Below, one piece after another: positions 1-64,000 of a stretch of DNA of 64,000 bases. Within the stretch, counting starts at the first letter, position 1. Every line of letters begins with the position of its first letter. Origin of the DNA: Gammaproteobacteria bacterium (GTDB taxonomy: Bacteria > Pseudomonadota > Gammaproteobacteria > VBWC01); the NCBI GenBank assembly GCA_006218035.1, contig VBWC01000005.1, positions 14,226 to 78,225 of the forward strand, read 5' to 3'. A program made the translations under genes and the position numbers. A model generated the notes under the pieces. It was not told where the DNA came from and did not search any database. It saw nothing but the letters and a program-made list of their open reading frames with translations.

Positions 1-432
1 GACCGCGAGTGGTCGACCTCTGCACTCGGTGCCGAACAGGCGGGCTGGGACTGGTTCGCATTGCAGCTCGATGACGGCCGCGACCTAATGTTTTATCGAT
101 TGCGCAACAAGGATGGTTCCGCAAGCGGGTTCAGTGGCGGCATACTGGTCCGGCCGGACGGCTCGACACAAACGCTCGCGACGGGCGATGCCGTTATCGA
201 GGAGCGCGATCACTGGACCAGTCCGCACAGCGGCACGCGCTATCCGTCCGGCTGGCGGTTGCAGCTGCCGGACGAGGCGATAGACCTGCGCATCGAACCG
301 GTGATGCTTGATCAAGAACTCGATCTCTCGGTCAGGTACTGGGAGGGTGCGGTGTCGGTGACGGGAGAAAGCGGCGGCCGTGATATCCGCGGCGCCGGTT
401 ATGTCGAGCTGGTGGGTTATCCGGCGCCGTAG
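1..432 (+). CDS. AttH/CrtC-like lipocalin-type protein, 3' part
   Basis: The reading frame is open from base 1, so the 5' part lies outside the window and only the last 143 residues are seen. They carry the C-terminal lipocalin-like pattern of the AttH / carotenoid 1,2-hydratase (CrtC) family: a DREWS start, then GWDWFALQL, MFYRLR, and the late YWEGAV segment. Family members fold as two lipocalin barrels and often sit beside LolCE-type ABC exporters; that neighbourhood cannot be checked here. A decayed second copy lies at 10259-10740. Family assignment is firm, the substrate is unknown. Confidence 0.8.
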   Translation, partial: DREWSTSALGAEQAGWDWFALQLDDGRDLMFYRLRNKDGSASGFSGGILVRPDGSTQTLATGDAVIEERDHWTSPHSGTRYPSGWRLQLPDEAIDLRIEPVMLDQELDLSVRYWEGAVSVTGESGGRDIRGAGYVELVGYPAP

Positions 433-612
433 CGGCAGCGACAGTTCCGCTGTTTGGGTGTGATCCGCTCTGATACGAAGACGTTACAACGCGAGACACC
501 AGTTTGTACCGGCCTGCTAGAATAGCCTCATCGCGCGCCTGATCGTCGCTATCAAGCGCACAGAAGGAATGACGATAATTCAGAGCTTCCTTAAAAGATT
601 CGAGGTATTTCG

Positions 613-750
613 TTGGATGCAGGGAGGAATCTCGACGACGTGGCAGCGATCAAATCAGAAATCTTAAACAGGTTTGGCCTTCGTCGGGCTGAATATCCCG
701 ATCGCCCTGAACAGGAGAAAGGACAGGTGGTACATGGCGCTACATCCTGA
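613..750 (+). CDS. Possible short leader ORF before the restriction gene
   Basis: A TTG codon follows a good GAGG ribosome site with seven bases between, and opens a 45-codon frame rich in charged residues. It ends inside the start of the helicase gene in another frame, an arrangement that would allow translational coupling. I recognise no family, and it could be chance or the remnant of a lost gene. The rest of 433-733 shows nothing I can name. Confidence 0.25.
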   Translation: MDAGRNLDDVAAIKSEILNRFGLRRAEYPDRPEQEKGQVVHGATS

Positions 751-3448
751 CTTCCCGAAATCACCCTATGCAACACTGTTGCCGGATCAGCGTTGGTTTC
801 CGGCGGCCGAGGAGCTTCGGAGCACCGCTTACGAAAAACTGTTGCCGCCACTCGTCGCCAAGATTCGTAGCGAAGTCTCGGCGTGGCGGGGCGCGGGTTA
901 TGCAGGTGCTTCGGAAACATCGCGCGCACTCCTGAACTGGTGGTTCGGGATCGAGCACCTGGTCGAGCAGGCCGACGGCACGCTGTCACCGTTCCGTTAT
1001 TACTTCGCGCAACGCGAAGCGGTAGAGACGGTGATCTGGCTGCATGATGTGCGCAAGGTGCACGACAAGTTTGACCTGCTGCGCTTCGACGCTTCGGGTG
1101 CCGTTTCGACCAACATGTTCGACGAGGACTGGCCGCGTTACGTGGTCAAGATGGCCACCGGCGCGGGCAAAACGAAGGTTCTGTCGTTGCTCATCGCGTG
1201 GAGTTATTTCCATAAGCTCTACGAAACGGACTCAACACTCGCGCGAAACTTCCTGTTGATCGCCCCGAATATCATTGTGCTCGACCGTCTGCGCGCCGAC
1301 TTCGACGGACTGCGCATCTTCTTCAACGACCCCATTCTTCCTGACAACGGTCACCAAGGCTGTAACTGGCGCGACGACTTCCAGGTCACGCTACATATTC
1401 AAGACAACGTCAGGGTGCAGCGGGGTACGGGCAACCTTTTCCTCACCAACATCCACCGCGTCTATCTCGGCGATGTGCGCGAGCCGTCGCTGGATGATGA
1501 AGATTTGCGCGACTACTTTCTCGAACCGTTCGGCTCAAAGCCCGTGGGCAAGACGACTGATAGCAAAACTGATCTCGGTGAGATCGTGCGCGAGCTGGAT
1601 GAGCTGGTCGTGTTCAATGACGAAGCGCACCACATCCACGACCCCAAAATGGCCTGGTTCAAAAGCATCCAGGACATTCATCACCGGATGTTGCAGAAGG
1701 ACGGCCGCCTGGCCTTGCAAGTGGACGTGACCGCCACGCCGCGACACAACAACGGCGCGATCTTCGTGCAGACCGTTTCGGACTACCCGCTCGTCGAGGC
1801 CATCCACCAGAACGTCGTCAAGCATCCGGTACTGCCGGATGCCGCCAGTCGCACCCGGTTGCTAGAGCACAAGAGTGCGCTCTTCACCGAGCGTTACGAA
1901 GACTACCTGCAACTCGGCATCGAAGAGTGGCGCAAGAGCTATGCAGAACACGAAGTGCTTGGCAAGAAAGCTGTGCTCTTTGTCATGGTGGACGACACCC
2001 GCAACTGCGATGAAGTCGGCGCCCACCTGGAGAAAATTTGCCCCGAGCTGGAAGGAGCAGTGCTCGTCATTCACACCAAGAACAACGGCGAAATTTCCGA
2101 GGCCGCCTCGGGCAAGAACAAGGACGAACTCGAAAGGCTCCGCAAGGAAGCCAACGACATCGACACATGGAAGTCGCCGCACAAGGCCATCGTCTCGGTG
2201 CTGATGCTCAAAGAAGGCTGGGATGTGCGCAACGTCACCACCATCGTCGGCCTGCGCGCCTACGTGGCGCCAGCAAACATCCTTCCCGAACAAACTTTGG
2301 GGCGGGGTTTACGCCGCATGTACTTTGGGTCGGACATGCCTGAAACGGTCTCGGTCATGGGCACGCCCGCCTTCATGGAGTTTGTCGAGTCCATCCAGAG
2401 CGAAGGCGTCACCTTCGAGCGCGTGCCGATGGGTCCGGACACCGGTCGCAAGGATTCTCTCATTGTTGAGGTGGACACGCAGGACACCGACAAGGACATC
2501 GACGCGCTGGACATCGAACTGCCCCGGCTCACGCGGCGCTTCAACCGCGAATACAAAGACCTCGATGCACTCGACCCCGCAAGATTCGGCAATGCCAAGC
2601 TTCCGCTCAAGCCCTTCACGCCGGAGCAAACGCGCGAGATCGTCTTTAAGACCATGATCGACGCCGAGGTGCATCACACCATCCAGCTTGACGGTGCCGG
2701 ACCCGCCGACTACCGTTCCGTCGTCGGTTTTTTTGCGCGTCAATTATTGAAGGAACTGCGCCTCGTCGGTGGCTACGATATTCTTTATCCCAAGGTGAAG
2801 GCGTTCATGGCCGGGTATCTGTTCGCGGCATCGCCAGTGAATCTCGAAGAGCCGGTGGTGCTGCGCAACCTCTCCGAGCCAGAGGCCGGGAAGATTTTGT
2901 TCGATGCATTTAAAACCGCCATCAATGCGCTTACCATTCAGGACACCGGCTCGGTGCGGATCGAAGACCGCATTCGCCTGCGCGACACGCGCCCATTCCG
3001 CACCGAGAACCGGCCCTACCTCGCGCCGAAGAAATCACTGTTCAGCAAAATCGTCGGCGAACCGCACGCCGGTGGCTTCGAGCTGACCTTCGCCGGTTTT
3101 CTCGATGCAGCACCGGACGTCGTATCGTTTGCTAAAAACTATCTCGCCGTCGGCTTCAAGATCGACTACGTCAGGGCCGACGGCGATCTCTCGAACTATG
3201 TTCCCGACTTTTTCGTGAAGACAACTGAAGGTACAGTCTGGGTCGTCGAAACCAAAGGCCGCGAAGAACGCGACCTGCCACAGAAGATGGCACGTCTGCG
3301 CCAGTGGTGTGAGGATGCTACGAGCGCGAGCCAGGCTGATGGCGGATCAGCTTACCGCTTCGTGTACGTGGATCAGCAAGGTTACGAGCGCAACCCGCCG
3401 AAGAATTTTGCAGGCCTTGCCAGCAGCTTTAGAGAATTTCAAGCATGA
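734..3448 (+). CDS. Type III-like restriction endonuclease, DEAD/DEAH helicase-nuclease subunit
   Basis: This 904-residue protein joins an SF2 helicase motor to a C-terminal nuclease. The Walker A motif ATGAGKT lies near residues 141-147 and the DEAH box at 296-299. A PD-(D/E)XK-type site is formed by D825 in PDF and by E839 and K841 in ETKG. The N-terminus (LHPDFPKSPYA, then RWFPA) resembles the BPTD_3080 family of restriction enzymes, from memory. The ATG at 734 was preferred over an upstream TTG (674) because it follows a GGAGAAAGGA ribosome site. It overlaps the next gene by four bases, so it heads an operon that includes the methyltransferase at 5168. Expected role: ATP-dependent cutting of unmodified foreign DNA. 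Confidence 0.85.
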   Translation: MALHPDFPKSPYATLLPDQRWFPAAEELRSTAYEKLLPPLVAKIRSEVSAWRGAGYAGASETSRALLNWWFGIEHLVEQADGTLSPFRYYFAQREAVETVIWLHDVRKVHDKFDLLRFDASGAVSTNMFDEDWPRYVVKMATGAGKTKVLSLLIAWSYFHKLYETDSTLARNFLLIAPNIIVLDRLRADFDGLRIFFNDPILPDNGHQGCNWRDDFQVTLHIQDNVRVQRGTGNLFLTNIHRVYLGDVREPSLDDEDLRDYFLEPFGSKPVGKTTDSKTDLGEIVRELDELVVFNDEAHHIHDPKMAWFKSIQDIHHRMLQKDGRLALQVDVTATPRHNNGAIFVQTVSDYPLVEAIHQNVVKHPVLPDAASRTRLLEHKSALFTERYEDYLQLGIEEWRKSYAEHEVLGKKAVLFVMVDDTRNCDEVGAHLEKICPELEGAVLVIHTKNNGEISEAASGKNKDELERLRKEANDIDTWKSPHKAIVSVLMLKEGWDVRNVTTIVGLRAYVAPANILPEQTLGRGLRRMYFGSDMPETVSVMGTPAFMEFVESIQSEGVTFERVPMGPDTGRKDSLIVEVDTQDTDKDIDALDIELPRLTRRFNREYKDLDALDPARFGNAKLPLKPFTPEQTREIVFKTMIDAEVHHTIQLDGAGPADYRSVVGFFARQLLKELRLVGGYDILYPKVKAFMAGYLFAASPVNLEEPVVLRNLSEPEAGKILFDAFKTAINALTIQDTGSVRIEDRIRLRDTRPFRTENRPYLAPKKSLFSKIVGEPHAGGFELTFAGFLDAAPDVVSFAKNYLAVGFKIDYVRADGDLSNYVPDFFVKTTEGTVWVVETKGREERDLPQKMARLRQWCEDATSASQADGGSAYRFVYVDQQGYERNPPKNFAGLASSFREFQA

Positions 3449-5091
3449 CCACGTCGGAGCAAATTGCTGAATGGCTCGCAGCACCAGAAGGTAGGCAACT
3501 GGAGTTCAAGACCGCTTCCACCAGCTTTCATTTCGATAAGCTGGTGGACTACTGCGTGGCGGTCGCGAACGAAGGTGGCGGTAAGATCATCCTGGGCGTC
3601 ACGGATCGCCGGCCCCGAGATGTGGTGGGCACTGCCGCATTTGCCGAGCCGGGGCGAACCGAAGCAGGACTTTACGAGCGGCTTCGTCATCATATTCGCA
3701 TCGAGGAAACTCGCTATCGGGACAAGCGCCTCCTTATCGTGCATGTGCCTGGCCGATTGCCGGCTACAGCCTGGGAACACAATGGCCGCTACCTGCGCCG
3801 CGCCGGCGATGATTTGGTGTCGATCCCCGTAAACGAACTTCGTGCCATATTTGCGGAAGCCGGCCCGGACTATTCCGCTGAGCCATGTGCAGCAACGCCG
3901 GCCGATCTGGCGCCGCAGGCATTGGCCGATTTTCGTCATCGCTGGGTACGCAAGGCGGCTAACCCACGCATCGCGGACTGGAGTGTCGAGCGGATGCTGA
4001 AGGATGCTGAGCTACTCGTGGATGGCCGATTGAACATCGCCGCACTTGTGCTTTTTGGTACCCGCGAGGCGCTGGGAAGGCACCTGGCTCAGGCAGAAAT
4101 CGTTTTTGAATATCGCTCATCCGAAGCCTCAGGCCCAGCGCAAGAGCGAGTTGAATATCGCGAAGGTTTTCTTCTTTGCCAGGATGCACTCTGGCAGCGT
4201 ATCAACTTGCGCAACGACCGGCAGAGTTATCAGGACGGCCTTTTCCGCTATGACATACCGACCTTTGACGAAACCGCTGTCCGCGAAGCCCTGCTGAATG
4301 CCGTGGCGCACCGCGACTACCGGCTGGGAGGTTCGATTTTCGTCCGGCAATATGCGCGGCGTCTCGAAATTGTCAGCCCCGGCGGATTCCCGCCGGGTAT
4401 CACGGTGGAGAACATCGTAGATCAGCAGAACCCCCGCAACCGCCGTCTGGCTGAGGCTCTGGGCAAATGTGGCTTGATCGAGCGCTCAGGTCAGGGCTTG
4501 AATCTCATGGTTGAAACGGCAATCCGTCAGAGCAAACCGCTGCCGGATTTCTCCGGTTCGGCTGCACATGAAGTGAGGCTGACGTTGGAAGGCACGGTTC
4601 AAGATGCCGCCTTTGTGCGCTTTCTGGAGCATGTTGGCGAAGCGCGACTGCGTTCCTTCTCGACACATGACTTTCTTATTCTCGATGCTTTGCGGCGTGA
4701 AAAGCCGCTGACCGATTTTCAATGCTCGCGCCTGCCGGCGTTGATCGAGGCCGGGGCAGTCGAGTCGCATGGGCACGGCCGCGGCGTACGTCATATGCTT
4801 TCGCGTAACCTCTATGCCGCAATCGGGAAACGGGGCGCCTACACTCGCAAGCGTGGTCTCGATCATGAAACTAACAAGGAACTGCTCTTCAAGCACATCC
4901 GGGAAAACGACGTCGACGGTAGCCCACTGGGTGACCTCAGGCAGGTATTGCCGGCCCTCAGCGGCAAGCAAGTCCAGAATCTCTTGCAGCAGTTGCGAGA
5001 CGAAGGCCGCGTTCGTGTTATAGGCGCCAGGCGCTGGGCACGCTGGTATATAGCCCCAGCCATGCCCCTAAAGCCGGATACAGGGTCTTAA
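3445..5091 (+). CDS. AlbA_2 (Schlafen-like) domain and ATPase-domain protein
   Basis: This 548-residue protein starts in an ATGA overlap with the restriction subunit. Residues about 10-130 match the AlbA_2 (Schlafen AAA_4) domain, including the pattern RQLEFKTA and the glycine-rich GGGKIILGV. Residues about 265-350 carry a HATPase_c_4-like region with LLNAVAHRDY near 283, followed by SPGGFPPG and IERSGQG. The C-terminus looks like a winged helix. Such COG2865-type proteins are called RecG-like or transcriptional regulators and are common in defence islands. Its place between restriction and methylation genes suggests an accessory or regulatory role, which is inference. Confidence 0.75.
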   Translation: MTTSEQIAEWLAAPEGRQLEFKTASTSFHFDKLVDYCVAVANEGGGKIILGVTDRRPRDVVGTAAFAEPGRTEAGLYERLRHHIRIEETRYRDKRLLIVHVPGRLPATAWEHNGRYLRRAGDDLVSIPVNELRAIFAEAGPDYSAEPCAATPADLAPQALADFRHRWVRKAANPRIADWSVERMLKDAELLVDGRLNIAALVLFGTREALGRHLAQAEIVFEYRSSEASGPAQERVEYREGFLLCQDALWQRINLRNDRQSYQDGLFRYDIPTFDETAVREALLNAVAHRDYRLGGSIFVRQYARRLEIVSPGGFPPGITVENIVDQQNPRNRRLAEALGKCGLIERSGQGLNLMVETAIRQSKPLPDFSGSAAHEVRLTLEGTVQDAAFVRFLEHVGEARLRSFSTHDFLILDALRREKPLTDFQCSRLPALIEAGAVESHGHGRGVRHMLSRNLYAAIGKRGAYTRKRGLDHETNKELLFKHIRENDVDGSPLGDLRQVLPALSGKQVQNLLQQLRDEGRVRVIGARRWARWYIAPAMPLKPDTGS

Positions 5092-5167
5092 GCCGGGTTT
5101 AAAGAGATAAATGAGTTAAATGAAATCAATTTGTTATAAAGCCCAATCCGTCCTGCTAAAGGCTTGA

Positions 5168-7555
5168 ATGGCCCGAAGAACACCGATGTCAAAAACCTCA
5201 AAACCTGCCTACGAAATTTCCGACGCCGAAAAGCGCGACCTGATCCAGCTCATCCAGCAGGGTAAACCGCTGCCGGAGAAATACCGTTTCATCCTGTTCG
5301 AGGACAAGCGCGAGGTGGAGCTGGTGTGGAACGGCAAGAACCGCGAAGTGTGCACCACCGTGCTGCCGTTCCAATCGCTGGAGCACGTGGACGAGCCGCG
5401 TCAGGAGAAACCGGAACTCGGCACGCGAGACATGTTCGACACCCGCGGCCGCCAGCTCAAGGGCTGGACCAACAAGCTCATCTGGGGCGACAACAAGCTG
5501 ATTCTATCCTCGCTCAAGAGCGGCGCGTTACGCCGCCAGATCGAGGACGCGGGCGGCCTCAAGCTCATTTACATCGACCCGCCCTTCGACGTCGGTGCCG
5601 ACTTTTCGATGGACATCGAGATCGGCGGCGAGACCTTCCACAAGGAGCCGAACCTGCTGGAGCAGATCGCCTACCGCGACACCTGGGGGCGCGGGGCGGA
5701 TTCGTTCATCTCGATGATTTACGAGCGGTTGATTTTGATGCGGGATTTGATGGCGGAGGAGGGGAGCATCTATTTGCACATTGGCCCAGCCGTGAATCAT
5801 TTTCTCCGCAGCGTCTTCGATGAAGTTTTCGGAAGAGCGAACTCTCGGCGCGAGATTATATGGAAGCGCGTCTCTTCGCGTAGCCACGGTGACTATTATC
5901 CGGCGACACACGACTACATTCTCTTCTATTCAAAAACAGATAGCCCTGTATGGAACCAACTCTACGAACCCCTTAACGATGAATATGTGGAGACAAAGTA
6001 TCGCTTCGCTGATCCAGATGGGCGGCGGTATCGGAAAGACAATTGCCTTAACCAAAATCCAGACCGCCCGAACCTGACTTACGAATGGAATGGCCACATA
6101 CGCACTTGGCGTTGGACGAAGGACAAGATGCAGGGATTGCATGATGCGGGTCGGTTGATTTACACGAAGAGTGGAATCCCGGAATACAAGCGTTACCTTG
6201 ATGAGTCCGAAGGCATCGCTCTGCAATCTGTCTGGACCGACATCAATCCAGTGAACTCACAGGCACGAGAAGACACGGATTACCCCACCCAAAAACCCGA
6301 AGCACTGCTCGAACGTATCATCAAAGCCAGCAGCAACGAAGGCGACCTCGTCGCCGATTTCTTCTGCGGCTCCGGCACCACGGCGGTGGTGGCGGAAAAG
6401 CTCGGCCGCAAGTGGATTGCCACCGACCTCGGCAAGTTCGGCATCCACACTACGCGCAAGCGGCTGATCCAGGTGCAACGCGAGTTGAAAGATACCGGAA
6501 AACCGTTTCGCGCCTTCGAAGTGCTGAACCTCGGCCGCTATGAGCGCCAAGCGTATCTAAACATCGGCGGGCGGCTCACTGGCAAGCAGAAAGAACAAGC
6601 GCTGATGCAAAAGGAGCGCGAGTTCCGCGATCTGATCCTGCGCGCATATCGCGCCGAGCCGCTGGAGGGCGAGAGTTTTTTCCACGGCAAAAATGCGGGA
6701 CGCTTAGTGGTGATCGGCCCTATCAATTTGCCCGTGGGCCGGCTGTTCGTAGAAGAGGTCATCACCGAATGCCGCAAGCGCGGCGCTTCGCGCGTGGACA
6801 TGCTCGCCTTCGAGTTCGAGATGGGCCTGTTCCCCGCCGTGCTCGACGAGGCGAAGCAAAAGGGCATTGATCTCACGCCGAAGCAGATTCCTCCCGAAGT
6901 GTTCGACAAACGAGCGGTAGAAAAAGGACAAGTGGTGTTTTTCGACATCAGCTTCATCGAGGCGATGCCGCGTCACGCCAAGAAAGATAAATTCACGCTC
7001 CAGATCGAGTTGACCGACTTCTCTGTTTACTACACGCAAGGCGCGGCAGAAGCCGCCGCCGTGAGCCTCAAGGACGGCAAAAGCCAAGTCGTGTGCGAAC
7101 AGGGCCAACTCATCAAGGTGAGCAAAAACAAGGAAGGCGTCCTCACGCGCGACATCCTCACCAAACACTGGGCCGACTGGGTGGACTACTGGGCCGTGGA
7201 CTTCGACTACATGAGCCGCAAGGAAATTATCAAGGTGGCAGTGGGCAGCGGCGTGGACGGCGCGCTGCCCTCACCCCCAACCCCTCTCCCGGAGGGAGAG
7301 GGGGGCGATGTTGCCTCTCTCTCCGGGAGAGGCCGGCGCGAAGCGTCGGGTGAGGGAGAATTCGAAGAGCGCTGGACCGGCAGCTACATCTTCGAAAACG
7401 AATGGCAAAGCTTCCGCACCCGCAAGAATCGCGATCTGGAAATGATTTCCGCGCCGCACACCTATGCCGCCAAAGGCCGCTACACCGTCGCCGTGAAAGT
7501 GATCGACATCTTCGGCAACGACACGATGGTTCTGGTGCCGGTGAGCGTGGGATAG
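5168..7555 (+). CDS. mod: Type III-like site-specific adenine-N6 DNA methyltransferase
   Basis: The protein has 795 residues. The catalytic DPPF motif is at 137-140 and the S-adenosylmethionine motif FCGSGTT at 399-405, so the motif order is that of the beta class of amino-methyltransferases, as in type III Mod. The N-terminus and a long C-terminal part fit the Mod partners of BPTD_3080-like nucleases. Residues about 701-730 (low-complexity P, G, E and R) are encoded by a palindromic repeat inserted without breaking the frame. The gene lies 76 bases after the AlbA_2 gene and is probably in the same operon. It should methylate adenine in the recognition site and protect host DNA. ATG 5168 follows AAAGG; an ATG at 5186 is an alternative. 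Confidence 0.88.
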   Translation: MARRTPMSKTSKPAYEISDAEKRDLIQLIQQGKPLPEKYRFILFEDKREVELVWNGKNREVCTTVLPFQSLEHVDEPRQEKPELGTRDMFDTRGRQLKGWTNKLIWGDNKLILSSLKSGALRRQIEDAGGLKLIYIDPPFDVGADFSMDIEIGGETFHKEPNLLEQIAYRDTWGRGADSFISMIYERLILMRDLMAEEGSIYLHIGPAVNHFLRSVFDEVFGRANSRREIIWKRVSSRSHGDYYPATHDYILFYSKTDSPVWNQLYEPLNDEYVETKYRFADPDGRRYRKDNCLNQNPDRPNLTYEWNGHIRTWRWTKDKMQGLHDAGRLIYTKSGIPEYKRYLDESEGIALQSVWTDINPVNSQAREDTDYPTQKPEALLERIIKASSNEGDLVADFFCGSGTTAVVAEKLGRKWIATDLGKFGIHTTRKRLIQVQRELKDTGKPFRAFEVLNLGRYERQAYLNIGGRLTGKQKEQALMQKEREFRDLILRAYRAEPLEGESFFHGKNAGRLVVIGPINLPVGRLFVEEVITECRKRGASRVDMLAFEFEMGLFPAVLDEAKQKGIDLTPKQIPPEVFDKRAVEKGQVVFFDISFIEAMPRHAKKDKFTLQIELTDFSVYYTQGAAEAAAVSLKDGKSQVVCEQGQLIKVSKNKEGVLTRDILTKHWADWVDYWAVDFDYMSRKEIIKVAVGSGVDGALPSPPTPLPEGEGGDVASLSGRGRREASGEGEFEERWTGSYIFENEWQSFRTRKNRDLEMISAPHTYAAKGRYTVAVKVIDIFGNDTMVLVPVSVG
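7268..7356. repeat. REP-like palindromic repeat (family A) inside the methyltransferase gene
   Basis: The outer arms ccctcaccc and gggtgaggg are perfectly inverted and enclose a CTCTCCC/GGGAGAG hairpin. Related elements occur between genes at 19424-19514 and 58255-58367. This copy alone is in a coding region, where the reading frame passes through it and adds about 30 residues. Confidence 0.8.
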
Positions 7556-7620
7556 TGCGGAAGGAGTCGTCGTTTTCCGTAAAGGTGTTTACAATTAACG
7601 CGAGTTGAAGGAAAAACGGC

Positions 7621-8385
7621 GTGGAACTGATTAAAGAACTCAAAAACAAGCCTCTGGTGGAGGCGCTATTCGAGGTGAGATGGGGGCTGGATGGACCGCC
7701 GGGTATGGCGGTGGACCCTGCTTACCAGATACTCATCGGCCAACTGTACGGTCAGATTCAGAAACGTTTTCCCTATGCAGTACGCCTGCCAACCGCTGAG
7801 ATTCCCGAGCAGATGGTGCCATTCATCCCCCAACACCAGTTCCGGGTAGGCCACGACGCTTGGCCGCTGGTTCAGCTTGGTCCCGGTCTCTTAACGGTGA
7901 ACGACACGGAAGCGTACCTGTGGGACGATTTTTTTGAGGTATGTAGTTATGTGGTGAGCGCCTTGTTCACGGTGTATCCGCAGTCGGAACGACCCCTGCG
8001 TATCGTCGAGGTTTCGCTTCGTTATATTGATGCCGATATACTTGAGGGCGCGGCGGCCATTGAGTTCCTAAAGAAGCTCAAGATAGATATTGGGTTGCCG
8101 CCTTTCTTATTTGAAGATGGTCGCGTAGGTGGATTGCCCTTGGGGGTTGGATTGTCCTTGGCCTATCCAACCGCAGAGCCCCGTGGGACCATCCGTTTGG
8201 TATTCAACCAAGGGCGCAAATCCGATAAGGACGCCCTGATATGGGAAACGCAGGTTACATCCCGTGGTGAAGATGCCCCAACCGATCCCGGGCGTATCGT
8301 CGAATGGCTCGACAAGGCACACGGCATCACACACGATTGGTTTATACGCCTCATTGAGGGCGAGTTATTGGAGAAGTACCGATGA
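7621..8385 (+). CDS. TIGR04255 family protein
   Basis: This 254-residue protein begins with GTG after an AAGGAAAAA ribosome site. The start (LVEALFEVRW), the central segment with VNDTEAYLWDDF, and the late VEVSLRYID fit the sporadically distributed TIGR04255 family, whose function is unknown. It has no signal peptide or membrane span, so it is likely cytoplasmic. It shares an ATGA overlap with the next gene, which in turn sits five bases before a YhaV toxin, so the three should be translated together. Its occurrence downstream of restriction-modification genes suggests a defence or toxin-antitoxin setting; no activity can be assigned. Confidence 0.7.
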   Translation: MELIKELKNKPLVEALFEVRWGLDGPPGMAVDPAYQILIGQLYGQIQKRFPYAVRLPTAEIPEQMVPFIPQHQFRVGHDAWPLVQLGPGLLTVNDTEAYLWDDFFEVCSYVVSALFTVYPQSERPLRIVEVSLRYIDADILEGAAAIEFLKKLKIDIGLPPFLFEDGRVGGLPLGVGLSLAYPTAEPRGTIRLVFNQGRKSDKDALIWETQVTSRGEDAPTDPGRIVEWLDKAHGITHDWFIRLIEGELLEKYR

Positions 8386-8771
8386 CCATGCTGCAAACTG
8401 CCGGGCGTAGTTCTAATGCCATTGAGCTTATGGCTCGTCGTGGTTATCACTTGGCCCGCGAATCCCAGCAGCCTGGTGTCCGTGATGTCGCGTGCTGGCG
8501 TGATGCGGCCATTGTCTCTCTCGTGGCTATTGGCGCGCTGACCACCAATCCAGCACTCACCTATAGCGTTCATATTACGACTGGCCCGACCAATCCGGTC
8601 ATTGCCGTGCCGGACTTGGAAAGCGAATGGTTTGCTGAAGACGATGCTGATATGGCCAATTTCCTTGCGCTCATGGATGCCCTGATGGGGCGGCGCCCCG
8701 ACTTGGTGACACCGGCCGACGAAGAGCAGCTAAGCCGTATCGCTGCCCTGGTTGCGAACGTGAAGGTCTAA
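8382..8771 (+). CDS. Unknown small protein between TIGR04255 and YhaV; candidate antitoxin
   Basis: A 129-residue protein I do not recognise. It starts in an ATGA overlap with the TIGR04255 gene and stops five bases before the YhaV start, so it is surely co-translated. It is acidic in its second half (EWFAEDDADM) and has a moderately hydrophobic stretch near residues 45-60 that is too short and interrupted to call a membrane helix. The position immediately before a toxin is the usual place for an antitoxin, but it lacks the AbrB-like swapped-hairpin pattern of PrlF, the known YhaV antitoxin. Function is therefore inferred from context only. Confidence 0.7.
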   Translation: MTMLQTAGRSSNAIELMARRGYHLARESQQPGVRDVACWRDAAIVSLVAIGALTTNPALTYSVHITTGPTNPVIAVPDLESEWFAEDDADMANFLALMDALMGRRPDLVTPADEEQLSRIAALVANVKV

Positions 8772-8776
8772 AGTTG

Positions 8777-9229
8777 ATGGTTGTGAATGGATGGAGCCTT
8801 TTCTACTTCAGGTTGTTCGCCGATATTCTGCACAGGCTTGAACAGGAGGTTACTGAGCTGGCACGAAAAGACCCAGTTGGTTATATCCATCATGAAAAAG
8901 CAAAGCTGTTGAAGTCGGTGCATGACAGCATAACGAAAGATGTGCCGACCAATCCCAATGACGCCAAGTTCCGGCTGGGAAAAACACTGGGTGACCGTTT
9001 CACCGATTGGCGCCGCGTAAAATACGGTTTGCCACAGCGCTATCGGCTGTTCTTCAAGTTCACCAGCGCGCAGCGGAAAATAATCTATGCGTGGCTCAAC
9101 GACGAGCATACCTTGCGCAAGGATGGGTCCAAGACCGACGTTTATGAAGTGTTTAAAAAAATGCTTCGGCGTGGTGGAGTTCCAGATTCCATCGAGGATT
9201 TGTTGAAAGGCTCGACTGCTCCGCAATAG
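8777..9229 (+). CDS. yhaV: YhaV-family type II toxin (RelE-like ribonuclease)
   Basis: This 150-residue protein follows the YhaV pattern along its whole length: VNGW at the start, HEKAKLLKSVH, then DRFTDWRRVKYG, QRYRLFFKF, the AWLNDEHTLR segment, and the ending MLRRGGVP. E. coli YhaV is a RelE-superfamily translation-dependent mRNase neutralised by the AbrB-like antitoxin PrlF. No prlF-like gene is present; the preceding gene is unrelated. The ATG at 8777 was taken rather than the overlapping TTG at 8774. It probably acts in the cytoplasm when its partner is lost. Confidence 0.88.
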   Translation: MVVNGWSLFYFRLFADILHRLEQEVTELARKDPVGYIHHEKAKLLKSVHDSITKDVPTNPNDAKFRLGKTLGDRFTDWRRVKYGLPQRYRLFFKFTSAQRKIIYAWLNDEHTLRKDGSKTDVYEVFKKMLRRGGVPDSIEDLLKGSTAPQ

Positions 9230-9299
9230 CGAATACCGGGGTCAGATCAAAGTTTCTGCCAATATTCGCATCCGCTGAACCCACGCCGGGGGCGAATCC

Positions 9300-9809
9300 A
9301 TGACCATGCCACTCTTGATCCATTGCACGCAGAAGCTGTTGGCGGAAATCCCGGACCGCCTCGTTGACCCGTCCACTTCGGGTGAGAGCTGGCATGCCAA
9401 TCTGCTGCGCATTGACCGGCGCAAGTGCGTGTTATTCACGCACGATGCGACCTTGTACTCGGTGTTCGTGCCGGGATTGAAGAAACCGGAGTTCGAGCAC
9501 TTGGACGAGGTCTTCGGCCAGCGATTGTTCAAGGCGCTGCTGTGGGACGGGTTTCCCCAAACGCAGATCGAGTGGATGCTGGAGGCTTGCCGCGTGATTC
9601 GCTGCACCCGCTCCAGCAACCGCAGCGTGCTGGGTTCGATGAACGACATCCGGTTTCATGTCGGATTGCATGTGGAAGGCGACGGTGGCCTGGCAAGTGT
9701 TGATCTGGCTCAGCTCCAGCACAGGCTGAACCGCATTCCCTTTGGTGCCATCGGCTACGGGTATCCGGTCGAGCGGCTTCAGAAATTCCTGACGCAAGCG
9801 CCCGGCTAG
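9300..9809 (+). CDS. DUF6933-like protein
   Basis: A 169-residue soluble protein beginning LLIHCTQKLLAEIP, a start I associate with the DUF6933 family, whose function is unknown. It contains the conserved-looking YSVFVPGLKK and the late segment NRIPFGAIGY. A second ATG lies two codons downstream. It follows the toxin gene by 70 bases, in which a short GGGGTCAGA-type dispersed piece occurs, and may be the last gene of the island before hslR. Family membership is from memory. Confidence 0.6.
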   Translation: MTMPLLIHCTQKLLAEIPDRLVDPSTSGESWHANLLRIDRRKCVLFTHDATLYSVFVPGLKKPEFEHLDEVFGQRLFKALLWDGFPQTQIEWMLEACRVIRCTRSSNRSVLGSMNDIRFHVGLHVEGDGGLASVDLAQLQHRLNRIPFGAIGYGYPVERLQKFLTQAPG

Positions 9810-9849
9810 TGTTTCTGCCGTAAAATCGGCGATGGTGAGAACATCGGGA

Positions 9850-10257
9850 ATGGTCGTGGCAGAAATAAAGGTTAGCCAGCTTCGCATCGACAAATGGCTT
9901 TGGGCGGCGCGGTTTTTCAAAACGCGCTCACTGGCCGCGGCCGCGGTTGCGGGCGGCAAGGTCAAGCTGAATGGCGAGCGCGTGAAGGCAGCCAGGGCGA
10001 TTCGGCTTGGCGATGAATTGAGCATCCGTGTCGGCCCCTATGAATACGGTGTACGGGTGCTGGGATTGTCCGGCCGGCGCGGTCCGGCACCGGAAGCCGC
10101 TTTGCTTTATGCAGAAAGCATTCAGAGTAAAACGGCACGGGAAGCACTGGCTGCCCGGCTTGCCGCCGAAAGAATTTATGATTCCCATGAAAAAGGGCGC
10201 CCGACTAAAAAAGCGCGGCGTCAGATTATTCGATTTAAAAATTCAGGGATTGCATGA
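9850..10257 (+). CDS. hslR: Heat-shock protein 15 (HslR), S4-domain RNA-binding protein
   Basis: The protein (about 135 residues) has an S4 RNA-binding domain at its N-terminus: LRIDKWLWAARFFKTRSLA, then GGKVKLNGE and the IRLGDEL turn. The basic C-terminus (KGRPTKKARRQI) is typical of HslR. In E. coli Hsp15 binds free 50S subunits that carry stalled nascent chains and helps recycle them. Starts at 9832 (ATG), 9850 (ATG) and 9856 (GTG) are all possible; none has a strong ribosome site. It looks like the first native chromosomal gene to the right of the defence island. Confidence 0.85.
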   Translation: MVVAEIKVSQLRIDKWLWAARFFKTRSLAAAAVAGGKVKLNGERVKAARAIRLGDELSIRVGPYEYGVRVLGLSGRRGPAPEAALLYAESIQSKTAREALAARLAAERIYDSHEKGRPTKKARRQIIRFKNSGIA

Positions 10258-10258
10258 A

Positions 10259-10740
10259 ACAGGAACAGTTAGATGGGCGAGCGGTTTGAGGCCGCTGGTG
10301 TTGCAGGGCGAGGCCGGCTACAGCCGCAAGAGCGCGCAGCCCGACATGCCGAACAGGCGGGCTGGGACTGGTTCGCGCTGCAGCTGAGCGATGGCCGCGA
10401 CCTGATGTTCTACCGGTTGCGGAATAAAGACGGCTCGGCGAGCGATTTCAGCGGCGGCACATTGATCGCGCCGGACGGCACCACGCAGCGCCTCGCCGTG
10501 AAAGACATCATCATCGAAGCGCTTGATCACTGGCGCAGCCCCCGCACCGGCACGCGCTATCCGTCCCGCTGGCGCCTGCAACTGCCGTCGCAGTCGTTGT
10601 CGCTCGACATCGCGCCTGTGATCAACGATCAGGAGCTCGATCTCTCGGTACGGTACTGGGAGGGTGCAGTGTCGATAAAAGGCGCCGCCGGTGGCAAACC
10701 ACTCGGCGGCACCGGTTATGTCGAGCTTGCCGGGTACTAA
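10259..10740 (+). pseudogene. Relic of a second AttH/CrtC-like gene
   Basis: Two pieces of the AttH family lie in different frames. The first (from about 10291) reads PLVLQGEAGYSRKSAQP, a mid-protein signature. The second (from about 10346) reads AEQAGWDWFALQL through YWEGAV to the stop at 10740 and parallels the intact 3' end at 1-432. The roughly 40-50 residues that should join them are missing, the frame is shifted, and the N-terminal half is gone. At nucleotide level the two copies agree only moderately outside a conserved core, so this is an old paralog or an old duplicate. Confidence 0.8.
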
Positions 10741-11059
10741 CCCGCCGGGATATCGCCCCGGGCAACCCCGATTCCGGATATCGACAGGGCGCGGTTAAAG
10801 AAACCGGTCCCGGTCTCTTTCGTCCGGCAGATAACACGCGTCGCCGCGGCCGAACCATCGGTACCGGTGTCTGCCGACGAAACCGTAGAGGGCGTCCCTG
10901 ACAGGACGCGGTATTGCGATATCGGAGTCATCGATGCAACACCATGTGCGGGATGCATGTTGAAACTGTTTTGCTCGCCGCAACCTTGCGATAACCCGCT
11001 ACCGGTCCTGTCGGTTGCCATTGTGATGCGGCGTCTGCTGTGGCGAGGGTAGCGGGCGC
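10741..11059. other. Intergenic stretch with no recognisable gene
   Basis: Between the AttH relic and the symporter relic I find no family signature on either strand. A minus-strand frame of 94 codons exists but has no ribosome site or recognisable pattern. Since both neighbours are relics, this is probably further decayed coding DNA. Confidence 0.4.
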
Positions 11060-11296
11060 ATGACTGAACTGATTACGTCCATCAACGACATCGTCTGGGG
11101 TCCGGCGATGCTCGTCCTGATTCTCGGTACGGGTATCTATCTGAGTATCGGTCTGCGCTTCATCTCCCTGCGCAGGATTGGCTACGGCTTCAAACTGCTA
11201 TGGCAAGGCCGCGCCCCGCACGGCGAGGGCGATATCAGCACGTTCGGCGCGCTGATGACGGCGCTGTCGGCAACCATCGGCACCGGCAACATTGCG
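11060..11296 (+). pseudogene. 5' fragment of a sodium:alanine symporter (AGCS family)
   Basis: The first 79 codons give a convincing N-terminus of an AlsT/AGCS sodium:amino acid symporter: a first membrane helix (PAMLVLILGTGIYLSIGLRF), then FGALMTALSATIGTGNIA, which is the conserved TGN region of the family. The similarity ends abruptly at 11296, where the sequence becomes part of an unrelated gene on the other strand. The frame then runs on meaninglessly to a stop at 11419. A full symporter has about 450 residues, so this cannot work. Confidence 0.8.
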
Positions 11297-11430
11297 GATG
11301 ATGGCGCTACTCTCCCCGAGGCGAAACCCGTTGTCATCCAACATCGGGACCAGGCAGTTGGGGTTGAGTGCCTTGTACTCGGGCTTGAGGTGCTCACCGG
11401 AGGATGGCCCATCTTATAAAATCTTTTGTT
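11295..11430 (-). pseudogene. Fragment of a glutathione S-transferase
   Basis: Read on the minus strand, this piece gives SGEHLKPEYKALNPNC, then LVPMLDDNGF and LGESSAII. This is the second half of a GST thioredoxin-fold domain, with the cis-proline (VP) and the glutathione-binding ESSAI. A stop codon (TAA) interrupts the frame near 11421 and the piece ends at the junction with the symporter relic, so neither a start nor the helical C-terminal domain is present. Confidence 0.7.
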
Positions 11431-11497
11431 TAGGCGGAAGGTTGTTCACCGTCTCCACACGTAGCGTTGATGGTGCCTGTGGAGTGTCACCCTGCCG

Positions 11498-11577
11498 GGC
11501 TTTAGTACGGCGCGCATGCCGATCTGTTTGTCCATCCGGCATTCGAAAACGGCCTGGCATTATTCTACAGATCGGGA
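11498..11577 (-). pseudogene. Fragment of a ubiB-like gene
   Basis: About 80 bases match the interior of the intact ubiB at 13767-13845, including an identical run of 25 bases. On the minus strand it translates to a degraded version of FERWMDEQIGMRAVLKS and has an in-frame stop. It is the remnant of a partial duplication or of a paralog. The remainder of 11431-11673 shows nothing else. Confidence 0.75.
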
Positions 11578-11673
11578 TAGAACTAGCGACCCGCCAAAAA
11601 CGGGTTCAGCTCACTGTGATCCGTTATTTATTCTCTTGGGCACCTCAAGCTAACGCCCGTTCCGGAAACCGCT

Positions 11674-11979
11674 TCATATTACCAATATTAAAAACAACAA
11701 TACTCCCAGTACAGTCGCGCCGATCGTGCTTCTGGTCGTAAACTGGTGTTCCGGCTTACTCTTGAATGCCGCCGGTGACTCGGGGGGTGCTTCATCAACC
11801 CCGTTACGCTGTAAGGTTGCCAGCGCAACGGTAATCGATTGTTGAGTAAACACAGAAGTATCGCTTTGTTCGCGCACATTCCCGCCATCAGCAGCTGAGC
11901 CGATAAAATCCTTTGCAGAAGCGCTGGCAGGGAAAACGATGACAAGAAGTACAACGAGTACAGCGATAGTCGGTCTCAT
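11674..11979 (-). CDS. Small exported protein with C-terminal membrane anchor
   Basis: A 101-residue protein with a clear signal peptide (hydrophobic core VLVVLLVIVF, cleavage after ASASA) and a second hydrophobic helix at the very C-terminus (ATVLGVLLFLILVI). The short stretch between is polar and would face the periplasm. The ATG follows a strong AAGGAG ribosome site with good spacing, which supports a real gene. I recognise no family. It stands alone between the relics and the lipoprotein gene on the same strand. Confidence 0.65.
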   Translation of the reverse strand: MRPTIAVLVVLLVIVFPASASAKDFIGSAADGGNVREQSDTSVFTQQSITVALATLQRNGVDEAPPESPAAFKSKPEHQFTTRSTIGATVLGVLLFLILVI

Positions 11980-12198
11980 CCGAATCTCCTTTGCAACAGG
12001 TCTTTCCCGCGAGGTGTAAGCACAGTTAATTTCCTGGACTTCTGCTCATCTTCATCGGGGTCAGTATAGCCGATGGTCGATGTCTGCTACAGGTGGCAGG
12101 ATAAACGGCGCCACAGTTCGATTTTCCGCGCAATGATGACGCTTGATTCTGTAACAACACCAATTAAAACACCCCGGATACCGACTATTCTCCTGACG

Positions 12199-12747
12199 CT
12201 ACTGCCAGGTGCTGCCATCATCCCAGTTGAAGCCGTTCCAGATGGCGGTGCCGGCCCCGCCCGCCTGGCGAGCGCACAGAATCTCCAGCACAAGTTCGCT
12301 GCCAGGCGTGCTGCGCAGCTCGACGGATAGCGTGTTCCGGGCTAACAGATGCACGGCCCGCTCGATAATCTGTGTATGCCCGCTGAAATAACGCGGGCCA
12401 ATCACGGTCGTTCCGTTGAGACGGATGACCGCGCTGTGAACGGCTGATTTTTTATTGGAAGCCGCCCCGCTATGGACAACGAGCTTGCAAACCGCCGCCA
12501 CGTTGTCCGCCGGGAAAGAAGCGTTTCTGGTAATCGGCGCTCCATGGCCGCGCACGTAACGCTCCGGGCCGAAAACCGACCGATAACCATCGGTTCTCAA
12601 TGCACCTGACTGGTTGTTGAACGAAACACCGGTAGCCGTGGCGTTAGACCCTGTCGTCGTATCGCCGCTGCCGCAGCCCGATAGCAAGGCAAACAACAAG
12701 ACCCATATTCCGATGTGGCTACGCTGCGTGCATTGGCTGATGGTCAA
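12199..12747 (-). CDS. Putative lipoprotein of unknown function
   Basis: This 182-residue product has a lipoprotein signal peptide: a basic n-region, the core IGIWVLLFALLSG, and the lipobox LSGC followed by GSGD, which would favour outer-membrane sorting. I chose the TTG start because it follows GGAAGGAG at good spacing, whereas the upstream ATG at 12786 has none and would give an awkward N-terminus. The mature part has two or three cysteines and a predicted beta-rich pattern (VIRLNGTTVIGP, LSVELRSTPG). No known family seen. Confidence 0.6.
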   Translation of the reverse strand: MTISQCTQRSHIGIWVLLFALLSGCGSGDTTTGSNATATGVSFNNQSGALRTDGYRSVFGPERYVRGHGAPITRNASFPADNVAAVCKLVVHSGAASNKKSAVHSAVIRLNGTTVIGPRYFSGHTQIIERAVHLLARNTLSVELRSTPGSELVLEILCARQAGGAGTAIWNGFNWDDGSTWQ

Positions 12748-12887
12748 TTCACGGCTCCTTCCATGGACGAATGAGTTCAGACCCAATTGTTACTGCGGCT
12801 GCCATGTCTGGCTTTCTAATCGCCGCGAGATATTCAACTTTGCCCCGGTATATTGAGTCTTCGCTTGGGCACAGGGTTAGGCCGATA

Positions 12888-13193
12888 TCACCCCCACTTC
12901 TTGCCGAGTTGCTCCAGGCCAGCTTTTTGCAAATCCTCCGGGCTCATCAGAATACGAAATTTGCAACTGGCCTGGAAGTTGAGAAAGAAGGGTTCCGCAA
13001 AGAAGGGCACGTCCGACGAAGCCTTTACATCGATGACGAAGAATCCGCCGCGTTTTCCGTCTTGCTCAGTGAAGTAGGCCGTCTCCGGCTTGATGGTTTC
13101 GAGGATACGCCCGATGAGCTCCCCCGCCTTGCCGCTTCTGACGAGGGAGTTGAAAGGCTCCAGCGGGAATTCAACAGTAAGCAGCATTTTCAT
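12888..13193 (-). CDS. Small alpha/beta protein of unknown function
   Basis: A 101-residue cytoplasmic protein starting MKMLLTVEFPLEPFN after an AAGGAG ribosome site. Its alternating strands and helices (ETAYFTEQDGKRGGFFVIDV, then SPEDLQKAGLEQLGKKW) suggest a ferredoxin-like alpha/beta fold. Similar short proteins are sometimes labelled panthothenate synthetase in databases, probably wrongly; I would not use that name. It has no operon partner at close range. Confidence 0.65.
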   Translation of the reverse strand: MKMLLTVEFPLEPFNSLVRSGKAGELIGRILETIKPETAYFTEQDGKRGGFFVIDVKASSDVPFFAEPFFLNFQASCKFRILMSPEDLQKAGLEQLGKKWG

Positions 13194-13432
13194 ATGTGAT
13201 CTCCTTGTTATCGCGGTATTTGAAGGTGGTACCGTATACGCCTGATTTTGTATTCGACACCCGAATGGGTGTCTCGTTTTACAGCAGTATGGCGTGTAGC
13301 AACCGGGGCATCAATATCAAAACAATCACTGGCGGATTTTTAATCGGAGAATTGCCCCCTAAACGAAATCCGCAATCACGCCGTATTCACCGGATGCTCA
13401 TACGGGCCCCGACGCGGGGCAACCGGGAATGT

Positions 13433-15046
13433 TCAGTCTTCCTTCGTCGGCCAGTGACTGATGACCAGCCAGGCGCCGAGACCGGCGAGTAGCCAGGTGA
13501 GCATCGGGGCGTTGCCGACCATCGACGGCGCGTAGCCGTCGAGGCCTTTGATTAAGGCGGCGCCGATAATGCACGCGCCGCCGATGATTGCGATATAGGT
13601 GCGGCGGTTGGCGGTGCGTATTTCGTCGCGCAGTTTTTCGAGCTCCGGCGCGCGCCACTGTATTTCGAGCTTGCCGTGCTGTGCCTTGTTAAGCACGTCA
13701 TGCAATAACAGCGGCAGGTGCGGCAATGCCTGCGCCAGACGCGGCGCGTTGTCGCGCAGCGATTTCAGTACGGCGCGCATGCCGATCTGTTCGTCCATCC
13801 AGCGCTCGAAAAACGGCTTGGCGGTCTTCCACAGATCGAGGTCCGGGTACAACTGGCGGCCCAGGCCTTCGATGTTCAGCAGGGTTTTTTCCAGCAGCAC
13901 CAGTTGCGGTTGCACTTCCATGTTGAACTGGCGCGCGGTCTGGAACAGTCTCACCAGCAGCAGGCCGAACGAGATGTCTTTCAGCGGCCGCTCGAAGATC
14001 GGATCGCAGACGCTGCGTATCGCCGACTCGAATTCATCGATGCGCGTGCCGGACGGTACCCAGCCGGATTCGACGTGCAGTTCGGCGACGCGCCGGTAAT
14101 CGCGGTTGAAAAAGGCCAGAAAGTTTTCGGCGAGGTAACGCTGGTCTTCCGGCATCAGTGTGCCCATGATGCCGAAGTCGACAGCGATGTACTGTCCTTG
14201 CTTTGATACGAAGATATTGCCGGGGTGCATGTCGGCATGAAAGAAGTTGTCGACAAACACCTGATGAAAGAATATCTGCACGCCGCTCTCGGCGAGTTTC
14301 TGGAAGTCGATACCGGCCGCGCGCAGCCCTTCTATGTTACTGATCGGAATGCCCGCGATGCGTTCCATCACCAGCACGTCGGGCCGCGTGTACGGCCAGT
14401 GGACCTCGGGCACGTAGAGCAGCGGCGAAGCGGTGAAGTTTCGCTTGAGCTGCGCGGCGTTCGCCGCTTCGCGCATCATGTCGAGTTCGTTGAAGATGGT
14501 CTTTTCGTAATCGGCGACGACTTCGACCGGCCGCAGCCGCCGGCCGTCCGGCCAGTAGCGCGCGGCGAGGTCCGCGATGGTGTACAGCAGATCGATGTCG
14601 CGGCGGATCTGCTTCTCGATGCCCGGCCGCACCACCTTGACGATGACCTGGCGGCCGTCGTGCAGTTGGGCGGCGTGTACCTGCGCAATAGACGCGGAGG
14701 CGAGCGGCGTTTCATCGAATGTCGCGAAGACCTCGGTGACGGGTTTTCGATAGGCACGCTCGACAATCGCGCGCGCCTCGTCGCCGGGAAACGGCGGCAC
14801 GCTGTCCTGAAGTTTTGCGAGTTCGACGGCGATGTCATCCGGCAGCAGATCGCGGCGCGTCGAGACGATTTGACCGAACTTGACGAAGATCGGGCCGAGT
14901 TCCTCGAGCGCCCGGCGCACCCGCTCGCCGCGCGGTGCAGTGCTGCGATGCCCCCAGTTCCACGGCATCAGCCGCATCGCCAGCCGTGCCGGACGGAACA
15001 GATGCGTCGCGAGAATGATGTCGTCGAGCCCGTTGCGCATCAACAC
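13433..15046 (-). CDS. ubiB: UbiB, ubiquinone biosynthesis atypical kinase/ATPase
   Basis: The protein shows the ABC1/ADCK pattern: the KxGQ motif (FVKFGQIVSTRRD), the ATP lysine in VIVKVVRPG, the catalytic segment FFHADMHPGNIFV and the metal motif VDFGIMG. Two membrane helices end the protein. UbiB is a membrane-bound ATPase needed for coenzyme Q synthesis, probably by helping extract lipid intermediates. GTG 15046 is the first usual start codon, but conserved N-terminal sequence (IRRLLTINRVL) continues in frame upstream to about 15091, where only CTG or ATT could start. It lies last in the ubiE-ubiJ-ubiB group. Confidence 0.95.
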   Translation of the reverse strand: MLMRNGLDDIILATHLFRPARLAMRLMPWNWGHRSTAPRGERVRRALEELGPIFVKFGQIVSTRRDLLPDDIAVELAKLQDSVPPFPGDEARAIVERAYRKPVTEVFATFDETPLASASIAQVHAAQLHDGRQVIVKVVRPGIEKQIRRDIDLLYTIADLAARYWPDGRRLRPVEVVADYEKTIFNELDMMREAANAAQLKRNFTASPLLYVPEVHWPYTRPDVLVMERIAGIPISNIEGLRAAGIDFQKLAESGVQIFFHQVFVDNFFHADMHPGNIFVSKQGQYIAVDFGIMGTLMPEDQRYLAENFLAFFNRDYRRVAELHVESGWVPSGTRIDEFESAIRSVCDPIFERPLKDISFGLLLVRLFQTARQFNMEVQPQLVLLEKTLLNIEGLGRQLYPDLDLWKTAKPFFERWMDEQIGMRAVLKSLRDNAPRLAQALPHLPLLLHDVLNKAQHGKLEIQWRAPELEKLRDEIRTANRRTYIAIIGGACIIGAALIKGLDGYAPSMVGNAPMLTWLLAGLGAWLVISHWPTKED

Positions 15047-15148
15047 GCGGTTGATGGTGAGCAGGCGGCGGATCTGGTCGAGGCGAATCAGGGGCTTGCT
15101 CCGCGACCGGCCATTAGCGCCGACGCCCGTGTTACGGATGGACGCGGA

Positions 15149-15790
15149 TCACGCACGGTCGCCGGGCCCCCGCAGCCGCCGGGTCAGCCGCGCGACGCGT
15201 TGTTCGAGCCGGTCGGCGTCAGCGCGGATCGCATCGATGCCGGCGAGATACGCATCCACCTCGTCGCGCGTCGGCAGGTCGCGGCTTTCCTCCTGGAAGT
15301 ATTCCGCGGTGTCGCGACGCAGCGTGTCGAACGCCTGCCGCGCCCAGCCGCTGATATTGCGCCAGTTAACCGCCGCCTGGTGCGCGACGATATCGCCGAC
15401 GACGCGCGACAGCTGTTCCTCCCAGTCGATGTCGATGCTGTCGAGCAGCTTCTTGAAGCGCTGGCCAAGCTCGGCATCGCCGTCGATCTCGACATCGCCG
15501 CTGAACAACAGCTCGCTGCTGGTGGCGGACAGGCCGAGCCACGCCATCGTCAGCGGCGTACCGCGCAGCGTCGTGTCGGGCACGCCGTCATAGACGCTCA
15601 ACACGCGCAGCCGCTCGTTGGCCACCTGAAAATAAAACATCAGATTGATCCCGCGTAATTCAATGGCCACCACCTTGCCGGCCAGCGGCGCCAGCTTGCG
15701 CGCGAGCTCGGGATCGAGGCCGAGATAACCGTTGAGCGCGGTCTCGATCGCGCTGGTCACTGCCTCGGGTAGCGTCGCCGGTTCGGTCAT
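15149..15790 (-). CDS. ubiJ: UbiJ, SCP2-domain ubiquinone biosynthesis accessory factor
   Basis: This 213-residue protein has an SCP2-like sterol-carrier domain over residues about 15-110 (VAIELRGINLMFYFQV and the LSGTPL-like LRGTPLTMAWLG). A helical, charged C-terminus has a coiled-coil look (RDEVDAYLAGIDAIRADADRLEQ) near 165-205. UbiJ binds polyprenyl quinone intermediates and organises the soluble Ubi complex with UbiK. It lies between ubiE and ubiB, seven bases after ubiE, which fixes the assignment. Confidence 0.92.
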   Translation of the reverse strand: MTEPATLPEAVTSAIETALNGYLGLDPELARKLAPLAGKVVAIELRGINLMFYFQVANERLRVLSVYDGVPDTTLRGTPLTMAWLGLSATSSELLFSGDVEIDGDAELGQRFKKLLDSIDIDWEEQLSRVVGDIVAHQAAVNWRNISGWARQAFDTLRRDTAEYFQEESRDLPTRDEVDAYLAGIDAIRADADRLEQRVARLTRRLRGPGDRA

Positions 15791-15797
15791 GGCCCGG

Positions 15798-16544
15798 TCA
15801 GAACTTGTAGCCGCGATGCAGCGCGACGATGCCGTGCGACAGGTTGTGATAGCTGCAACGCTCGAAGCCTGCCTGCTCCATCATGGACTTCAGCGTCTCC
15901 TGGTCGGGGTGCATGCGGATCGATTCCGCCAGATAGCGGTAACTGGCGGAGTCGTTGGCGATCCATTGGCCCAGCCTCGGCAGCACCTTGAGCGAATAGA
16001 AGTCATAGGCCGGTTTCAGCGCGGCGCTGCGAAACTGCGAAAACTCCAGGATATGTGCGCAGCCGCCCGGCTTCAGCACGCGGAATATCGCGCAAAGCGC
16101 GGCGTCCTTGTCGGTGACGTTACGCAGGCCGAACGCCATGGTGACGTGATCGAAATAGTCATCGGGCAAGGGTAGATGCTCGGCGTCGGCCTGCACGAAA
16201 CGCACGTTGCCGGCGATGCCGTGATCGATCAGCCGGTCGCGCCCGCGCGCGAGCATGTTGCCGTTGATATCAGCGGCGACGACCTCGCCGGCGGCACCGA
16301 CGCGGCGCGCCAGCAGCATCGCCAGATCGCCGGTACCGGCGGCCAGGTCGAGCACGCGCTGGCCGGCGCGCACGCCGCTGGTTTCGATCGCGTAGCGCTT
16401 CCATAGCCGGTGAACGCCGAGCGACATCACGTCGTTCATGATGTCGTAGCGATCGGTGACCGAATCGAACACGGCCGCGACTTCGCGTGCCTTTTCCGCC
16501 GCCGGAATTTCCTTGAACCCGAAATGTGTAGTCTTGTCGGTCAT
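15798..16544 (-). CDS. ubiE: UbiE, demethylubiquinol/demethylmenaquinol C-methyltransferase
   Basis: The protein has 248 residues, the usual family length. It has HFGFKEI near the start, [14 protein letters not shown], the class I methyltransferase motif [10 protein letters not shown], the family signature FGLRNVTD and a RVLKPGG post-motif. It adds the C-methyl group to the demethoxy-quinol ring in ubiquinone synthesis (and to demethylmenaquinol where present). It is the first gene of the ubiE-ubiJ-ubiB set; upstream lie dispersed repeats and the DUF971 gene. Confidence 0.96.
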
Positions 16545-16625
16545 GGGTTACGTCGTTGTGTCACATGTATTTCCACTGGGCTGGCTCCCGCATTTTTCGA
16601 ACCGGCCGCCGGCATCCGCTTTTTT

Positions 16626-16787
16626 CGTCATTCCGGGCGGCGCGCAGCGCCGACCCGGAATCCAGCGCCGAGTATTCGATACACTACTGGATTCCCCGGC
16701 GACCGTTCCCGACGCCGCTCTCGGTCCTTGCTCCCGGCAGGACCCTGCCTCGCCCGTCCGTGGGCTCGCGCCTGCGCGGGAATGACG
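16626..16787. repeat. Dispersed imperfect palindrome (family B), copy 1
   Basis: The element opens with cgtcattccggg, runs through cccggaatccagcg and tggattcccc, and ends with gcgggaatgacg, so its two ends are inverted. Partner pieces lie at 16855-16898 and 17351-17439. It fills most of the gap between ubiE and the DUF971 gene (16545-16909), in which no gene is visible. Confidence 0.75.
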
Positions 16788-16854
16788 ATGACCGATCGAA
16801 TCGCGCGGCCTGTGGACGAATAGCCAGAGTCCGCTGCCAGCAAGTGGCTAGATT

Positions 16855-16898
16855 ACTGGATTCCCACGCCGTTTACACCCGGAGGGTGCGGGAATGAC
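16855..16898. repeat. Dispersed palindrome (family B), short copy 2
   Basis: A 44-base piece with ctggattcccac at one end and gtgcgggaatgac at the other, related to the element at 16626-16787. It lies just beyond the 3' end of the DUF971 gene. Confidence 0.65.
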
Positions 16899-16909
16899 AT
16901 CAACGTGAA

Positions 16910-17290
16910 TTACTCTGGAATTTTCCGGTCTTGATGATGAGCGGATCGCTGGTAGCCGGCCCGGGCGAGCCGCTCAAGATAGGTCTGCCAGTATTGTTGA
17001 TGGTGGGCGCCGAGGTCGTGCAGGTGACTCCAGGTATACAGGCCGGTCGAATGGCCGTCGTCGAAGACCAGCCGCACCGCGTAATTACCGACGGGTTCGA
17101 TCGCGCGAATATTGACGTTTTCCTTGCCGGTCTGCAGCACCTCCTGCCCGGGCCCGTGGCCGCGCACCTCCGCCGACGGCGAATAGACGCGCAGATATTC
17201 GCACGGCAGCCGGTAAAGCGTACCATCGTCGAACGCGACTTCGAGCACGCGCGATTTGCTGTGGAGTTTGATTTCGGTAGGGATGGGCAT
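16910..17290 (-). CDS. DUF971 (gamma-BBH-like N-terminal) domain protein
   Basis: The 126-residue protein has the DUF971 fold pattern: PTEIKLHSKSRVLEVAFDDG, LPCEYLRVYSPSAEV, the AVRLVFDDGH strand pair and YTWSHLHDLG. The fold is related to the N-terminal zinc-ribbon-like domain of gamma-butyrobetaine hydroxylase and to iron-sulfur assembly proteins, though the exact role is not known. Genes of this family commonly lie between hslU and ubiE in gammaproteobacteria, as here. Family B repeats flank it on both sides. Confidence 0.85.
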   Translation of the reverse strand: MPIPTEIKLHSKSRVLEVAFDDGTLYRLPCEYLRVYSPSAEVRGHGPGQEVLQTGKENVNIRAIEPVGNYAVRLVFDDGHSTGLYTWSHLHDLGAHHQQYWQTYLERLARAGYQRSAHHQDRKIPE

Positions 17291-17350
17291 GGGGAAGCTC
17301 TGCGTTGAGAATATGAAATTACAAGTCGTTTAGGGAGCCTCTGATTAACT

Positions 17351-17439
17351 CGTCATGCCGGGCGGCGTGCGACGCCGACCCGGAATCCCGTGCGTCTGAT
17401 TGAGCACGTTGCCGGATTCCGGCTTTCGCCGGAATGACG
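17351..17439. repeat. Dispersed imperfect palindrome (family B), copy 3
   Basis: Begins cgtcatgccgggcggcg, continues with cccggaatcc and gattccggctttcgcc, and ends ccggaatgacgg. It mirrors the element at 16626-16787 and occupies the hslU-DUF971 gap. It may act as a transcript-stabilising or terminating hairpin. Confidence 0.7.
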
Positions 17440-17472
17440 GCAATGACGGCGAAGAACTCCGTCAAACGTTTC

Positions 17473-18807
17473 TTAGAGAATATACCGGCTCAGATCTTCG
17501 TCCTGCGCCAGTTTGCTCAGTTCGCGATCGACGTAGGCGGCATCTATCGTGACATGCTCGCCGGACTTGTCGGGCGCGACATACGAAATACCTTCGAGCA
17601 ATCGCTCCATCACCGTATGCAACCGCCGCGCGCCGATGTTTTCGGTGCGCTCGTTGACCTGCCAGGCGATTTCCGCAATACGCTTGAGGCCGTCCTTGGT
17701 GAATTCGAGTGTCACGCCCTCGGTGGCGAGCAACGCCCGATACTGCTCGGTCAGCGACGCATCGGGCTCGGTGAGTATGCGCAGGAAATCGTCGGCGGTC
17801 AGCGCGTCGAGTTCAACGCGGATCGGCAGCCGGCCCTGCAGCTCCGGGATCAGGTCCGACGGCTTGGCCAGATGAAACGCGCCGGAGGCGATGAACAGGA
17901 TGTGGTCGGTCCTGACGACGCCGGATTTCGTCGACACCGTGCAGCCTTCCACCAGTGGCAGCAGGTCGCGCTGCACGCCTTCGCGCGACACGTCCGGGCC
18001 GCTGTGCTCGGAGCGCCGCGCGATCTTGTCGATCTCGTCGAGAAACACGATGCCGTTCTGTTCGGCGTTGTGCAGCGCCTTGGCCTTCAGCTCGTCTTCG
18101 TTGAGAAGTTTTGCGGCTTCTTCATCGGTGAGCGCCTTGAATGCATCCTTGACGCGCAGTTTGCGCGAGCGGGTGCGGTTGCCGCCGATATTCTGAAAGA
18201 TATTCTGCAACTGCCCGGTCATTTCCTCCATGCCGGGCGGTGCCATGATCTCCACGCCGACCGGTGAGACGCTCAGCTCGATCTCGATCTCCTTGTCGTC
18301 GAGATCGCCTTCACGCAGTTTCTTGCGGAATTTCTGTCGTGTCGACGAGGCGTCATCGCTGTGCGGTTCGCGTGCGAAACCGACGCTGCGCGCCTGCGGC
18401 AGCAACACATCGAGGATGCGTTCCTCGGCCGCTTCCTCGGCGCGCGGACGGACCTTCTTCAACTCTTCCTCGCGTGTCATCTTCACCGAGATATCGACGA
18501 GGTCGCGGATGATGGATTCGACATCGCGGCCCACGTAACCGACCTCGGTGAACTTGGTCGCCTCGATCTTGATGAACGGCGCTTTGGCAAAGCGCGCCAG
18601 ACGCCGTGCGATCTCGGTTTTGCCGACGCCGGTGGGTCCGATCATCAGAATATTCTTCGGCGTGATCTCGTTGCGCAGCTCGTCCGGAACGTGCTGGCGG
18701 CGCCAGCGGTTACGCAGCGCAATCGCGACCGCGCGTTTCGCGGCCGTCTGCCCGACGATATGCTTGTCCAGTTCCTGGACGATTTCCCTGGGTGTCATGT
18801 CCGACAT
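17473..18807 (-). CDS. hslU: HslU, ATPase subunit of the HslVU protease
   Basis: This 444-residue AAA+ unfoldase has the Walker A motif GPTGVGKT at 57-64, the pore loop GYVGRD near 90-95, a variable I-domain at about 110-245, and the Walker B DEID at 257-260. The C-terminus ([15 protein letters not shown]) matches the tail that docks into HslV. HslU hexamers unfold substrates and feed them to HslV in the cytoplasm. It follows hslV by six bases, so the two are cotranscribed. Confidence 0.97.
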
Positions 18808-18813
18808 AAGAAG

Positions 18814-19362
18814 TTATTCCGTGGTGGTGGCCAGCTCTTCGAGCGTCAGGTTGTGGTTGGTGTACAGGCAGATGTCGGCCGCGATGCCGAGCGCGGCCTC
18901 GACGATCGCGCGCGCGTCGAGCTGGGTATTATTCAGCAACGCGCGCGCCGCGGCCTGCGCGTAAGGTCCGCCGGAGCCGATCGCCATCAGGCTGTCTTCC
19001 GGTTCAATCACATCGCCGTTGCCCGAGATGATCAGCGACGTTGTCCTGTCGGCGACGGCGAGCAGCGCCTCAAGGCGGCGCAGCATGCGGTCGGTGCGCC
19101 AGTCCTTGGCGAGCTCGACGGCCGCGCGGGCCAGGTTGCCGGAATACTTTTCGAGTTTCGCCTCGAAACGTTCGAACAGCGTGAAGGCATCGGCAGTGCC
19201 GCCGGCGAAGCCGGCGATAACACGGTCGTTATACAAGCGCCGCACCTTGCGCGCATTGCCTTTCATGATGGTATTGCCGAGTGACACCTGGCCATCACCG
19301 CCGATGACCACCGTGTCGTTGCGGCGTACCGAAAGAATTGTCGTACCGCGAAACTGTTCCAA
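18814..19362 (-). CDS. hslV: HslV, proteasome-like peptidase subunit
   Basis: This 182-residue peptidase starts with TTG in [12 protein letters not shown]. The catalytic N-terminal threonine is exposed after removal of six residues (at TTIL). [20 protein letters not shown] and the [11 protein letters not shown] segment are standard. The TTG was chosen because it gives the exact family N-terminus and follows GAGG with nine bases between; the open frame upstream runs into a palindromic repeat. Two HslV hexamers form the proteolytic core capped by HslU. Confidence 0.95.
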
Positions 19363-19423
19363 TGTCAGATACCTCGTTACCAAAGGGAACGGTAAAAGAT
19401 GCGCACAAAAGCCGTTTGAACGT

Positions 19424-19514
19424 TCCTTCTCCCTTAGGGAGAAGGACAGGATGAGGGGACAGGTTACCGTAATGCCTCCCCTCACCCCCACCACTCGCCC
19501 GGAGGGAGAGGGGT
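19424..19514. repeat. REP-like palindromic repeat (family A) upstream of hslV
   Basis: Contains the hairpin ccttctccc/ggagaagg, then gatgagggg and cccctcaccccc facing cggagggagagggg. It is related to the copy inside the methyltransferase gene (7268-7356) and to that at 58255-58367. The remainder of the xerC-hslV gap (19363-19685) has no gene. Confidence 0.75.
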
Positions 19515-19533
19515 TAACGCCGATGCGATCAAG
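19507..19533 (-). promoter_or_regulatory. Possible heat-shock (sigma-32-like) promoter of hslVU
   Basis: On the minus strand CTTGATC is followed after 13 bases by CCCCTCT, resembling the sigma-32 consensus CTTGAAA and CCCCATNT. It lies about 145 bases before the hslV start. hslVU is heat-shock controlled in E. coli. The second element lies within the palindromic repeat, so the match may be chance. Confidence 0.25.
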
Positions 19534-19685
19534 TTACCAAACCGGTCCACAATAAACAGGTTGATTCCCGAAACTGTTTGCTCCCGAAAAGGGAAGTGAT
19601 TGTACCCGATCCGTCGAAAAGAAAAAAAACGTACCGGATCTGCCGTAATTACCACGTCGCCATCGGTTACATGGCGGCCAGTTAA

Positions 19686-20603
19686 CTATTTTTCAAGCTT
19701 GCCCGGTTTGCGTTGCGCCCGGGGATGGGCCTGATCATAAACCTTGGTCAGATGCTGGAAATCGAGATGGGTGTAGATCTGTGTGGTCGAGATGTCGGCG
19801 TGCCCGAGCAACTCCTGCACCGCGCGCAGGTTACCGCTCGATTCGAGCAGATGGCTGGCAAACGAATGACGCAGCATGTGCGGATGTACGTGCTGTTCCA
19901 GCCCGCGCCGTTGCGCCCACTGTCGTACGCGCTGCTGGATCGCGCGCGGCGTCAGTGCGCCGCCGGCGCGGCTGACGAACACGGTGCCGGTCTCCGGTGC
20001 CGCGATCAACGGCCGCAGCTTGTACCACGCCCGTAGCGCGGTGACCGCGTGGCGGCCGACCGGTACTACGCGGGTCTTGCGGCCCTTGCCGGTCACGCGC
20101 ACGGTCTGATCGGCCAGATCGATATCGCTGATGGCCAGCGTCGCCAGCTCCGCCAGGCGCAACCCGGACGAGTAGAACAACTCCATGATCGCCAGGTCGC
20201 GCGTCGATAAGGTGTCTGTGGGGTCGAGGGCGAGCAACGTGCCGACCTGGTCGGCATCCAGCGTTTTCGGCAGTTTGCGCGGTGTCTTCGGTGCGCTGAC
20301 GCCGGTGGCGGGATTGCGCGTGGCCGCGTTTTCGCGCAGCAAAAAACGGTAGAAGGTGCGCAGCGCCGACAGGCGCCGCTGCAGGGAGCGGCCGCTCAGG
20401 CCGCGGCGATGTTGCGCGGCGACGTAGGCGCGCACGCCGTGCGTGTCCAGCGCCTGCCAGCCCGGAATGCCCTGCCCGGCGCAAAAGTCGACGACGGTAT
20501 CCAGGTCGTGGCGGTAACCGGTTACGGTCAGCGGCGACACGCGCCGCTCATTGGCCAGATGAGCGAGAAACCGTGCTACCCAGTTGCGTTCGTCGTCCTG
20601 CAC
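19686..20603 (-). CDS. xerC: XerC tyrosine recombinase
   Basis: A 305-residue tyrosine recombinase with all catalytic residues visible: R149 (GLRLAEL), K173, H242 and R245 ([10 protein letters not shown]), H268 (LLGHAD) and the nucleophile Y277 (TQIYTH). The N-terminal SAM-like DNA-binding domain spans about residues 5-90. XerC with XerD resolves chromosome dimers at dif. Its place after DUF484 and before hslV, as in many gammaproteobacteria, shows it to be the housekeeping recombinase and not a mobile-element integrase. Confidence 0.95.
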
Positions 20604-20673
20604 CGCGCGCCTCCGGCTGGAAGTTCAACGTTCAAGATTGCAAGTTTAAAGTTGAAAGGTTCGTCCGTAACTT

Positions 20674-21396
20674 CTACGCCGTCGGCTCGATGCGCAAATA
20701 AACCTTGAAGACACGACTCAGGACTTCGCTGAGCTGGGTCAGGAACACCGTGCCCATGCCCGGCTGGAAGCGGTCCTCGCTGCTGCTGCCGATGGTCACC
20801 AGGCCGAAACAGCCGTTGGCGTTGAGCGGGATGAGTGCGAACGATGTCAGCTTCTCCATCTCGCCGCACAGGTACGCGAGTTGCTCCGGCGTCAGGCGGC
20901 CGCATAGCGGCTGGCCGCGCTCGCATACCTTCTGCAGCGCTGCGAGGCGCGGATCATGTTGCTCGATAAACGTCGCGTCGAGCGCCTCGATGGTCGACGC
21001 CAGCGCGCCTTTTTTTGGTTTGGCGAACAGGTGGATCGCGACGCGATCCGCCTTGAAATCCTCGCACAGGCCCTGCTTCAGCGTTTCCAGCAGGTCATCC
21101 AGTCCGGCCGCGTCCATCAGCGCCAGCGTCAGCCGGTGGATGCGGTTGCTGAGATTCTCGTTATCACGCGCGATATGCACCAGCTCGCGCAGTTCGTGAC
21201 GGATGCGGCGGTTCTGGTCGCGCAGGATGGAGACCTGGCGCTCGACCAGCGAGGTGGCATTGCCGGGGTTATGCGGTAAGGTCAGGTCGGCCAGCAACGC
21301 GCTGTGTTGCGCGAAGAAATTCGGATGCGCGCGCAGATATTCGGCGACGGCCTCTTCTTCGCTGCTGGTGGCGTCGTGCTGCTGGTGTGTGCTCAT
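20674..21396 (-). CDS. DUF484 family protein (GAF-like)
   Basis: A 240-residue protein with the DUF484 N-terminus ([19 protein letters not shown], then LTLPH and ATSLVERQV) and a GAF-like C-terminal half ([18 protein letters not shown]). Residues about 50-90 look coiled-coil ([17 protein letters not shown]). Its function is unknown; it always sits between dapF and xerC in this gene order. It starts in an ATGA overlap with the dapF stop, so it is translationally coupled. Confidence 0.9.
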
Positions 21397-22223
21397 AGCT
21401 CAATGGTCCCCTCGTAAACGCTGGTGGCCGGGCCGGTCATCCATATCGGATCGTTATTGCCCTGCCAGCTTACCTGTAATGACCCGCCACGCAACTCGAC
21501 CGTGACGGTTTCGTCCAGCAGCGCGTTATGGTGGCCGACGACCACGGCCGCGCAGGCGCCGCTGCCGCAGGCCAGCGTCTCGCCGACACCGCGTTCGAAT
21601 ACCCGCAGCCGGATGCGGCGCGGGTCGATGATCTGCATGAAGCCGACGTTGACTCTTTTGGGGAAACGCTCGTGGTGTTCGATGCGCGGCCCGAGCGTAT
21701 CGACCGGCGCGGTATCGACGTTGTCCACCTGTAACACGGCGTGCGGGTTGCCGATGGAAACGACACTGACGGTGACCAGCTGGCCGTCGACCGACAGCGT
21801 ATAGCGCGGCGCGGTTTCGTCGGCCAGAAACGGGACCTGCGCCGGTTCGAAGCGCGGGAAGCCCATGTTGACCGTGACCAGGCCGTCGTCCTCGATACGG
21901 GTATAGATCAGGCCGCCGGGGGTCTCGAGCGCGACCATGCGCTTGTCGGTCAGGCCGTGTTCGGCGACGAAGCGCGCGTAGCAGCGCGCGCCGTTGCCGC
22001 ACTGTTCGGCCTCGCTGCCATCGGCATTGAAAATACGGTAACGAAAATCGGCGTCGGGCGAGCGTGCCTTTTCGACCATCAGCACCTGGTCGCAACCAAT
22101 GCCGAAATGACGGTCAGCGACAAAGCGTATCTGTTCGGGGGTGAGCGAGACGGGCTGGCTGACGCCGTCGAGCACGACGAAGTCGTTGCCCAGGCCGTGC
22201 ATTTTGGTGAACTTGAGCCGCAT
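21393..22223 (-). CDS. dapF: DapF, diaminopimelate epimerase
   Basis: A 276-residue enzyme that converts LL- to meso-diaminopimelate for lysine and peptidoglycan synthesis. The two catalytic cysteines are C75 (EQCGNGARC) and C219 (LACGSGACA). The start [15 protein letters not shown] is the family N-terminus, so the ATG at 22223 was used rather than the longer frame from 22283. The gene leads the coupled dapF-DUF484 pair and lies 53 bases after the CDF transporter gene. Confidence 0.97.
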
Positions 22224-22276
22224 CGCTAGACTGTGCCCGCTGTGTCCTGTCGCTGCGTAAGGGTACCAGCGGCAGT

Positions 22277-23269
22277 CTACCACGCCGACCGGCTTTTACC
22301 ATCTTGACCGAGGTATTCGGGAGTATCCGCGCAGGGGTGGCAATACTCGCCCGGCGCCGCGGCATGCGGCGTTTCGCTGACCGCCGCATCGAGCTCCGGT
22401 TGCAGGGTGACGTGGTCGATATCGAAGCGCCGGTGGAGCAGTTCCCGCAGCGTACCGAGCGTCGCGTCCCAGTCGTTGAAGTGCGGCACGACGACGTGCG
22501 ATGACAGTCCGGTGCGGCCGGACGACAGCGTCCAGACGTGCAGGTCGTGCACCGACAGCACGCCGCGCACGCCGGCCATCGCGCCGCCGACCTCGCGGGT
22601 ATCGATCTCGGCGGGCGCCCCTTCCATGATCACGTGCAACGCATCGCGCAGCAGCCGTACGCTGCCGAACAGAATCAGCGCGCAAATCAATAACGACAGG
22701 ATCGGATCGATCGGTGTCCAGCCGGTAAACCAGATCACCGCGCCGGCGATCAGGGTCGCGACCGAACCGAGCAGGTCGCCGAATACATGCAGCAGCGCGG
22801 CGCGGGTATTGAGCGTTTTTTCGCCGTGACTGAGGCGCAGCGCCACCAGCACGTTGACCAGCAGACCGAGCGCCGCAATCAGCATGACGATGCCGGCCGT
22901 GACCGGCTGGGGCGAGCGCAGCCGGTCGACGGCGGTGACGACGATCGCGGTGACGATCAACAACATGAACAGGCCGTTGATCAGCGCCGCGATGACATCG
23001 GCGCGGCCCAGCCCGAAGGTGTGACGCGCCGAGGGCGGTTTCCTGGCGATCCGCGCGGCGACGGCGGCCAGTCCGAGCGCGGTGGCATCGGTCACCATGT
23101 GACCGGCATCGCCGAGCAGGGCCAGCGATCCGGACCACCAGCCGCCGAGGGCCTCCACGCCGGCAAAGGCCAGCGTCAGGACCAGCGCCTGCGTCAGCCG
23201 CGCCTGTGAGTCCGCGGCATGTCCGTGATGGTGGCCGTGGTGATGCCCGTGATGATGTGCTTGTTGCAT
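22277..23269 (-). CDS. Cation diffusion facilitator (CzcD/ZitB-like) zinc exporter
   Basis: This 330-residue inner-membrane protein starts with a histidine-rich tail ([13 protein letters not shown]) and has six predicted helices. The metal site residues are visible in [12 protein letters not shown] (HxxxD, helix 2) and [10 protein letters not shown] (HxxxD, helix 5). The C-terminal cytoplasmic domain contains [12 protein letters not shown], as in CzcD. It exports Zn(II) or related ions in exchange for protons. The C-terminal end bears an extra CHPC segment. It is oriented with dapF and may be cotranscribed. Confidence 0.92.
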
Positions 23270-23354
23270 CGCTATCCTTGACCGCTCATATTAGATTATC
23301 AGCGCGCCCGGCTGTCACCGCAAGGCGGCCGGCTAACCAACGGAGCGACCGTAC

Positions 23355-23750
23355 ATGGCAGAACTGACCCGCAAGCAGACCGACGAGCTGAAACAGCTGC
23401 TCGACCGGCGTCATCAGGAGCTGCGCGCCGACGTGCGGCAGGAACTGGCGGACAGCGGCGATGAGCGTTTCACCGAATTGACCAGCAGCGTGCGGGACAT
23501 CGGCGAGGAATCGACGACGGCGGTGTTAGCGGACGTCAATCTGTCGCTGATCAATCGTCACACCCACGAGATGAACCAGATCGAACGCGCACTGCAGCAT
23601 ATCGAGCGCGGCGATTATGGCATCTGTGTCGACTGCGGGGCGGATATCCCGTTCGAACGCTTGCAGGGATATCCGGTCGCGGAGCGCTGCGTGTCTTGTC
23701 AGGGCCGCTACGAAAAAACCCACCTGAGTCACGCCACCCCGCGGTTGTAG
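23355..23750 (+). CDS. DksA/TraR-family C4 zinc-finger protein
   Basis: A 131-residue protein with a helical coiled-coil N-terminal half and a C4 zinc finger (CVDCG with CVSCQ) at about 107-131. DksA proteins insert into the RNA polymerase secondary channel. The usual acidic DxxDxA tip is replaced by LADVNLSLINRH, so it may be a DksA-like paralog (YbiI/DksA2 type) and not the canonical ppGpp partner. ATG follows CGGAGCGA. It is transcribed away from the CDF gene. Confidence 0.85.
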   Translation: MAELTRKQTDELKQLLDRRHQELRADVRQELADSGDERFTELTSSVRDIGEESTTAVLADVNLSLINRHTHEMNQIERALQHIERGDYGICVDCGADIPFERLQGYPVAERCVSCQGRYEKTHLSHATPRL

Positions 23751-23774
23751 CCGGCGAGCGCCGCCCCGTGTCGA

Positions 23775-24323
23775 TCAGAAGTGCGGCTTCTCCGGCAACG
23801 CCTTGTAGCGCTTGATGGATTCCACGATTTCCAGTTTCGCGTCGGCTGCCGGGGCCCAGCCCTCGACCTTGACCCACTTGTTGGGCTCCAGGTCCTTGTA
23901 GTGCTCGAAGAAGTGGGCGATCTGCGCCAGCAGATACTCCGGCAGGTCGGTCGCCTCGTTGATGTTCTTATATAAAGGTGTCAGCTTGTTGACCGGTACG
24001 GCCAGGATCTTGGCATCGATGCCGGACTCGTCGGTCATCTTCAGTACGCCGACCGGCCGGCAACGGATCACCGAGCCGCTGATCAGCGCGAACGGCGATA
24101 CCACGAGCACGTCGACCGGGTCGCCGTCTTCCGACAGCGTATGCGGCACATAGCCGTAGTCGCACGGGTAGTACATCGCGGTGCTCATGAAGCGGTCGAC
24201 GAACATCGCGCCAGTGGTCTTGTCGACCTCGTACTTGACCGGTTCGCTGTGCGACGGAATTTCGATAATGACGTTAATATCGTCCGGAATGCTGCGGCCG
24301 GAGTCGACCCTGTCCAGATTCAT
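23775..24323 (-). CDS. ppa: Soluble inorganic pyrophosphatase (family I)
   Basis: A 182-residue family I pyrophosphatase. The active-site strand [11 protein letters not shown] and the metal motif DGDPVDVLV are intact, with a further KILAVPVNK. It hydrolyses cytoplasmic PPi to phosphate. It lies divergent to the membrane pyrophosphatase gene, sharing a 271-base control region, so the cell has both an energy-wasting and an energy-saving route for PPi close together. Confidence 0.96.
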
Positions 24324-24594
24324 ACGGCTAATCCTCTGTGGTGCCTGTGAAAAGGGGGCGGATTATAGCCCAACCGGACCGCGATGAAAACGAACGCCCT
24401 TGGCTGTCAGGGGGGAATTCCCGGGCACCGTTTGTATACGGGTGCTGTGCTTTCAAATCCCGGCCACCCACCCTACAATCGAACGGCGCCGTCGTCTGCC
24501 GATGACGGTGTGCGACGTCAATAACAAGAATATCCGGGTCCGTGCCGCTCGCGGCGCTTCACATGTCGATGGTTCGAATATGGGAGGGGATTCA

Positions 24595-26601
24595 ATGAGT
24601 GCTGCTGGTCTGCTGCCGTTGCTGTTCGGTATTTTTGGGTTGTACGCCGCCTTCCGTGTCTTCCGCCTGGTGCTGGCTTATCCTGCGGGTGAGGGTAAGG
24701 TCGCGAAGATTGCCGCGGCGATCCACCTCGGTGCGATGGTGTTCATGAAGCGCGAATACCAGGTGCTGGGTATTTTCGTTGCGGTCGTTTTCGTGCTCCT
24801 GGTGATATTCCTGGGATGGGGTACCGGCTTCGCGTTCATGATCGGTGCGCTGGCCTCGGCATCCGCCGGTTATATCGGTATGTACACCGCAACGCAGGCC
24901 AATTCGCGCACCACGGTTGCCGCCCACAACGAAGGCGCAGCCACGGCGCTGACGGTGGCGTTCTTCGGTGGTTCGATCATGGGGATCACGGTGGCGTCGA
25001 TGGGCCTGCTCGGGCTCGGCTTCCTGTATTTGCTGTTCGGCGGAGATCCGCAAACCGCCCACGTCATTCACGGCTTTGGCATGGGCGCGTCCAGCGTGGC
25101 GCTGTTTTCACGGGTCGGCGGCGGAATATTCACCAAGAGCGCCGACGTCGGCGCCGATCTGGTCGGCAAGATCGAGGCCGGTATCCCGGAGGACGACCCC
25201 CGTAATCCCGGCGTTATCGCCGATAACGTCGGCGATAACGTCGGCGATGTCGCCGGCATGGGCTCCGATATATTTGAATCCTATTGCGGCGCGATCATTG
25301 CGACGATCGCCATCGCGACGACGCTGCACCCCGACATGTTGCAGCAGCTGGGGGATCAGGCGCACCTGATGTTTCTGCCGCTCGCGCTGGCGTCCGTCGG
25401 CCTGCTGTGTTCGCTGGGCGGGATTGCGCTGGTGCGGAGGTTTTCGGCGAAATCGCCGGAGGTGGCGCTGCGTATCGGCACGATGGGCGCGTCGGTGATC
25501 TTCATCATTGCGGCCCTGTTGTTGATTGCTATCGTCGATGTGACCTTCAAGGTCTGGATAGCCGTGCTGTCCGGCGCGGTGGGCGGCATCATCATCGGGC
25601 TCGTCACCGAGTATTACACCGGCGGTGCGCCGGTGCGGCGTATCGCCCGCGCCGGTGAAACCGGTCCGGCCACCGTCATGATCAGCGGCCTCGCCATCGG
25701 TATGCAGTCCGTGGCGATTCCGATGCTGACGATCTGCGCGATCATTTTCGTGGCCAGCGAAATGGTCGGCCTATACGGCGTCGGCATCGCCGCAGTCGGC
25801 ATGCTGGCGACCGTCGGCATTACGATGGCGATCGATGCCTATGGTCCGGTGGCGGATAATGCCGGCGGTATCGCCGAGATGGCCGGTCTCGGTGCCGAGA
25901 CGCGCAAGATCACCGATTCGCTGGATGAACTGGGCAACACCACGGCAGCGATAGGCAAGGGCTTCGCGATCGGCGCGGCGGCACTGGCGGCGCTCGCCAT
26001 CATTGCCGCGTTTGTCGAAACGGTATCGCTGCATCATCCGGGATTCGAACTGCAACTCAATAACCCGCGCGTGCTGATTGGCATGTTCCTAGGCGGCATC
26101 TTCCCGCTCGCCGTGTCGGCGATGACGATGACCGCGGTCGGCGATGCCGCGTTCGACATGATCAAGGAGATTCGCCGGCAGTTCCACGAGATACCGGGAC
26201 TGCTCGAAGGTACCGCCGAACCGGACACCGCGCGCTGCGTCGACATCGCGACGAAGGCCGCATTGCGGCGCATGGTACCGCCGGGCGTGCTGGCGGTTAC
26301 AGCTCCGGTCGTGGTGGGGTTCATCCTGGGGCCGGAGGCGCTGGGCGGCATGTTGGGCGGCGCGTTGCTCGGCTGTGTGATGATGGCGTTGATGATGGCC
26401 AACGCCGGCGGTGCCTGGGACAACGCCAAGAAATATGTCGAGAAGGGCAATCTCGGCGGCAAGGGCTCTGACGTCCATAAGGCGGTGGTCGTTGGTGATA
26501 CCGTCGGTGATCCGTTCAAGGATACGGCGGGTCCGTCGATGAATATTTTGATCAACGTGATGGCGATCGTCAGCCTGGTGATCGCGCCGCTGCTGGCCTG
26601 A
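24595..26601 (+). CDS. hppA: HppA, membrane-bound ion-pumping pyrophosphatase
   Basis: A 668-residue protein with about 16 membrane helices. The substrate site is marked by DVGADLVGK at 184-192, followed by [15 protein letters not shown], and by [19 protein letters not shown] at 447-452 has alanine where potassium-independent enzymes carry lysine, so this is predicted to be the potassium-dependent type; whether it pumps protons or sodium cannot be told. ATG 24595 follows GGGAGGGG. It couples PPi hydrolysis to ion transport across the inner membrane and is followed by a strong terminator. Confidence 0.95.
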
Positions 26602-26616
26602 CATCCGGGGTGGTTG

Positions 26617-26650
26617 AAAAAGCCGGCGGTCTGGCCACCGGCTTTTTTTA
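26617..26650 (+). terminator. Rho-independent terminator after hppA
   Basis: The arms agccgg and ccggct, extended by two more pairs past one mismatch, close a five-base loop, with an A-run before and seven T after. It begins about 15 bases beyond the hppA stop. Confidence 0.85.
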
Positions 26651-26786
26651 TAGGAGCACCAAAAAATCCCGCGATGAAGTTTTCAGGCAGCCGTCACGCA
26701 AGTAACCGGATAATCGACGCCCGACCCCTGTATGCACTCTTCCCCTCGCCGTACGGGATCCCTATATAAAATAAATTAGCGGTCCC

Positions 26787-28055
26787 TTAGGTCTTTACTT
26801 CGAACTTCGCCTTGAGCTTTTTCGGTACGGCGATGTTCTTCAGCGTTACGTACTGCGGCAGGCCGTTTTTATACGGCGGGTAATCCTCGCCACGGATCAA
26901 CGGTGAAAGATAGCGGCGGCATTTCTCGGTGATGTGGAAGCCGTCTTTCGTGATGAAATCGCGCGGCATGAATTTCTCGACGTTGGCGACATCGGCCAGA
27001 TTGGCGACACCGATAGCCCAGCGGTACGGCTTGTCGGATTTGCGCACGATCGTCGGCATCACGGCGTTCCTGCCTTTCAGCGCGAGTTCCACGGCTGCCT
27101 TGCCGACCGCGTAGGCCTGATCGACATCGGTCTTCGATGCAATATGCCGTGCCGCCCGCTGCAGATAATCGGCCACCGCCCAATGGTATTTGTAGCCCAG
27201 GTGACTCTTGATGAGTTGGGCGATCACCGGTGCGGCACCGCCGAGCTGGGCGTGCCCGAAGGCATCGCGCGTACCGGCCTCGGCGAGGAATTTTCCGTCG
27301 GCGTTCTTGACCCCTTCGGACACGACTATCGCGCAGTAGCCGTATTTCTTGACCGAGCGGTCGACCCTTTCCAGCAGCTTCTTTTCATCCAGCGCGATTT
27401 CCGGGAACAGAATGACCTGCGGCGCGTCGCCGTCCTTTTCCGCGGCCAGCCCGCCCGCGGCGGCTATCCAGCCGGCATGGCGGCCCATGACTTCCAGCAC
27501 GAAAATCTTGGTCGAGGTCTTGGCCATGGACGCGACATCGAACGCCGCCTCGCGTATCGACACGGCGACATATTTGGCTACCGAGCCGAAGCCCGGGCAG
27601 TTATCGGTGATCGGCAGGTCGTTGTCGACGGTCTTGGGAATGCCGACACAGATGATCGGATAGCCGAGCTTCTCGCCGATCCGGGAAACCTTGTGCGAGG
27701 TATCCTGCGAATCGCCGCCGCCGTTGTAGAAGAAATAGCCGATATTGTGCGCCCGCATGACCTCGATCAGCCGTTCATATTCGGCCCGGTTTTCCTCGAG
27801 GCCCTTGAGCTTGTAGCGGGCGGAGCCGAACGCGCCGGCCGGGGTGTGGCGCAACGCCGCGATGGCCGCGGCGGAGTCCTTGCCGGTATCAATCAGATCC
27901 TCGGTCAGCGCGCCGATGATGCCGTTGCGGCCCGCATAGACCTTGCCGATCCTGTCCTTGTGCTTGCGGGCGGTTTCGATCACGCCACAGGCGCTGGCAT
28001 TGATGACGGCGGTCACGCCGCCGGACTGGGCGTAGAACGCGTTTTTCCTGGACAT
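26787..28055 (-). CDS. pfp: Pyrophosphate-dependent 6-phosphofructokinase
   Basis: A 422-residue PFK-A-family enzyme. GGGDS at 112-116 has aspartate where ATP enzymes have glycine, and PKTVDND at 140-146 has the lysine typical of PPi-users; D144 should be the catalytic base. It phosphorylates fructose 6-phosphate reversibly with PPi. The ATG at 28055 follows GGAAGGAG and gives the usual N-terminus MSRKNAFYAQSGG. In Methylococcus capsulatus a pfp gene is linked to hppA, and the same association is seen here, tail to tail. Confidence 0.93.
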   Translation of the reverse strand: MSRKNAFYAQSGGVTAVINASACGVIETARKHKDRIGKVYAGRNGIIGALTEDLIDTGKDSAAAIAALRHTPAGAFGSARYKLKGLEENRAEYERLIEVMRAHNIGYFFYNGGGDSQDTSHKVSRIGEKLGYPIICVGIPKTVDNDLPITDNCPGFGSVAKYVAVSIREAAFDVASMAKTSTKIFVLEVMGRHAGWIAAAGGLAAEKDGDAPQVILFPEIALDEKKLLERVDRSVKKYGYCAIVVSEGVKNADGKFLAEAGTRDAFGHAQLGGAAPVIAQLIKSHLGYKYHWAVADYLQRAARHIASKTDVDQAYAVGKAAVELALKGRNAVMPTIVRKSDKPYRWAIGVANLADVANVEKFMPRDFITKDGFHITEKCRRYLSPLIRGEDYPPYKNGLPQYVTLKNIAVPKKLKAKFEVKT

Positions 28056-28343
28056 CGTGTGTTGGCTCCTTCCCGTTTTGGCTGTTGTTGCGCTGAACCA
28101 CTCCGGCATGGCGCCGGCAGCTAGGCATTCTGCCTGTTTGTCGCGCGCCCGTCATCCGTGCCCGGGCCGCCGCTGTTGCGAGTTCGTTGACTACGTCGTC
28201 GACACAATGTAGCGTAGTCAGCGGTTGGAATGAGTATCGGCGGCGCGCGCAAGGATTTTGTGCGGAATGAGTAAGCTGCTGATCGATAGATAGAATTAAT
28301 AAGAAACAGTGTACCAATCCTGCCTGACGGAGTAACTATCGCC

Positions 28344-29555
28344 ATGAGAATTGTCATCCTTGGAGCACCCGGCTCTGGAAAAGGAACCCAGGCCAAGCTG
28401 CTGTCGGAGAAGCACAAGATTCCTCAGATATCCACCGGTGATTTGCTGCGTGCGGCCGTCGAGTCGGGCTCGCGGCTCGGCAAGATGGCCAAGGCGGCGA
28501 TGGACGCCGGCCAGCTCGTGTCGGACGAAATCGTGCTCGCAATCATACGCGAGCGGCTGGCCAAGGCGGATGCCAAGGCGGGATTTCTGCTCGACGGTTT
28601 TCCACGCAATATCGCCCAGGCGGAAGTACTCGACGCGATGGTGCAGAAGATGCGCCAGCCGATCGACGTCGCGCTGTTGATCGATGTCGACTTCGATACC
28701 TTGATCCAGCGGCTGGCGGGCCGGCGCACCTGCATGTCGTGCGGGCAGATGTACAACATCTTCACGTCACCGCCGAAGTTCGATGACAGCTGCGACAAGT
28801 GCGGCGGCGTATTGCGTCACCGCGCCGACGACAACGAGGAGACGATCAGCAATCGCCTGCGCGTCTATGAAACCCAGACGGCGCCGTTGATCAAGTATTA
28901 CGGTGATCAGAGCAAGCTGGCGACCGTGCGCGGCACGGGCGAGATCGACGATATATTCCGCAATATCGATGGCACGCTGAAAGAAACGATCGCGGACGGC
29001 AAGAACGCTGCCAAGGAAAAGGCCAAACAGGCTGCGGCCGCAGTAAGCAGAAAGCGCGACGCGGAACGCGCGGTAGCGGAGAAGAAAAAGGCCGAGGCGA
29101 AGAAAAAAGCGGACGAGAAGAAACGGGCGGAGGCCGTGAAAAAAGAGCTGGCGCGCAAGAAGTCCGAGGCCAGGAAGCTGGCGGCGTTGAAGAAGAAGGC
29201 AGCAGCGGACAAAAAGAAGGCGATGGTGAAGAAAAAGGCCGACGCGAAAAAGCAGGCAGCGGACAAAAAGAAGGCGGCTGCGTTAAAGAAAGCGCTGGCG
29301 AAGAAGAAGGCCGCGCTGAAAAAGAAGAACACGAAGAAAAAGCCGACGACAAAGCAGAAGGCCGTCCGCAGGGCGACGGCAAAAAAATCGCCGGCCAGGA
29401 AGAAAGCCGTCAAGAAGAAGCCGGCGAAGAATATGGCGGCGCGCAAGACCGTAACGAAAAAGAAGGCGGCCGGGAAACCGGCGAGGAAGAAGGCGACATC
29501 GAAAAAAAGAACGGCGGCCAATACCGCTCGCAAACGGCGTGGCGGGCGGCGCTAG
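28344..29555 (+). CDS. adk: Adenylate kinase with a 190-residue lysine/alanine-rich C-terminal tail
   Basis: Residues 1-212 are a complete long-type adenylate kinase: P-loop GAPGSGKGT (7-15), TGDLLR, DGFPRN, and a zinc-binding LID with C130, C133, C150 and C153. It balances AMP, ADP and ATP. A normal enzyme stops near 215; here the frame continues to residue 403 with a tail in which about a third of residues are lysine. The first half is AKE-rich and helical, the second contains KKKP and PARKK motifs like histone H1 or AlgP. Such tails bind nucleic acid or polyphosphate, which is inference. ATG follows CGGAG. Confidence 0.93.
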   Translation: MRIVILGAPGSGKGTQAKLLSEKHKIPQISTGDLLRAAVESGSRLGKMAKAAMDAGQLVSDEIVLAIIRERLAKADAKAGFLLDGFPRNIAQAEVLDAMVQKMRQPIDVALLIDVDFDTLIQRLAGRRTCMSCGQMYNIFTSPPKFDDSCDKCGGVLRHRADDNEETISNRLRVYETQTAPLIKYYGDQSKLATVRGTGEIDDIFRNIDGTLKETIADGKNAAKEKAKQAAAAVSRKRDAERAVAEKKKAEAKKKADEKKRAEAVKKELARKKSEARKLAALKKKAAADKKKAMVKKKADAKKQAADKKKAAALKKALAKKKAALKKKNTKKKPTTKQKAVRRATAKKSPARKKAVKKKPAKNMAARKTVTKKKAAGKPARKKATSKKRTAANTARKRRGGRR

Positions 29556-30611
<1,056 letters not shown>

Positions 30612-30755
30612 TAAGCAAATACCGGTGTTTCTGTCGCAGCAGGTTGGCCGATTTTCCCGCGTATCAGCGAGTTCCCCCGTGACTCACCGGGCGGTCGGTG
30701 ATTTCCTGGCTGTGGTAATATCCACCGCAGAGGTCCGGCCTGGGGAGGTCTGACG

Positions 30756-31334
30756 ATGCTGCGAGTCCACGATGTTATGAAGCGATCCACTGCCGGATTC
30801 TGGTTGGTATTGGCGTTGTGTTTTGCCGGGGCGTATGCACATGCCGATGGTTTGCGCGGTATTGCAGTCGGCGAGGCGTGCAGCAAGGCGGCAATCGTCG
30901 AACCCGGCCTGGGGTCGAACCTGGTCGGGGCCGGCGAAGGCGCATCGTTCCTGCATTTTTCCGGCAGTCATTCCGGACAGAACGCCGACATCGTTTATGT
31001 CTGTGATGACGGTCAACTCGCTGAACAGGTCATCACTATCGGCGCGGACAACCGTGATCACGCCTTCCGCCTGGCCAAGGAGATCCGGCTCGCCGCCGTC
31101 AACGAGTTCGGTACGCCGGCACACGACGGATTGGGGCTCAACTACGCGCAGAAGCTCTGGTATACGCTCTGGGGAGTTTCCGGCGATGTCATGCTCCAGT
31201 CGTCAATCTGGAACATCGATAGCCGCGAAATATTTCTCTGGGTCACGCCCGGCGCGAACAACCACTGGGACGTGCGTTATTCGCAGTATGCTCCTGCCCG
31301 GATGATCGTCAACGAGTATGTGGGTGTCAATTAG
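30756..31334 (+). CDS. Periplasmic protein of unknown function
   Basis: A 192-residue exported protein with a signal peptide ending in AYAHA (core FWLVLALCFAG). The mature part has two cysteines (EACSKAAI and VCDDGQ) that may form a disulfide, and a tryptophan-rich C-terminal half (LWYTLWGV, HWDVRYSQ). The ATG at 30756 follows GGGGAGGT; an ATG at 30777 would give a cleaner signal peptide but lacks a ribosome site. I recognise no family. Confidence 0.65.
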   Translation: MLRVHDVMKRSTAGFWLVLALCFAGAYAHADGLRGIAVGEACSKAAIVEPGLGSNLVGAGEGASFLHFSGSHSGQNADIVYVCDDGQLAEQVITIGADNRDHAFRLAKEIRLAAVNEFGTPAHDGLGLNYAQKLWYTLWGVSGDVMLQSSIWNIDSREIFLWVTPGANNHWDVRYSQYAPARMIVNEYVGVN

Positions 31335-31646
31335 TTAACGGCTTGTTTTCTTGCGCATCCGGACGCCTCAGGTGTTCGCGGCGAGGCGCCGGACAGCATG
31401 ATGCGGATATGTCGCCAGCAATAAGTGAGCAAAGAAGCGACGATTCTGTCGACGTGGGTGTCGACAGAACCTTGAGCATGGATCGTTTTTTGCGATCAAC
31501 CGCGTATGGTTCTATTACGCGCGAGATTGACCTGGTCAGGTTTTTGGTCTGACAGCAGCGCCATCTATCGTTAACTCCATGCGTCAATCTGTAGTCCCGG
31601 GCCGGTAAATAGTCGAGACAGGATGCCGACAGGATAGTCATACGCT
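31335..31646. other. Gene-free stretch with two perfect palindromes
   Basis: No convincing gene is seen. Two hairpins stand out: ttctgtcgac and gtcgacagaa (31444-31469) around a six-base loop, and gatcg and cgatc (31481-31497) around a T-rich loop. They could be operators or transcript structures ahead of the gene at 31647. Confidence 0.45.
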
Positions 31647-32768
31647 ATGTGCCGGAATCGTTCCACGTTGCTTTTCTTGTTGGCCCTGATCGGGTGTGGA
31701 ACCTGTAACGTGCTGCGTGCCGAGAATCTGGCGACGGACCCGATCACAGCCGTCGCGGATGAACTGGGCCGGTTTGCGACTGAGCCCGAATCGTCGTCTG
31801 CCGATGACGCCGGCATGGAACCCGTTGAACCGGCTCCCGCGGCGGATACCGGGGAGCCAGGCGATGTCCCGGTGGTGAGCGACCCGGATACACCGGAACA
31901 AGGCCCCGTTATTTTCGAAAAGATCGATGTCGCGCACGCGGCGGTGTCCAGTCGTATCGAACGCACCGCCCGATGGCTGGACCGATTTTTTGCCGACGAC
32001 AAGGTGTTCGAAGAGGCGACCGGCAGCTACGCGCGCGTCAATCTCGATTCGGTATTTGAACCGGGCGGCGCCATTGGATTTTCCGGCGATATCCGGCTCA
32101 AGATCGATCTGCCGCGCACACAACAGCGCCTGAAACTGTTGATTGAAAGCGATCCGCAGCGCGAGAACCGCACTGATCTTGAAAACGTACCGGTGGATGT
32201 CGTCGCGGAGAAGAGCTATTCCTTGTCGCTCGAGCGTCAGCTACAGCAGGCGCACCGCTGGGACGTCCGGCCCGCGCTTGGCATCAAGGCGCACACGCCG
32301 CTCGACCCGTTCGCCCGTCTGCGCGCCATTCGTTATTTTAACCTGCAGAAGGTGATGGCCCGCGTGTCCAGCAGCGCCTTCTGGTTTGACTCGTCGGGGT
32401 TCGGCGCAAACTTTGGCATTGAATTTGACCGGGCATTGAGCGATGTCTTCCTGTTGCGCTCCGGCACCGGGTTGACGTGGGAGGAAGCCGAGAAATTCCG
32501 GCGTATCGAACAGCAGTTTTCGCTGTTTCACCGCCTTGACGACCGTCGGAACTTGGCCTACCAGATCGGTATTCTCGCCGACGACGAATTCAACTGGCGC
32601 GTGAACACCTACTACTTCCGTATCCGTTACCGGAAAGATCTCCATGACGGCTGGGTATTCGCCGAAATCATTCCGCAATGGACGTATCGCGAGGAAACCA
32701 ACTTTGACGATGAGCCGTCGCTCACCCTGCGTCTGGAAGCAGTCTTCGGGCACAGTACCCTGAAGTAA
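31647..32768 (+). CDS. Putative outer-membrane beta-barrel protein
   Basis: A 373-residue exported protein. After a short signal peptide (LLFLLALIGCG) comes an acidic, proline-rich linker of about 60 residues. The C-terminal 250 residues alternate polar and aromatic residues in the manner of barrel strands (YARVNLDSVFEPGGAIGFSG, NTYYFRIRYRKDL, GWVFAEIIPQWTYREE). The final strand ends in hydrophobic residues but not in phenylalanine. No family name can be given. It stands alone between intergenic regions. Confidence 0.6.
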   Translation: MCRNRSTLLFLLALIGCGTCNVLRAENLATDPITAVADELGRFATEPESSSADDAGMEPVEPAPAADTGEPGDVPVVSDPDTPEQGPVIFEKIDVAHAAVSSRIERTARWLDRFFADDKVFEEATGSYARVNLDSVFEPGGAIGFSGDIRLKIDLPRTQQRLKLLIESDPQRENRTDLENVPVDVVAEKSYSLSLERQLQQAHRWDVRPALGIKAHTPLDPFARLRAIRYFNLQKVMARVSSSAFWFDSSGFGANFGIEFDRALSDVFLLRSGTGLTWEEAEKFRRIEQQFSLFHRLDDRRNLAYQIGILADDEFNWRVNTYYFRIRYRKDLHDGWVFAEIIPQWTYREETNFDDEPSLTLRLEAVFGHSTLK

Positions 32769-32866
32769 ATCCGTGCTTCCTGGCTGCTCGACGGTGTTGA
32801 CGTCACCGGCTGCATGTTTAGAGTCGCAGGAATGGTTGTCCCCGGCCACTCACCGGCACGATCGGT

Positions 32867-32893
32867 ATTGGTGGCCGTTATCCGGCCACCAAT
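32867..32893. terminator. Perfect stem-loop between convergent genes
   Basis: The 11-base arms attggtggccg and cggccaccaat pair exactly around a five-base loop. It sits between the ends of the convergent genes at 31647 and 32906, where a bidirectional terminator would be expected, but there is no clear T-run on either side. Confidence 0.5.
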
Positions 32894-32905
32894 CCTTTGA
32901 TCCAG

Positions 32906-34357
32906 TCAGTTCCCGGCGGCGAGCACGGTGGTCGCGACCAGGCACCCCTCAAGATTGTATCGCCCGTATGCCTCCACCGACTGACCTTCCGTCAGCGCGG
33001 TCGCGTCAGTCTGCTCACTGAAGAAACTGCCGGTGTTGTCGTGGACAAGAAATATCGCGGTATCCTCCGTGAGTTTCACGCAGCGGTCACCGACTGAATC
33101 CGCAATCAACGTAAAGCCCGCGGGCGATGAATCAATGTGCGAAATAGTGCCGCTCAACTTTACCGGCGGGGCATCCATATCAACGAATATGATCGCCGCC
33201 TGGATGACATCCGGTGCATCGTCGGCAAGCGACAGGACTCCAAGCACCTTGACCGTCCGTCCAGCGACAAGCGCGTTGACATCCAGTACCTCGCCGCGCC
33301 GCGACACGATCGTGGTACCGCGCTGTATCTGGACAGGCAGATCATCCTGGCCGGCGATACCCTGTCCAGCCGCGAGGCGGACACTGAACTGCGACGTGGA
33401 TGCGTCGAGTCCGGTGGTTACCACGCCGGTGTATTTTCGAAAGGTACCCGTCGGCCCGGCCAATACCGTCAGTGCGGTCAGCGAAGGTTTATCCTCGTTG
33501 GTTGCCGCATGCTCAAGCCTGCCAAGCACGGTGACGCTGGCGTCGTTGACCATATCGTCGAACGTGATCGGGTCGCCGTTGGGTCCGAACAACGCCGTAT
33601 CAGCGGTGACGTGTACTAACGGACACCACTTGGCCGCGTCATCGAGATCCACGTGCGACGCGACGGCGCCATCGCTATCCAGTTCGTTTTCGCGATGCAC
33701 GATGGGCGTTCTGCACAGCCGGAAGGTTTGTGCCGGCGCGTCCAGACCGGATACTTGCCCGCTCAGCCGCACGAGTTTGCCGGGGGTGGCATGTGCCAAC
33801 CGCTTGATGAAGATGACCGGCCGGAGTACGTAGCCACCCTTGCCAAGCGTGTGATACTGAATCGACTTGCGTGCATCGAAATCGATCTCGAGCATCAAGG
33901 TCTGGTCTGCGACCACTTCAAATGCGCCGCGCGGGTTCAGGTCGATTTTTCCGTTGCCGGGAAGCCTGGGGGTAATGACCTCGATGAGGTCGCCGTTGGC
34001 GTCCTTCCTGACGAGTTCGACATTGCTGACGAGTAGCCGAATCTTGGTATATCTCCCGGCGGGCACGTTGCCGGTCATGCTGAACAGGTCGGCGTGGTGC
34101 TCGAGATCGAGAAGATTGATGATCTTTTCACCCGAGAATATTTCAGTCGCGGCGTCGTTCTCACCGAGCAATATCACGCGGTTAACGGTGATGTTGATCT
34201 CGGAGAACTCGTCGGTCGGCGCGTCGGTGAACAGTAGCGCGACACTGCCGCTACCGGACGCAGCGCCGGCGGTGCTGTCAGATCCGCCGCAGGCGGAGAG
34301 CGATAACATGAAAAGCCCGAATAGCAGGCAGCCAGAAATCTGTAACACAGAACGCAT
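32906..34357 (-). CDS. DUF4382-domain lipoprotein
   Basis: A 483-residue lipoprotein with the lipobox LSAC near residue 23 and a following GGSDS. Residues about 40-190 match DUF4382 (VALLFTDAPTDEFSEINITV, LDLEHH, VPAGRYTKIRL). The remainder looks like two or three beta-rich units resembling DUF5666 (KLSGTISHIDSSPAGFTL). The ATG at 34357 follows GGAGG and is preferred over the longer frame from 34399. It is expected on the outer or inner membrane facing the periplasm. Function is unknown. Confidence 0.75.
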   Translation of the reverse strand: MRSVLQISGCLLFGLFMLSLSACGGSDSTAGAASGSGSVALLFTDAPTDEFSEINITVNRVILLGENDAATEIFSGEKIINLLDLEHHADLFSMTGNVPAGRYTKIRLLVSNVELVRKDANGDLIEVITPRLPGNGKIDLNPRGAFEVVADQTLMLEIDFDARKSIQYHTLGKGGYVLRPVIFIKRLAHATPGKLVRLSGQVSGLDAPAQTFRLCRTPIVHRENELDSDGAVASHVDLDDAAKWCPLVHVTADTALFGPNGDPITFDDMVNDASVTVLGRLEHAATNEDKPSLTALTVLAGPTGTFRKYTGVVTTGLDASTSQFSVRLAAGQGIAGQDDLPVQIQRGTTIVSRRGEVLDVNALVAGRTVKVLGVLSLADDAPDVIQAAIIFVDMDAPPVKLSGTISHIDSSPAGFTLIADSVGDRCVKLTEDTAIFLVHDNTGSFFSEQTDATALTEGQSVEAYGRYNLEGCLVATTVLAAGN

Positions 34358-34519
34358 GGGATGACCTCCGCAACATAAAGAACCGTAGAACCGCGCCAAC
34401 CGACGTCATCCCTGAGCGGCTGTCGCGCTGACCGTGTACTATAGGCGAGATTGCGCTGTTCCGACAGTGATACCTGCGATAATCGATCAATATGGCGTAA
34501 TCCACGAGGCCCGCGGCGC

Positions 34520-34834
34520 ATGAGACGTTTCCTGAGATTTTATTTTCTTGAAGCAACCCCGGACAACGGGTTCCTTGTTTCCTTGCGACTCTGGGTTACG
34601 CTGGCCACGACTGCCGTCGTCGTATTTCTGTTCGGTCTGGCGCGATTCGATGGTACGCGTGAGTTCTGGTTGTTCGTGACGATCTCCCCGGTGGTATTTG
34701 TCGCCTCGATGACGTTTGTCATGGCGAACTACCGGAAGGCGAGGGCGTTTCACGCTGCGCGGATTGCGACGGACCCGGCGCCAGTCGTTGAAAATACGCG
34801 CAGCGAAAAAAGCCGGAGGAGTGGCAAGCTTTAA
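34520..34834 (+). CDS. Small inner-membrane protein
   Basis: A 104-residue protein with two predicted membrane helices (LWVTLATTAVVVFLFGLA and FWLFVTISPVVFVASMTFVM) and a basic, polar C-terminus. The ATG at 34520 follows GAGG at ten bases; a longer frame from 34451 is less likely. It precedes the cysteine-rich CPXCG-type gene by 27 bases, so the two may be cotranscribed. No known family. Confidence 0.6.
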   Translation: MRRFLRFYFLEATPDNGFLVSLRLWVTLATTAVVVFLFGLARFDGTREFWLFVTISPVVFVASMTFVMANYRKARAFHAARIATDPAPVVENTRSEKSRRSGKL

Positions 34835-34861
34835 CCGTTCACTGCCAGGCGAGTAACCGAC

Positions 34862-35062
34862 ATGTCGCTATTTCAACAAACTGATTTCAACGCCTCCTGC
34901 GCTTGTGCCTGGTGCGGCGAGACGACGGTTGTCGAGGTGGATCCGTCGGCAGGCCCGGTGCAGCGATATGTCGAGGACTGTCAGGTCTGCTGCCGTCCGA
35001 ACATACTGATCGTCCGCTTTGCACCGGACGGCACGGCGGCAATCGAGACCCTGCCGGAGTAG
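34862..35062 (+). CDS. CPXCG-motif cysteine-rich small protein
   Basis: A 66-residue cytoplasmic protein of the Cys_rich_CPXG family. The four ligand cysteines appear in CAWCGE and CQVCCRP, an arrangement expected to bind zinc; the usual CPYCG is CAWCG here. Additional cysteines precede the first pair. Function is unknown although the family is widespread in gammaproteobacteria. Confidence 0.8.
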   Translation: MSLFQQTDFNASCACAWCGETTVVEVDPSAGPVQRYVEDCQVCCRPNILIVRFAPDGTAAIETLPE

Positions 35063-35120
35063 CGATTGCCGCAACCGATACCGTGTCCGGGCTGTCTGGA
35101 TCACGGTTTGCCATGCTGTA

Positions 35121-35163
35121 AAAAACCCAAGGCCGGAATCGTTGTTGCGCGATTCCGGCCTTG
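35121..35163 (-). terminator. Rho-independent terminator of the MamC-like gene
   Basis: Thirteen-base perfect arms (aaggccggaatcg and its complement) close an eight-base loop. On the minus strand the stem is followed by GGG and six T, so it terminates the gene at 35206-35481. On the plus strand it lacks a T-run. Confidence 0.85.
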
Positions 35164-35205
35164 GCGTTGCAGCTGGCAGGCTGCGTTGATGCCAATGTTT
35201 GGCGT

Positions 35206-35481
35206 CTATTCGAGCACTTGGTCGTAGAGGTATTTGAAGCCGGTAGCGACCAGCGCCGTTGTCAGCAGCGCGCCGCCCAGCATGCCGGCCGTCATTACGC
35301 CGATGGCAGTGGCCGCACCCGTGCCAATCGCTTCCTTGCCGACATCAAACACTGCTTCGTTGACGGTGACCGAGCCATGTTTGTAGGCCCGGTAATTCTT
35401 TGCGGCTGCGGCCGAACCGCCGGCGAGAGCGCCGAGCATGCCGAGACCGCGTAGTGAATAAGCCAGGAAATGAAGCGCCAT
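35206..35481 (-). CDS. MamC/Mms13-like small membrane protein
   Basis: A 91-residue glycine/alanine-rich protein with two hydrophobic helices joined by a charged loop. GLGMLGALAGGSAAAAKNYR, then NEAVFDVGKEAIGTGAATA and the ending ALVATGFKYLYD run parallel to magnetosome protein MamC (Mms13), which has VLGALVGGAAALAKN, EAAIDTGKE and the TALVAG segment. MamC sits in the magnetosome membrane and its loop touches magnetite. The comparison is from memory. No other mam gene is seen here. ATG at 35481 follows GAGGAG. It has its own terminator and is probably monocistronic. Confidence 0.75.
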   Translation of the reverse strand: MALHFLAYSLRGLGMLGALAGGSAAAAKNYRAYKHGSVTVNEAVFDVGKEAIGTGAATAIGVMTAGMLGGALLTTALVATGFKYLYDQVLE

Positions 35482-35603
35482 GGGACTTCTCCTCAGTGAT
35501 GCCATTACCTTTATAGCGGCAGCAATAACAGGGTTATAAGCGGATATCCGAGGCGTGCGAGGCCGTGCCCGGTGGCTGCACATCTGCCGACTGGGCGTTA
35601 ACG

Positions 35604-36362
35604 CTAGCCGCCGTGTCGTTTGACGACCAGGCCCTGTCCGGTGGGAAGTTCGAGTATCGTATAGCCCAGTCGCCTCATGAATTCATTTTCCTGTTGCTGC
35701 TGATTGCGGTATGCCCACCAGCCGTAGTCGTCAAAAATGACGATGCCACCGGCGACGACGCGGGCGAACAACCAGTCCAGTGCGCCGAGCTCGGCCTTCG
35801 CAGAATTCATATCGAGATGAAGAAACGCGATCTGTTCCGGAACCTGCCCGCTGTTGAATACCTCCGGCACGATCCCCGGCACGATCCGTACATTGGGATA
35901 AGCGCGGAAACGCTCCGTGACGCGGTCGATAAGCCCGGGTTCATCCGTCGGATTGTGTTCGGTACGGGTCGCATCCTGGTAACCGTCAGGTATACCGGTG
36001 AAGGTATCGTACAAATAATAGGTACGCTGCTTTTGCAACGTGCCGAAGTCGAGATATTCAAGCAGCACCGCGCTGCAGAATCCCTGATAGACACCGCACT
36101 CGACAAAATCGCCCGGAAGGTGACTGCCGTGCCGTGCAGCCCATGCCAGCGTATGCAATCGCCAGATCAGGGTTTTTTCCTGATCGGTGACGGCGTTCCG
36201 GTCATAGGCGTGCATGAACCGGTCATCGTCCAGAAAGCTCATGCAGCGTTCGACCGTGATCAGGTGGTCGCCCGAGAAAATCCGTGGGTAAATTTCCGTC
36301 ATCAGCGTGATCGCCGTTTTTAGCTTGCGTCGCTGTTCGTCGCTCGTCAGGCCGTAAAACAT
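35604..36362 (-). CDS. TylF/MycF-family SAM-dependent methyltransferase
   Basis: A 252-residue protein related to macrocin O-methyltransferase TylF: the SAM motif GDFVECGVYQGFCS, YLYDTFTGIPDG, and the metal/catalytic region LHLDMNSAKAE followed by GGIVIFDDYG. TylF enzymes methylate sugar hydroxyls, but many relatives occur in surface-polysaccharide loci. ATG 36362 follows GGAG at nine bases, giving the usual family length; longer starts at 36395 and 36509 lack ribosome sites and the latter would overlap the divergent MFS gene. Substrate unknown. Confidence 0.8.
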   Translation of the reverse strand: MFYGLTSDEQRRKLKTAITLMTEIYPRIFSGDHLITVERCMSFLDDDRFMHAYDRNAVTDQEKTLIWRLHTLAWAARHGSHLPGDFVECGVYQGFCSAVLLEYLDFGTLQKQRTYYLYDTFTGIPDGYQDATRTEHNPTDEPGLIDRVTERFRAYPNVRIVPGIVPEVFNSGQVPEQIAFLHLDMNSAKAELGALDWLFARVVAGGIVIFDDYGWWAYRNQQQQENEFMRRLGYTILELPTGQGLVVKRHGG

Positions 36363-36507
36363 GATGGGTGTCTCCGGGTATGCAATCTGGTGCATCGGGC
36401 AGGCTACCGGATGGATTCTAGTCCAATCGATCACCGCCGTGTCGAGGACACGGATTCCGCTGCCTTGAGCCGGTAACGCCTGTGCTAGACTGAACGAAGC
36501 GACATCC

Positions 36508-37959
36508 ATGGCCCCACGCACCGGCGGACCCGCTCCACAGCACATTCCGATGGCCGAAAAAAACGATTTTCCCAGCAAGCAGGAGGTCAGCCGTTCATTG
36601 CGGTATTCCGTGCGCGATGGTGTCGCGTACTCCGTTATGGCGGGCGCCGGCGAAACCTATTTCGCTGCCTTTGCGTTGTTTTTGAAAGCGACGACGGCAC
36701 AGGTGGGCCTGTTGTCGACGTTGCCGCCGATGATCGCTTCGCTGGCGCAGTTGCTGTCGGCATGGCTCGGTCAGATCGTCAAACGTCGCCGCCTCATCAT
36801 ACTCGCGGGTACGTCGCTGCAGGCCGTGTCCTGGATACCATTGCTACTGCTGCCGGTTATTTATCCCGAGCACGGCGTCACGTTGTTGATTGTTTGCGTC
36901 ACGGTTTACTACGCGTTGGGCAACCTCGTGAGTCCCCAATGGGGCAGTCTGATGGGGGACCTGGTGCACGCGCAGCAACGCGGCCGCTATTTTGCCAGAC
37001 GCAACCGCTTAATGAGCGTGACGAACTTTGCCGCACTGGTCGGTGCCGGAATTATTCTGCATTACTTCGAGAGCTGGGACGGAACGGTCTTCGGCTACGC
37101 GGTAATCTTCGTCGTCGCCGTCGTGGCGCGGCTCGTGTCGGTATATTTCCTGTCACGCATGGTGGATCCGCCCGGTCATATTGCTGCGATCGAACTGCCG
37201 ACGGGCAAGGACTGGTGGCGCCGCGTGCGCCGGTCGAATTTTCTGCGCTTCGTGGTGTTTTTCGCGTTGATGAATCTCGCCGTCGGCATTGCGTCGCCAT
37301 ATTTTGCCGTGTATATGCTGCGTGATCTGCATCTCTCGTATATGGATTTCATGGCGATCACCGCAACCTCGGTGCTGGCGCAGTTCCTGACACTGAACAG
37401 CTGGGGTCGCATCAGTGACGCGTTCGGCAACCGGTTGATCCTGCGCCTTACCGGTTGCGTGGTGCCGTTGTTGCCGGTCGCGTGGGTCGTGTCGGAGAAT
37501 TTCTGGTACCTGATCGGCGTGCAGATCATTGCCGGATTTTTCTGGGCGGGATTCAGCCTCAGCGCCGGAAATTTCCTGTACGATCTGGTGCCCGCTGCCA
37601 AGCGGGTGACCTATCTCGCGATACACAACGTGTTGGCGGCGGCCGGGGTGTTTATCGGCGCCACGCTGGGCGGCTTGCTGGCGACGCTGATCGAGCCGGC
37701 GGTCGCGGCGGACGGCGATATCTTTGACTGGGGTCACGCGCTTTACTACGTGTTTCTGGTTTCCACACTGACAAGAATCATCGTCGTCGCGATATTTTTA
37801 CCGCGGATCAAGGAAGTGCGTACAACGCGGCGCCTGACCGCCAGCGGCCTGATACTGCGCGCGACACGCTCGCCGGCGCTCGCCGGCCTCGTATTCGAGT
37901 TCGGCGGTTCCAGGTATCGTCGCAAGCGCGAAAGGAATGCGTCTGACCCCGCGCGGTGA
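36508..37959 (+). CDS. MFS transporter
   Basis: A 483-residue inner-membrane protein with about twelve hydrophobic helices in two halves and a cytoplasmic loop in the middle (GKDWWRRVRRSNFLRF). The usual MFS loop 2-3 motif is seen only loosely (WLGQIVKRRRLIIL). PQWGSLMGDLV and RGRYFARRN are typical of a group of uncharacterised bacterial MFS proteins. Substrate unknown. The start may be ATG 36508 or 36550; neither has a good ribosome site. It is transcribed divergently from the methyltransferase. Confidence 0.85.
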   Translation: MAPRTGGPAPQHIPMAEKNDFPSKQEVSRSLRYSVRDGVAYSVMAGAGETYFAAFALFLKATTAQVGLLSTLPPMIASLAQLLSAWLGQIVKRRRLIILAGTSLQAVSWIPLLLLPVIYPEHGVTLLIVCVTVYYALGNLVSPQWGSLMGDLVHAQQRGRYFARRNRLMSVTNFAALVGAGIILHYFESWDGTVFGYAVIFVVAVVARLVSVYFLSRMVDPPGHIAAIELPTGKDWWRRVRRSNFLRFVVFFALMNLAVGIASPYFAVYMLRDLHLSYMDFMAITATSVLAQFLTLNSWGRISDAFGNRLILRLTGCVVPLLPVAWVVSENFWYLIGVQIIAGFFWAGFSLSAGNFLYDLVPAAKRVTYLAIHNVLAAAGVFIGATLGGLLATLIEPAVAADGDIFDWGHALYYVFLVSTLTRIIVVAIFLPRIKEVRTTRRLTASGLILRATRSPALAGLVFEFGGSRYRRKRERNASDPAR

Positions 37960-38101
37960 AGCAGGCGAAAAACAGCGATTTTCGCATAAGGCTGCCGTAA
38001 CTTGTCGTAAATAGAAAACAAATCGTACGGCCGCGATGTGATGGTTGTCGAGCCACGTGTTACCGGGACGGCGCGGTCACAGTGATCGCGCCATTGCAAC
38101 C

Positions 38102-38130
38102 TTGACAGCGTAAAACATAACGGAATATAA
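38102..38130 (+). promoter_or_regulatory. Sigma-70-type promoter upstream of the DUF3015 gene
   Basis: TTGACA (38102-38107) is followed after 17 bases by ATATAA (38125-38130), a close match to the consensus. Transcription would start near 38137, about 60 bases before the DUF3015 ATG. Confidence 0.6.
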
Positions 38131-38198
38131 GAGGGTGGCTGCTCGGTGTCAGCTCGATGAGGCTGTTTCATTCATAAGGACTGAAAAGGGGATTGTTC

Positions 38199-38696
38199 AT
38201 GAAGATAAGAAAAGCAATGTTACTGGCGGCCGTTATAGGCGTAACGCCGCTAACCAGTTTTGCTGCCAACGATAACATTGGTACCTGCGGCTGGGGTGCG
38301 AAACTGTTTGACGGGCAGTCAGGCGTCGCGCCGCAGGTGCTCGCGGTGACGACCAACGGTACTTCCGGCAACCAGACCTTCGGCATTTCGTCCGGTACTT
38401 CGGGTTGCACGCAGGATGGCATGGTTAAATCGACGTGGATGACCGCGATGTTTATCGATGGCAACCGGCATCAACTGGCGCGCGACATGTCGGTCGGTAG
38501 CGGTGAGACGCTGGATGCGCTGGCTGCGCTGATCGGTGTCGAGGCGCAGGACAGGACGCGTTTTGACAACACCGTCAAAAACAGCTACGGACTGATTTAC
38601 GCGTCCGAACAGGCGACCGCAGACCAGATCGTGGCGGCGCTTCGGGACGTGTTGGCGCAGGACGCGGCACTGGCGCGTTATTCAGCCAACATCTAA
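38199..38696 (+). CDS. DUF3015 family periplasmic protein
   Basis: A 165-residue exported protein with a signal peptide ending at TSFA. The mature part begins NDNIGTCGWGAKLFDGQSG and continues VLAVTTNGTSGNQTFGIS and GTSGC, the DUF3015 pattern. The two cysteines could form a disulfide. Function unknown. It is followed by a terminator-like hairpin and then the DUF4105 gene, a pair seen together in other proteobacteria. ATG 38199 follows AAAGGGGA. Confidence 0.88.
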   Translation: MKIRKAMLLAAVIGVTPLTSFAANDNIGTCGWGAKLFDGQSGVAPQVLAVTTNGTSGNQTFGISSGTSGCTQDGMVKSTWMTAMFIDGNRHQLARDMSVGSGETLDALAALIGVEAQDRTRFDNTVKNSYGLIYASEQATADQIVAALRDVLAQDAALARYSANI

Positions 38697-38718
38697 CACT
38701 CCTGCATTTTTTTCGGCA

Positions 38719-38754
38719 GACACATCCGCCAGCAACTGGCGGGTGTGTCTTTTC
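38719..38754 (+). terminator. Stem-loop terminator after the DUF3015 gene
   Basis: Fifteen-base arms (agacacatccgccag with its complement, one G-U pair) close a three-base loop and are followed by four T. It probably lowers read-through into the DUF4105 gene, whose start lies 15 bases further on. Confidence 0.75.
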
Positions 38755-38768
38755 CAGGTCGGCAATTC

Positions 38769-40682
38769 ATGGTTTTACGGTCATGGCACGCGGCCGCCGC
38801 TAGCTTGATGCTGGTGCTGGCGCCGGCGGTCTTCGCAAGTGATATCGCGTACTTCCAGCAATTGCTCCTTGCCGCTGAGGCCAGGGGGCTGGCGCAACAT
38901 CCGGACTGGCATGCGTTGTTGCACTATAGAAAGAATCTCGCCGGTTCCAGTGTCACCAGCGAGGCCGATGATCCCGCCTTCTTTGCCGCGCCCGACGGCA
39001 AGACCAACCCGGCCGCCGAGCTGGCCGCGACGCTGCGTATATTTTTCTCCACCGAACAAGCCGGCGATCAGCAGTTACCACAATGCCGCTTCATCGCCCG
39101 CTACCACTGGCTGAAAGAACAGCTCGGTTTTGACTCCAGTCGCCTGCCGGAACAATCCTGTCGCCGTTTTGACGAATGGTACGCGGCATTAAATCCTCAG
39201 GGACTGACGCTGGTTTTCCCGGTGTCCTATCTGAACAATCCCGCGTCCATGTTCGGTCACACGCTGTTGCGCGTCGATGCGCAGAACCAGACCGAGCAAA
39301 CCCGCCTGCTTGCCTATGCGGTCAACTATGCCGCGCTGGTCGGAAACGAAAACGGCATTGCGTTCGCCGTCAAGGGCCTGATCGGCAGTTACGCCGGACT
39401 GTTTTCCGTGTTGCCTTACTACCTGAAAGTGCGCGAGTACAACGATATCGATAACCGCGATATCTGGGAATACGAGCTGAATTTCACGGCGGATGAAACG
39501 CACCGTTTGCTGACGCATCTGTGGGAACTGCGCGGTATCCGCTTTGATTATTTCTTTTTCGATGAGAACTGCTCCTACCATTTGCTGTCGTTGTTCGATG
39601 TCGCCCGGCCGGGTTTGCAGTTGGCAAACCGGTTCGTCTGGTGGGCGATCCCCGCCGATACCGTGCGCGCGGTCGTTGCCGAGCAGGGCATGGTGAAGAA
39701 TGTCGTGTACCGACCGGCGGCCAGCACACGTCTGTTGGCGCGGCTTGACGGCATGTCCGGCGAGCACCGGCAGCTCGCGCTGGATATCGCCGATAGCGTC
39801 GTGCCGGCAACGGATCAGGCGTTAGCCGGCCTGCCCGATGACGAGCGCGCCGCGGTTATCGAGTTAAGCGACGAGTATCTGCGTTACGAGGTGTCCGCGC
39901 GGAAACGCCCGCAGGGTGACGTCGCGGCGCTGATGCAGCAGTTGCTGGTAGCCAGAAGCGCCATCGATGTCGAGTACGCCCCGGTGCGGCCGGACGTTCC
40001 CGGTGTGCGGCCGGATCAAGGTCACCGGACACGCCGCGCCGATGTGGGCGCGGGGACGACCGATCATCAGGCGTATCAGGAGCTGGCGATCCGCCCCGCG
40101 TATCATGACTTGCTGGATGCGGATGGCGGTTATCAGCGTGGCGCGGAGATCCGGTTTTTCGATCTGACGCTGCGCTTCAATGATCACGCGAATACGCTGC
40201 GGCTCGAGGATTTCACGCCGGTAGGCATCGTTTCGCTGACGCCGCGGAACCGCTTTACGAAATCTGTCTCGTGGGTGGTTGCCGGGCATGTCACGCGCAG
40301 CCGCCTGGCGCCCGGTGTCGAGCCGCTGATATTCCGGCTGGACGGCGGCGCCGGGCTTTCCGCCACAACGAACCATGGCGCGCTGTGGTACGGCCTGTTC
40401 GCATCCAGCCTTGACGTCAGCGGCCATCTCGACAAGGATTTTGCGCTGGGCGCCGGTCCGGATCTGGGCGTGTTGTGGACGCATACGGCGCGGCTGAAAA
40501 CACAGCTGTCGGCACGCGCGTTGCGTTACGCGCTGGGGGATGCCCATACGCGCGCCGAAGCGGGGATCTGGCAGAACGTTTCCTTCAGCGAATCCGGCGC
40601 GCTTCGCTATGGTATGGTGCGGCACCGTGAATTCGACCACTACTGGACCGAAAGCCGGATCGCATGGCAAATGTACTTCTAA
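38769..40682 (+). CDS. DUF4105-domain periplasmic/outer-membrane protein
   Basis: A 637-residue exported protein with a signal peptide ending at VFA. Residues about 130-320 form the DUF4105 (Lnb-like N-terminal) domain, with PVSYLNNPASMFGHTLLR, the YNDIDNRDIWEYEL segment and DENCSYHLLSLFDVARP; the conserved histidines and the cysteine suggest a papain-like hydrolase fold. The C-terminal 250 residues look like an outer-membrane barrel. ATG 38769 was preferred to GTG 38745, which lies inside the terminator stem. It overlaps the next gene by 19 bases. Confidence 0.8.
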   Translation: MVLRSWHAAAASLMLVLAPAVFASDIAYFQQLLLAAEARGLAQHPDWHALLHYRKNLAGSSVTSEADDPAFFAAPDGKTNPAAELAATLRIFFSTEQAGDQQLPQCRFIARYHWLKEQLGFDSSRLPEQSCRRFDEWYAALNPQGLTLVFPVSYLNNPASMFGHTLLRVDAQNQTEQTRLLAYAVNYAALVGNENGIAFAVKGLIGSYAGLFSVLPYYLKVREYNDIDNRDIWEYELNFTADETHRLLTHLWELRGIRFDYFFFDENCSYHLLSLFDVARPGLQLANRFVWWAIPADTVRAVVAEQGMVKNVVYRPAASTRLLARLDGMSGEHRQLALDIADSVVPATDQALAGLPDDERAAVIELSDEYLRYEVSARKRPQGDVAALMQQLLVARSAIDVEYAPVRPDVPGVRPDQGHRTRRADVGAGTTDHQAYQELAIRPAYHDLLDADGGYQRGAEIRFFDLTLRFNDHANTLRLEDFTPVGIVSLTPRNRFTKSVSWVVAGHVTRSRLAPGVEPLIFRLDGGAGLSATTNHGALWYGLFASSLDVSGHLDKDFALGAGPDLGVLWTHTARLKTQLSARALRYALGDAHTRAEAGIWQNVSFSESGALRYGMVRHREFDHYWTESRIAWQMYF

Positions 40683-41542
40683 CGTGTCGTGTGGTGCTAC
40701 TGGTCTGCGCATCTCTGGGCATGAGCGGCTGTACCAGTATGTTTTTTCAACCGGATAAACGCGAGGTCCGGAATCCTGCGCAGCTGGACCTCGCGTATCG
40801 GGACGTCTATGTCAAGACGCCGGACGGGCTGACATTGCATGGCTGGTGGCTGGCGGGTGATGCGCCGGCGGTCGGTACGGTGGTGTTTTTTCACGGCAAC
40901 GCCGAAAACATTACCACGCATATCGGCAGTGTTTACTGGCTGCCGAAGGCGCACTTTAATGTGCTGATGATGGACTACCGTGGCTACGGAAAATCGGCGG
41001 GGAAAACGTCGCTGCCCGGGGTGTTGATCGATATCGACGCGACGCTGGACTATCTGCTGCAGGAATCCGGGCTCGACAGCCGCAATCTGATCGTGTTCGG
41101 CCAGAGCCTCGGCGGTGCGCTTGCGGTATATGCCGTTGCCCACTCACCCCGCAAGCCACGTATCCGGGCGCTGGTGATCGACAGTGCTTTTTCCGGTTAC
41201 CAGGCCATCACGCGGGAAAAAATGGCCGGGTTCTGGCTCACCTGGCCAATTCAGTGGCTACCGGCGCTGACCATGCCGGCGGAGTATGACCCGGTGAATT
41301 CAATCGGCCGGGTGAGTCCGGTGCCGGTGTTGATCGTGCAGGGCGAGGATGATCAGATCGTGCCGTCGTACCATGCGCAAAGGCTGTTCGATGCGGCATC
41401 CAGGCCCAAAGAACTGTGGATGGTCCCCGGTCGCGGCCACATTCAGGTGTTCAACGACACACGCCAGCGCGAACGGCTGGTGACATTCATGCGCCGGGCG
41501 ATTGAAGACCCCGCAGTGCTTCCGCAATCGCCCGGCGATTGA
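40664..41542 (+). CDS. Alpha/beta hydrolase lipoprotein
   Basis: A 292-residue lipoprotein (lipobox MSGC, C23) with an alpha/beta-hydrolase domain like the YfhR/BEM46 group. HGNAENITTH forms the oxyanion region, the nucleophile is S148 in GQSLGG, the acid lies in QGEDDQIV and the histidine in GRGHIQ. It starts inside the end of the DUF4105 gene and is therefore coupled to it. It should act on an ester or peptide at the cell envelope; the substrate is unknown. Confidence 0.87.
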   Translation: MANVLLTCRVVLLVCASLGMSGCTSMFFQPDKREVRNPAQLDLAYRDVYVKTPDGLTLHGWWLAGDAPAVGTVVFFHGNAENITTHIGSVYWLPKAHFNVLMMDYRGYGKSAGKTSLPGVLIDIDATLDYLLQESGLDSRNLIVFGQSLGGALAVYAVAHSPRKPRIRALVIDSAFSGYQAITREKMAGFWLTWPIQWLPALTMPAEYDPVNSIGRVSPVPVLIVQGEDDQIVPSYHAQRLFDAASRPKELWMVPGRGHIQVFNDTRQRERLVTFMRRAIEDPAVLPQSPGD

Positions 41543-41568
41543 GCCTGCCTGAGACAGGCCGCCGTCTG

Positions 41569-42252
41569 TTACTGCGTAATCGGCACCAGCGTCAGTTCAA
41601 CGCGCCGATTCTGCGCGCGGCCGGCCGTCGTTGCGTTATCCGCGACCGGATGTTTTTTGCCGAGCCCGAATGCGGCGATACGATCCGGCACTACCTTGTG
41701 GCTCCGCAGATAGCTGGCGACCGAGTTTGCGCGCTGCTCCGATAACCGTTGATTAAGGTCGTCGGAACCGGTGCTGTCGGTATGGCCGGCGATCTCGATC
41801 AGCGTCTTCTCATACTTGTTGAGTACCAGCGCGACGGAATCCAGCACCTGAAAAAATTCACTGTTCAGATCGGCGGAATTCGATGCGAAGGTGATGTTAC
41901 CCGGCATGTTCAACGTGATGTTGTCGCCGTTACGGCTGACGCTGACGCCGGTACTCTCCATCTGCTTGCGCAACTCGGCCTCCTGTTTATCCATGTAGGA
42001 GCCGGTGGCGCCGCCGGCAATCGCGCCGACACCGGCACCGATCAAGGCGCGTTTGCGCCGTTCGCGCGCGTCATCGCCCGAGATGATGCCGGCGACCGCG
42101 CCGGCGGCGGCGCCTATCATCGCGCCCTTGTTGGCCTTGCTGGTCCGTTCCTCGCCGGTAAATGGGTCCTTGGTCGTGGTGCAACCCGCCAGAAAAATCG
42201 CCATAGCGATAACGACCGTGAAAACCGCTGCTCTGTTCGTTGGGCGTTTCAT
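41569..42252 (-). CDS. OmpA-family lipoprotein (YiaD-like)
   Basis: A 227-residue lipoprotein with lipobox LAGC. Residues about 40-85 are a glycine-zipper region (GAMIGAAAGAVAGIISG, ALIGAGVGAIAGGATG). Residues about 115-225 are an OmpA-like peptidoglycan-binding domain (NITFASNSADLN, HTDSTGSDDLNQRLSEQRA, AGRAQNRRVELTL). It tethers the outer membrane to peptidoglycan. It is convergent with the hydrolase gene, with a short GCCTG/CAGGC hairpin between. Confidence 0.92.
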   Translation of the reverse strand: MKRPTNRAAVFTVVIAMAIFLAGCTTTKDPFTGEERTSKANKGAMIGAAAGAVAGIISGDDARERRKRALIGAGVGAIAGGATGSYMDKQEAELRKQMESTGVSVSRNGDNITLNMPGNITFASNSADLNSEFFQVLDSVALVLNKYEKTLIEIAGHTDSTGSDDLNQRLSEQRANSVASYLRSHKVVPDRIAAFGLGKKHPVADNATTAGRAQNRRVELTLVPITQ

Positions 42253-42664
42253 ATTCCGGAAATTCCTCTTGATACGAATCTTGAAAAGGACAACCAGTGT
42301 AAGACGTCGTGCCCCGGTTTGTCACCCCGCCCGGACGCGGTCCTCTGGCCGCAGCGTGACGCCGCAGCGCTAATGTGCAGCGTTCCTGTCGGACGGGACG
42401 CCAGCGCTGGCGCGACAGTTACGGGCGTGCGCGCGATAGCGGCAATGCCGGCGCAATAATGCCGGTGGACTCATGAATTGGCTGATCGATTTTGGCGGCT
42501 ATCGGCCAGCGGCTGCGAGCGTGGTTGACGGAAGCTTGCGGCGTCAGCGTCACCGGTGGCCTGTCGCGCGACGCCCGGATAATCAGTTAACATTACTCCG
42601 TATCGACGTCATGGCGGATCATGAATGGCGAGGCCGATCGGGATCACAAAGGGGATGAATTTTC
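42253..42664. other. Intergenic region with no gene seen
   Basis: This stretch holds the upstream region of the OmpA-like lipoprotein gene on one side and of the small tail-anchored gene on the other. Short frames occur but none has a ribosome site and a recognisable product. Confidence 0.4.
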
Positions 42665-42937
42665 ATGAAACAGGATGACGCCGAGCAACTCATCGAGCTT
42701 CCTGCCGACGTGATGCGCGCGCTGGGCCTGGGACGCAAGACGGAGGCGGCGACGCTGTTGCAGGATGCAACCGGCATGGGCCTGCTCGCGGCAAAGCGGC
42801 AGATCGACAACTATATCGATCAGCACCCGGCGCCTCCCCCTGTGGAAGATGACGAACCGGTTCCGTATAGCACCGCGCAACGGTTGCTGCTGATAGCGGT
42901 GGTTGTTCTGCTCTGTCTGTTGCTGATATTTCTTTGA
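42665..42937 (+). CDS. Small tail-anchored protein with L7/L12-like motif (paralog 1)
   Basis: A 90-residue protein. Its N-terminal part (LPADVMRALGLGRKTEAATL, then LQDATGMGLLAAKRQIDNYI) resembles the helix-turn-helix part of the ribosomal protein L7/L12 C-terminal domain, where KLLREATGLGLKEAK is typical. A proline-rich acidic linker leads to a single C-terminal membrane helix (LLLIAVVVLLCLLLIFL), so the domain should face the cytoplasm. A paralog with the same layout lies at 43433. ATG follows GGGGATGAA. Function unknown. Confidence 0.75.
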   Translation: MKQDDAEQLIELPADVMRALGLGRKTEAATLLQDATGMGLLAAKRQIDNYIDQHPAPPPVEDDEPVPYSTAQRLLLIAVVVLLCLLLIFL

Positions 42938-42984
42938 AGCCGGTCCTGACACCGGCCTTGCCCTGGTTCACGCTACGACCACGC

Positions 42985-43213
42985 CTCCAATAAAGTCAGA
43001 GTCGCGGCACTGCCTGGCAATGCGCTGATCGCCGTAACGAAGTTTGTCGCAGCGGTCATGACCGGCGGTTCGGCGATGCTGTTCGAAGGCGGGGCGTTGT
43101 TGTTTTTCGCGCACCAAATTTAGTCGCGCCAGGGGTCTGTCGCTGTTTGTCGTGTTGTTCGAGTATCGCGCCGCTATGTTGGGATTGCTCGTTGCCTTTC
43201 CGGTGTGCTGTTA
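42985..43213 (+). pseudogene. Relic of a cation diffusion facilitator gene
   Basis: Two pieces of a CDF-family transporter remain. The first reads PGNALIAVTKFVAAVMTGGS and AMLFEGGA, the first helix region of FieF/YiiP-like CDF proteins, and then hits a stop near 43122. The second, in another frame, reads LFVVLFEYRAAMLGLLVAF, matching the later helix with VFEDSAALLG. The part between them and the whole C-terminus are missing. It lies between the two tail-anchored paralogs. The rest of 42938-43432 is featureless. Confidence 0.7.
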
Positions 43214-43432
43214 GCGCAGACGACGGGGGTCAGGAAATAAAGCAGGGTTTCCTTACCACATTTGGGTATGCGAAACGTCAACGGCGTGACATCAGATCGC
43301 CGTCTTGCGCGGATGTCCCCCGGCGGATATATTCAGTTAACATAAGCGCGTAAACGCGGGATATGCTAACCGCCGGGCTGCTGGTTGCGTTGCTGCTGGA
43401 TAGCGTAGCGTTTTTGATAAAGGCAGATATTC

Positions 43433-43696
43433 GTGGAACAGCCTCATTACCGACTGACGAAACTACCGGACGACGTGTTGCGGGCGCTGGTGTCGGGTCG
43501 CAAGCTCGAAGCGATCGCGTTGTTGCGCGACATCAGCTACCTTTCGCCTGTCGATGCCCGCCGCGAGATCGAGGATTTCATCAAACATAATCCGGAACTG
43601 TTTGGCGTGCAGGGAGCGCTCGAGTACAACATTTCCCGACACCTGATGCTGATAGTGATTGTTCTGTTGATGGTGCTGTTGCTGGTATTTGTCTGA
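43433..43696 (+). CDS. Small tail-anchored protein with L7/L12-like motif (paralog 2)
   Basis: An 87-residue protein with a GTG start after AAAGGCAG. LPDDVLRALVSGRKLEAIAL, then SPVDARREIEDFI, aligns with the N-terminal part of the protein at 42665, and a C-terminal membrane helix (LMLIVIVLLMVLLLVFV) follows. The two share the layout of cytoplasmic helical domain, short linker and tail anchor, so they arose by duplication and have diverged. Function unknown. Confidence 0.72.
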   Translation: MEQPHYRLTKLPDDVLRALVSGRKLEAIALLRDISYLSPVDARREIEDFIKHNPELFGVQGALEYNISRHLMLIVIVLLMVLLLVFV

Positions 43697-43724
43697 ATCG
43701 GGGCCGACGCGACAACGCGACCTG

Positions 43725-44309
43725 TCACCGGCGGGATGTCCGGTGGATGGCCGCATGCCGGAAGCAGCCGACGAGATGGTCATTCACCATGCCGACGGCC
43801 TGCATGTAGGCGTAGCAAATGGTCGAGCCGACGAACTTGAAGCCGTCTTTCTTCAGCTGCTTGCTCATCGCGTCCGATGCGGCTGTGACGGTGGGCACCT
43901 GCTGCATGGTGCGCCAGCGATTCTTGACCGGGCGGCCGTCGACGAATTGCCAGATATAATCGCTGAATCCGCCATGCCGTGCGGCGATCTCGAGAAAGCA
44001 CTGCGCGTTGGTAATGGCCGCCGCGATCTTCAGCCGGTTACGCACGATGCCGGGGTCTTTTAACAGCGCCTCGATCTTGCGTGGTCCGTAACCGGCAATG
44101 GTCTGCGGATTGAACTGATCAAACACCGCACGGTAGTGTTCGCGTTTGCGCAGAATGGTGATCCAGCTCAGGCCCGCCTGCGCGCCCTCGAGCAGCAACA
44201 TCTCGAACAACCGGCGCTCGTCGTACACCGGCACACCCCACTCGTGATCGTGGTAATCGATGTAGAGCGGATCGTCACCGGCCCACGGACAGCGCGTTAC
44301 GGTGTGCAT
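43725..44309 (-). CDS. tag: DNA-3-methyladenine glycosylase I
   Basis: A 194-residue Tag-family glycosylase. The zinc-snap ligands appear as C7 (RCPWA), a histidine in DYHDHEWG, and the H and C in NDHLVGCFRH near the C-terminus. EGAQAGLSWITIL and the later FVGSTICYAYMQAVGMVNDH are the family signatures. It removes 3-methyladenine from alkylated DNA in base-excision repair. It stands alone, convergent with the small tail-anchored gene. Confidence 0.95.
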   Translation of the reverse strand: MHTVTRCPWAGDDPLYIDYHDHEWGVPVYDERRLFEMLLLEGAQAGLSWITILRKREHYRAVFDQFNPQTIAGYGPRKIEALLKDPGIVRNRLKIAAAITNAQCFLEIAARHGGFSDYIWQFVDGRPVKNRWRTMQQVPTVTAASDAMSKQLKKDGFKFVGSTICYAYMQAVGMVNDHLVGCFRHAAIHRTSRR

Positions 44310-44552
44310 GATGATGAAGTCGGTAGAGGCATCCTCAACGCCAAACCGCGCTACATCCGTGCGGCGCGGTTTGGCCGTTCTTCCATGAACGTTAGGGAAG
44401 CCGCAACCCTGCGACCGGACTACCGTAGCAAAATAACTCCCTGTTGACTATAGGAAAAGATACCGGCTGCGGGTAGGATAGTCGCCAAGCACGCAGCGTG
44501 CGGTCGTGGGCCATTGTCTGTGGCAAAGTGAGCCGGCAGAATCATAAAAACG

Positions 44553-45503
44553 ATGTTGCAACTGTTTCCGTCAATCAAGCCTTACGTCAAGCACAGCTTT
44601 GCCGTCGACGCGCCCCATATCCTGGCGATCGATGAATGCGGCAACCCGGCCGGGCTGCCGGTATTGTTTATCCATGGCGGGCCGGGCGCCGGTTGTGAGG
44701 CCTATCATCGACGGTTTTTTGACCCTAACCGGTATCGCATCATCCTGTTCGACCAGCGTGGCTGCGGCCGTTCGACGCCGCACGCCGAACTGAGAAGCAA
44801 TAACACCCAGTCGCTGGTGTCGGACATCGAGGCTATCCGCATCTACCTGGATATCGAACGCTGGGTGTTGTTCGGCGGGTCGTGGGGGTCGACACTGGGG
44901 CTGGTCTACGCCCAGACCTACCCGGAACGGGTGCTGGCGCTGGCGTTGCGCGGTATCTTCTTGTGCCGCGCGCACGAGATCCACTGGTTCTATCAGGAGG
45001 GCGCCAGCCACCTCTACCCGGATTACTGGGAGGACTTCGTCAAGCCGATTCCAGAGGATGAGCGCGGCAATCTGGTCAAGGCGTATTACAAGCGCCTGTC
45101 AGGCACCGATGAGCTGGCGCGCATGGCCTGCGCCAAGGCCTGGTCGATCTGGGAAGGGAGGCTGTCGACGCTGCAACCCAAAAAAACCGTCATCGGCCAC
45201 TTCAGCGATCCGTTTACCGCGGTCAGTCTGGCGCGCATCGAATGCCATTATTTTATGAACGAATCGTTTCTCGCGCCGAACCAGATTCTCGATAACGCCG
45301 CGTTGATTGCCGATATCCCGGGGGTCATTGTCCATGGCCGCTACGATGTCGTTTGTCCGCTGAAGAGCGCTTGGGAACTGCATCGTGCCTGGCCAAAATC
45401 GGAGCTGAAAATTATCCCGGACGCCGGCCACTCCGCGACCGAGCCCGGCATCATCGATGCGCTGGTGCGGGCCACCAATCAGTTCGCTGACCAGTTCGCA
45501 TGA
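44553..45503 (+). CDS. pip: Prolyl aminopeptidase
   Basis: A 316-residue alpha/beta-hydrolase of peptidase family S33. HGGPGAGC (41-48) and DQRGCGRS are the family marks, the nucleophile is S110 in GGSWGST, the acid is in HGRYDVVCP and the histidine in DAGHSATEP. It releases N-terminal proline from peptides in the cytoplasm. It shares an ATGA overlap with dtd, forming the pip-dtd-apaH run. Confidence 0.95.
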   Translation: MLQLFPSIKPYVKHSFAVDAPHILAIDECGNPAGLPVLFIHGGPGAGCEAYHRRFFDPNRYRIILFDQRGCGRSTPHAELRSNNTQSLVSDIEAIRIYLDIERWVLFGGSWGSTLGLVYAQTYPERVLALALRGIFLCRAHEIHWFYQEGASHLYPDYWEDFVKPIPEDERGNLVKAYYKRLSGTDELARMACAKAWSIWEGRLSTLQPKKTVIGHFSDPFTAVSLARIECHYFMNESFLAPNQILDNAALIADIPGVIVHGRYDVVCPLKSAWELHRAWPKSELKIIPDAGHSATEPGIIDALVRATNQFADQFA

Positions 45504-45964
45504 TCGGACTGCTGCAGCGTGTGACGGCGGCGCGTGTCGAGGTTGACGGAAATTGCATAGCCAGGATCGGCGGCGGCCTGCTGGTGTTTGTCGGTGTCGA
45601 GCGCGGCGATTCGCGCGGACACGCCGACCGCTTGCTGGAGAGGCTGCTCGGCTACCGCGTATTTCCCGACGAGGACGGCAAGATGAATCTGAGTCTGCGC
45701 GATACCCAGGGGGAGTTGCTGCTCGCGCCGCAATTTACATTGGCCGCGAATACCGATACCGGCATGCGGCCGAGCTTTCCGCCGGCCGCGCATACGGCAC
45801 TGGCCGCGGAACTGTTTAACTACGTGGTAGAGCAGGCGTGTCGCGAGCACGTCCTGGTCGAAAGCGGCCGGTTTGGCGCCAACATGCAGATCACGTTGAC
45901 CAACGACGGGCCGGTGACGTTTCTGCTGCACGTCAGAAATGCCGCAAGTACGAGGTTATCGTAA
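45500..45964 (+). CDS. dtd: D-aminoacyl-tRNA deacylase
   Basis: A 154-residue Dtd protein that cleaves D-amino acids and glycine from mischarged tRNA. The start MIGLLQRVTAARVEVDG and the cross-subunit NDGPVTFLLH motif are normal. The active-site strand, usually SQFTL, is PQFTL here, so the serine is replaced by proline; whether this alters activity is unknown. It overlaps pip by four bases and is followed three bases later by apaH. Confidence 0.93.
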   Translation: MIGLLQRVTAARVEVDGNCIARIGGGLLVFVGVERGDSRGHADRLLERLLGYRVFPDEDGKMNLSLRDTQGELLLAPQFTLAANTDTGMRPSFPPAAHTALAAELFNYVVEQACREHVLVESGRFGANMQITLTNDGPVTFLLHVRNAASTRLS

Positions 45965-45966
45965 CA

Positions 45967-46797
45967 ATGACGACCTATGCGATCGGTGATGTACAGGGCT
46001 GCTACGACGAGCTGCAACGCCTGCTTGAGCAAATCAATTTTGATCCTGTTGACGACAGGCTGTGGTTCGTCGGTGACCTGGTCAACCGCGGCCCGAAGTC
46101 ACGCGAGGTGCTGCTGCTGGTCAAATCGCTCGGCGACCGTGCGGTGACGGTGCTCGGCAATCACGACCTGCATTTACTCGCTGTGGCCAACGGCTTTCGC
46201 CAGTATCACCGTCACGACACCTTCAGCGACGTGCTCGATGCGCCGGACCGGGATGAACTGCTCGACTGGCTGCGCCGCCGCCCGCTGCTGCATCACGACG
46301 CTACACTCGGCGTCACGCTGATCCATGCCGGCATGCCGCCGCAATGGACTCTCGCGCGGGCGAAGTACTGCGCCGCCGAGGTCGAGAGCGCGTTGCGCGC
46401 ACACGACTACGGCGATTACATCGGCAGCATGTACGGCAACGAGCCTGACCAGTGGTCGGATGGGCTGACCGGATGGGAACGGTTGCGCGTCATCATCAAC
46501 TGTTTCACGCGGCTGCGCTATTGCGATACCCACGGTCGCATGGCCCTCGAAGAGAAAGGCCGGCCCGGCGCGCTGGCCGCGACATTCATGCCGTGGTTCG
46601 CGGTGCCGAATCGCCAGAGCCGTGACGCGACGATCGTGTTCGGGCACTGGTCGACGCTTGGCGCCTACGCCGGCGATAACGTCTATGCCATTGATACCGG
46701 CTGCGCCTGGGGCGGCAGCCTGAGCGCGCTGCGACTGGATACACGTGAACTGAGCAGCGTGCCTTGCACCGGCGTGGCGACACCGGGAAATCCGTAG
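45967..46797 (+). CDS. apaH: ApaH, symmetrical bis(5'-nucleosyl)-tetraphosphatase
   Basis: A 276-residue metallophosphatase that splits Ap4A into two ADP. The dimetal motifs are clear: GDVQGC at the start, GDLVNRGP, GNHD, and HAG and GHWS further on. Cleavage of diadenosine tetraphosphate (and removal of Np4 RNA caps in E. coli) occurs in the cytoplasm. It directly follows dtd. The ATG at 45967 gives the usual N-terminus. Confidence 0.96.
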   Translation: MTTYAIGDVQGCYDELQRLLEQINFDPVDDRLWFVGDLVNRGPKSREVLLLVKSLGDRAVTVLGNHDLHLLAVANGFRQYHRHDTFSDVLDAPDRDELLDWLRRRPLLHHDATLGVTLIHAGMPPQWTLARAKYCAAEVESALRAHDYGDYIGSMYGNEPDQWSDGLTGWERLRVIINCFTRLRYCDTHGRMALEEKGRPGALAATFMPWFAVPNRQSRDATIVFGHWSTLGAYAGDNVYAIDTGCAWGGSLSALRLDTRELSSVPCTGVATPGNP

Positions 46798-46835
46798 CAC
46801 GTGCCAACCGTCCGCACGCGATAGGCGATGATCTT

Positions 46836-47603
46836 ATGGTTAGATCGATCGATTACTCGGTCATCGTTCCCGCCTATAACGAGGAACAGTGGTTGCCAAA
46901 GACGCTGTTCTATCTGAACATGGCGATGCAGGCCATCGACCGGCCCGGCGAACTGATCGTCGTCGACAACAACTCCAGTGACCATACCGCGCAGGTCGCG
47001 CAGGGCCATGGCGCGACGGTTGTGTTTGAGCCGGTTAACCAGATCTCACGCGCGCGTAATCGCGGCGCGCGCGCCGCCCGTGGCGAGTATCTGATCTTCG
47101 TCGACGCCGATACCACGGTCAGCGTGCGCCTGTTGCAGGAAGCGATCCGGTTGATGTCGAGCGGCGTCGCCTGCGGCGGCGGCACGCTGGTCCGTCCCGA
47201 TGCCGGCGCGAACCGCTGGGCGGACCTCGGTACGCGGTTGTGGAATACGATTTCACGGCAAACCGGGCTGGCCGCGGGCTGCTTTATATTTTGCCGGCGG
47301 GACGCGTTCGACGCCGCGGGTGGCTTTAGCCAAAAGGTCTATGCCAGCGAGGAACTCTGGCTGTCGCGCCGTTTGCAGAAGTGGGGCAAAGCTCGCGGGC
47401 AACCCTTTACGATTATTACCGGCGATCATGCGATAACGTCGGCGCGTAAAACCGAGTGGTATTCGCCGCTGCGATTGCTGCTGGCAGTGTCGCTCCTCGT
47501 CGTGTTTCCATGGTCGGTCCGGTTTCGTTCGTTGTGTGGATTCTGGTACCAGCGACCGGAGGTACGTCCCGGATCGGAAAGTCGATCTCCCGGGGATTCA
47601 TGA
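46836..47603 (+). CDS. Family 2 glycosyltransferase
   Basis: A 255-residue GT-A fold enzyme: YSVIVPAYNEEQWLPKTL at the start, VVDNNSSDHT, the DxD-type VDADTT and the late SEELWLSRRL acceptor region. The end has one hydrophobic segment (LLLAVSLLVVFPWSV) that may touch the membrane. Its donor and acceptor are unknown; relatives add sugars to lipids or polysaccharide. The ATG at 46836 gives the standard N-terminus. Confidence 0.88.
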   Translation: MVRSIDYSVIVPAYNEEQWLPKTLFYLNMAMQAIDRPGELIVVDNNSSDHTAQVAQGHGATVVFEPVNQISRARNRGARAARGEYLIFVDADTTVSVRLLQEAIRLMSSGVACGGGTLVRPDAGANRWADLGTRLWNTISRQTGLAAGCFIFCRRDAFDAAGGFSQKVYASEELWLSRRLQKWGKARGQPFTIITGDHAITSARKTEWYSPLRLLLAVSLLVVFPWSVRFRSLCGFWYQRPEVRPGSESRSPGDS

Positions 47604-47628
47604 AACGGCAAGCATCAATGCACGATAC

Positions 47629-47665
47629 CGTCATGCCCGCACACCCGGGCATCCAGTACTTCGTC
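47629..47665. repeat. Half copy of the family B palindrome
   Basis: The sequence cgtcatgcccgcacacccgg followed by gcatccagta resembles one end of the family B elements near 16.6 kb and 17.4 kb. It lies between the glycosyltransferase gene and the membrane-protein gene. Confidence 0.45.
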
Positions 47666-47693
47666 GCGCGACAGCCAGCCCGGTTTCGACCCG

Positions 47694-48218
47694 ATGGCGG
47701 CAGCCTTCAATAAAAACAGCGTAGAGATCGTCAAGGCGGATATCTACTACCGCCGCCGCCTGCACTATGTGATGCTGCTGGCGCTGGTGCTCCTGTTTGT
47801 CGCTATCGTCTTTCTGCCCGAGACACTTGCCGATTTCGTGCATGGCTATATTGACGACAACCTCGCGAAGCTGTCCGATTTCCAGACCGGCGGCGTCACC
47901 GCGGATGTGCGTGTCGCGCTCAATATTTTTGTCCTGCTCGCGGTGATCTGGGGCTACTTTTTTGTTCTGATGGTGTGGGTTCTGTTTATTGCAGCGCGCA
48001 TGCTGCGCGCGCCGCAATGGCCGTTGCCGCACGCCTCCGTCACGCGCGATACCCGTGTCCAGCGCGGCCTGCGGCTCAAGCTGACGGCGTGGATCATGAT
48101 CCTCGTGCCGCTGCTGCTGATCGCCGTGGTATCCCGCCCGGTGGCGGAACTCGCGTTCGGTGCGTGGGAGATGTATACGGCGTCGTACGCCAAACTTAAG
48201 TCCGGCATCGCCGAGTAA
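47694..48218 (+). CDS. Multi-spanning membrane protein of unknown function
   Basis: A 174-residue protein with three or so hydrophobic helices (YVMLLALVLLFVAIVFLP, ALNIFVLLAVIWGYFFVLMV and WIMILVPLLLIAVVS). Charged loops lie between. No family is recognised. It is downstream of the glycosyltransferase but 90 bases apart. Confidence 0.65.
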   Translation: MAAAFNKNSVEIVKADIYYRRRLHYVMLLALVLLFVAIVFLPETLADFVHGYIDDNLAKLSDFQTGGVTADVRVALNIFVLLAVIWGYFFVLMVWVLFIAARMLRAPQWPLPHASVTRDTRVQRGLRLKLTAWIMILVPLLLIAVVSRPVAELAFGAWEMYTASYAKLKSGIAE

Positions 48219-48493
48219 CCTCTGCAGTATACGGTTGCGCTGCAAGCCTGTCGGCCGGCGACCCTCGCCGGGTTGTTGGGCCGGATGATCGGGACCGGAG
48301 CACGTCGGTGGCTGGTCTGGAACGGCTCCAGGCGGGCCTTGGCTCAGGCGCGAATCTGGCGGGAAAACCCACCATACGCTATGCTGTTTCTCCATTCGGC
48401 ACGATACTGCGAGGGCCAACCGGAAGGCCTGATGCAGACCAGCTGATCTCAGTCTGCTGGCTGCCGGGACTATTTAAATATCAGGTGTTAGTC

Positions 48494-51481
48494 ATGCTGA
48501 CGAACAGACCGTGGCGCTACACAGCGATAGCGGCCGCGTTTCCGGGTTTCCTGTTACTTTCCGCGTGTACGTCCGGCGCCGGTACGGCGGCAAACGCGCC
48601 ACCGGTTTTTTCATCGAGCGCGGCGCTGGTCGTGCCAGAGAACACGACCGCGGTTATTGTCGTATCGGCCACGGACGCAGACGGCCAGGCCTTGAGCTAC
48701 AGCGTTACCGGCGGTGCCGATCAGGGCGATTTTTCCATCGACGTCGGTAGTGGCACGCTGGTTTTTGGCAACGCGCCCGATGTTGAGAATCCTGTCGACA
48801 GCGACACCGATAACGTCTATCTCGTAGAGATTACGGCGTCGGACGGCCGTGCCGCTGCCGTGCAGGCCATGGTGATCACCGTGACCAATGTCAGCGACAT
48901 CGCGCCGGTTTTCACATCCGGCACGACGATTTCCGTTGCAGAAAATATCAGCGCTGTGATGGCGGTTGGCGCTACCGACGCCGAGGGTGACAGCGTGAGC
49001 TACACTGTCAGCGGTGGCGCGGACAGCGCGAGGTTCGCTGTCAACGCCGGCAGTGGCCTGTTGAGTTTCGCTACCCCGCCGAATTTCGAGGCTCCCACCG
49101 ACAGCAACAGCGATAATGTCTATGTTGTCGTTATCACGGCGACCGACGGTATCAACACCGATGCACAGACGGTCACGGTGACCGTGACCGATGTCAGCGG
49201 CGAGGCCCCGGCATTTACATCCGCCACCGCGCGGTCGCTGGCCGAGAATATCGCGGCGGTCATGACGGTAAGGGCCGTCGACGACGACGGCGAAGCCGTG
49301 GCCTATAGCGTCACCGGCGGTACCGATCAGTCCGCATTTACCATTCATGCCACCAGCGGCGCGTTGAATTTTGTTGCCGCGCCGGATTTTGAGGCACCGG
49401 CCGACAGCGACGCCGACAACATCTATGTCGTGCAGGTGACGGCGTCGGCCGGTGGCGACGCCGTGGTGCAGACCATTGTCGTCACGATTACCGACGTCGA
49501 TGAAGTGCTGCCGGTATTTACCTCGAGTGCCACGCCGTCCGTCGTCGAGAACACCACCGCGGTCGTGACGGTCACAGCGACCGACGCCGGCGGCGATCCG
49601 GTGACTTACCTGATAACCGGTGGCGCCGACCGGGCCAGGTTCTCGATCGACGGCAGCAACGGCAAGCTGAGCTTTATCGTTGCGCCGAATTATGAGACCC
49701 CGACCGACACCGGCGCCGATAACACCTATGTCGTCATCGTCAGTGCTTCGGACGGCAACAACCTGGTACCGCAGACGATTACGGTATCCGTGACGGACGT
49801 GTTCGATCTGGGCGTCGCCGATGGCGGGATCAAGAATCTGGCCTTTATCTGGTCGGCATGGGCGGGCGCCACCCATTACAAGCTGAAGGTCAATCCGGAT
49901 GGCGCCTCGGGATACACCCAGGTAGGCAGCGACATCGTCGGTACGGCGATCAACGTGGAAATTCCGGTACATCTGACCAACTGGCCTAACGCGAGCTACG
50001 TCCTCGAGGCACACAATGGCGGCGGCCTTATCGGCACGACACCGGCGGTGACGATTGCGGGACTGATGATTTCGAGCATCGGTTACATCAAGGCCGTGGA
50101 TCCCGGGGCGAACGACGACTTTGGCTTAAGCATTGCCCTGAGCAGTGACGGCACGACGCTGGCCGTTGGCGTGCCGGGCGAGGACAGCGGCACCACCGGC
50201 ATCGCCTCGACACCGGACGAGACGGCTGTCGATGCCGGTGCCGTGTTCGTGTTCCGCAAATCGGGCACGAGCTGGGTGCAGCAGGCGTACGTCAAGGCGT
50301 CAAACGCCGGTGCGGGCGATAATTTCGGGCATAGTGTTGCGCTGGGCAGCGCTGGCAACACGCTCGCGGTTGGCGCCTATTGGGAAGACAGCGGCACGAC
50401 CGGTATCAACTCGACGCCAAACGAGGGCGGCTCGGATTCGGGTGCCGCCTACGTGTTTCGTTACGCCACCGGCGCGTGGTCGGAGCAGGCCTACATCAAG
50501 GCATCGAATGCCGGACCGAGCGACCGATTCGGCTGGAGTGTCGCGCTGAGCGGTGATGGCAATACCCTGGCGGTTGGCGCCTCTCTGGAAGACAGCGCCA
50601 CCGTGGGAGTTGGCTCGACGCCGAACGAAAGCGGGCCGGATTCCGGTGCCGCCTACGTGTTTCGTTACGCCACCGGCGCGTGGTCGGAGCAGGCCTACGT
50701 CAAGGCGTCGAATGCCGGCGCGAGCGACCGGTTCGGCTGGAGTGTCGCGCTGGGCAGCGATGGCAACACGCTGGCGGTCGGTGCCTCGCTTGAAGACAGC
50801 GCCACGGCGGGAGTTGGCTCGACGCCGAACGAAAGCGGGCCGGATTCCGGTGCCGCCTATGTGTTTCGTTACGCCACCGGCGCGTGGTCGGAGCAGGCCT
50901 ACGTCAAGGCGTCGAACACCGGTGCCGGTGACGGCTTCGGTCAAAGCGTATCCCTGAATGGTGATGGCAATACGCTGGCGGTCGGAGCCCACGGGGAAGA
51001 CGGCAGCGGCACGGGAATAAACGCGGTGAGCAACAATAATACGGCGAACGCCGGTGCGGTCTATGTGTTGCGCTACACCGGTAGTGCCTGGGCCGAGGAG
51101 GCTTACATCAAGAGTTCCAATCCAGGCGTTGGTGACCTGTTCGGCTGGAGTGTCGCGCTGAGCGGTGATGGCAACACGCTGGCGGTTGGCGCCTATCTGG
51201 AAGACAGCAGCACGGTTGGCATAGCCTCGACGCCCGATGAAAGCGCCGCTAACGCGGGTGCGGCGTATGTGTACCGATACGCGACGGGTGCATGGTCGCA
51301 GCGGGCCTATGTCAAGGCCACGATCACCGGTGCGGCGGACTGGTTTGGTTACAGCGTTTCCGTCCGCGGTGACGGCGACACGCTGGCGGCGGGGGCGCGG
51401 TTCGAGGATGGCGGCAGTACCGGCATCGACGGCGTTGTGAATGACGACGTTTCCAATGCGGGCGCGGTCTACCTGTACTGA
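48494..51481 (+). CDS. Large lipoprotein with cadherin-like and FG-GAP repeats
   Basis: A 995-residue lipoprotein with lipobox LSAC. Residues about 34-436 form four cadherin-type repeats of about 100 residues, each with a PxFTS start, VTATDADG-like calcium-binding motifs and a DNxYxVxITASDG end. About 440-525 looks like a fibronectin-type domain (FIWSAWAGATHYKLKV). From about 528 to the end are seven FG-GAP-like repeats of 68 residues (DRFGWSVALSGDGNTLAVGA), suggesting a beta-propeller. Repeats 2-4 are nearly identical in DNA, with a 204-base period, so they were duplicated recently. It is likely a surface adhesion protein that binds calcium. Confidence 0.82.
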   Translation: MLTNRPWRYTAIAAAFPGFLLLSACTSGAGTAANAPPVFSSSAALVVPENTTAVIVVSATDADGQALSYSVTGGADQGDFSIDVGSGTLVFGNAPDVENPVDSDTDNVYLVEITASDGRAAAVQAMVITVTNVSDIAPVFTSGTTISVAENISAVMAVGATDAEGDSVSYTVSGGADSARFAVNAGSGLLSFATPPNFEAPTDSNSDNVYVVVITATDGINTDAQTVTVTVTDVSGEAPAFTSATARSLAENIAAVMTVRAVDDDGEAVAYSVTGGTDQSAFTIHATSGALNFVAAPDFEAPADSDADNIYVVQVTASAGGDAVVQTIVVTITDVDEVLPVFTSSATPSVVENTTAVVTVTATDAGGDPVTYLITGGADRARFSIDGSNGKLSFIVAPNYETPTDTGADNTYVVIVSASDGNNLVPQTITVSVTDVFDLGVADGGIKNLAFIWSAWAGATHYKLKVNPDGASGYTQVGSDIVGTAINVEIPVHLTNWPNASYVLEAHNGGGLIGTTPAVTIAGLMISSIGYIKAVDPGANDDFGLSIALSSDGTTLAVGVPGEDSGTTGIASTPDETAVDAGAVFVFRKSGTSWVQQAYVKASNAGAGDNFGHSVALGSAGNTLAVGAYWEDSGTTGINSTPNEGGSDSGAAYVFRYATGAWSEQAYIKASNAGPSDRFGWSVALSGDGNTLAVGASLEDSATVGVGSTPNESGPDSGAAYVFRYATGAWSEQAYVKASNAGASDRFGWSVALGSDGNTLAVGASLEDSATAGVGSTPNESGPDSGAAYVFRYATGAWSEQAYVKASNTGAGDGFGQSVSLNGDGNTLAVGAHGEDGSGTGINAVSNNNTANAGAVYVLRYTGSAWAEEAYIKSSNPGVGDLFGWSVALSGDGNTLAVGAYLEDSSTVGIASTPDESAANAGAAYVYRYATGAWSQRAYVKATITGAADWFGYSVSVRGDGDTLAAGARFEDGGSTGIDGVVNDDVSNAGAVYLY
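50437..50910 (+). repeat. Near-identical 204-base tandem coding repeats
   Basis: A segment encoding GAAYVFRYATGAWSEQAY occurs at about 50443, 50647 and 50851 with almost unchanged bases, spaced exactly 204 bases (68 codons). The repeats lie in the FG-GAP part of the large lipoprotein and keep the frame. Confidence 0.85.
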
Positions 51482-51739
51482 TGTATTCGTCGCACGATAC
51501 GGATTGGCGGGCGCATCGCCATTCTCGCGTTATACCCGTACATCGCCACAACCGACTCGCGTCGCTTGCGCAGCAAGCGCCATGAATATTCCCGCGGATC
51601 CGGAATACAGCCGGGCGCGATGGCGGCCCTGAGTGGGCCAATAATTGCTACACTGCCCATCGTTCTGCAACCTGCTTTTTATGCGGAGCCGTCCGGGCGG
51701 TTGTTGTCAAAAAGGATAACTTCAAGGCTGGCGTGCGCA

Positions 51740-52102
51740 TTGACCGAGCTCGACGAACAACAGCTTGAGGAATTGCGCCGCAATCTGGAGACGCTGCGGT
51801 CGGAGCTTGGTGCGCAGCGGCAGCGCGGTGAAGCGAACGCCGCGCCGGTGGACGTAAATCTGCCTATCGGCCGGTTGACGCGCATGGATGCGCTGCAGCA
51901 GCAACACATGGCCAGGGCCAGTCAGGAGGGCCACGGTTTGCGTCTGCGCGAGGTGGCCGTCGCCCTGGCCGCGATCGACAGCGGCGATTACGGCTATTGC
52001 CGGCAGTGCGGTGAGGCGATCGGCTTTCCGCGATTGAAGGCGCGCCCGGAGACGCGTTACTGCATTCATTGCCAGGACAATATCGAGTCGCGCGGCGCAT
52101 AA
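51740..52102 (+). CDS. DksA/TraR-family C4 zinc-finger protein (second copy)
   Basis: A 120-residue protein beginning with TTG ([20 protein letters not shown]). It has a helical hairpin, the VDLxxPIGRL-like [17 protein letters not shown], and a C-terminal C4 zinc finger (CRQCG with CIHCQ). This is the layout of short DksA-like (RSP or YbiI type) proteins rather than classical DksA. The frame is open further upstream (51566), but that part reads as non-coding. It is followed by a hairpin and ppiB. Confidence 0.82.
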
Positions 52103-52128
52103 GCGCCCCGGCCTTTTTTATTTTACAA
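52094..52128 (+). terminator. Possible terminator after the second dksA-like gene
   Basis: GGCGC and GCGCC pair around the stop codon, followed by CCGGCC and a T-rich run. It would end transcription before ppiB, though the stem is short. Confidence 0.4.
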
Positions 52129-52151
52129 ACCAACGCCCGAAGGAAAATGCA

Positions 52152-52670
<519 letters not shown>

Positions 52671-52725
52671 ACGGTGCGGTCGTAATCCCCGATCGACCGT
52701 GCGACCGGTCAGGAAATAACGGCCG

Positions 52726-53343
52726 GTGCTTCAGTATGGCAAACCCTGTTCCGAAGCCTGCGAGCGCAACCGCGCGCCGATCCTGTCCGTGCTGCAGCGG
52801 GTGTTTGCCGCATCGGGCACGGCGCTCGAGATCGGTAGCGGCACCGGACAGCATGCCGCGTATTTTGCGCGGCATCTGCCGCATCTGATCTGGCAACTGA
52901 CCGACGTGGCGATGCATCTGCCGGGAATCCGCGTCTGGCGGCACGAGGCCGGTCTGTCCAATATGCTCGAACCGCTGGCGCTGGATGTGGCGGATGAGAT
53001 CTGGCCGGTAGCGCGCGCCGATTATGTATTTTCGGCCAATACCGCGCACATCATGTCATGGCCCCAAGTGCAGGCAATGTTTCATGGCGTCGGCCGCTTG
53101 CTGGCCGATGGCAGCTGCTTCTGTCTGTATGGTCCGTTCAATTACGCAGGCGAGTATACGAGCGCCAGCAACGCGCAGTTCGACCGGCACCTGAAGATAC
53201 GCGATCCCGCGATGGGCATACGGGACATCGACGATCTCACGCCGCTCGCGGCGGCTGCCGGGCTGGTGTTGATCGATGATATTGCCATGCCGGCGAACAA
53301 TCGCACGCTGATATGGAAAAAAGTTCTGAGCCTGCGGGTCTAG
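52726..53343 (+). CDS. DUF938 class I SAM-dependent methyltransferase-like protein
   Basis: A 205-residue protein of the DUF938 family: GKPCSEACERNRAPIL at the start, the SAM motif LEIGSGTGQHAAYFA, and the family segments FSANTAHIMSW and YGPFNYAGEYTS. The substrate is unknown. GTG 52726 follows AGGAAATAA. Its end overlaps the convergent cytochrome gene by four bases. Confidence 0.9.
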   Translation: MLQYGKPCSEACERNRAPILSVLQRVFAASGTALEIGSGTGQHAAYFARHLPHLIWQLTDVAMHLPGIRVWRHEAGLSNMLEPLALDVADEIWPVARADYVFSANTAHIMSWPQVQAMFHGVGRLLADGSCFCLYGPFNYAGEYTSASNAQFDRHLKIRDPAMGIRDIDDLTPLAAAAGLVLIDDIAMPANNRTLIWKKVLSLRV

Positions 53344-53993
53344 TTGCCGACCAGCAGCGTGCGCAGGTAATTAACGGCGTCGCCTATCTCCTGTGGCGAC
53401 AGCTGTTCTCCCCACGCCGGCATTGCGGCCGAACGCCCCATGGACTCACCGCCGGTCGTGATGATCATCCGCTTATAGTCATCATTCTTGTCGCTTCGTG
53501 TCAGATCGGCCGGTCGCGGGTCGAATAGATGTGACGCGCGTCCCTTGCCGTTACCGGTGATGCCGTGGCACAGAATGCAATTGGTCTTAAAGACCACCTC
53601 GCCACGGCTCACGTTGTCGCCAACGAGCTCAAGATAGGAGACGACATCGTTGATCTGTTCTTCGGAAAGTTCCGCTTTCCACATTGGCATGAACGCTGAA
53701 CGGCCGACGCCGGCGCCTCCCTTGCGCACTATCTTCTGCAGGTACTCCTCGTCCAGTTTCCTGATCGCCAGATTAACCACGCCATAGAGTTTTGCCGAGC
53801 GCGCCAGCCCGTCACCCCGTTCACCGTGACACAGCACGCAGTAGTTCTTGAACACGATAGCGCCGCGTATCACCGGTTTTGCCAGCTCGGCGCTGACGAT
53901 TTCTCTGCTGTCACTGTCAGCCTTGAGCGCCGCCGCTGAACTACAGAGCAAGATACTCAGTGCGGCCAGAATTTTAGTCAGCGCCTGTCTCAT
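53340..53993 (-). CDS. Di-haem c-type cytochrome
   Basis: A 217-residue exported protein with a signal peptide and two haem-binding motifs, CVLCH (52-56) and CILCH (139-143). Each cytochrome domain has a candidate methionine ligand (MPMW and MPAW), so it is a tandem duplication of a class I cytochrome c fold. It carries electrons in the periplasm. It starts in an ATGA overlap with the cupredoxin gene and is last of the MCP-peroxidase-cupredoxin-cytochrome set. The start at 53993 gives the signal peptide MRQALTKILAALSILL. Confidence 0.9.
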   Translation of the reverse strand: MRQALTKILAALSILLCSSAAALKADSDSREIVSAELAKPVIRGAIVFKNYCVLCHGERGDGLARSAKLYGVVNLAIRKLDEEYLQKIVRKGGAGVGRSAFMPMWKAELSEEQINDVVSYLELVGDNVSRGEVVFKTNCILCHGITGNGKGRASHLFDPRPADLTRSDKNDDYKRMIITTGGESMGRSAAMPAWGEQLSPQEIGDAVNYLRTLLVGN

Positions 53994-54331
53994 GGTTTGA
54001 CCTCCAGAATCATGTACATCTGCGGGTGTATGGCGCATTCCACCTCCGCTTCGCCCGCCTTGCTGAACATGACAGACTTATGTTGACCCTGTGGATAGGA
54101 GCCAAGATCGAACGTCGAGATATCCGACAGGGAAAACACGTTATGAAACCACGGATCAAGATTTTTGAAATTTATTGTGTCGCCGACCTTGATCGAGAAA
54201 CGCTCGACCTTGGCGTTGTTCATCATGAACGTCTTGTCTTGTTGATCGATCTCGTACTCCGCCGCCAGACCGCTGGGTACTCCGGCAGCGGCCATGAACA
54301 CATAGCAGAGGGTCAGTTCATACCAGCGCAT
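53990..54331 (-). CDS. Cupredoxin (plastocyanin/methylamine-utilisation type)
   Basis: A 113-residue exported protein. After a signal peptide, the fold is an eight-stranded cupredoxin with the copper ligands H63 (WFHNVF), C99, H102 and M105 (VECAIHPQM). It resembles the plastocyanin-like proteins found next to methylamine-utilisation and peroxidase genes. It should shuttle electrons in the periplasm between the cytochrome and the peroxidase. Coupled to both neighbours at close range. Confidence 0.88.
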   Translation of the reverse strand: MRWYELTLCYVFMAAAGVPSGLAAEYEIDQQDKTFMMNNAKVERFSIKVGDTINFKNLDPWFHNVFSLSDISTFDLGSYPQGQHKSVMFSKAGEAEVECAIHPQMYMILEVKP

Positions 54332-54343
54332 GGCATATCTCCT

Positions 54344-55390
54344 TTAAAACGCGGACGGCAGATTGGGAACGGTAATCTCGAGCGGCGCTCCGGTAAGCGC
54401 CTTCAGAAACTCGGTGAGGTCTTTCTTTTCGCTGGCGGTCAGACGCAGTGGCTTCATGTTAGGGTCAAGATTGGACTTGTTAACGCCACCCACATCGTAA
54501 TGGTCAATCACTTCCGCGAGTGTTGCGTACACGCCGTTGTGCATGTACGGCGCGGTCCGTGTGATATCCCGCAACGTTGGCGTCTTGAAGGCACCTTGCA
54601 GAACGTCGACCTTGACCAGCACATACCGGCCGGGATCATCGGTGCTGGGCAGCCCGATATTATGAAAACCGTCATCGACGAAATTGAACTTCTGGTGGCA
54701 GGCAGCGCAGTTTGCCTTGCCCTCGAACAGCGCAAAGCCGCGTTTTGCCGCGTCGCTGATGGCGCTTTCGTCGCCGCTGACCCATCGATCGAACGGCGCT
54801 TCTGTCGAGACGATGGTACGTTCAAAGGCAGCGATAGCCTTGGCGATCGTCTTGTCAGTTATACCTTCTTGTGGATAGGCACGCTCGAACATCAGTTCGT
54901 AGCCGGGAATTGCCTTGAGTTCCGGGATCAGTTCGGCAAGCGTCTGGTTCATTTCGCCAGCGGCCTCTATTGGCCCTAGAGCCTGATGCTCCAGCGTAGG
55001 GGAGCGACCGTCCCAGAATTGTTTTTTGTTATAGGCGGTATTGAGTATGGTAGGCGTCGCGCGGCCGAGAACTTGCATGTTATGTCCGATCGCGGTCGGC
55101 AACCCGTCCGACCAGCCCAGCGCCGGGTTGTGGCAGGTCGCGCAACTGATCCAGTTCGATCCCGACAGCCGTGGATCGAAGAACAGCGCCTTGCCTAGCG
55201 CAATCCGTTCGGGCGTCAACGTGCTGTCCTTCGGTATCCGCAGTTCCGGGCGCTGGTAATCCGCCGGTGCCGCGAGTGTTTCGTGCGGCACCAGCCAGCC
55301 AAACGCGCCCAGTAGTCCGATCGCTGTTAGCAGCGTCAGTCTTCGATGTTGTGTGCCTGGTACCTTGCCTGCGTTTGGTGCTTTCATCAT
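54344..55390 (-). CDS. Di-haem cytochrome c peroxidase (CcpA/MauG family)
   Basis: A 348-residue exported protein with a signal peptide and two haem motifs, CATCH (83-87) and CAACH (228-232). FFDPRLSGSNWISC and TPTLRDITRTAPYMHNG are the marks of the bacterial cytochrome c peroxidase family. It reduces hydrogen peroxide in the periplasm with electrons from a cytochrome or cupredoxin; a MauG-like oxidase role is possible. It sits 12 bases before the cupredoxin gene and 33 after the chemoreceptor. Confidence 0.93.
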   Translation of the reverse strand: MMKAPNAGKVPGTQHRRLTLLTAIGLLGAFGWLVPHETLAAPADYQRPELRIPKDSTLTPERIALGKALFFDPRLSGSNWISCATCHNPALGWSDGLPTAIGHNMQVLGRATPTILNTAYNKKQFWDGRSPTLEHQALGPIEAAGEMNQTLAELIPELKAIPGYELMFERAYPQEGITDKTIAKAIAAFERTIVSTEAPFDRWVSGDESAISDAAKRGFALFEGKANCAACHQKFNFVDDGFHNIGLPSTDDPGRYVLVKVDVLQGAFKTPTLRDITRTAPYMHNGVYATLAEVIDHYDVGGVNKSNLDPNMKPLRLTASEKKDLTEFLKALTGAPLEITVPNLPSAF

Positions 55391-55423
55391 TGGTTCCTCC
55401 GGGTATTCCCGATATTTCCGCCG

Positions 55424-57052
55424 TCAAAGTTTGAACTTGTCGACAATCTCGTGCAGTTCACCGGCTCGCTGGATCAGCGCACCGGACAAATTGTTTAGCA
55501 GCTCTGTTTGCTGGTTGGTTTCCGCGCTCAGGCCGTGCAGATCATGCGCGGCCTTGTGTATGCCGGCCACCGCCGGTTCCTGTTCATTGATGACCGCGAC
55601 GACTTCCCGCATGGTACTGATCATGAAATGTGCCTGCGTCGCCAGGTTATTCATCTCGCTCGCGACATCGTTGAGCCGGCCGATGTTCTGGCGTGCGTCG
55701 GTCACAGACTGTTCCAGCAGCGCATTGGTCTGGCGGACCCCGCTGCTTACCCGATCGACCAGGGCGGCAATTTCCACGGTCGCGTCGTCGGCGCGTTGTG
55801 CCAGTTGGCGGACCTCATCGGCGACAACGGCAAACCCCCTGCCATGTTCACCGGCGCGCGCGGCCTCGATAGCGGCGTTCAACGCGAGCAGGTTGGTCTG
55901 GGATGAGATAGAGCGGATGGTCTGGGTGATGCCGGTAATCGTTTGTGCGGTTTTTGCCAGCTCGCGGGTCACGTTCGCGGTGGACTCCATATTCGTCTGG
56001 AAGTCCTGGAAGCTGGCGACGGCATCGCTGACTTTTTTCGCGGAGTCCACGGCACGTTCCGAGGTCTCCGCAACGTGCTTGCTCGCCTGGGCGAGCCGGG
56101 GCCGTGCCTGGTTGACCGAATCAAGCACGATGTCGGTGTCGCGGCGAATATGGTCAACGGCGTTGTGCAGTACGATAGATATACGCTGAATGTGCTGTGA
56201 GCCGTCGCTAACACTGCCCGCCTCGATGCTGAGCCGCTCGGCACCGGCGTGAATTCTGCCGACCATGCCATGCAGGGAGCGTATCGTTTCCGACATCGCA
56301 CGCATCGTCCGGCAGATTTCGTCGCGTCCCGGGGGCTCCTCAAGGTGGATACTGAGATCGCCCTTGGCGAGCGCGTGTATCGACTGTTCCAGCGCGGACA
56401 GCGGCCGTGTCATCAAGCGGGCCGCGGTAAGGCCGGCGGCCAGCGCCAGCAGCACACCGCAACCGACAAGTGCCGCCATAAAAAAAATAATACGGTTACC
56501 TGCCTCTGCTACGGAACTGCTCGTGTCGCGCAGCAATGTCCGCTCGGAGATCACGAGTTCCTCGGAGAGTTCTTCTATCCTAGCCATCGCAGCGCGTATC
56601 TCGTTTACCTTGGCCAGTGCATTGATGTCGTCGTTTTCGCGCGCGAACCGAATCACGTCCATCTTGAGAGGGCTGATCTCCCGCAGCAACGTAGCAAGTT
56701 CCTGCACATGGTCGTTGTCGGGCATGGTTTGCTGTAAATTCTGGATGCTCTCGTCAAGCAGCGACGATGCGCGGATGGCCCGTATCGCCGCCTGACGGAT
56801 ATCCTGGCTATCGATCGCACTGATGACCTCTCCCTGCGCACGGCCCATACGCACGATGTAGAGCTGTGCGTTGGCCGCGGAGGCGACTCGTAGCTGGGAG
56901 GAGTTCAGCGCGTTTTTGATTTTTTCGTTCTGTGCGTAGATCGTATAGCCGCCGACGATTCCCGTCGCCGCTATCGCCGCAACGAACGTGCCGGCGAAAC
57001 CAAGTATCTTGTTACGCCAGCTGGTGTTTGCCAGTAGTCGTTCGAACCACAT
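55424..57052 (-). CDS. Methyl-accepting chemotaxis protein
   Basis: A 542-residue chemoreceptor: a membrane helix at about 15-38, a periplasmic helical sensor domain of about 150 residues, a second helix at about 186-208, a HAMP domain, and the signalling domain whose hairpin tip [20 protein letters not shown] binds CheA and CheW. The sensor domain looks like a four-helix bundle ([20 protein letters not shown]) and shows no haem motif. It leads an operon with periplasmic redox proteins, which suggests that it senses redox state or a substrate of the peroxidase. No CheB/CheR docking pentapeptide is seen. Confidence 0.94.
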
Positions 57053-57259
57053 GACCGCTTCCCCGGAGTTGCTGGAGCCACTTCCTGTGTTACCCGGCCA
57101 CCTGGTTTAGCCCATTTTACCCTACGGTGGACGTGGTCAACCCTCGCCCATAGCCAGTCGACCACCCTAGCTGTTTCGGCTACCTGCGGGAGTTCTTGAT
57201 CGGGAAACGAGCCGGACAAAGCGTGGGATCGCAGCGACTACGCCTCAGCCTAGGTAAGG

Positions 57260-58213
<954 letters not shown>

Positions 58214-58254
58214 TTACCTGAATTAATTGGCAATGCGGGTTCGTTGCAGCACAT

Positions 58255-58367
58255 ACCCTCACCCGTGATCCCTCTCCCGGAGGGATAGGGATAATAAGCC
58301 CTGCACCCTTCGCTTCGCTCTTCCCGCCGTGATTTATGCCCTGTGGGTAGACGGGTTGGGATGAGGG
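58255..58367. repeat. REP-like palindromic repeat (family A) between tsaC and hemF
   Basis: Opens with ccctcaccc, then ccctctcccggagggatagg, and closes with gggatgaggg. The core hairpin CTCTCCCGGAGGGA is shared with the copies at 7268-7356 and 19424-19514. The middle (cttcgcttcgctc) is unique. Confidence 0.75.
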
Positions 58368-58414
58368 AAAAATAAACGTCACTCACGCAGGTGATCCCGG
58401 GTAATGCGTGCGTG

Positions 58415-58972
58415 TCAGGCCGAACGGATGATTTCATCGGTCAACGCGTCGCGTATTTCCGTCGGTTTCACTGCGTCGCCGACGTCGCCGGCGAGTACGT
58501 AATCCACCAGACTACCAAGTTCCGTCCCGACATCTTCGGCGCAGCGCATCGGCGCCTTGCCTGCTGTGTTCGCGCTGGTGGAAATCAGCGCCGTATCGGC
58601 CGCGCGGCACAGCGCCGCGGCGACCGGGTGGGCCGTGACCCGTACGGCGATGCCTTCATGATTGCCGCGCACACTCGGCGGCACGTTGTCGGCGACGGGC
58701 ATCAGCCAGGTCACCGCTCCCGGCCACGTCGCCATGATCTTTTTCATGATGGTCTGGTCGACCGGTCCTAAATAGGGTTGCAACTGCTCGAAGTCCGCGG
58801 CGATCAATATGAAACCCTTTTCGATCGCGCGCTGTTTGATATCGAGCAGCCGATGTATCGTCGCCAGCTTGCGCGGGTCGCATCCCAGGGCGTAGACCGA
58901 TTCGGTCGGGTACGCCACGATGCCGCCTTGCTTGATGACGTCAACGGCCTTGTCCAGCGGCGGAATCTTCAT
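58415..58972 (-). CDS. tsaC: TsaC/YrdC-type threonylcarbamoyl-AMP synthase
   Basis: A 185-residue protein of the Sua5/YciO/YrdC family. GGIVAYPTESVYALGCDP and the later STSANTAGKAP are the conserved substrate-binding parts. It makes threonylcarbamoyl-AMP from threonine, bicarbonate and ATP for the t6A modification of tRNAs. It lacks the C-terminal Sua5 domain, so it is the TsaC type. It lies between purD and hemF on the same strand. Confidence 0.94.
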   Translation of the reverse strand: MKIPPLDKAVDVIKQGGIVAYPTESVYALGCDPRKLATIHRLLDIKQRAIEKGFILIAADFEQLQPYLGPVDQTIMKKIMATWPGAVTWLMPVADNVPPSVRGNHEGIAVRVTAHPVAAALCRAADTALISTSANTAGKAPMRCAEDVGTELGSLVDYVLAGDVGDAVKPTEIRDALTDEIIRSA

Positions 58973-59046
58973 AGGCTACCTGTCAGGTTGCGGCGACAGG
59001 TGGAGTTATTGTTCGTCGCCGCCGGACCATTGTGCCGGATTTTGGC

Positions 59047-60330
59047 TTACGTTTCACGCGCGACGGCGCGATGCCCGATGTCGGTCCGGTAATAGGCACC
59101 TTGCCACTGAATGCGGTCAACCATTTGATAGGCAAGCGTCTGCGCGTCCCGCACAGTGTCCGCCAGTGCGCAGACACACAGCACCCGGCCGCCGGCGGTG
59201 ACGATCCGGCCGTTCCGCTCCGCAGTGCCGGCATGAAACACCTTGGTGTCGGGGAGTGCGTCACGATCCAGGCCGCTGATGACATCGCCTTTGCGATAGG
59301 TCTCCGGGTAGCCGCCCGCCGCCATGACGACTCCAAGCGCGACGCGGTCGTCCCAGACGACCCGCGCATCGTTCAACCGGCCTGCCAGCGCCTGTTGGCA
59401 CAGCACGACGATGTCGGAGTTGAGCCGCATCATGATCGGCTGGGTTTCCGGATCGCCGAACCGGCAATTATATTCGAGTACCTTCGGCGTGCCGTCGCCG
59501 TCGATCATCAGTCCGGCATACAAAAAACCGGTATACGGGTGGCCGTCCGCCGCCATGCCGCGCACGGTGGGTTCGATAACGTCGCGCATCACGCGGTCGT
59601 GAATCTCGCGCGTGACCACCGGTGCCGGCGAGTAGGCGCCCATGCCGCCGGTATTCGGCCCGGTATCGCCGTTATCACGCGCCTTGTGATCCTGTGAGGT
59701 TGCCAGTGGCAGGATATGCTTGCCGTCCACCATGACGATGAAGCTGGCCTCTTCGCCGTCCAGAAATTCCTCGATGACCACGCGGCTGCCCGCCGCACCG
59801 AACGCGTTGCCGGCCAGCATACTGTCGACCGCGGCAATGGCCTCTCGTTCATTGCCTGCAATCACCACGCCCTTGCCGGCGGCGAGGCCATCCGCCTTGA
59901 TGACGATCGGCGTGCCGTGTTTCTTGATATACGCGATGGCCGGGGCGATTTCGCTAAACACGCCGTACGCGGCCGTCGGGATACGGTGCCGCGCCAGAAA
60001 ATCCTTGGTAAAGGCCTTCGACCCTTCCAGTTGTGCCGCCGCCTTTGTCGGACCGAAACACGGCAGTCCGGCCGCCCGGAAAATATCCACGATGCCGGCG
60101 ACCAGCGGCACTTCCGGTCCGACGATGGTCAGCCCGATCGCATTCTTCTGCGCAAAGGCCTTGAGTGCGTCGATATCGTCGGCCGGAACCGGGACATTTT
60201 CGATGCGGGGCTCGCTGGCGGTGCCGGCGTTACCCGGCGCGACGTATACGCGGGTGACTTTGGACGACTGCGCAGCCTTCCAGGCGAGGGCATGTTCGCG
60301 CCCGCCGCTGCCTATAATCAATACATTCAT
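59047..60330 (-). CDS. purD: PurD, phosphoribosylamine-glycine ligase
   Basis: A 427-residue ATP-grasp enzyme for the second step of purine synthesis. The start MNVLIIGSGGREHALAWK, the ATP-binding FTKDFLARHRIPTA and IKADGLAAGKGV, and GFLYAGLMIDGDGTPKVLEY are standard. The gene is divergent from the large secreted protein gene. Confidence 0.97.
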   Translation of the reverse strand: MNVLIIGSGGREHALAWKAAQSSKVTRVYVAPGNAGTASEPRIENVPVPADDIDALKAFAQKNAIGLTIVGPEVPLVAGIVDIFRAAGLPCFGPTKAAAQLEGSKAFTKDFLARHRIPTAAYGVFSEIAPAIAYIKKHGTPIVIKADGLAAGKGVVIAGNEREAIAAVDSMLAGNAFGAAGSRVVIEEFLDGEEASFIVMVDGKHILPLATSQDHKARDNGDTGPNTGGMGAYSPAPVVTREIHDRVMRDVIEPTVRGMAADGHPYTGFLYAGLMIDGDGTPKVLEYNCRFGDPETQPIMMRLNSDIVVLCQQALAGRLNDARVVWDDRVALGVVMAAGGYPETYRKGDVISGLDRDALPDTKVFHAGTAERNGRIVTAGGRVLCVCALADTVRDAQTLAYQMVDRIQWQGAYYRTDIGHRAVARET

Positions 60331-60455
60331 TTTCAGCGGTACGACTCAATATTGACGCGGGCGTGTCGACAACCCCCGGAGGGCTGTCCTGTCCAACAGA
60401 GGACGAAGAATAGCGTATTTGGCGCGGTCGGGTCATCCCGGAAACGAGCCCCGAC

Positions 60456-60466
60456 TATGCTAAAAT
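60456..60466 (+). promoter_or_regulatory. Possible extended -10 promoter for the propeller protein gene
   Basis: TATGCTAAAAT contains TGnTAAAAT, near the extended -10 consensus, about 130 bases before the start at 60593. No clear -35 accompanies it. Confidence 0.3.
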
Positions 60467-60592
60467 GGCGCCTCTTCATTAGCAGCGGTGGACAACGCTT
60501 GTACCGCGACGCGACGAGTCCGTCGGGATGCCGCGGGCGACGCCTGAGCGGCCGCTATAATGCGAGTAAAGGATAACGCAAGACCCCAACGC

Positions 60593-63500
60593 ATGTTGTA
60601 TCTGTTTCCGCTGTTGCTTTTTCTGTGCGCAAGTTCCACGGCGCTGGCCGCATCGGTTGCCGATGCGACGTTCTGGACGGCTAACGGGCCGGTTTACGCG
60701 ACGGCGACCGACAGCACCAAGGTCTATCTCGGCGGTGATTTCAACTATGTCGGACCGGTGACCGGCGCCGGCGCCGCGGTCAAGCTCGTCGACGGCACTG
60801 GCGAGAGCAATATGCCGAAGATCGAGGGTGTGGTGCATGTCGTGGTGCCTGACGGCGCCGGCGGCTGGTATATCGGCGGCCAGTTCACCTCGGTCGGCGG
60901 GAGTGCCCGGAGCAACATCGCGCATATCGGTTCGAGCAAGGTGGTCAGCGCGCTGTTCAATCCCGGCGCCAATGGCACCGTATTTTCGCTGGTTTTGTCC
61001 GGCGATCTGTCCACGCTCTATGTCGGCGGCGATTTTACCGTGGTGGGTGGTCAGACACGCCGTCGCCTTGCGGCGATCACGCCCGGCAACGGTATTGTAG
61101 TGCCCGGCTTCAATCCGGGTATGAACGGGGCGGTCCGGACGCTGGCGTTGTCGCCTGGCGACAGCACACTCTATGCGGGCGGGGAGTTCACCACTGTCAA
61201 TAGCGGTACGGTGCGCAACCGGCTGGCGGCGTTTGCTGTGTCGACCGGTACGGCTGTTGCCGGGTTTGACCCGAATATGAACGGTGCCGTCCGGTCGCTC
61301 GCGATAAAGAGTGACGGTGTCGTGCTTTATGCCGGCGGTGATTTTACCAGTGTCAATGGCGTGACCGCGCGGAATCGCCTGGCGGCGTTCACAACGGTGG
61401 ATGGCCTTGCCGCTGCATTCAATCCGAACAGTAACGGCTCCGTGTATACCCTGGCGCTGACATCCGACGATGCGACCTTGTACGCCGGTGGCGAGTTTAC
61501 CGACCTGAACGCCGGTACGACTCGCAGTCGTCTAGCGGCGTTGGCGACGGCCACCGGCACCGCGGCGGCGGGCTTTGATCCTGACGTTAATGGCTCTGTC
61601 AGGACGATACGATTGTCCGCCGACGAAAGCGTGATATACAGCGGCGGCGAATTTACCAGTGTCAACGCGGGTACGACCCCGGCAGCGCGACTCAATATTG
61701 CCGCGTTCGCGACGGCCGACGGCAGTGTTAATACCACTGTCGCGCCCCATGCCGGCGACGTCGTACGCAGTCTGGCATTGTCCAGCACCCTGGTGTTTTT
61801 CGGAGGCGACTTTAACTCGATAGGCGGCAAATTGCGTGACCGCCTGGCGGCGCTGACGATCGCTGATGGTACCGCGACCGACTGGAATCCCGGCGCGAAC
61901 AACACGGTGCGGGCACTGGTGCTGACCGGTAACTCCAGCGCGCTGTATGCGGGAGGCGATTTTACCGTCATCGGTGGCGCGTCGCGCAATCGTCTTGCTG
62001 GTCTGGACACCGCCGTCAACACGAGCAACGCGCTGGCGTGGAATCCCGACGCCAGCGCCACGGTGCATGCGCTGACGCTTGCCGCCGCCGACGCGAAGCT
62101 GTATGTCGCCGGCGAATTCACGTCCTTTAACGCCACCGCGACCGTGCGTAACCGGTTGGCCAGATTTGACGTAGCCAGTAATACGCCCGACAGCTGGAAC
62201 CCCGATGCCAATGCCGCCGTGTATACGTTGGCGCTGAAGAACGATGGGTCGACGCTGTTTGTCGGCGGCGACTTCACCGGGTTCAACGCGAGTACCGTGA
62301 CACGTACACGGATGGCGGCGCTCAATACTGCCGACGCCAATGCGACCGTCTGGGACCAATTTGCGAATCTGGCGGTCCGGTCGCTCGCATTGAGCCCTGA
62401 TGGCAGAACGGCGTACGCAGGCGGAGATTTTACCGATATCTCCGGCAGGGTGCGCAATCATCTGGCGTCGCTGGGTACATCGCCGCCGGTCGGCACGGAA
62501 TGGGCGTCGCAGACCTCGGGTACCAGCAGAATTCTGCTCGACGTCGCCGCGAGCAGTTCGCGGTTCGTGGCGATCGGCGAGAGCGGCACGATTCTGGTGA
62601 GTAACGACGGTATCGAGTGGGAGCTTATCGAGACCGGCGTGCCCGACACATTTAAAGATGTGATATTTACCGGTCTTAACCAGTTTGTCACCGTCGGCGA
62701 GGACGGATTTGTCATCACCAGCCAGAACGGTTCGAGCTGGACGCCACGGAACTCCGGTACGTCGGCGACCCTCAACGGTGTGATCTGGGGCGTGGGCGGC
62801 TCGCCCGATCCGATACTGGTGGTCGTGGGCAGCGGCGGTACCGTCATTACCAGCGTGGATGGGGTGACCTGGAAGACGCAAACGTCGGCCACCGGCAATA
62901 CCCTGAACGCTGTCGCGGTCAGCGGTGTCGACACCGCCAGCGGGCAGGGTATCGGATTTGTCGCCGTCGGCGACTCAGGCACGATCATCACCAGTGAGGA
63001 CGGGGTCACCTGGGCGGTAGAAGCCTCCGGCACCTCGGCGAATCTGAACGCCGTTGTGTGGAGTGGCAGCGAGTTCGTCGCGGTCGGTGACAACGGTACG
63101 GCATTGACCCGCACCAACAATGATCTCGACAGCTGGATACCGGCGGTGTCGGTCCAGACGACGCATTCGCTGCGCAACGTGGCATGGGGACTGTCGAAAT
63201 ATGTTGCGGTCGGTGACGGTGGCACCATCATCACCAGTTCGAACGGCTCCAGCTGGATCGATCAGACAGCGGTCACCGGCGAGCGGTTATCCGGTATCGA
63301 CTGGGGCCAGAACCTGTTCGTTGCGGTAGGCGACAACGGTACCGTGCTGACCAGTACCAAGAACGACGAAGTTAACGGCTGGGCGCCGGAAGCAAACGGT
63401 ACGGTCCGCGCCCTGGCCGTCAGCAGTGACGAGCAGATAATTTATGCGGGCGGCGATTTTTCCACGATCGCCGGCGTCGCCCGCCAACGTCTGGCGGGCG

Positions 63501-64000
63501 TCGACACGGTTACTTCAGAGGCCCTCGACTGGAGCCCCGCGCTGGACGGTCCGGTATTCTCGCTGTCGTTTATCCCCGCCACCGGCACGTTGTTTGCCGG
63601 CGGTTCGTTTTACTCAATCGGCAATGAAACCCGTAGCGGCTTCGCGGCGTTCGATCTGCTGCCGCCCGCGACGACCGTGTCACCGGACCCCGGCGTGGGC
63701 AACACCGGTTATTACAAGGAGGCACAGACGATTACGCTTACCTGTGCTGACGGATCGGGTTCCGGCTGTGCCGATATCTATGCCAGCATCGACGGTTCCG
63801 ATCCGCCGATATCCGCGATCAACCGCTACACCGAGCCGGTGTCGATCACCACCAACACGACCCTTAAATACCGGGCCGTCGACAAGGTTGGCAACGCCGA
63901 AGCGATACAGACGCGCGAGTACGTAATCGACGTCGTGGCGCCGGAAACCAAGGCGGTCCCGGAATGCGCTGGCGTGGAATCCGGCTGCCGGCAGCCGGGA
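60593..64000 (+). CDS. Large secreted beta-propeller protein (delta-60/YCF48-like), 3' end outside the window
   Basis: The frame is open for 1,136 codons to the window end. A signal peptide (LFPLLLFLCASSTALA) is followed by about eleven repeats of roughly 55 residues with YAGGDFTxV and RNRLAA cores (delta-60 or Rax2-like). Residues about 634-920 change to YCF48/sialidase-like repeats (VAVGDSGTIITSEDGVTW). Near 925 the first repeat type resumes once or twice, then about 1023 onward resembles a chitobiase C-terminal beta domain (TLKYRAVDKVGN). It is likely exported or surface-exposed. Cargo or ligand unknown. ATG 60593 has a modest GGATAACG upstream. Confidence 0.82.
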   Translation, partial: MLYLFPLLLFLCASSTALAASVADATFWTANGPVYATATDSTKVYLGGDFNYVGPVTGAGAAVKLVDGTGESNMPKIEGVVHVVVPDGAGGWYIGGQFTSVGGSARSNIAHIGSSKVVSALFNPGANGTVFSLVLSGDLSTLYVGGDFTVVGGQTRRRLAAITPGNGIVVPGFNPGMNGAVRTLALSPGDSTLYAGGEFTTVNSGTVRNRLAAFAVSTGTAVAGFDPNMNGAVRSLAIKSDGVVLYAGGDFTSVNGVTARNRLAAFTTVDGLAAAFNPNSNGSVYTLALTSDDATLYAGGEFTDLNAGTTRSRLAALATATGTAAAGFDPDVNGSVRTIRLSADESVIYSGGEFTSVNAGTTPAARLNIAAFATADGSVNTTVAPHAGDVVRSLALSSTLVFFGGDFNSIGGKLRDRLAALTIADGTATDWNPGANNTVRALVLTGNSSALYAGGDFTVIGGASRNRLAGLDTAVNTSNALAWNPDASATVHALTLAAADAKLYVAGEFTSFNATATVRNRLARFDVASNTPDSWNPDANAAVYTLALKNDGSTLFVGGDFTGFNASTVTRTRMAALNTADANATVWDQFANLAVRSLALSPDGRTAYAGGDFTDISGRVRNHLASLGTSPPVGTEWASQTSGTSRILLDVAASSSRFVAIGESGTILVSNDGIEWELIETGVPDTFKDVIFTGLNQFVTVGEDGFVITSQNGSSWTPRNSGTSATLNGVIWGVGGSPDPILVVVGSGGTVITSVDGVTWKTQTSATGNTLNAVAVSGVDTASGQGIGFVAVGDSGTIITSEDGVTWAVEASGTSANLNAVVWSGSEFVAVGDNGTALTRTNNDLDSWIPAVSVQTTHSLRNVAWGLSKYVAVGDGGTIITSSNGSSWIDQTAVTGERLSGIDWGQNLFVAVGDNGTVLTSTKNDEVNGWAPEANGTVRALAVSSDEQIIYAGGDFSTIAGVARQRLAGVDTVTSEALDWSPALDGPVFSLSFIPATGTLFAGGSFYSIGNETRSGFAAFDLLPPATTVSPDPGVGNTGYYKEAQTITLTCADGSGSGCADIYASIDGSDPPISAINRYTEPVSITTNTTLKYRAVDKVGNAEAIQTREYVIDVVAPETKAVPECAGVESGCRQPG

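Follow-up and report, generated by a model that had tools for sequence, protein, structure and literature searches.

A candidate tripartite toxin–antitoxin module on a bacterial defence island combines a TIGR04255 protein, a rebuilt PrlF and a YhaV toxin

Several described systems serve as references for the locus considered here. In the PrlF–YhaV pair of E. coli, the prlF-yhaV operon is under the control of PrlF, a DNA-binding protein of the AbrB superfamily (PMC5408214). In the tripartite TAC modules, such as HigBAC and CmdTAC, SecB is a third gene that has been grafted onto unrelated toxin–antitoxin pairs (PMC5105189), and such a module can sense phage, as a phage capsid protein pulls the chaperone away and the toxin is freed (PMC11618068). 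In the Panacea-type networks (PanAT, NetFlax), neutralising or accessory domains are shuffled across unrelated toxins, with the shared domain being located inside the antitoxin.

The locus was analyzed within a window of 64,000 nucleotides, this being the whole stretch of DNA under study, from a Gammaproteobacteria bacterium. Three genes are found there on the forward strand. The first (7621..8385, with a GTG start) encodes a TIGR04255-family protein of 254 aa, the second (8382..8771), which shares an ATGA overlap with the first, encodes a putative antitoxin of 129 aa, and the third encodes a YhaV ribonuclease toxin that ends at 9229 and starts either with TTG at 8774, giving 151 aa, or with ATG at 8777, giving 150 aa. 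The ATG is the likelier start, as it fits the family alignment, and places a five-base gap between the second and third genes. All three reading frames are open, intact and translationally coupled, and the ATGA overlap and the five-base gap agree with an earlier note made from the sequence alone. The identities given there to the two outer genes were likewise borne out, with NCBIfam TIGR04255.1 matching the first protein at 109.5 bits (E 2.3e-31; curated cut-off 30) and the Pfam family Toxin_YhaV (PF11663) matching the third at 156 bits (E 6.8e-46; cut-off 35). The genome contains one YhaV and one TIGR04255 in total, and no sigma-70 promoter consensus was found near the module. The window YhaV keeps arginines 81, 91 and 115, which are invariant in the family. 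Unlike the toxin of the classic PrlF–YhaV pair, it belongs to a divergent branch that has a short insertion (KYGLPQRYRLFF). No solved structure was significantly matched in sequence by either YhaV or TIGR04255.

When 84,980 species were scanned with the YhaV subfamily of the window, the exact triad, in the same order and with overlapping or abutting genes, was recovered in three further MAGs, namely those of a Nitrosovibrio (L137), a Gallionella (L138) and a bacterium (L143). Relative to the window copies, identities in these genomes are 59-60% for TIGR04255, 37-40% for the homologues of the 129-aa protein and 60-65% for YhaV. DNA similarity between the window (positions 4001-13000 were compared) and these loci is limited to the three genes. 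For the two closest copies, L137 and L138, dN/dS values are 0.07, 0.13 and 0.18 for the three genes, indicating that all of them have been kept functional by purifying selection. The triad is rare, being found in only one of 369 genomes of the class, the window's own. Nonetheless, the conserved co-occurrence for which the earlier note had suggested looking was found, and the triad is a real conserved three-gene unit rather than a chance arrangement.

The same note had described the 129-aa protein as an unrecognised partner other than PrlF. This description does not hold for residues 84-129 (8631..8768, forward strand), the putative toxin-binding tail, which align with the C-terminal half of classic PrlF proteins in a profile–profile comparison with hhalign (95.5% probability, E 1.5e-8), such that the toxin-binding half of PrlF is present. 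The PrlF family in Pfam (PF15937) matches the 129-aa protein itself weakly (E 0.006, model positions 46-90 of 99), and the same C-terminal region is matched in the homologues (positions 46-90 in L137 and L138 and 51-90 in L143; E 0.0003-0.004), with the matches of all four small proteins (E 0.0003-0.006) lying below the gathering cut-off. The related claim that the known antitoxin PrlF is absent is supported for its AbrB half: Pfam and profile alignment detect no AbrB/SpoVT DNA-binding domain in residues 1-83 (8382..8630, forward strand), nor did Pfam find one in the other three copies, and the region matches no Pfam family. As the C-terminal third of the protein is PrlF-like, however, PrlF is not wholly absent. 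In the phylum sample, AbrB-type PrlF precedes YhaV in 18 of 20 usable YhaV loci, the two exceptions being the window and L025. The module thus resembles PrlF–YhaV in its toxin, in the antitoxin gene being found before the toxin gene and in the C-terminal half of PrlF, but differs in lacking a detectable AbrB half and in having an extra TIGR04255 gene placed first. The N-terminal region is conserved among the four triad copies only. Its profile found no relative among the partners of other TIGR04255 proteins, and no close relative of the 129-aa protein was found in the plasmids and viral contigs searched. An AF2 model of the protein has a mean pLDDT of 38 and is unusable for assigning a fold.

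The PrlF tail is also found elsewhere. It occurs alone (64-70 aa) beside near relatives of the window YhaV in phages and Pseudomonas, on another front end of 109 aa that by eye resembles a MazE-type AbrB (GKST.IGNSNGFRF), on a front end that by eye is DUF104-like and on TPR-like proteins (weak Pfam matches). Homology to PrlF gives good support for neutralization of YhaV by the tail, and as the same tail appears on different front ends or alone beside near YhaV relatives, it looks like a portable YhaV-binding module that is probably the blocking part. Pairs of the tail and YhaV also occur widely in phages and pseudomonads with no TIGR04255 beside them, such that two genes can suffice, and one may ask whether the locus is an ordinary two-gene antitoxin–YhaV pair, with TIGR04255 being an independent defence or sensor gene in the same operon. 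We consider this unlikely, since the genes for TIGR04255 and the antitoxin overlap in each of the four triads, since the antitoxin N-terminal region is found only together with the TIGR04255 subfamily of the window, and since this layout is seen again with other, unrelated partners and toxins, as described below.

To place the triad among other TIGR04255 operons, 26 loci outside the genome of the window were read with longer flanks. A small gene overlaps or abuts the end of TIGR04255 in 20 of these 26 loci, and in most of these a third gene follows directly; at the criteria used, the other six loci have no convincing adjoining small gene. The weight for a three-gene order comes less from this count than from its recurrence in unrelated genomes with matching partner and third-gene families. 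The TIGR04255-first order is also found in Thermus, Kocuria, Phocaeicola and Vibrio plasmids, in Pseudomonas phage Dobby, in Sulfurimonas phage SNW-1 and in many prophage contigs. The third genes represent about ten unrelated families or sequence clusters, of which three are known ribonuclease toxins: YhaV (the window, L137, L138 and L143), PemK/MazF (L060, E 1.1e-18) and HEPN (Thermus plasmid pTB1, L296, E 4e-6, above the cut-off), with the third genes of L301 and L079 aligning with the HEPN protein of L296. The earlier proposal of a new YhaV three-gene system therefore stands as regards the conserved unit but was drawn too narrowly, as TIGR04255 also heads operons that carry other toxin families. 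The constancy of TIGR04255 across toxin families could also mean that it contacts the toxin itself, as the sensor or as a second antitoxin, with the small protein being an adaptor between the two. This we regard as very improbable, as YhaV, MazF and HEPN are unrelated, such that one protein binding all of them is less likely than one binding the variable middle protein, and as binding of YhaV is already explained by the PrlF-like tail.

The third slot of TIGR04255 operons moreover points to new candidate toxins. The largest third-gene clusters that belong to no known family share an SNTCD/QSCD-like motif. In L058, L061, L066, L075, L297 and L298, third genes of ~270-310 aa with a V(A/T)SQSCD/QTCD-like motif follow a middle protein with a helix-turn-helix, and this family is a candidate for new toxins. 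A second family of ~190-212 aa, most of whose members carry LSNTCD or LSNSCD, is found in L059, L062, L070, L076, L217, L240, L264, L267, L268, L269, L299 and L302, mostly in prophages or phages of proteobacteria and in a Phocaeicola plasmid. The third gene of L265 and L276 is HicA-like in motif only and has no Pfam or NCBIfam match, and was not counted as known. A hydrophobic segment of the middle proteins is striking by eye; when considered as a general 'chaperone-addiction' segment, it was no stronger than in shuffles (35 partners, Fisher p 0.54) and was rejected. Among YhaV partners, proteins of ~200-300 aa with a seemingly PrlF-like C-terminus fused to a TPR-like region were seen in L107, L160, L161, L164 and L165, which are deltaproteobacterial MAGs and a viral contig.

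A literature search found no published function for TIGR04255, a family that 30 of the 399 genomes sampled from the phylum carry and for which the present locus offers a testable role. The window protein sets itself apart, together with its subfamily, by having WETQ in a C-terminal strand, at the place of the DxD seen in most members. Y99, F104, W101, E14, E18 and R20 are among the strongly conserved residues. An AF2 model of the protein (pLDDT 75.5, pTM 0.77) has TATA-binding proteins as its best fold matches in the PDB (E 1.6e-5), with poor superposition (TM 0.26/0.34), and given these low TM-scores any link to the TBP-like fold suggested by the model is weak. One better structural match, which is nameless, was found in BFVD (TM 0.50/0.61). 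An internal duplication, an idea taken from the TBP-like matches, was not seen when the profiles of the two halves were compared. The TATA-binding protein matches should be considered together with the missing AbrB half of the antitoxin and with the control of E. coli prlF-yhaV by a DNA-binding PrlF, as TIGR04255 might have replaced the lost AbrB domain as a DNA-binding autorepressor of the operon, with the antitoxin only blocking YhaV. TIGR04255 proteins are mostly acidic, however (pI 5.0 for the window protein and 4.7-6.8 for nearly all), unlike a DNA-binding saddle, which argues against DNA binding, and a second DNA binder would be redundant in those other TIGR04255 operons where the middle protein has a helix-turn-helix domain. 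Autorepression by TIGR04255 is thus improbable in our view. A relationship to SecB is also disfavored, as none was seen in Pfam scans of 16 TIGR04255 proteins or among the Foldseek matches listed.

The triad lies next to defence genes. In the window, it is preceded on the forward strand by genes for a ResIII helicase/restriction subunit (674-3448), a Schlafen/AlbA_2 protein (3445-5091) and a type III-like N6/N4 DNA methyltransferase (5168-7555), identified by Pfam and PADLOC, and this row may form a restriction-modification system that includes one further component. The triad adjoins a type I restriction-modification gene and an AAA ATPase in L137, a type I specificity subunit and an ABC-3C ATPase in L138, and a DUF2357/PD-(D/E)XK protein, an AAA ATPase and a DNA methylase in L143. 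Defence genes hence adjoin all four copies, and the module probably serves in phage defence.

On balance, we favor, with some reserve, a tripartite type II toxin–antitoxin module on a defence island, in which TIGR04255 would be the dedicated partner of the antitoxin. YhaV would act as a ribonuclease toxin that stops growth by cutting RNA, and the PrlF-like tail would bind and block it. The N-terminal region, which takes the place of the AbrB domain of PrlF, would be the part recognised by TIGR04255, which would keep the antitoxin folded or stable. Loss of TIGR04255 from the antitoxin, for instance to a phage protein as happens in CmdTAC, would make the antitoxin fail and set YhaV free. Of these steps, binding of the antitoxin by TIGR04255 is held with moderate confidence, while phage-triggered release of YhaV is a weaker suggestion. 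That TIGR04255 would control the antitoxin, be it as a chaperone or as a sensor, we infer by analogy, as SecB-type TAC modules likewise join one separate protein to antitoxins and toxins that can be exchanged.

By the same analogy, the module may work like TAC, with which it shares three genes, one constant gene grafted onto unrelated toxin–antitoxin pairs, and a defence context. It differs in that TIGR04255 is not related to SecB and stands first, whereas the TAC chaperone gene is usually the last in the operon, and in that the variable antitoxin region is N-terminal while the ChAD region of TAC is C-terminal; indeed, the 129-aa protein ends with its toxin-binding tail, has its extra region at the N-terminus and lacks a C-terminal chaperone-addiction extension. 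As in the Panacea-type networks, parts are shuffled across unrelated toxins, but in the present case what is shared is a protein of its own, and it is the middle protein that varies. The module is therefore neither a member of TAC, having no SecB and no C-terminal extension, nor a classic PrlF–YhaV pair, as no AbrB half was detected. It combines a known toxin with a rebuilt form of a known antitoxin and with an uncharacterised third component that recurs elsewhere, and suggests that there is a second route, independent of SecB, by which toxin–antitoxin pairs can acquire a control protein. More tentatively, and with some doubt on our part, TIGR04255 could define a hitherto undescribed class of three-part toxin–antitoxin systems for defence. 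It would then be a non-SecB partner protein, conserved in several phyla and in phages, that senses infection by phage and is coupled to antitoxins and ribonuclease toxins that can be exchanged for one another (the toxins being YhaV, MazF, HEPN and several unknown families).

Self-BLAST and comparison with a sister species (G001) revealed an exact direct repeat of 59 bp on either side of the ~10-kb defence island in which the module lies. The right copy is at 10288..10346 (forward strand) and the left copy lies 33-91 bases to the left of the window start (contig G000:C48). Both copies sit in a lipocalin-like gene (PF17186), of which the sister species has a single uninterrupted copy. A further repeat of 73% (30-410 versus 10347-10727) suggests that part of this gene was duplicated when the island was inserted. 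Within the island, the ResIII gene has a weak TnsA-like match at its C-terminal end, HATPase_c_4 is also present in the Schlafen/AlbA_2 protein, and a DUF6933 gene (9300-9809, E 4.6e-46) lies directly downstream of YhaV. Positions 7268-7304, inside the methyltransferase gene, encode PPTPLPEGEGG. This short stretch is seen again at two further sites of the sister genome and, by eye, within the lipocalin-like reading frame to the left of the window, and probably represents a dispersed repeat that was inserted into coding sequence.

Follow-up and report, generated by a model that had tools for sequence, protein, structure and literature searches.

A lysine-rich tail on a gammaproteobacterial adenylate kinase, and relatives that keep the tail on a changed kinase domain

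The adk locus and its neighbours

The window, i.e. the whole stretch of DNA analysed here, holds 64,000 nucleotides of contig VBWC01000005.1 from a gammaproteobacterial genome (GCA_006218035.1). It contains an adenylate kinase (Adk) gene in a single open frame (28344..29555, forward strand) that runs from ATG to TAG and encodes 403 amino acids. The gene and its surroundings are made up as follows (with the basis of each assignment in parentheses):

24400..26601, forward strand: hppA, a membrane ion-pumping pyrophosphatase (NF001961)
26787..28109, reverse strand: pfp, diphosphate--fructose-6-phosphate 1-phosphotransferase, divergent neighbour of adk (NF010675)
28110..28343, no strand: intergenic region between the divergent pfp and adk genes (sequence, frame coordinates)
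28344..28979, forward strand: adenylate kinase domain, residues 1-212, with a zinc-type LID (NF001380, Pfam, alignment, AlphaFold2)
28980..29552, forward strand: lysine-rich tail, residues 213-403 (translation, composition, AlphaFold2)
29553..29555, forward strand: TAG stop codon ending the fusion frame (sequence)
29592..30611, forward strand: hemB, porphobilinogen synthase (starts 36 bases past the adk stop)

The model matched by the hppA product, NF001961, is named 'sodium-translocating', and the cut-off of TIGR01104 (the H+-type) is passed as well. The intergenic region presumably holds the promoters of both pfp and adk, a GGAG sits upstream of the adk start, and adk and hemB are likely co-transcribed. 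An antisense frame rich in phenylalanine (28907..29533, reverse strand) was set aside as the mirror of the lysine codons. Elsewhere in the window, a forward frame of 1057 amino acids (48308..51481) shows cadherin-like repeats by eye, followed in the same frame by some 3 to 5 tandem 204-bp repeats (50280 to about 51333) with the look of the FG-GAP or propeller type; its product is probably a surface protein.

An earlier, sequence-only reading of this DNA had connected the kinase with its PPi-metabolising neighbours. Both hppA and pfp are confirmed, and as gene context the connection holds. It does not explain the tail: pfp-linked Adks that end without a tail are common among the relatives, so that the pfp link was rejected as a sufficient explanation and the role of the tail would seem to be dispensable or replaceable. 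For chemolithotrophic symbionts, passages of PMC4949241 (see also PMC4136832) propose the pfp/hppA pair as a substitute for two Calvin cycle phosphatases, saving ATP; the term 'adenylate kinase' is absent from the main texts of these two papers.

An ordinary kinase domain followed by a polycationic tail

The kinase part is complete and its LID zinc site intact, just as had been read from the sequence. Residues 1-212 score 289.9 bits against the NCBIfam equivalog NF001380 (adenylate kinase; cut-off 251) and pass the cut-offs of both Pfam ADK and Pfam ADK_lid. The P-loop reads GAPGSGKGTQ, and the four LID cysteines (C130, C133, C150 and C153) show no variation across 15 aligned sequences, the window protein included. 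All 14 flagged catalytic or P-loop positions, among them the AMP-binding and catalytic arginines, D84 and D158, match Escherichia coli (we take their roles, and the E. coli reference for the numbering, as generally accepted); positions 57 and 200 differ from E. coli, and both are variable among all rows of the alignment. AlphaFold2, given the window protein plus seven relatives, places the kinase part at block pLDDT values of 85-95 up to residue 210. A search of PDB sequences matched this part to many solved adenylate kinases, with 5g3y, 3dkv, 1zin and 1ake among the relatives; the likeness to the bacterial zinc-LID enzymes (these entries and NF001380) extends over the whole domain, the P-loop, the AMP-site arginines and the LID cysteines, although 1ake presumably is without zinc cysteines. 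Considered as a possible pseudo-adenylate kinase, the window protein has no strict catalytic residue changed. With its residues intact and no other Adk match found when the whole genome was searched, the protein is predicted to be catalytically active; being the only Adk found, it presumably performs the essential reaction 2 ADP = ATP + AMP.

The frame then runs on for 191 residues, of which 64 are lysine (41 AAG and 23 AAA codons; 33.5%), in agreement with the earlier estimate of about 190 residues and one third lysine. The rest is largely alanine (26%), with 9% arginine, 8% aspartate plus glutamate, and 2% proline, giving the tail a net charge of +66 against +1 for the kinase part. The 100-residue stretch richest in lysine, which lies in the tail, reaches 41%; the best one elsewhere in the window, over six frames and leaving out the forward-strand stretches that overlap the tail, reaches 14%. 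The first part of the tail is rich in lysine, glutamate and alanine, and from residue 309 onward aspartate and glutamate are absent. AlphaFold2 predicts a long helix over residues 201-269 and, from residue 265, mostly pLDDT below 50 (disordered). The 'PAKK-like units' read earlier are found in part: towards the end of the tail one reads SPARK, KPAK and KPARK, but the bulk of it consists of KKKA-type runs with a usual spacing of 5-7 residues. Searched against Pfam and NCBIfam (E up to 1) and against PDB sequences (E up to 0.01), the tail gave no match. Within its own genome it finds itself plus two weak matches only (E 4.1 and 9.2); as nothing else in the genome resembles it at E below 4, a general habit of this genome was rejected as an explanation.

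Untailed relatives end at about 208-225 amino acids, so the window Adk differs from them by its 191 extra residues and their charge. In composition the tail agrees with the likeness to histone H1 and AlgP that had been proposed. The C-terminal tail of the eukaryotic linker histone H1 is likewise rich in lysine and alanine and has an SPxK-like motif (here SPARK), the resemblance being one of composition; unlike H1, the window protein has no winged-helix domain, and its tail is poor in proline. AlgP (AlgR3) of Pseudomonas aeruginosa and the phasin PhaF carry a similarly long, charged, Lys/Ala-rich and disordered C-terminal tail. In contrast to theirs, the window tail has no KPAA repeat (its translation was inspected for tandem copies), and the N-terminal part is an enzyme rather than a helical or phasin domain; no phasin domain was matched among the Pfam families listed for the window protein. 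Passages of PMC9239181 give AlgP a net charge of +55 and a C-terminal domain of 195 amino acids, and say that it appears to interact with the whole nucleoid where polyphosphate kinases are absent.

Another parallel is NCBIfam PRK13808 (NF010381), a long adenylate kinase that likewise consists of an Adk followed by a basic, K/A-rich tail. Its cut-off was passed in 2 of the 120 genomes of a phylum sample, in one family, which we take to belong to the Alphaproteobacteria from the known carriers of the model. These carriers have a short LID that by eye is without zinc cysteines, unlike the window Adk, and the window protein scores 179.3 bits against the model, below the cut-off of 426. The PRK13808 type, which stands outside our trees, and the type described here are probably convergent.

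Tails across the class and changed kinase domains

In the congener (G001) the Adk is also 403 amino acids long, with 94% identity. Ka/Ks between the two genomes is 0.08 for the kinase and 0.27 for the tail, where about 31 of the 40 changes would be expected to be nonsynonymous and 20 are (p=1.3e-4); by this estimate, from one genome pair, the tail is under purifying selection. A stop directly after the kinase in related strains, which would have spoken against the fusion, is not found in this sole congener, while tailless Adks do occur in more distant relatives. The same length in the congener, the Ka/Ks of 0.27 and the presence of tails in 43 families led us to reject a misread or untranslated frame.

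The proposed search for long Adks with conserved tails gave a positive answer: among 369 genomes sampled from the class, at least 88 have a tail of 70 amino acids or more (clearly basic in 85), a lower bound because the candidates were chosen by frame length and match reach. Together with one further genome (G173) this makes 89 tailed genomes in 43 families. Lysine plus arginine amount to at least 25% in 86 of the 89 tails, the exceptions being G244 (complete, 19%) and the contig-cut tails of G350 and G205. Ten of the 89 tails run into a contig end and entered the count with their visible part; the 79 complete ones measure 89-327 amino acids and have net charges of +19 to +112 (median +60). 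Across 111 loci (80 named and 31 further), the Adk either ends within 15 residues past the fold or has at least 76 more. This gap is not absolute, since three tails of 36-47 amino acids (G344, G436 and G235, left out of the tail table) were found later. Loci L234, L249 and L253-L258 were read as well and are without a long tail. The amino-acid sequence of the tail is not conserved across the relatives and its charge is, for which reason we judge its function from charge. In the trees, tail presence needs five changes, two of them forced by well-supported branches, and the relatives grouped with Steroidobacter gossypii seem to have gained the tail separately. Weak lysine-rich matches in other proteins of three relatives (G010, G024 and G043) indicate that such tails are not peculiar to Adk.

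Two observations concern the make-up of individual tails. Part of the tail at L159 (G174) seems to be in a different frame from the tails of its neighbours (RNQWPGRRRPLKRQLQRK-type repeats) and has stayed strongly basic all the same, as though it were the charge that counts and not the sequence. Secondly, a PTVEDLEKxVMxKA-like linker was noticed in the first 110 tail residues at L120, L122, L127, L129, L155, L158, L160 and others, and is possibly a docking helix. Written as [TS][VLMI][EDQ][DAEQR]L[EQ]x[MVILKRA][VIML], the motif precedes the lysine repeats in 12 of the 89 tails (7 families) and appeared 0 times in 200 rounds of shuffled tails; its association with copy number has p=0.35, and the window protein is without it.

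Not all tailed kinases have kept their active site. Pfam ADK served to count the Adk copies of 92 genomes, 89 of these having a tail of at least 70 amino acids, and nine positions were held to be strictly catalytic: K13, R36, D84, R88, R119, R123, R156, D158 and R167. One genome (G424) was entered with two copies, its further matches being fragments at contig ends; the unchanged copies include G366, whose start is missing at a contig edge, and G260, which has G14R only. Strict positions are changed in 15 of 52 tailed copies that have another Adk in the genome and in none of 37 single copies (Fisher p=1.3e-4, a test that, like all the Fisher tests here, ignores relatedness). Among 86 untailed controls none is changed at these positions, and a single one (L109, G10N) deviates in the wider residue set. 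The stricter counts point in the same direction as the main count, with weaker p-values:

Non-conservative changes only: 12/52 versus 0/37, p=0.001
Complete tails only: 11/45 versus 0/34, p=0.002
Complete tails and non-conservative changes: 9/45 versus 0/34, p=0.009
Without the three changed-copy families contained in the query alignment, where the change was noticed first: 9/45 versus 0/37, p=0.003
Genomes at least 90% complete: 10/45 versus 0/32, p=0.004
Counted by family, the only step toward descent: 10/27 versus 0/16, p=0.007
Counted by family, non-conservative changes: 7/27 versus 0/16, p=0.035

The 15 changed copies are spread over 10 families. On the tree (G366 left out), 7 changes are required to account for the 14 rows with the changed state; an independent-pairs test finds only 2 pairs on well-supported branches, which go in the same copy-number direction in 0.5 on average and in the opposite one never. 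Examples, from genomes with two or three Adks, are G045 (K13R, R36N and D84V), G171 (R36S in place of R36N), G208 (K13D and D84H), and family f43, where three of four species have R88E or R88G. In G011, G206 and G454 the strict changes are only R-to-K or D-to-E, and in each the P-loop is changed too. The most diverged tailed Adks are L119 (G011) and L243 (G208), both on very long branches, with an altered P-loop and with pfp kept; their tails, of 327 and 213 amino acids, are complete. From the altered residues we take the changed tailed copies to be catalytically inactive, and the untailed copies that were read in the 15 genomes have their strict positions intact.

Most of the changed copies have a complete basic tail. 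In 11 of them, from 7 families, frames are open and tails complete, with 161-327 amino acids and net charges of +42 to +98; the median length is 213 amino acids, against 187 for the 68 complete tails on unchanged kinases. The other four tails are cut by contig ends; their visible parts are clearly basic in G206 (net +72), moderately so in G441 (+13 in 70 amino acids) and hardly so in G350 (+5) and G205 (+2). For the changed kinase domains of G045 and G171, Ka/Ks is 0.105 at a Ks of 1.24, slightly more than in any of eight pairs whose strict positions are unchanged (0.016-0.103), so this changed domain is still under purifying selection. The two share K13R, G14N and D84V, which means that their split probably came later than the loss. 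Other changed pairs are near or past saturation (G043/G174 at Ks 3.1; G355/G446 saturated). That tailed copies can lose catalytic residues and keep the tail points to a separate, non-catalytic function, beyond the positioning of ATP/AMP chemistry. Judged from these residues, the tailed Adk probably has a non-catalytic role able to outlive the enzyme, and in the window organism one protein would do both.

What the tail may do

We give somewhat better than an even chance to a bifunctional Adk, i.e. an active kinase with its tail on nucleic acid and an extra, non-catalytic role. The folded part would be an ordinary zinc-LID Adk that carries out its normal reaction, and the polycationic tail is predicted to tether the protein to a nucleic-acid polyanion, most likely the nucleoid, through charge interactions of the same kind as those of the AlgP, PhaF and histone H1 tails. 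The clade's tailed protein would in addition bind, organise or regulate, a role that selection may keep once a second, untailed Adk takes over catalysis. Here we infer both the binding partner of the tail and the nature of the second role: a tailed protein that is retained after its active site has changed probably does something else, and for a disordered tail with a charge of about +40 to +100 the simplest such task would be to hold the protein on a polyanion. Tethering to the nucleoid or to RNA is the most likely reading of the tail, and our proposal for the window, with its single-copy and unchanged Adk, is an active enzyme tethered to nucleic acid. A bolder version, possible at chances well short of even, sees an enzyme turning into an H1-like nucleoid protein: the window Adk would be at once the only kinase and chromatin-binding, and as many as ten related families would have lost the kinase and kept the protein as a DNA-bound factor, perhaps adenylate-sensing, beside pfp.

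Polycationic character by itself does not tell RNA from DNA. The tail might then bind RNA or ribosomes rather than the nucleoid, and put Adk where AMP arises, in aminoacyl-tRNA synthesis or RNA turnover; a eukaryotic adenylate kinase, Fap7, acts in ribosome biogenesis according to PMC4019466. No RNA-specific feature stood out in the tail, and we regard this alternative as rather unlikely. The tail DNA contains imperfect repeats of 18 and 36 bp; these, together with the wide range in length of the complete tails, would suit a (nearly) neutral by-product of repeat slippage in lysine and alanine codons, with the changed copies, several of which are on long branches, as decaying duplicates. Against this stand the Ka/Ks of the tail and, for the changed copies, the Ka/Ks of the G045/G171 pair, the 11 open frames with complete basic tails and the presence of pfp beside all 15, which make such an origin improbable.

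The presence of pfp raises another question, namely whether the protein is mainly a local partner of pfp and hppA; it might bind DNA and regulate the divergent pfp promoter, or serve the PPi enzymes as a scaffold. Within the stretch read, pfp was found at 15 of 15 changed tailed copies versus 50 of 69 unchanged ones that are not at a contig edge (p=0.018; 5 more unchanged copies are at a contig edge), a comparison that is uncorrected for relatedness and that draws on stretches of unequal length. As the untailed Adks show the same linkage, we think such a partnership hardly probable. Very unlikely is a tail that targets polyphosphate and couples Adk to polyP:AMP chemistry, as the sequence-only reading had allowed: AlgP is located on polyP granules in passages of PMC9239181, and among 16 tailed genomes, including both alphaproteobacterial PRK13808 carriers, 13 have PPK1 and 12 have PPK2, but neither enzyme was found in the congener or in the window genome, whose completeness is rated at 100%; this speaks against polyphosphate as the general target and in favour of DNA or RNA.

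The earlier statement that such a fusion has no described function agrees with the literature search, in which no title or abstract start among the matches listed (mostly open-access full-text literature) describes a tailed bacterial Adk. Both halves are already known, and a model for a long Adk exists in PRK13808, named only 'adenylate kinase'; in the literature covered, neither the breadth of the tailed Adk in the class nor its change to tailed pseudo-kinases seems to have been described. Adenylate kinase sets the energy charge of the cell, and the usual picture is that of a small, freely diffusing enzyme. With a tail of such charge on the clade's only Adk, the reaction would be put on a polyanion, probably the chromosome. 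The relatives in which the kinase is seemingly dead and the tail is kept would be a natural separation of the two functions; as the functions are apart there, the second role could be tested by deletion with little effect on adenylate metabolism.
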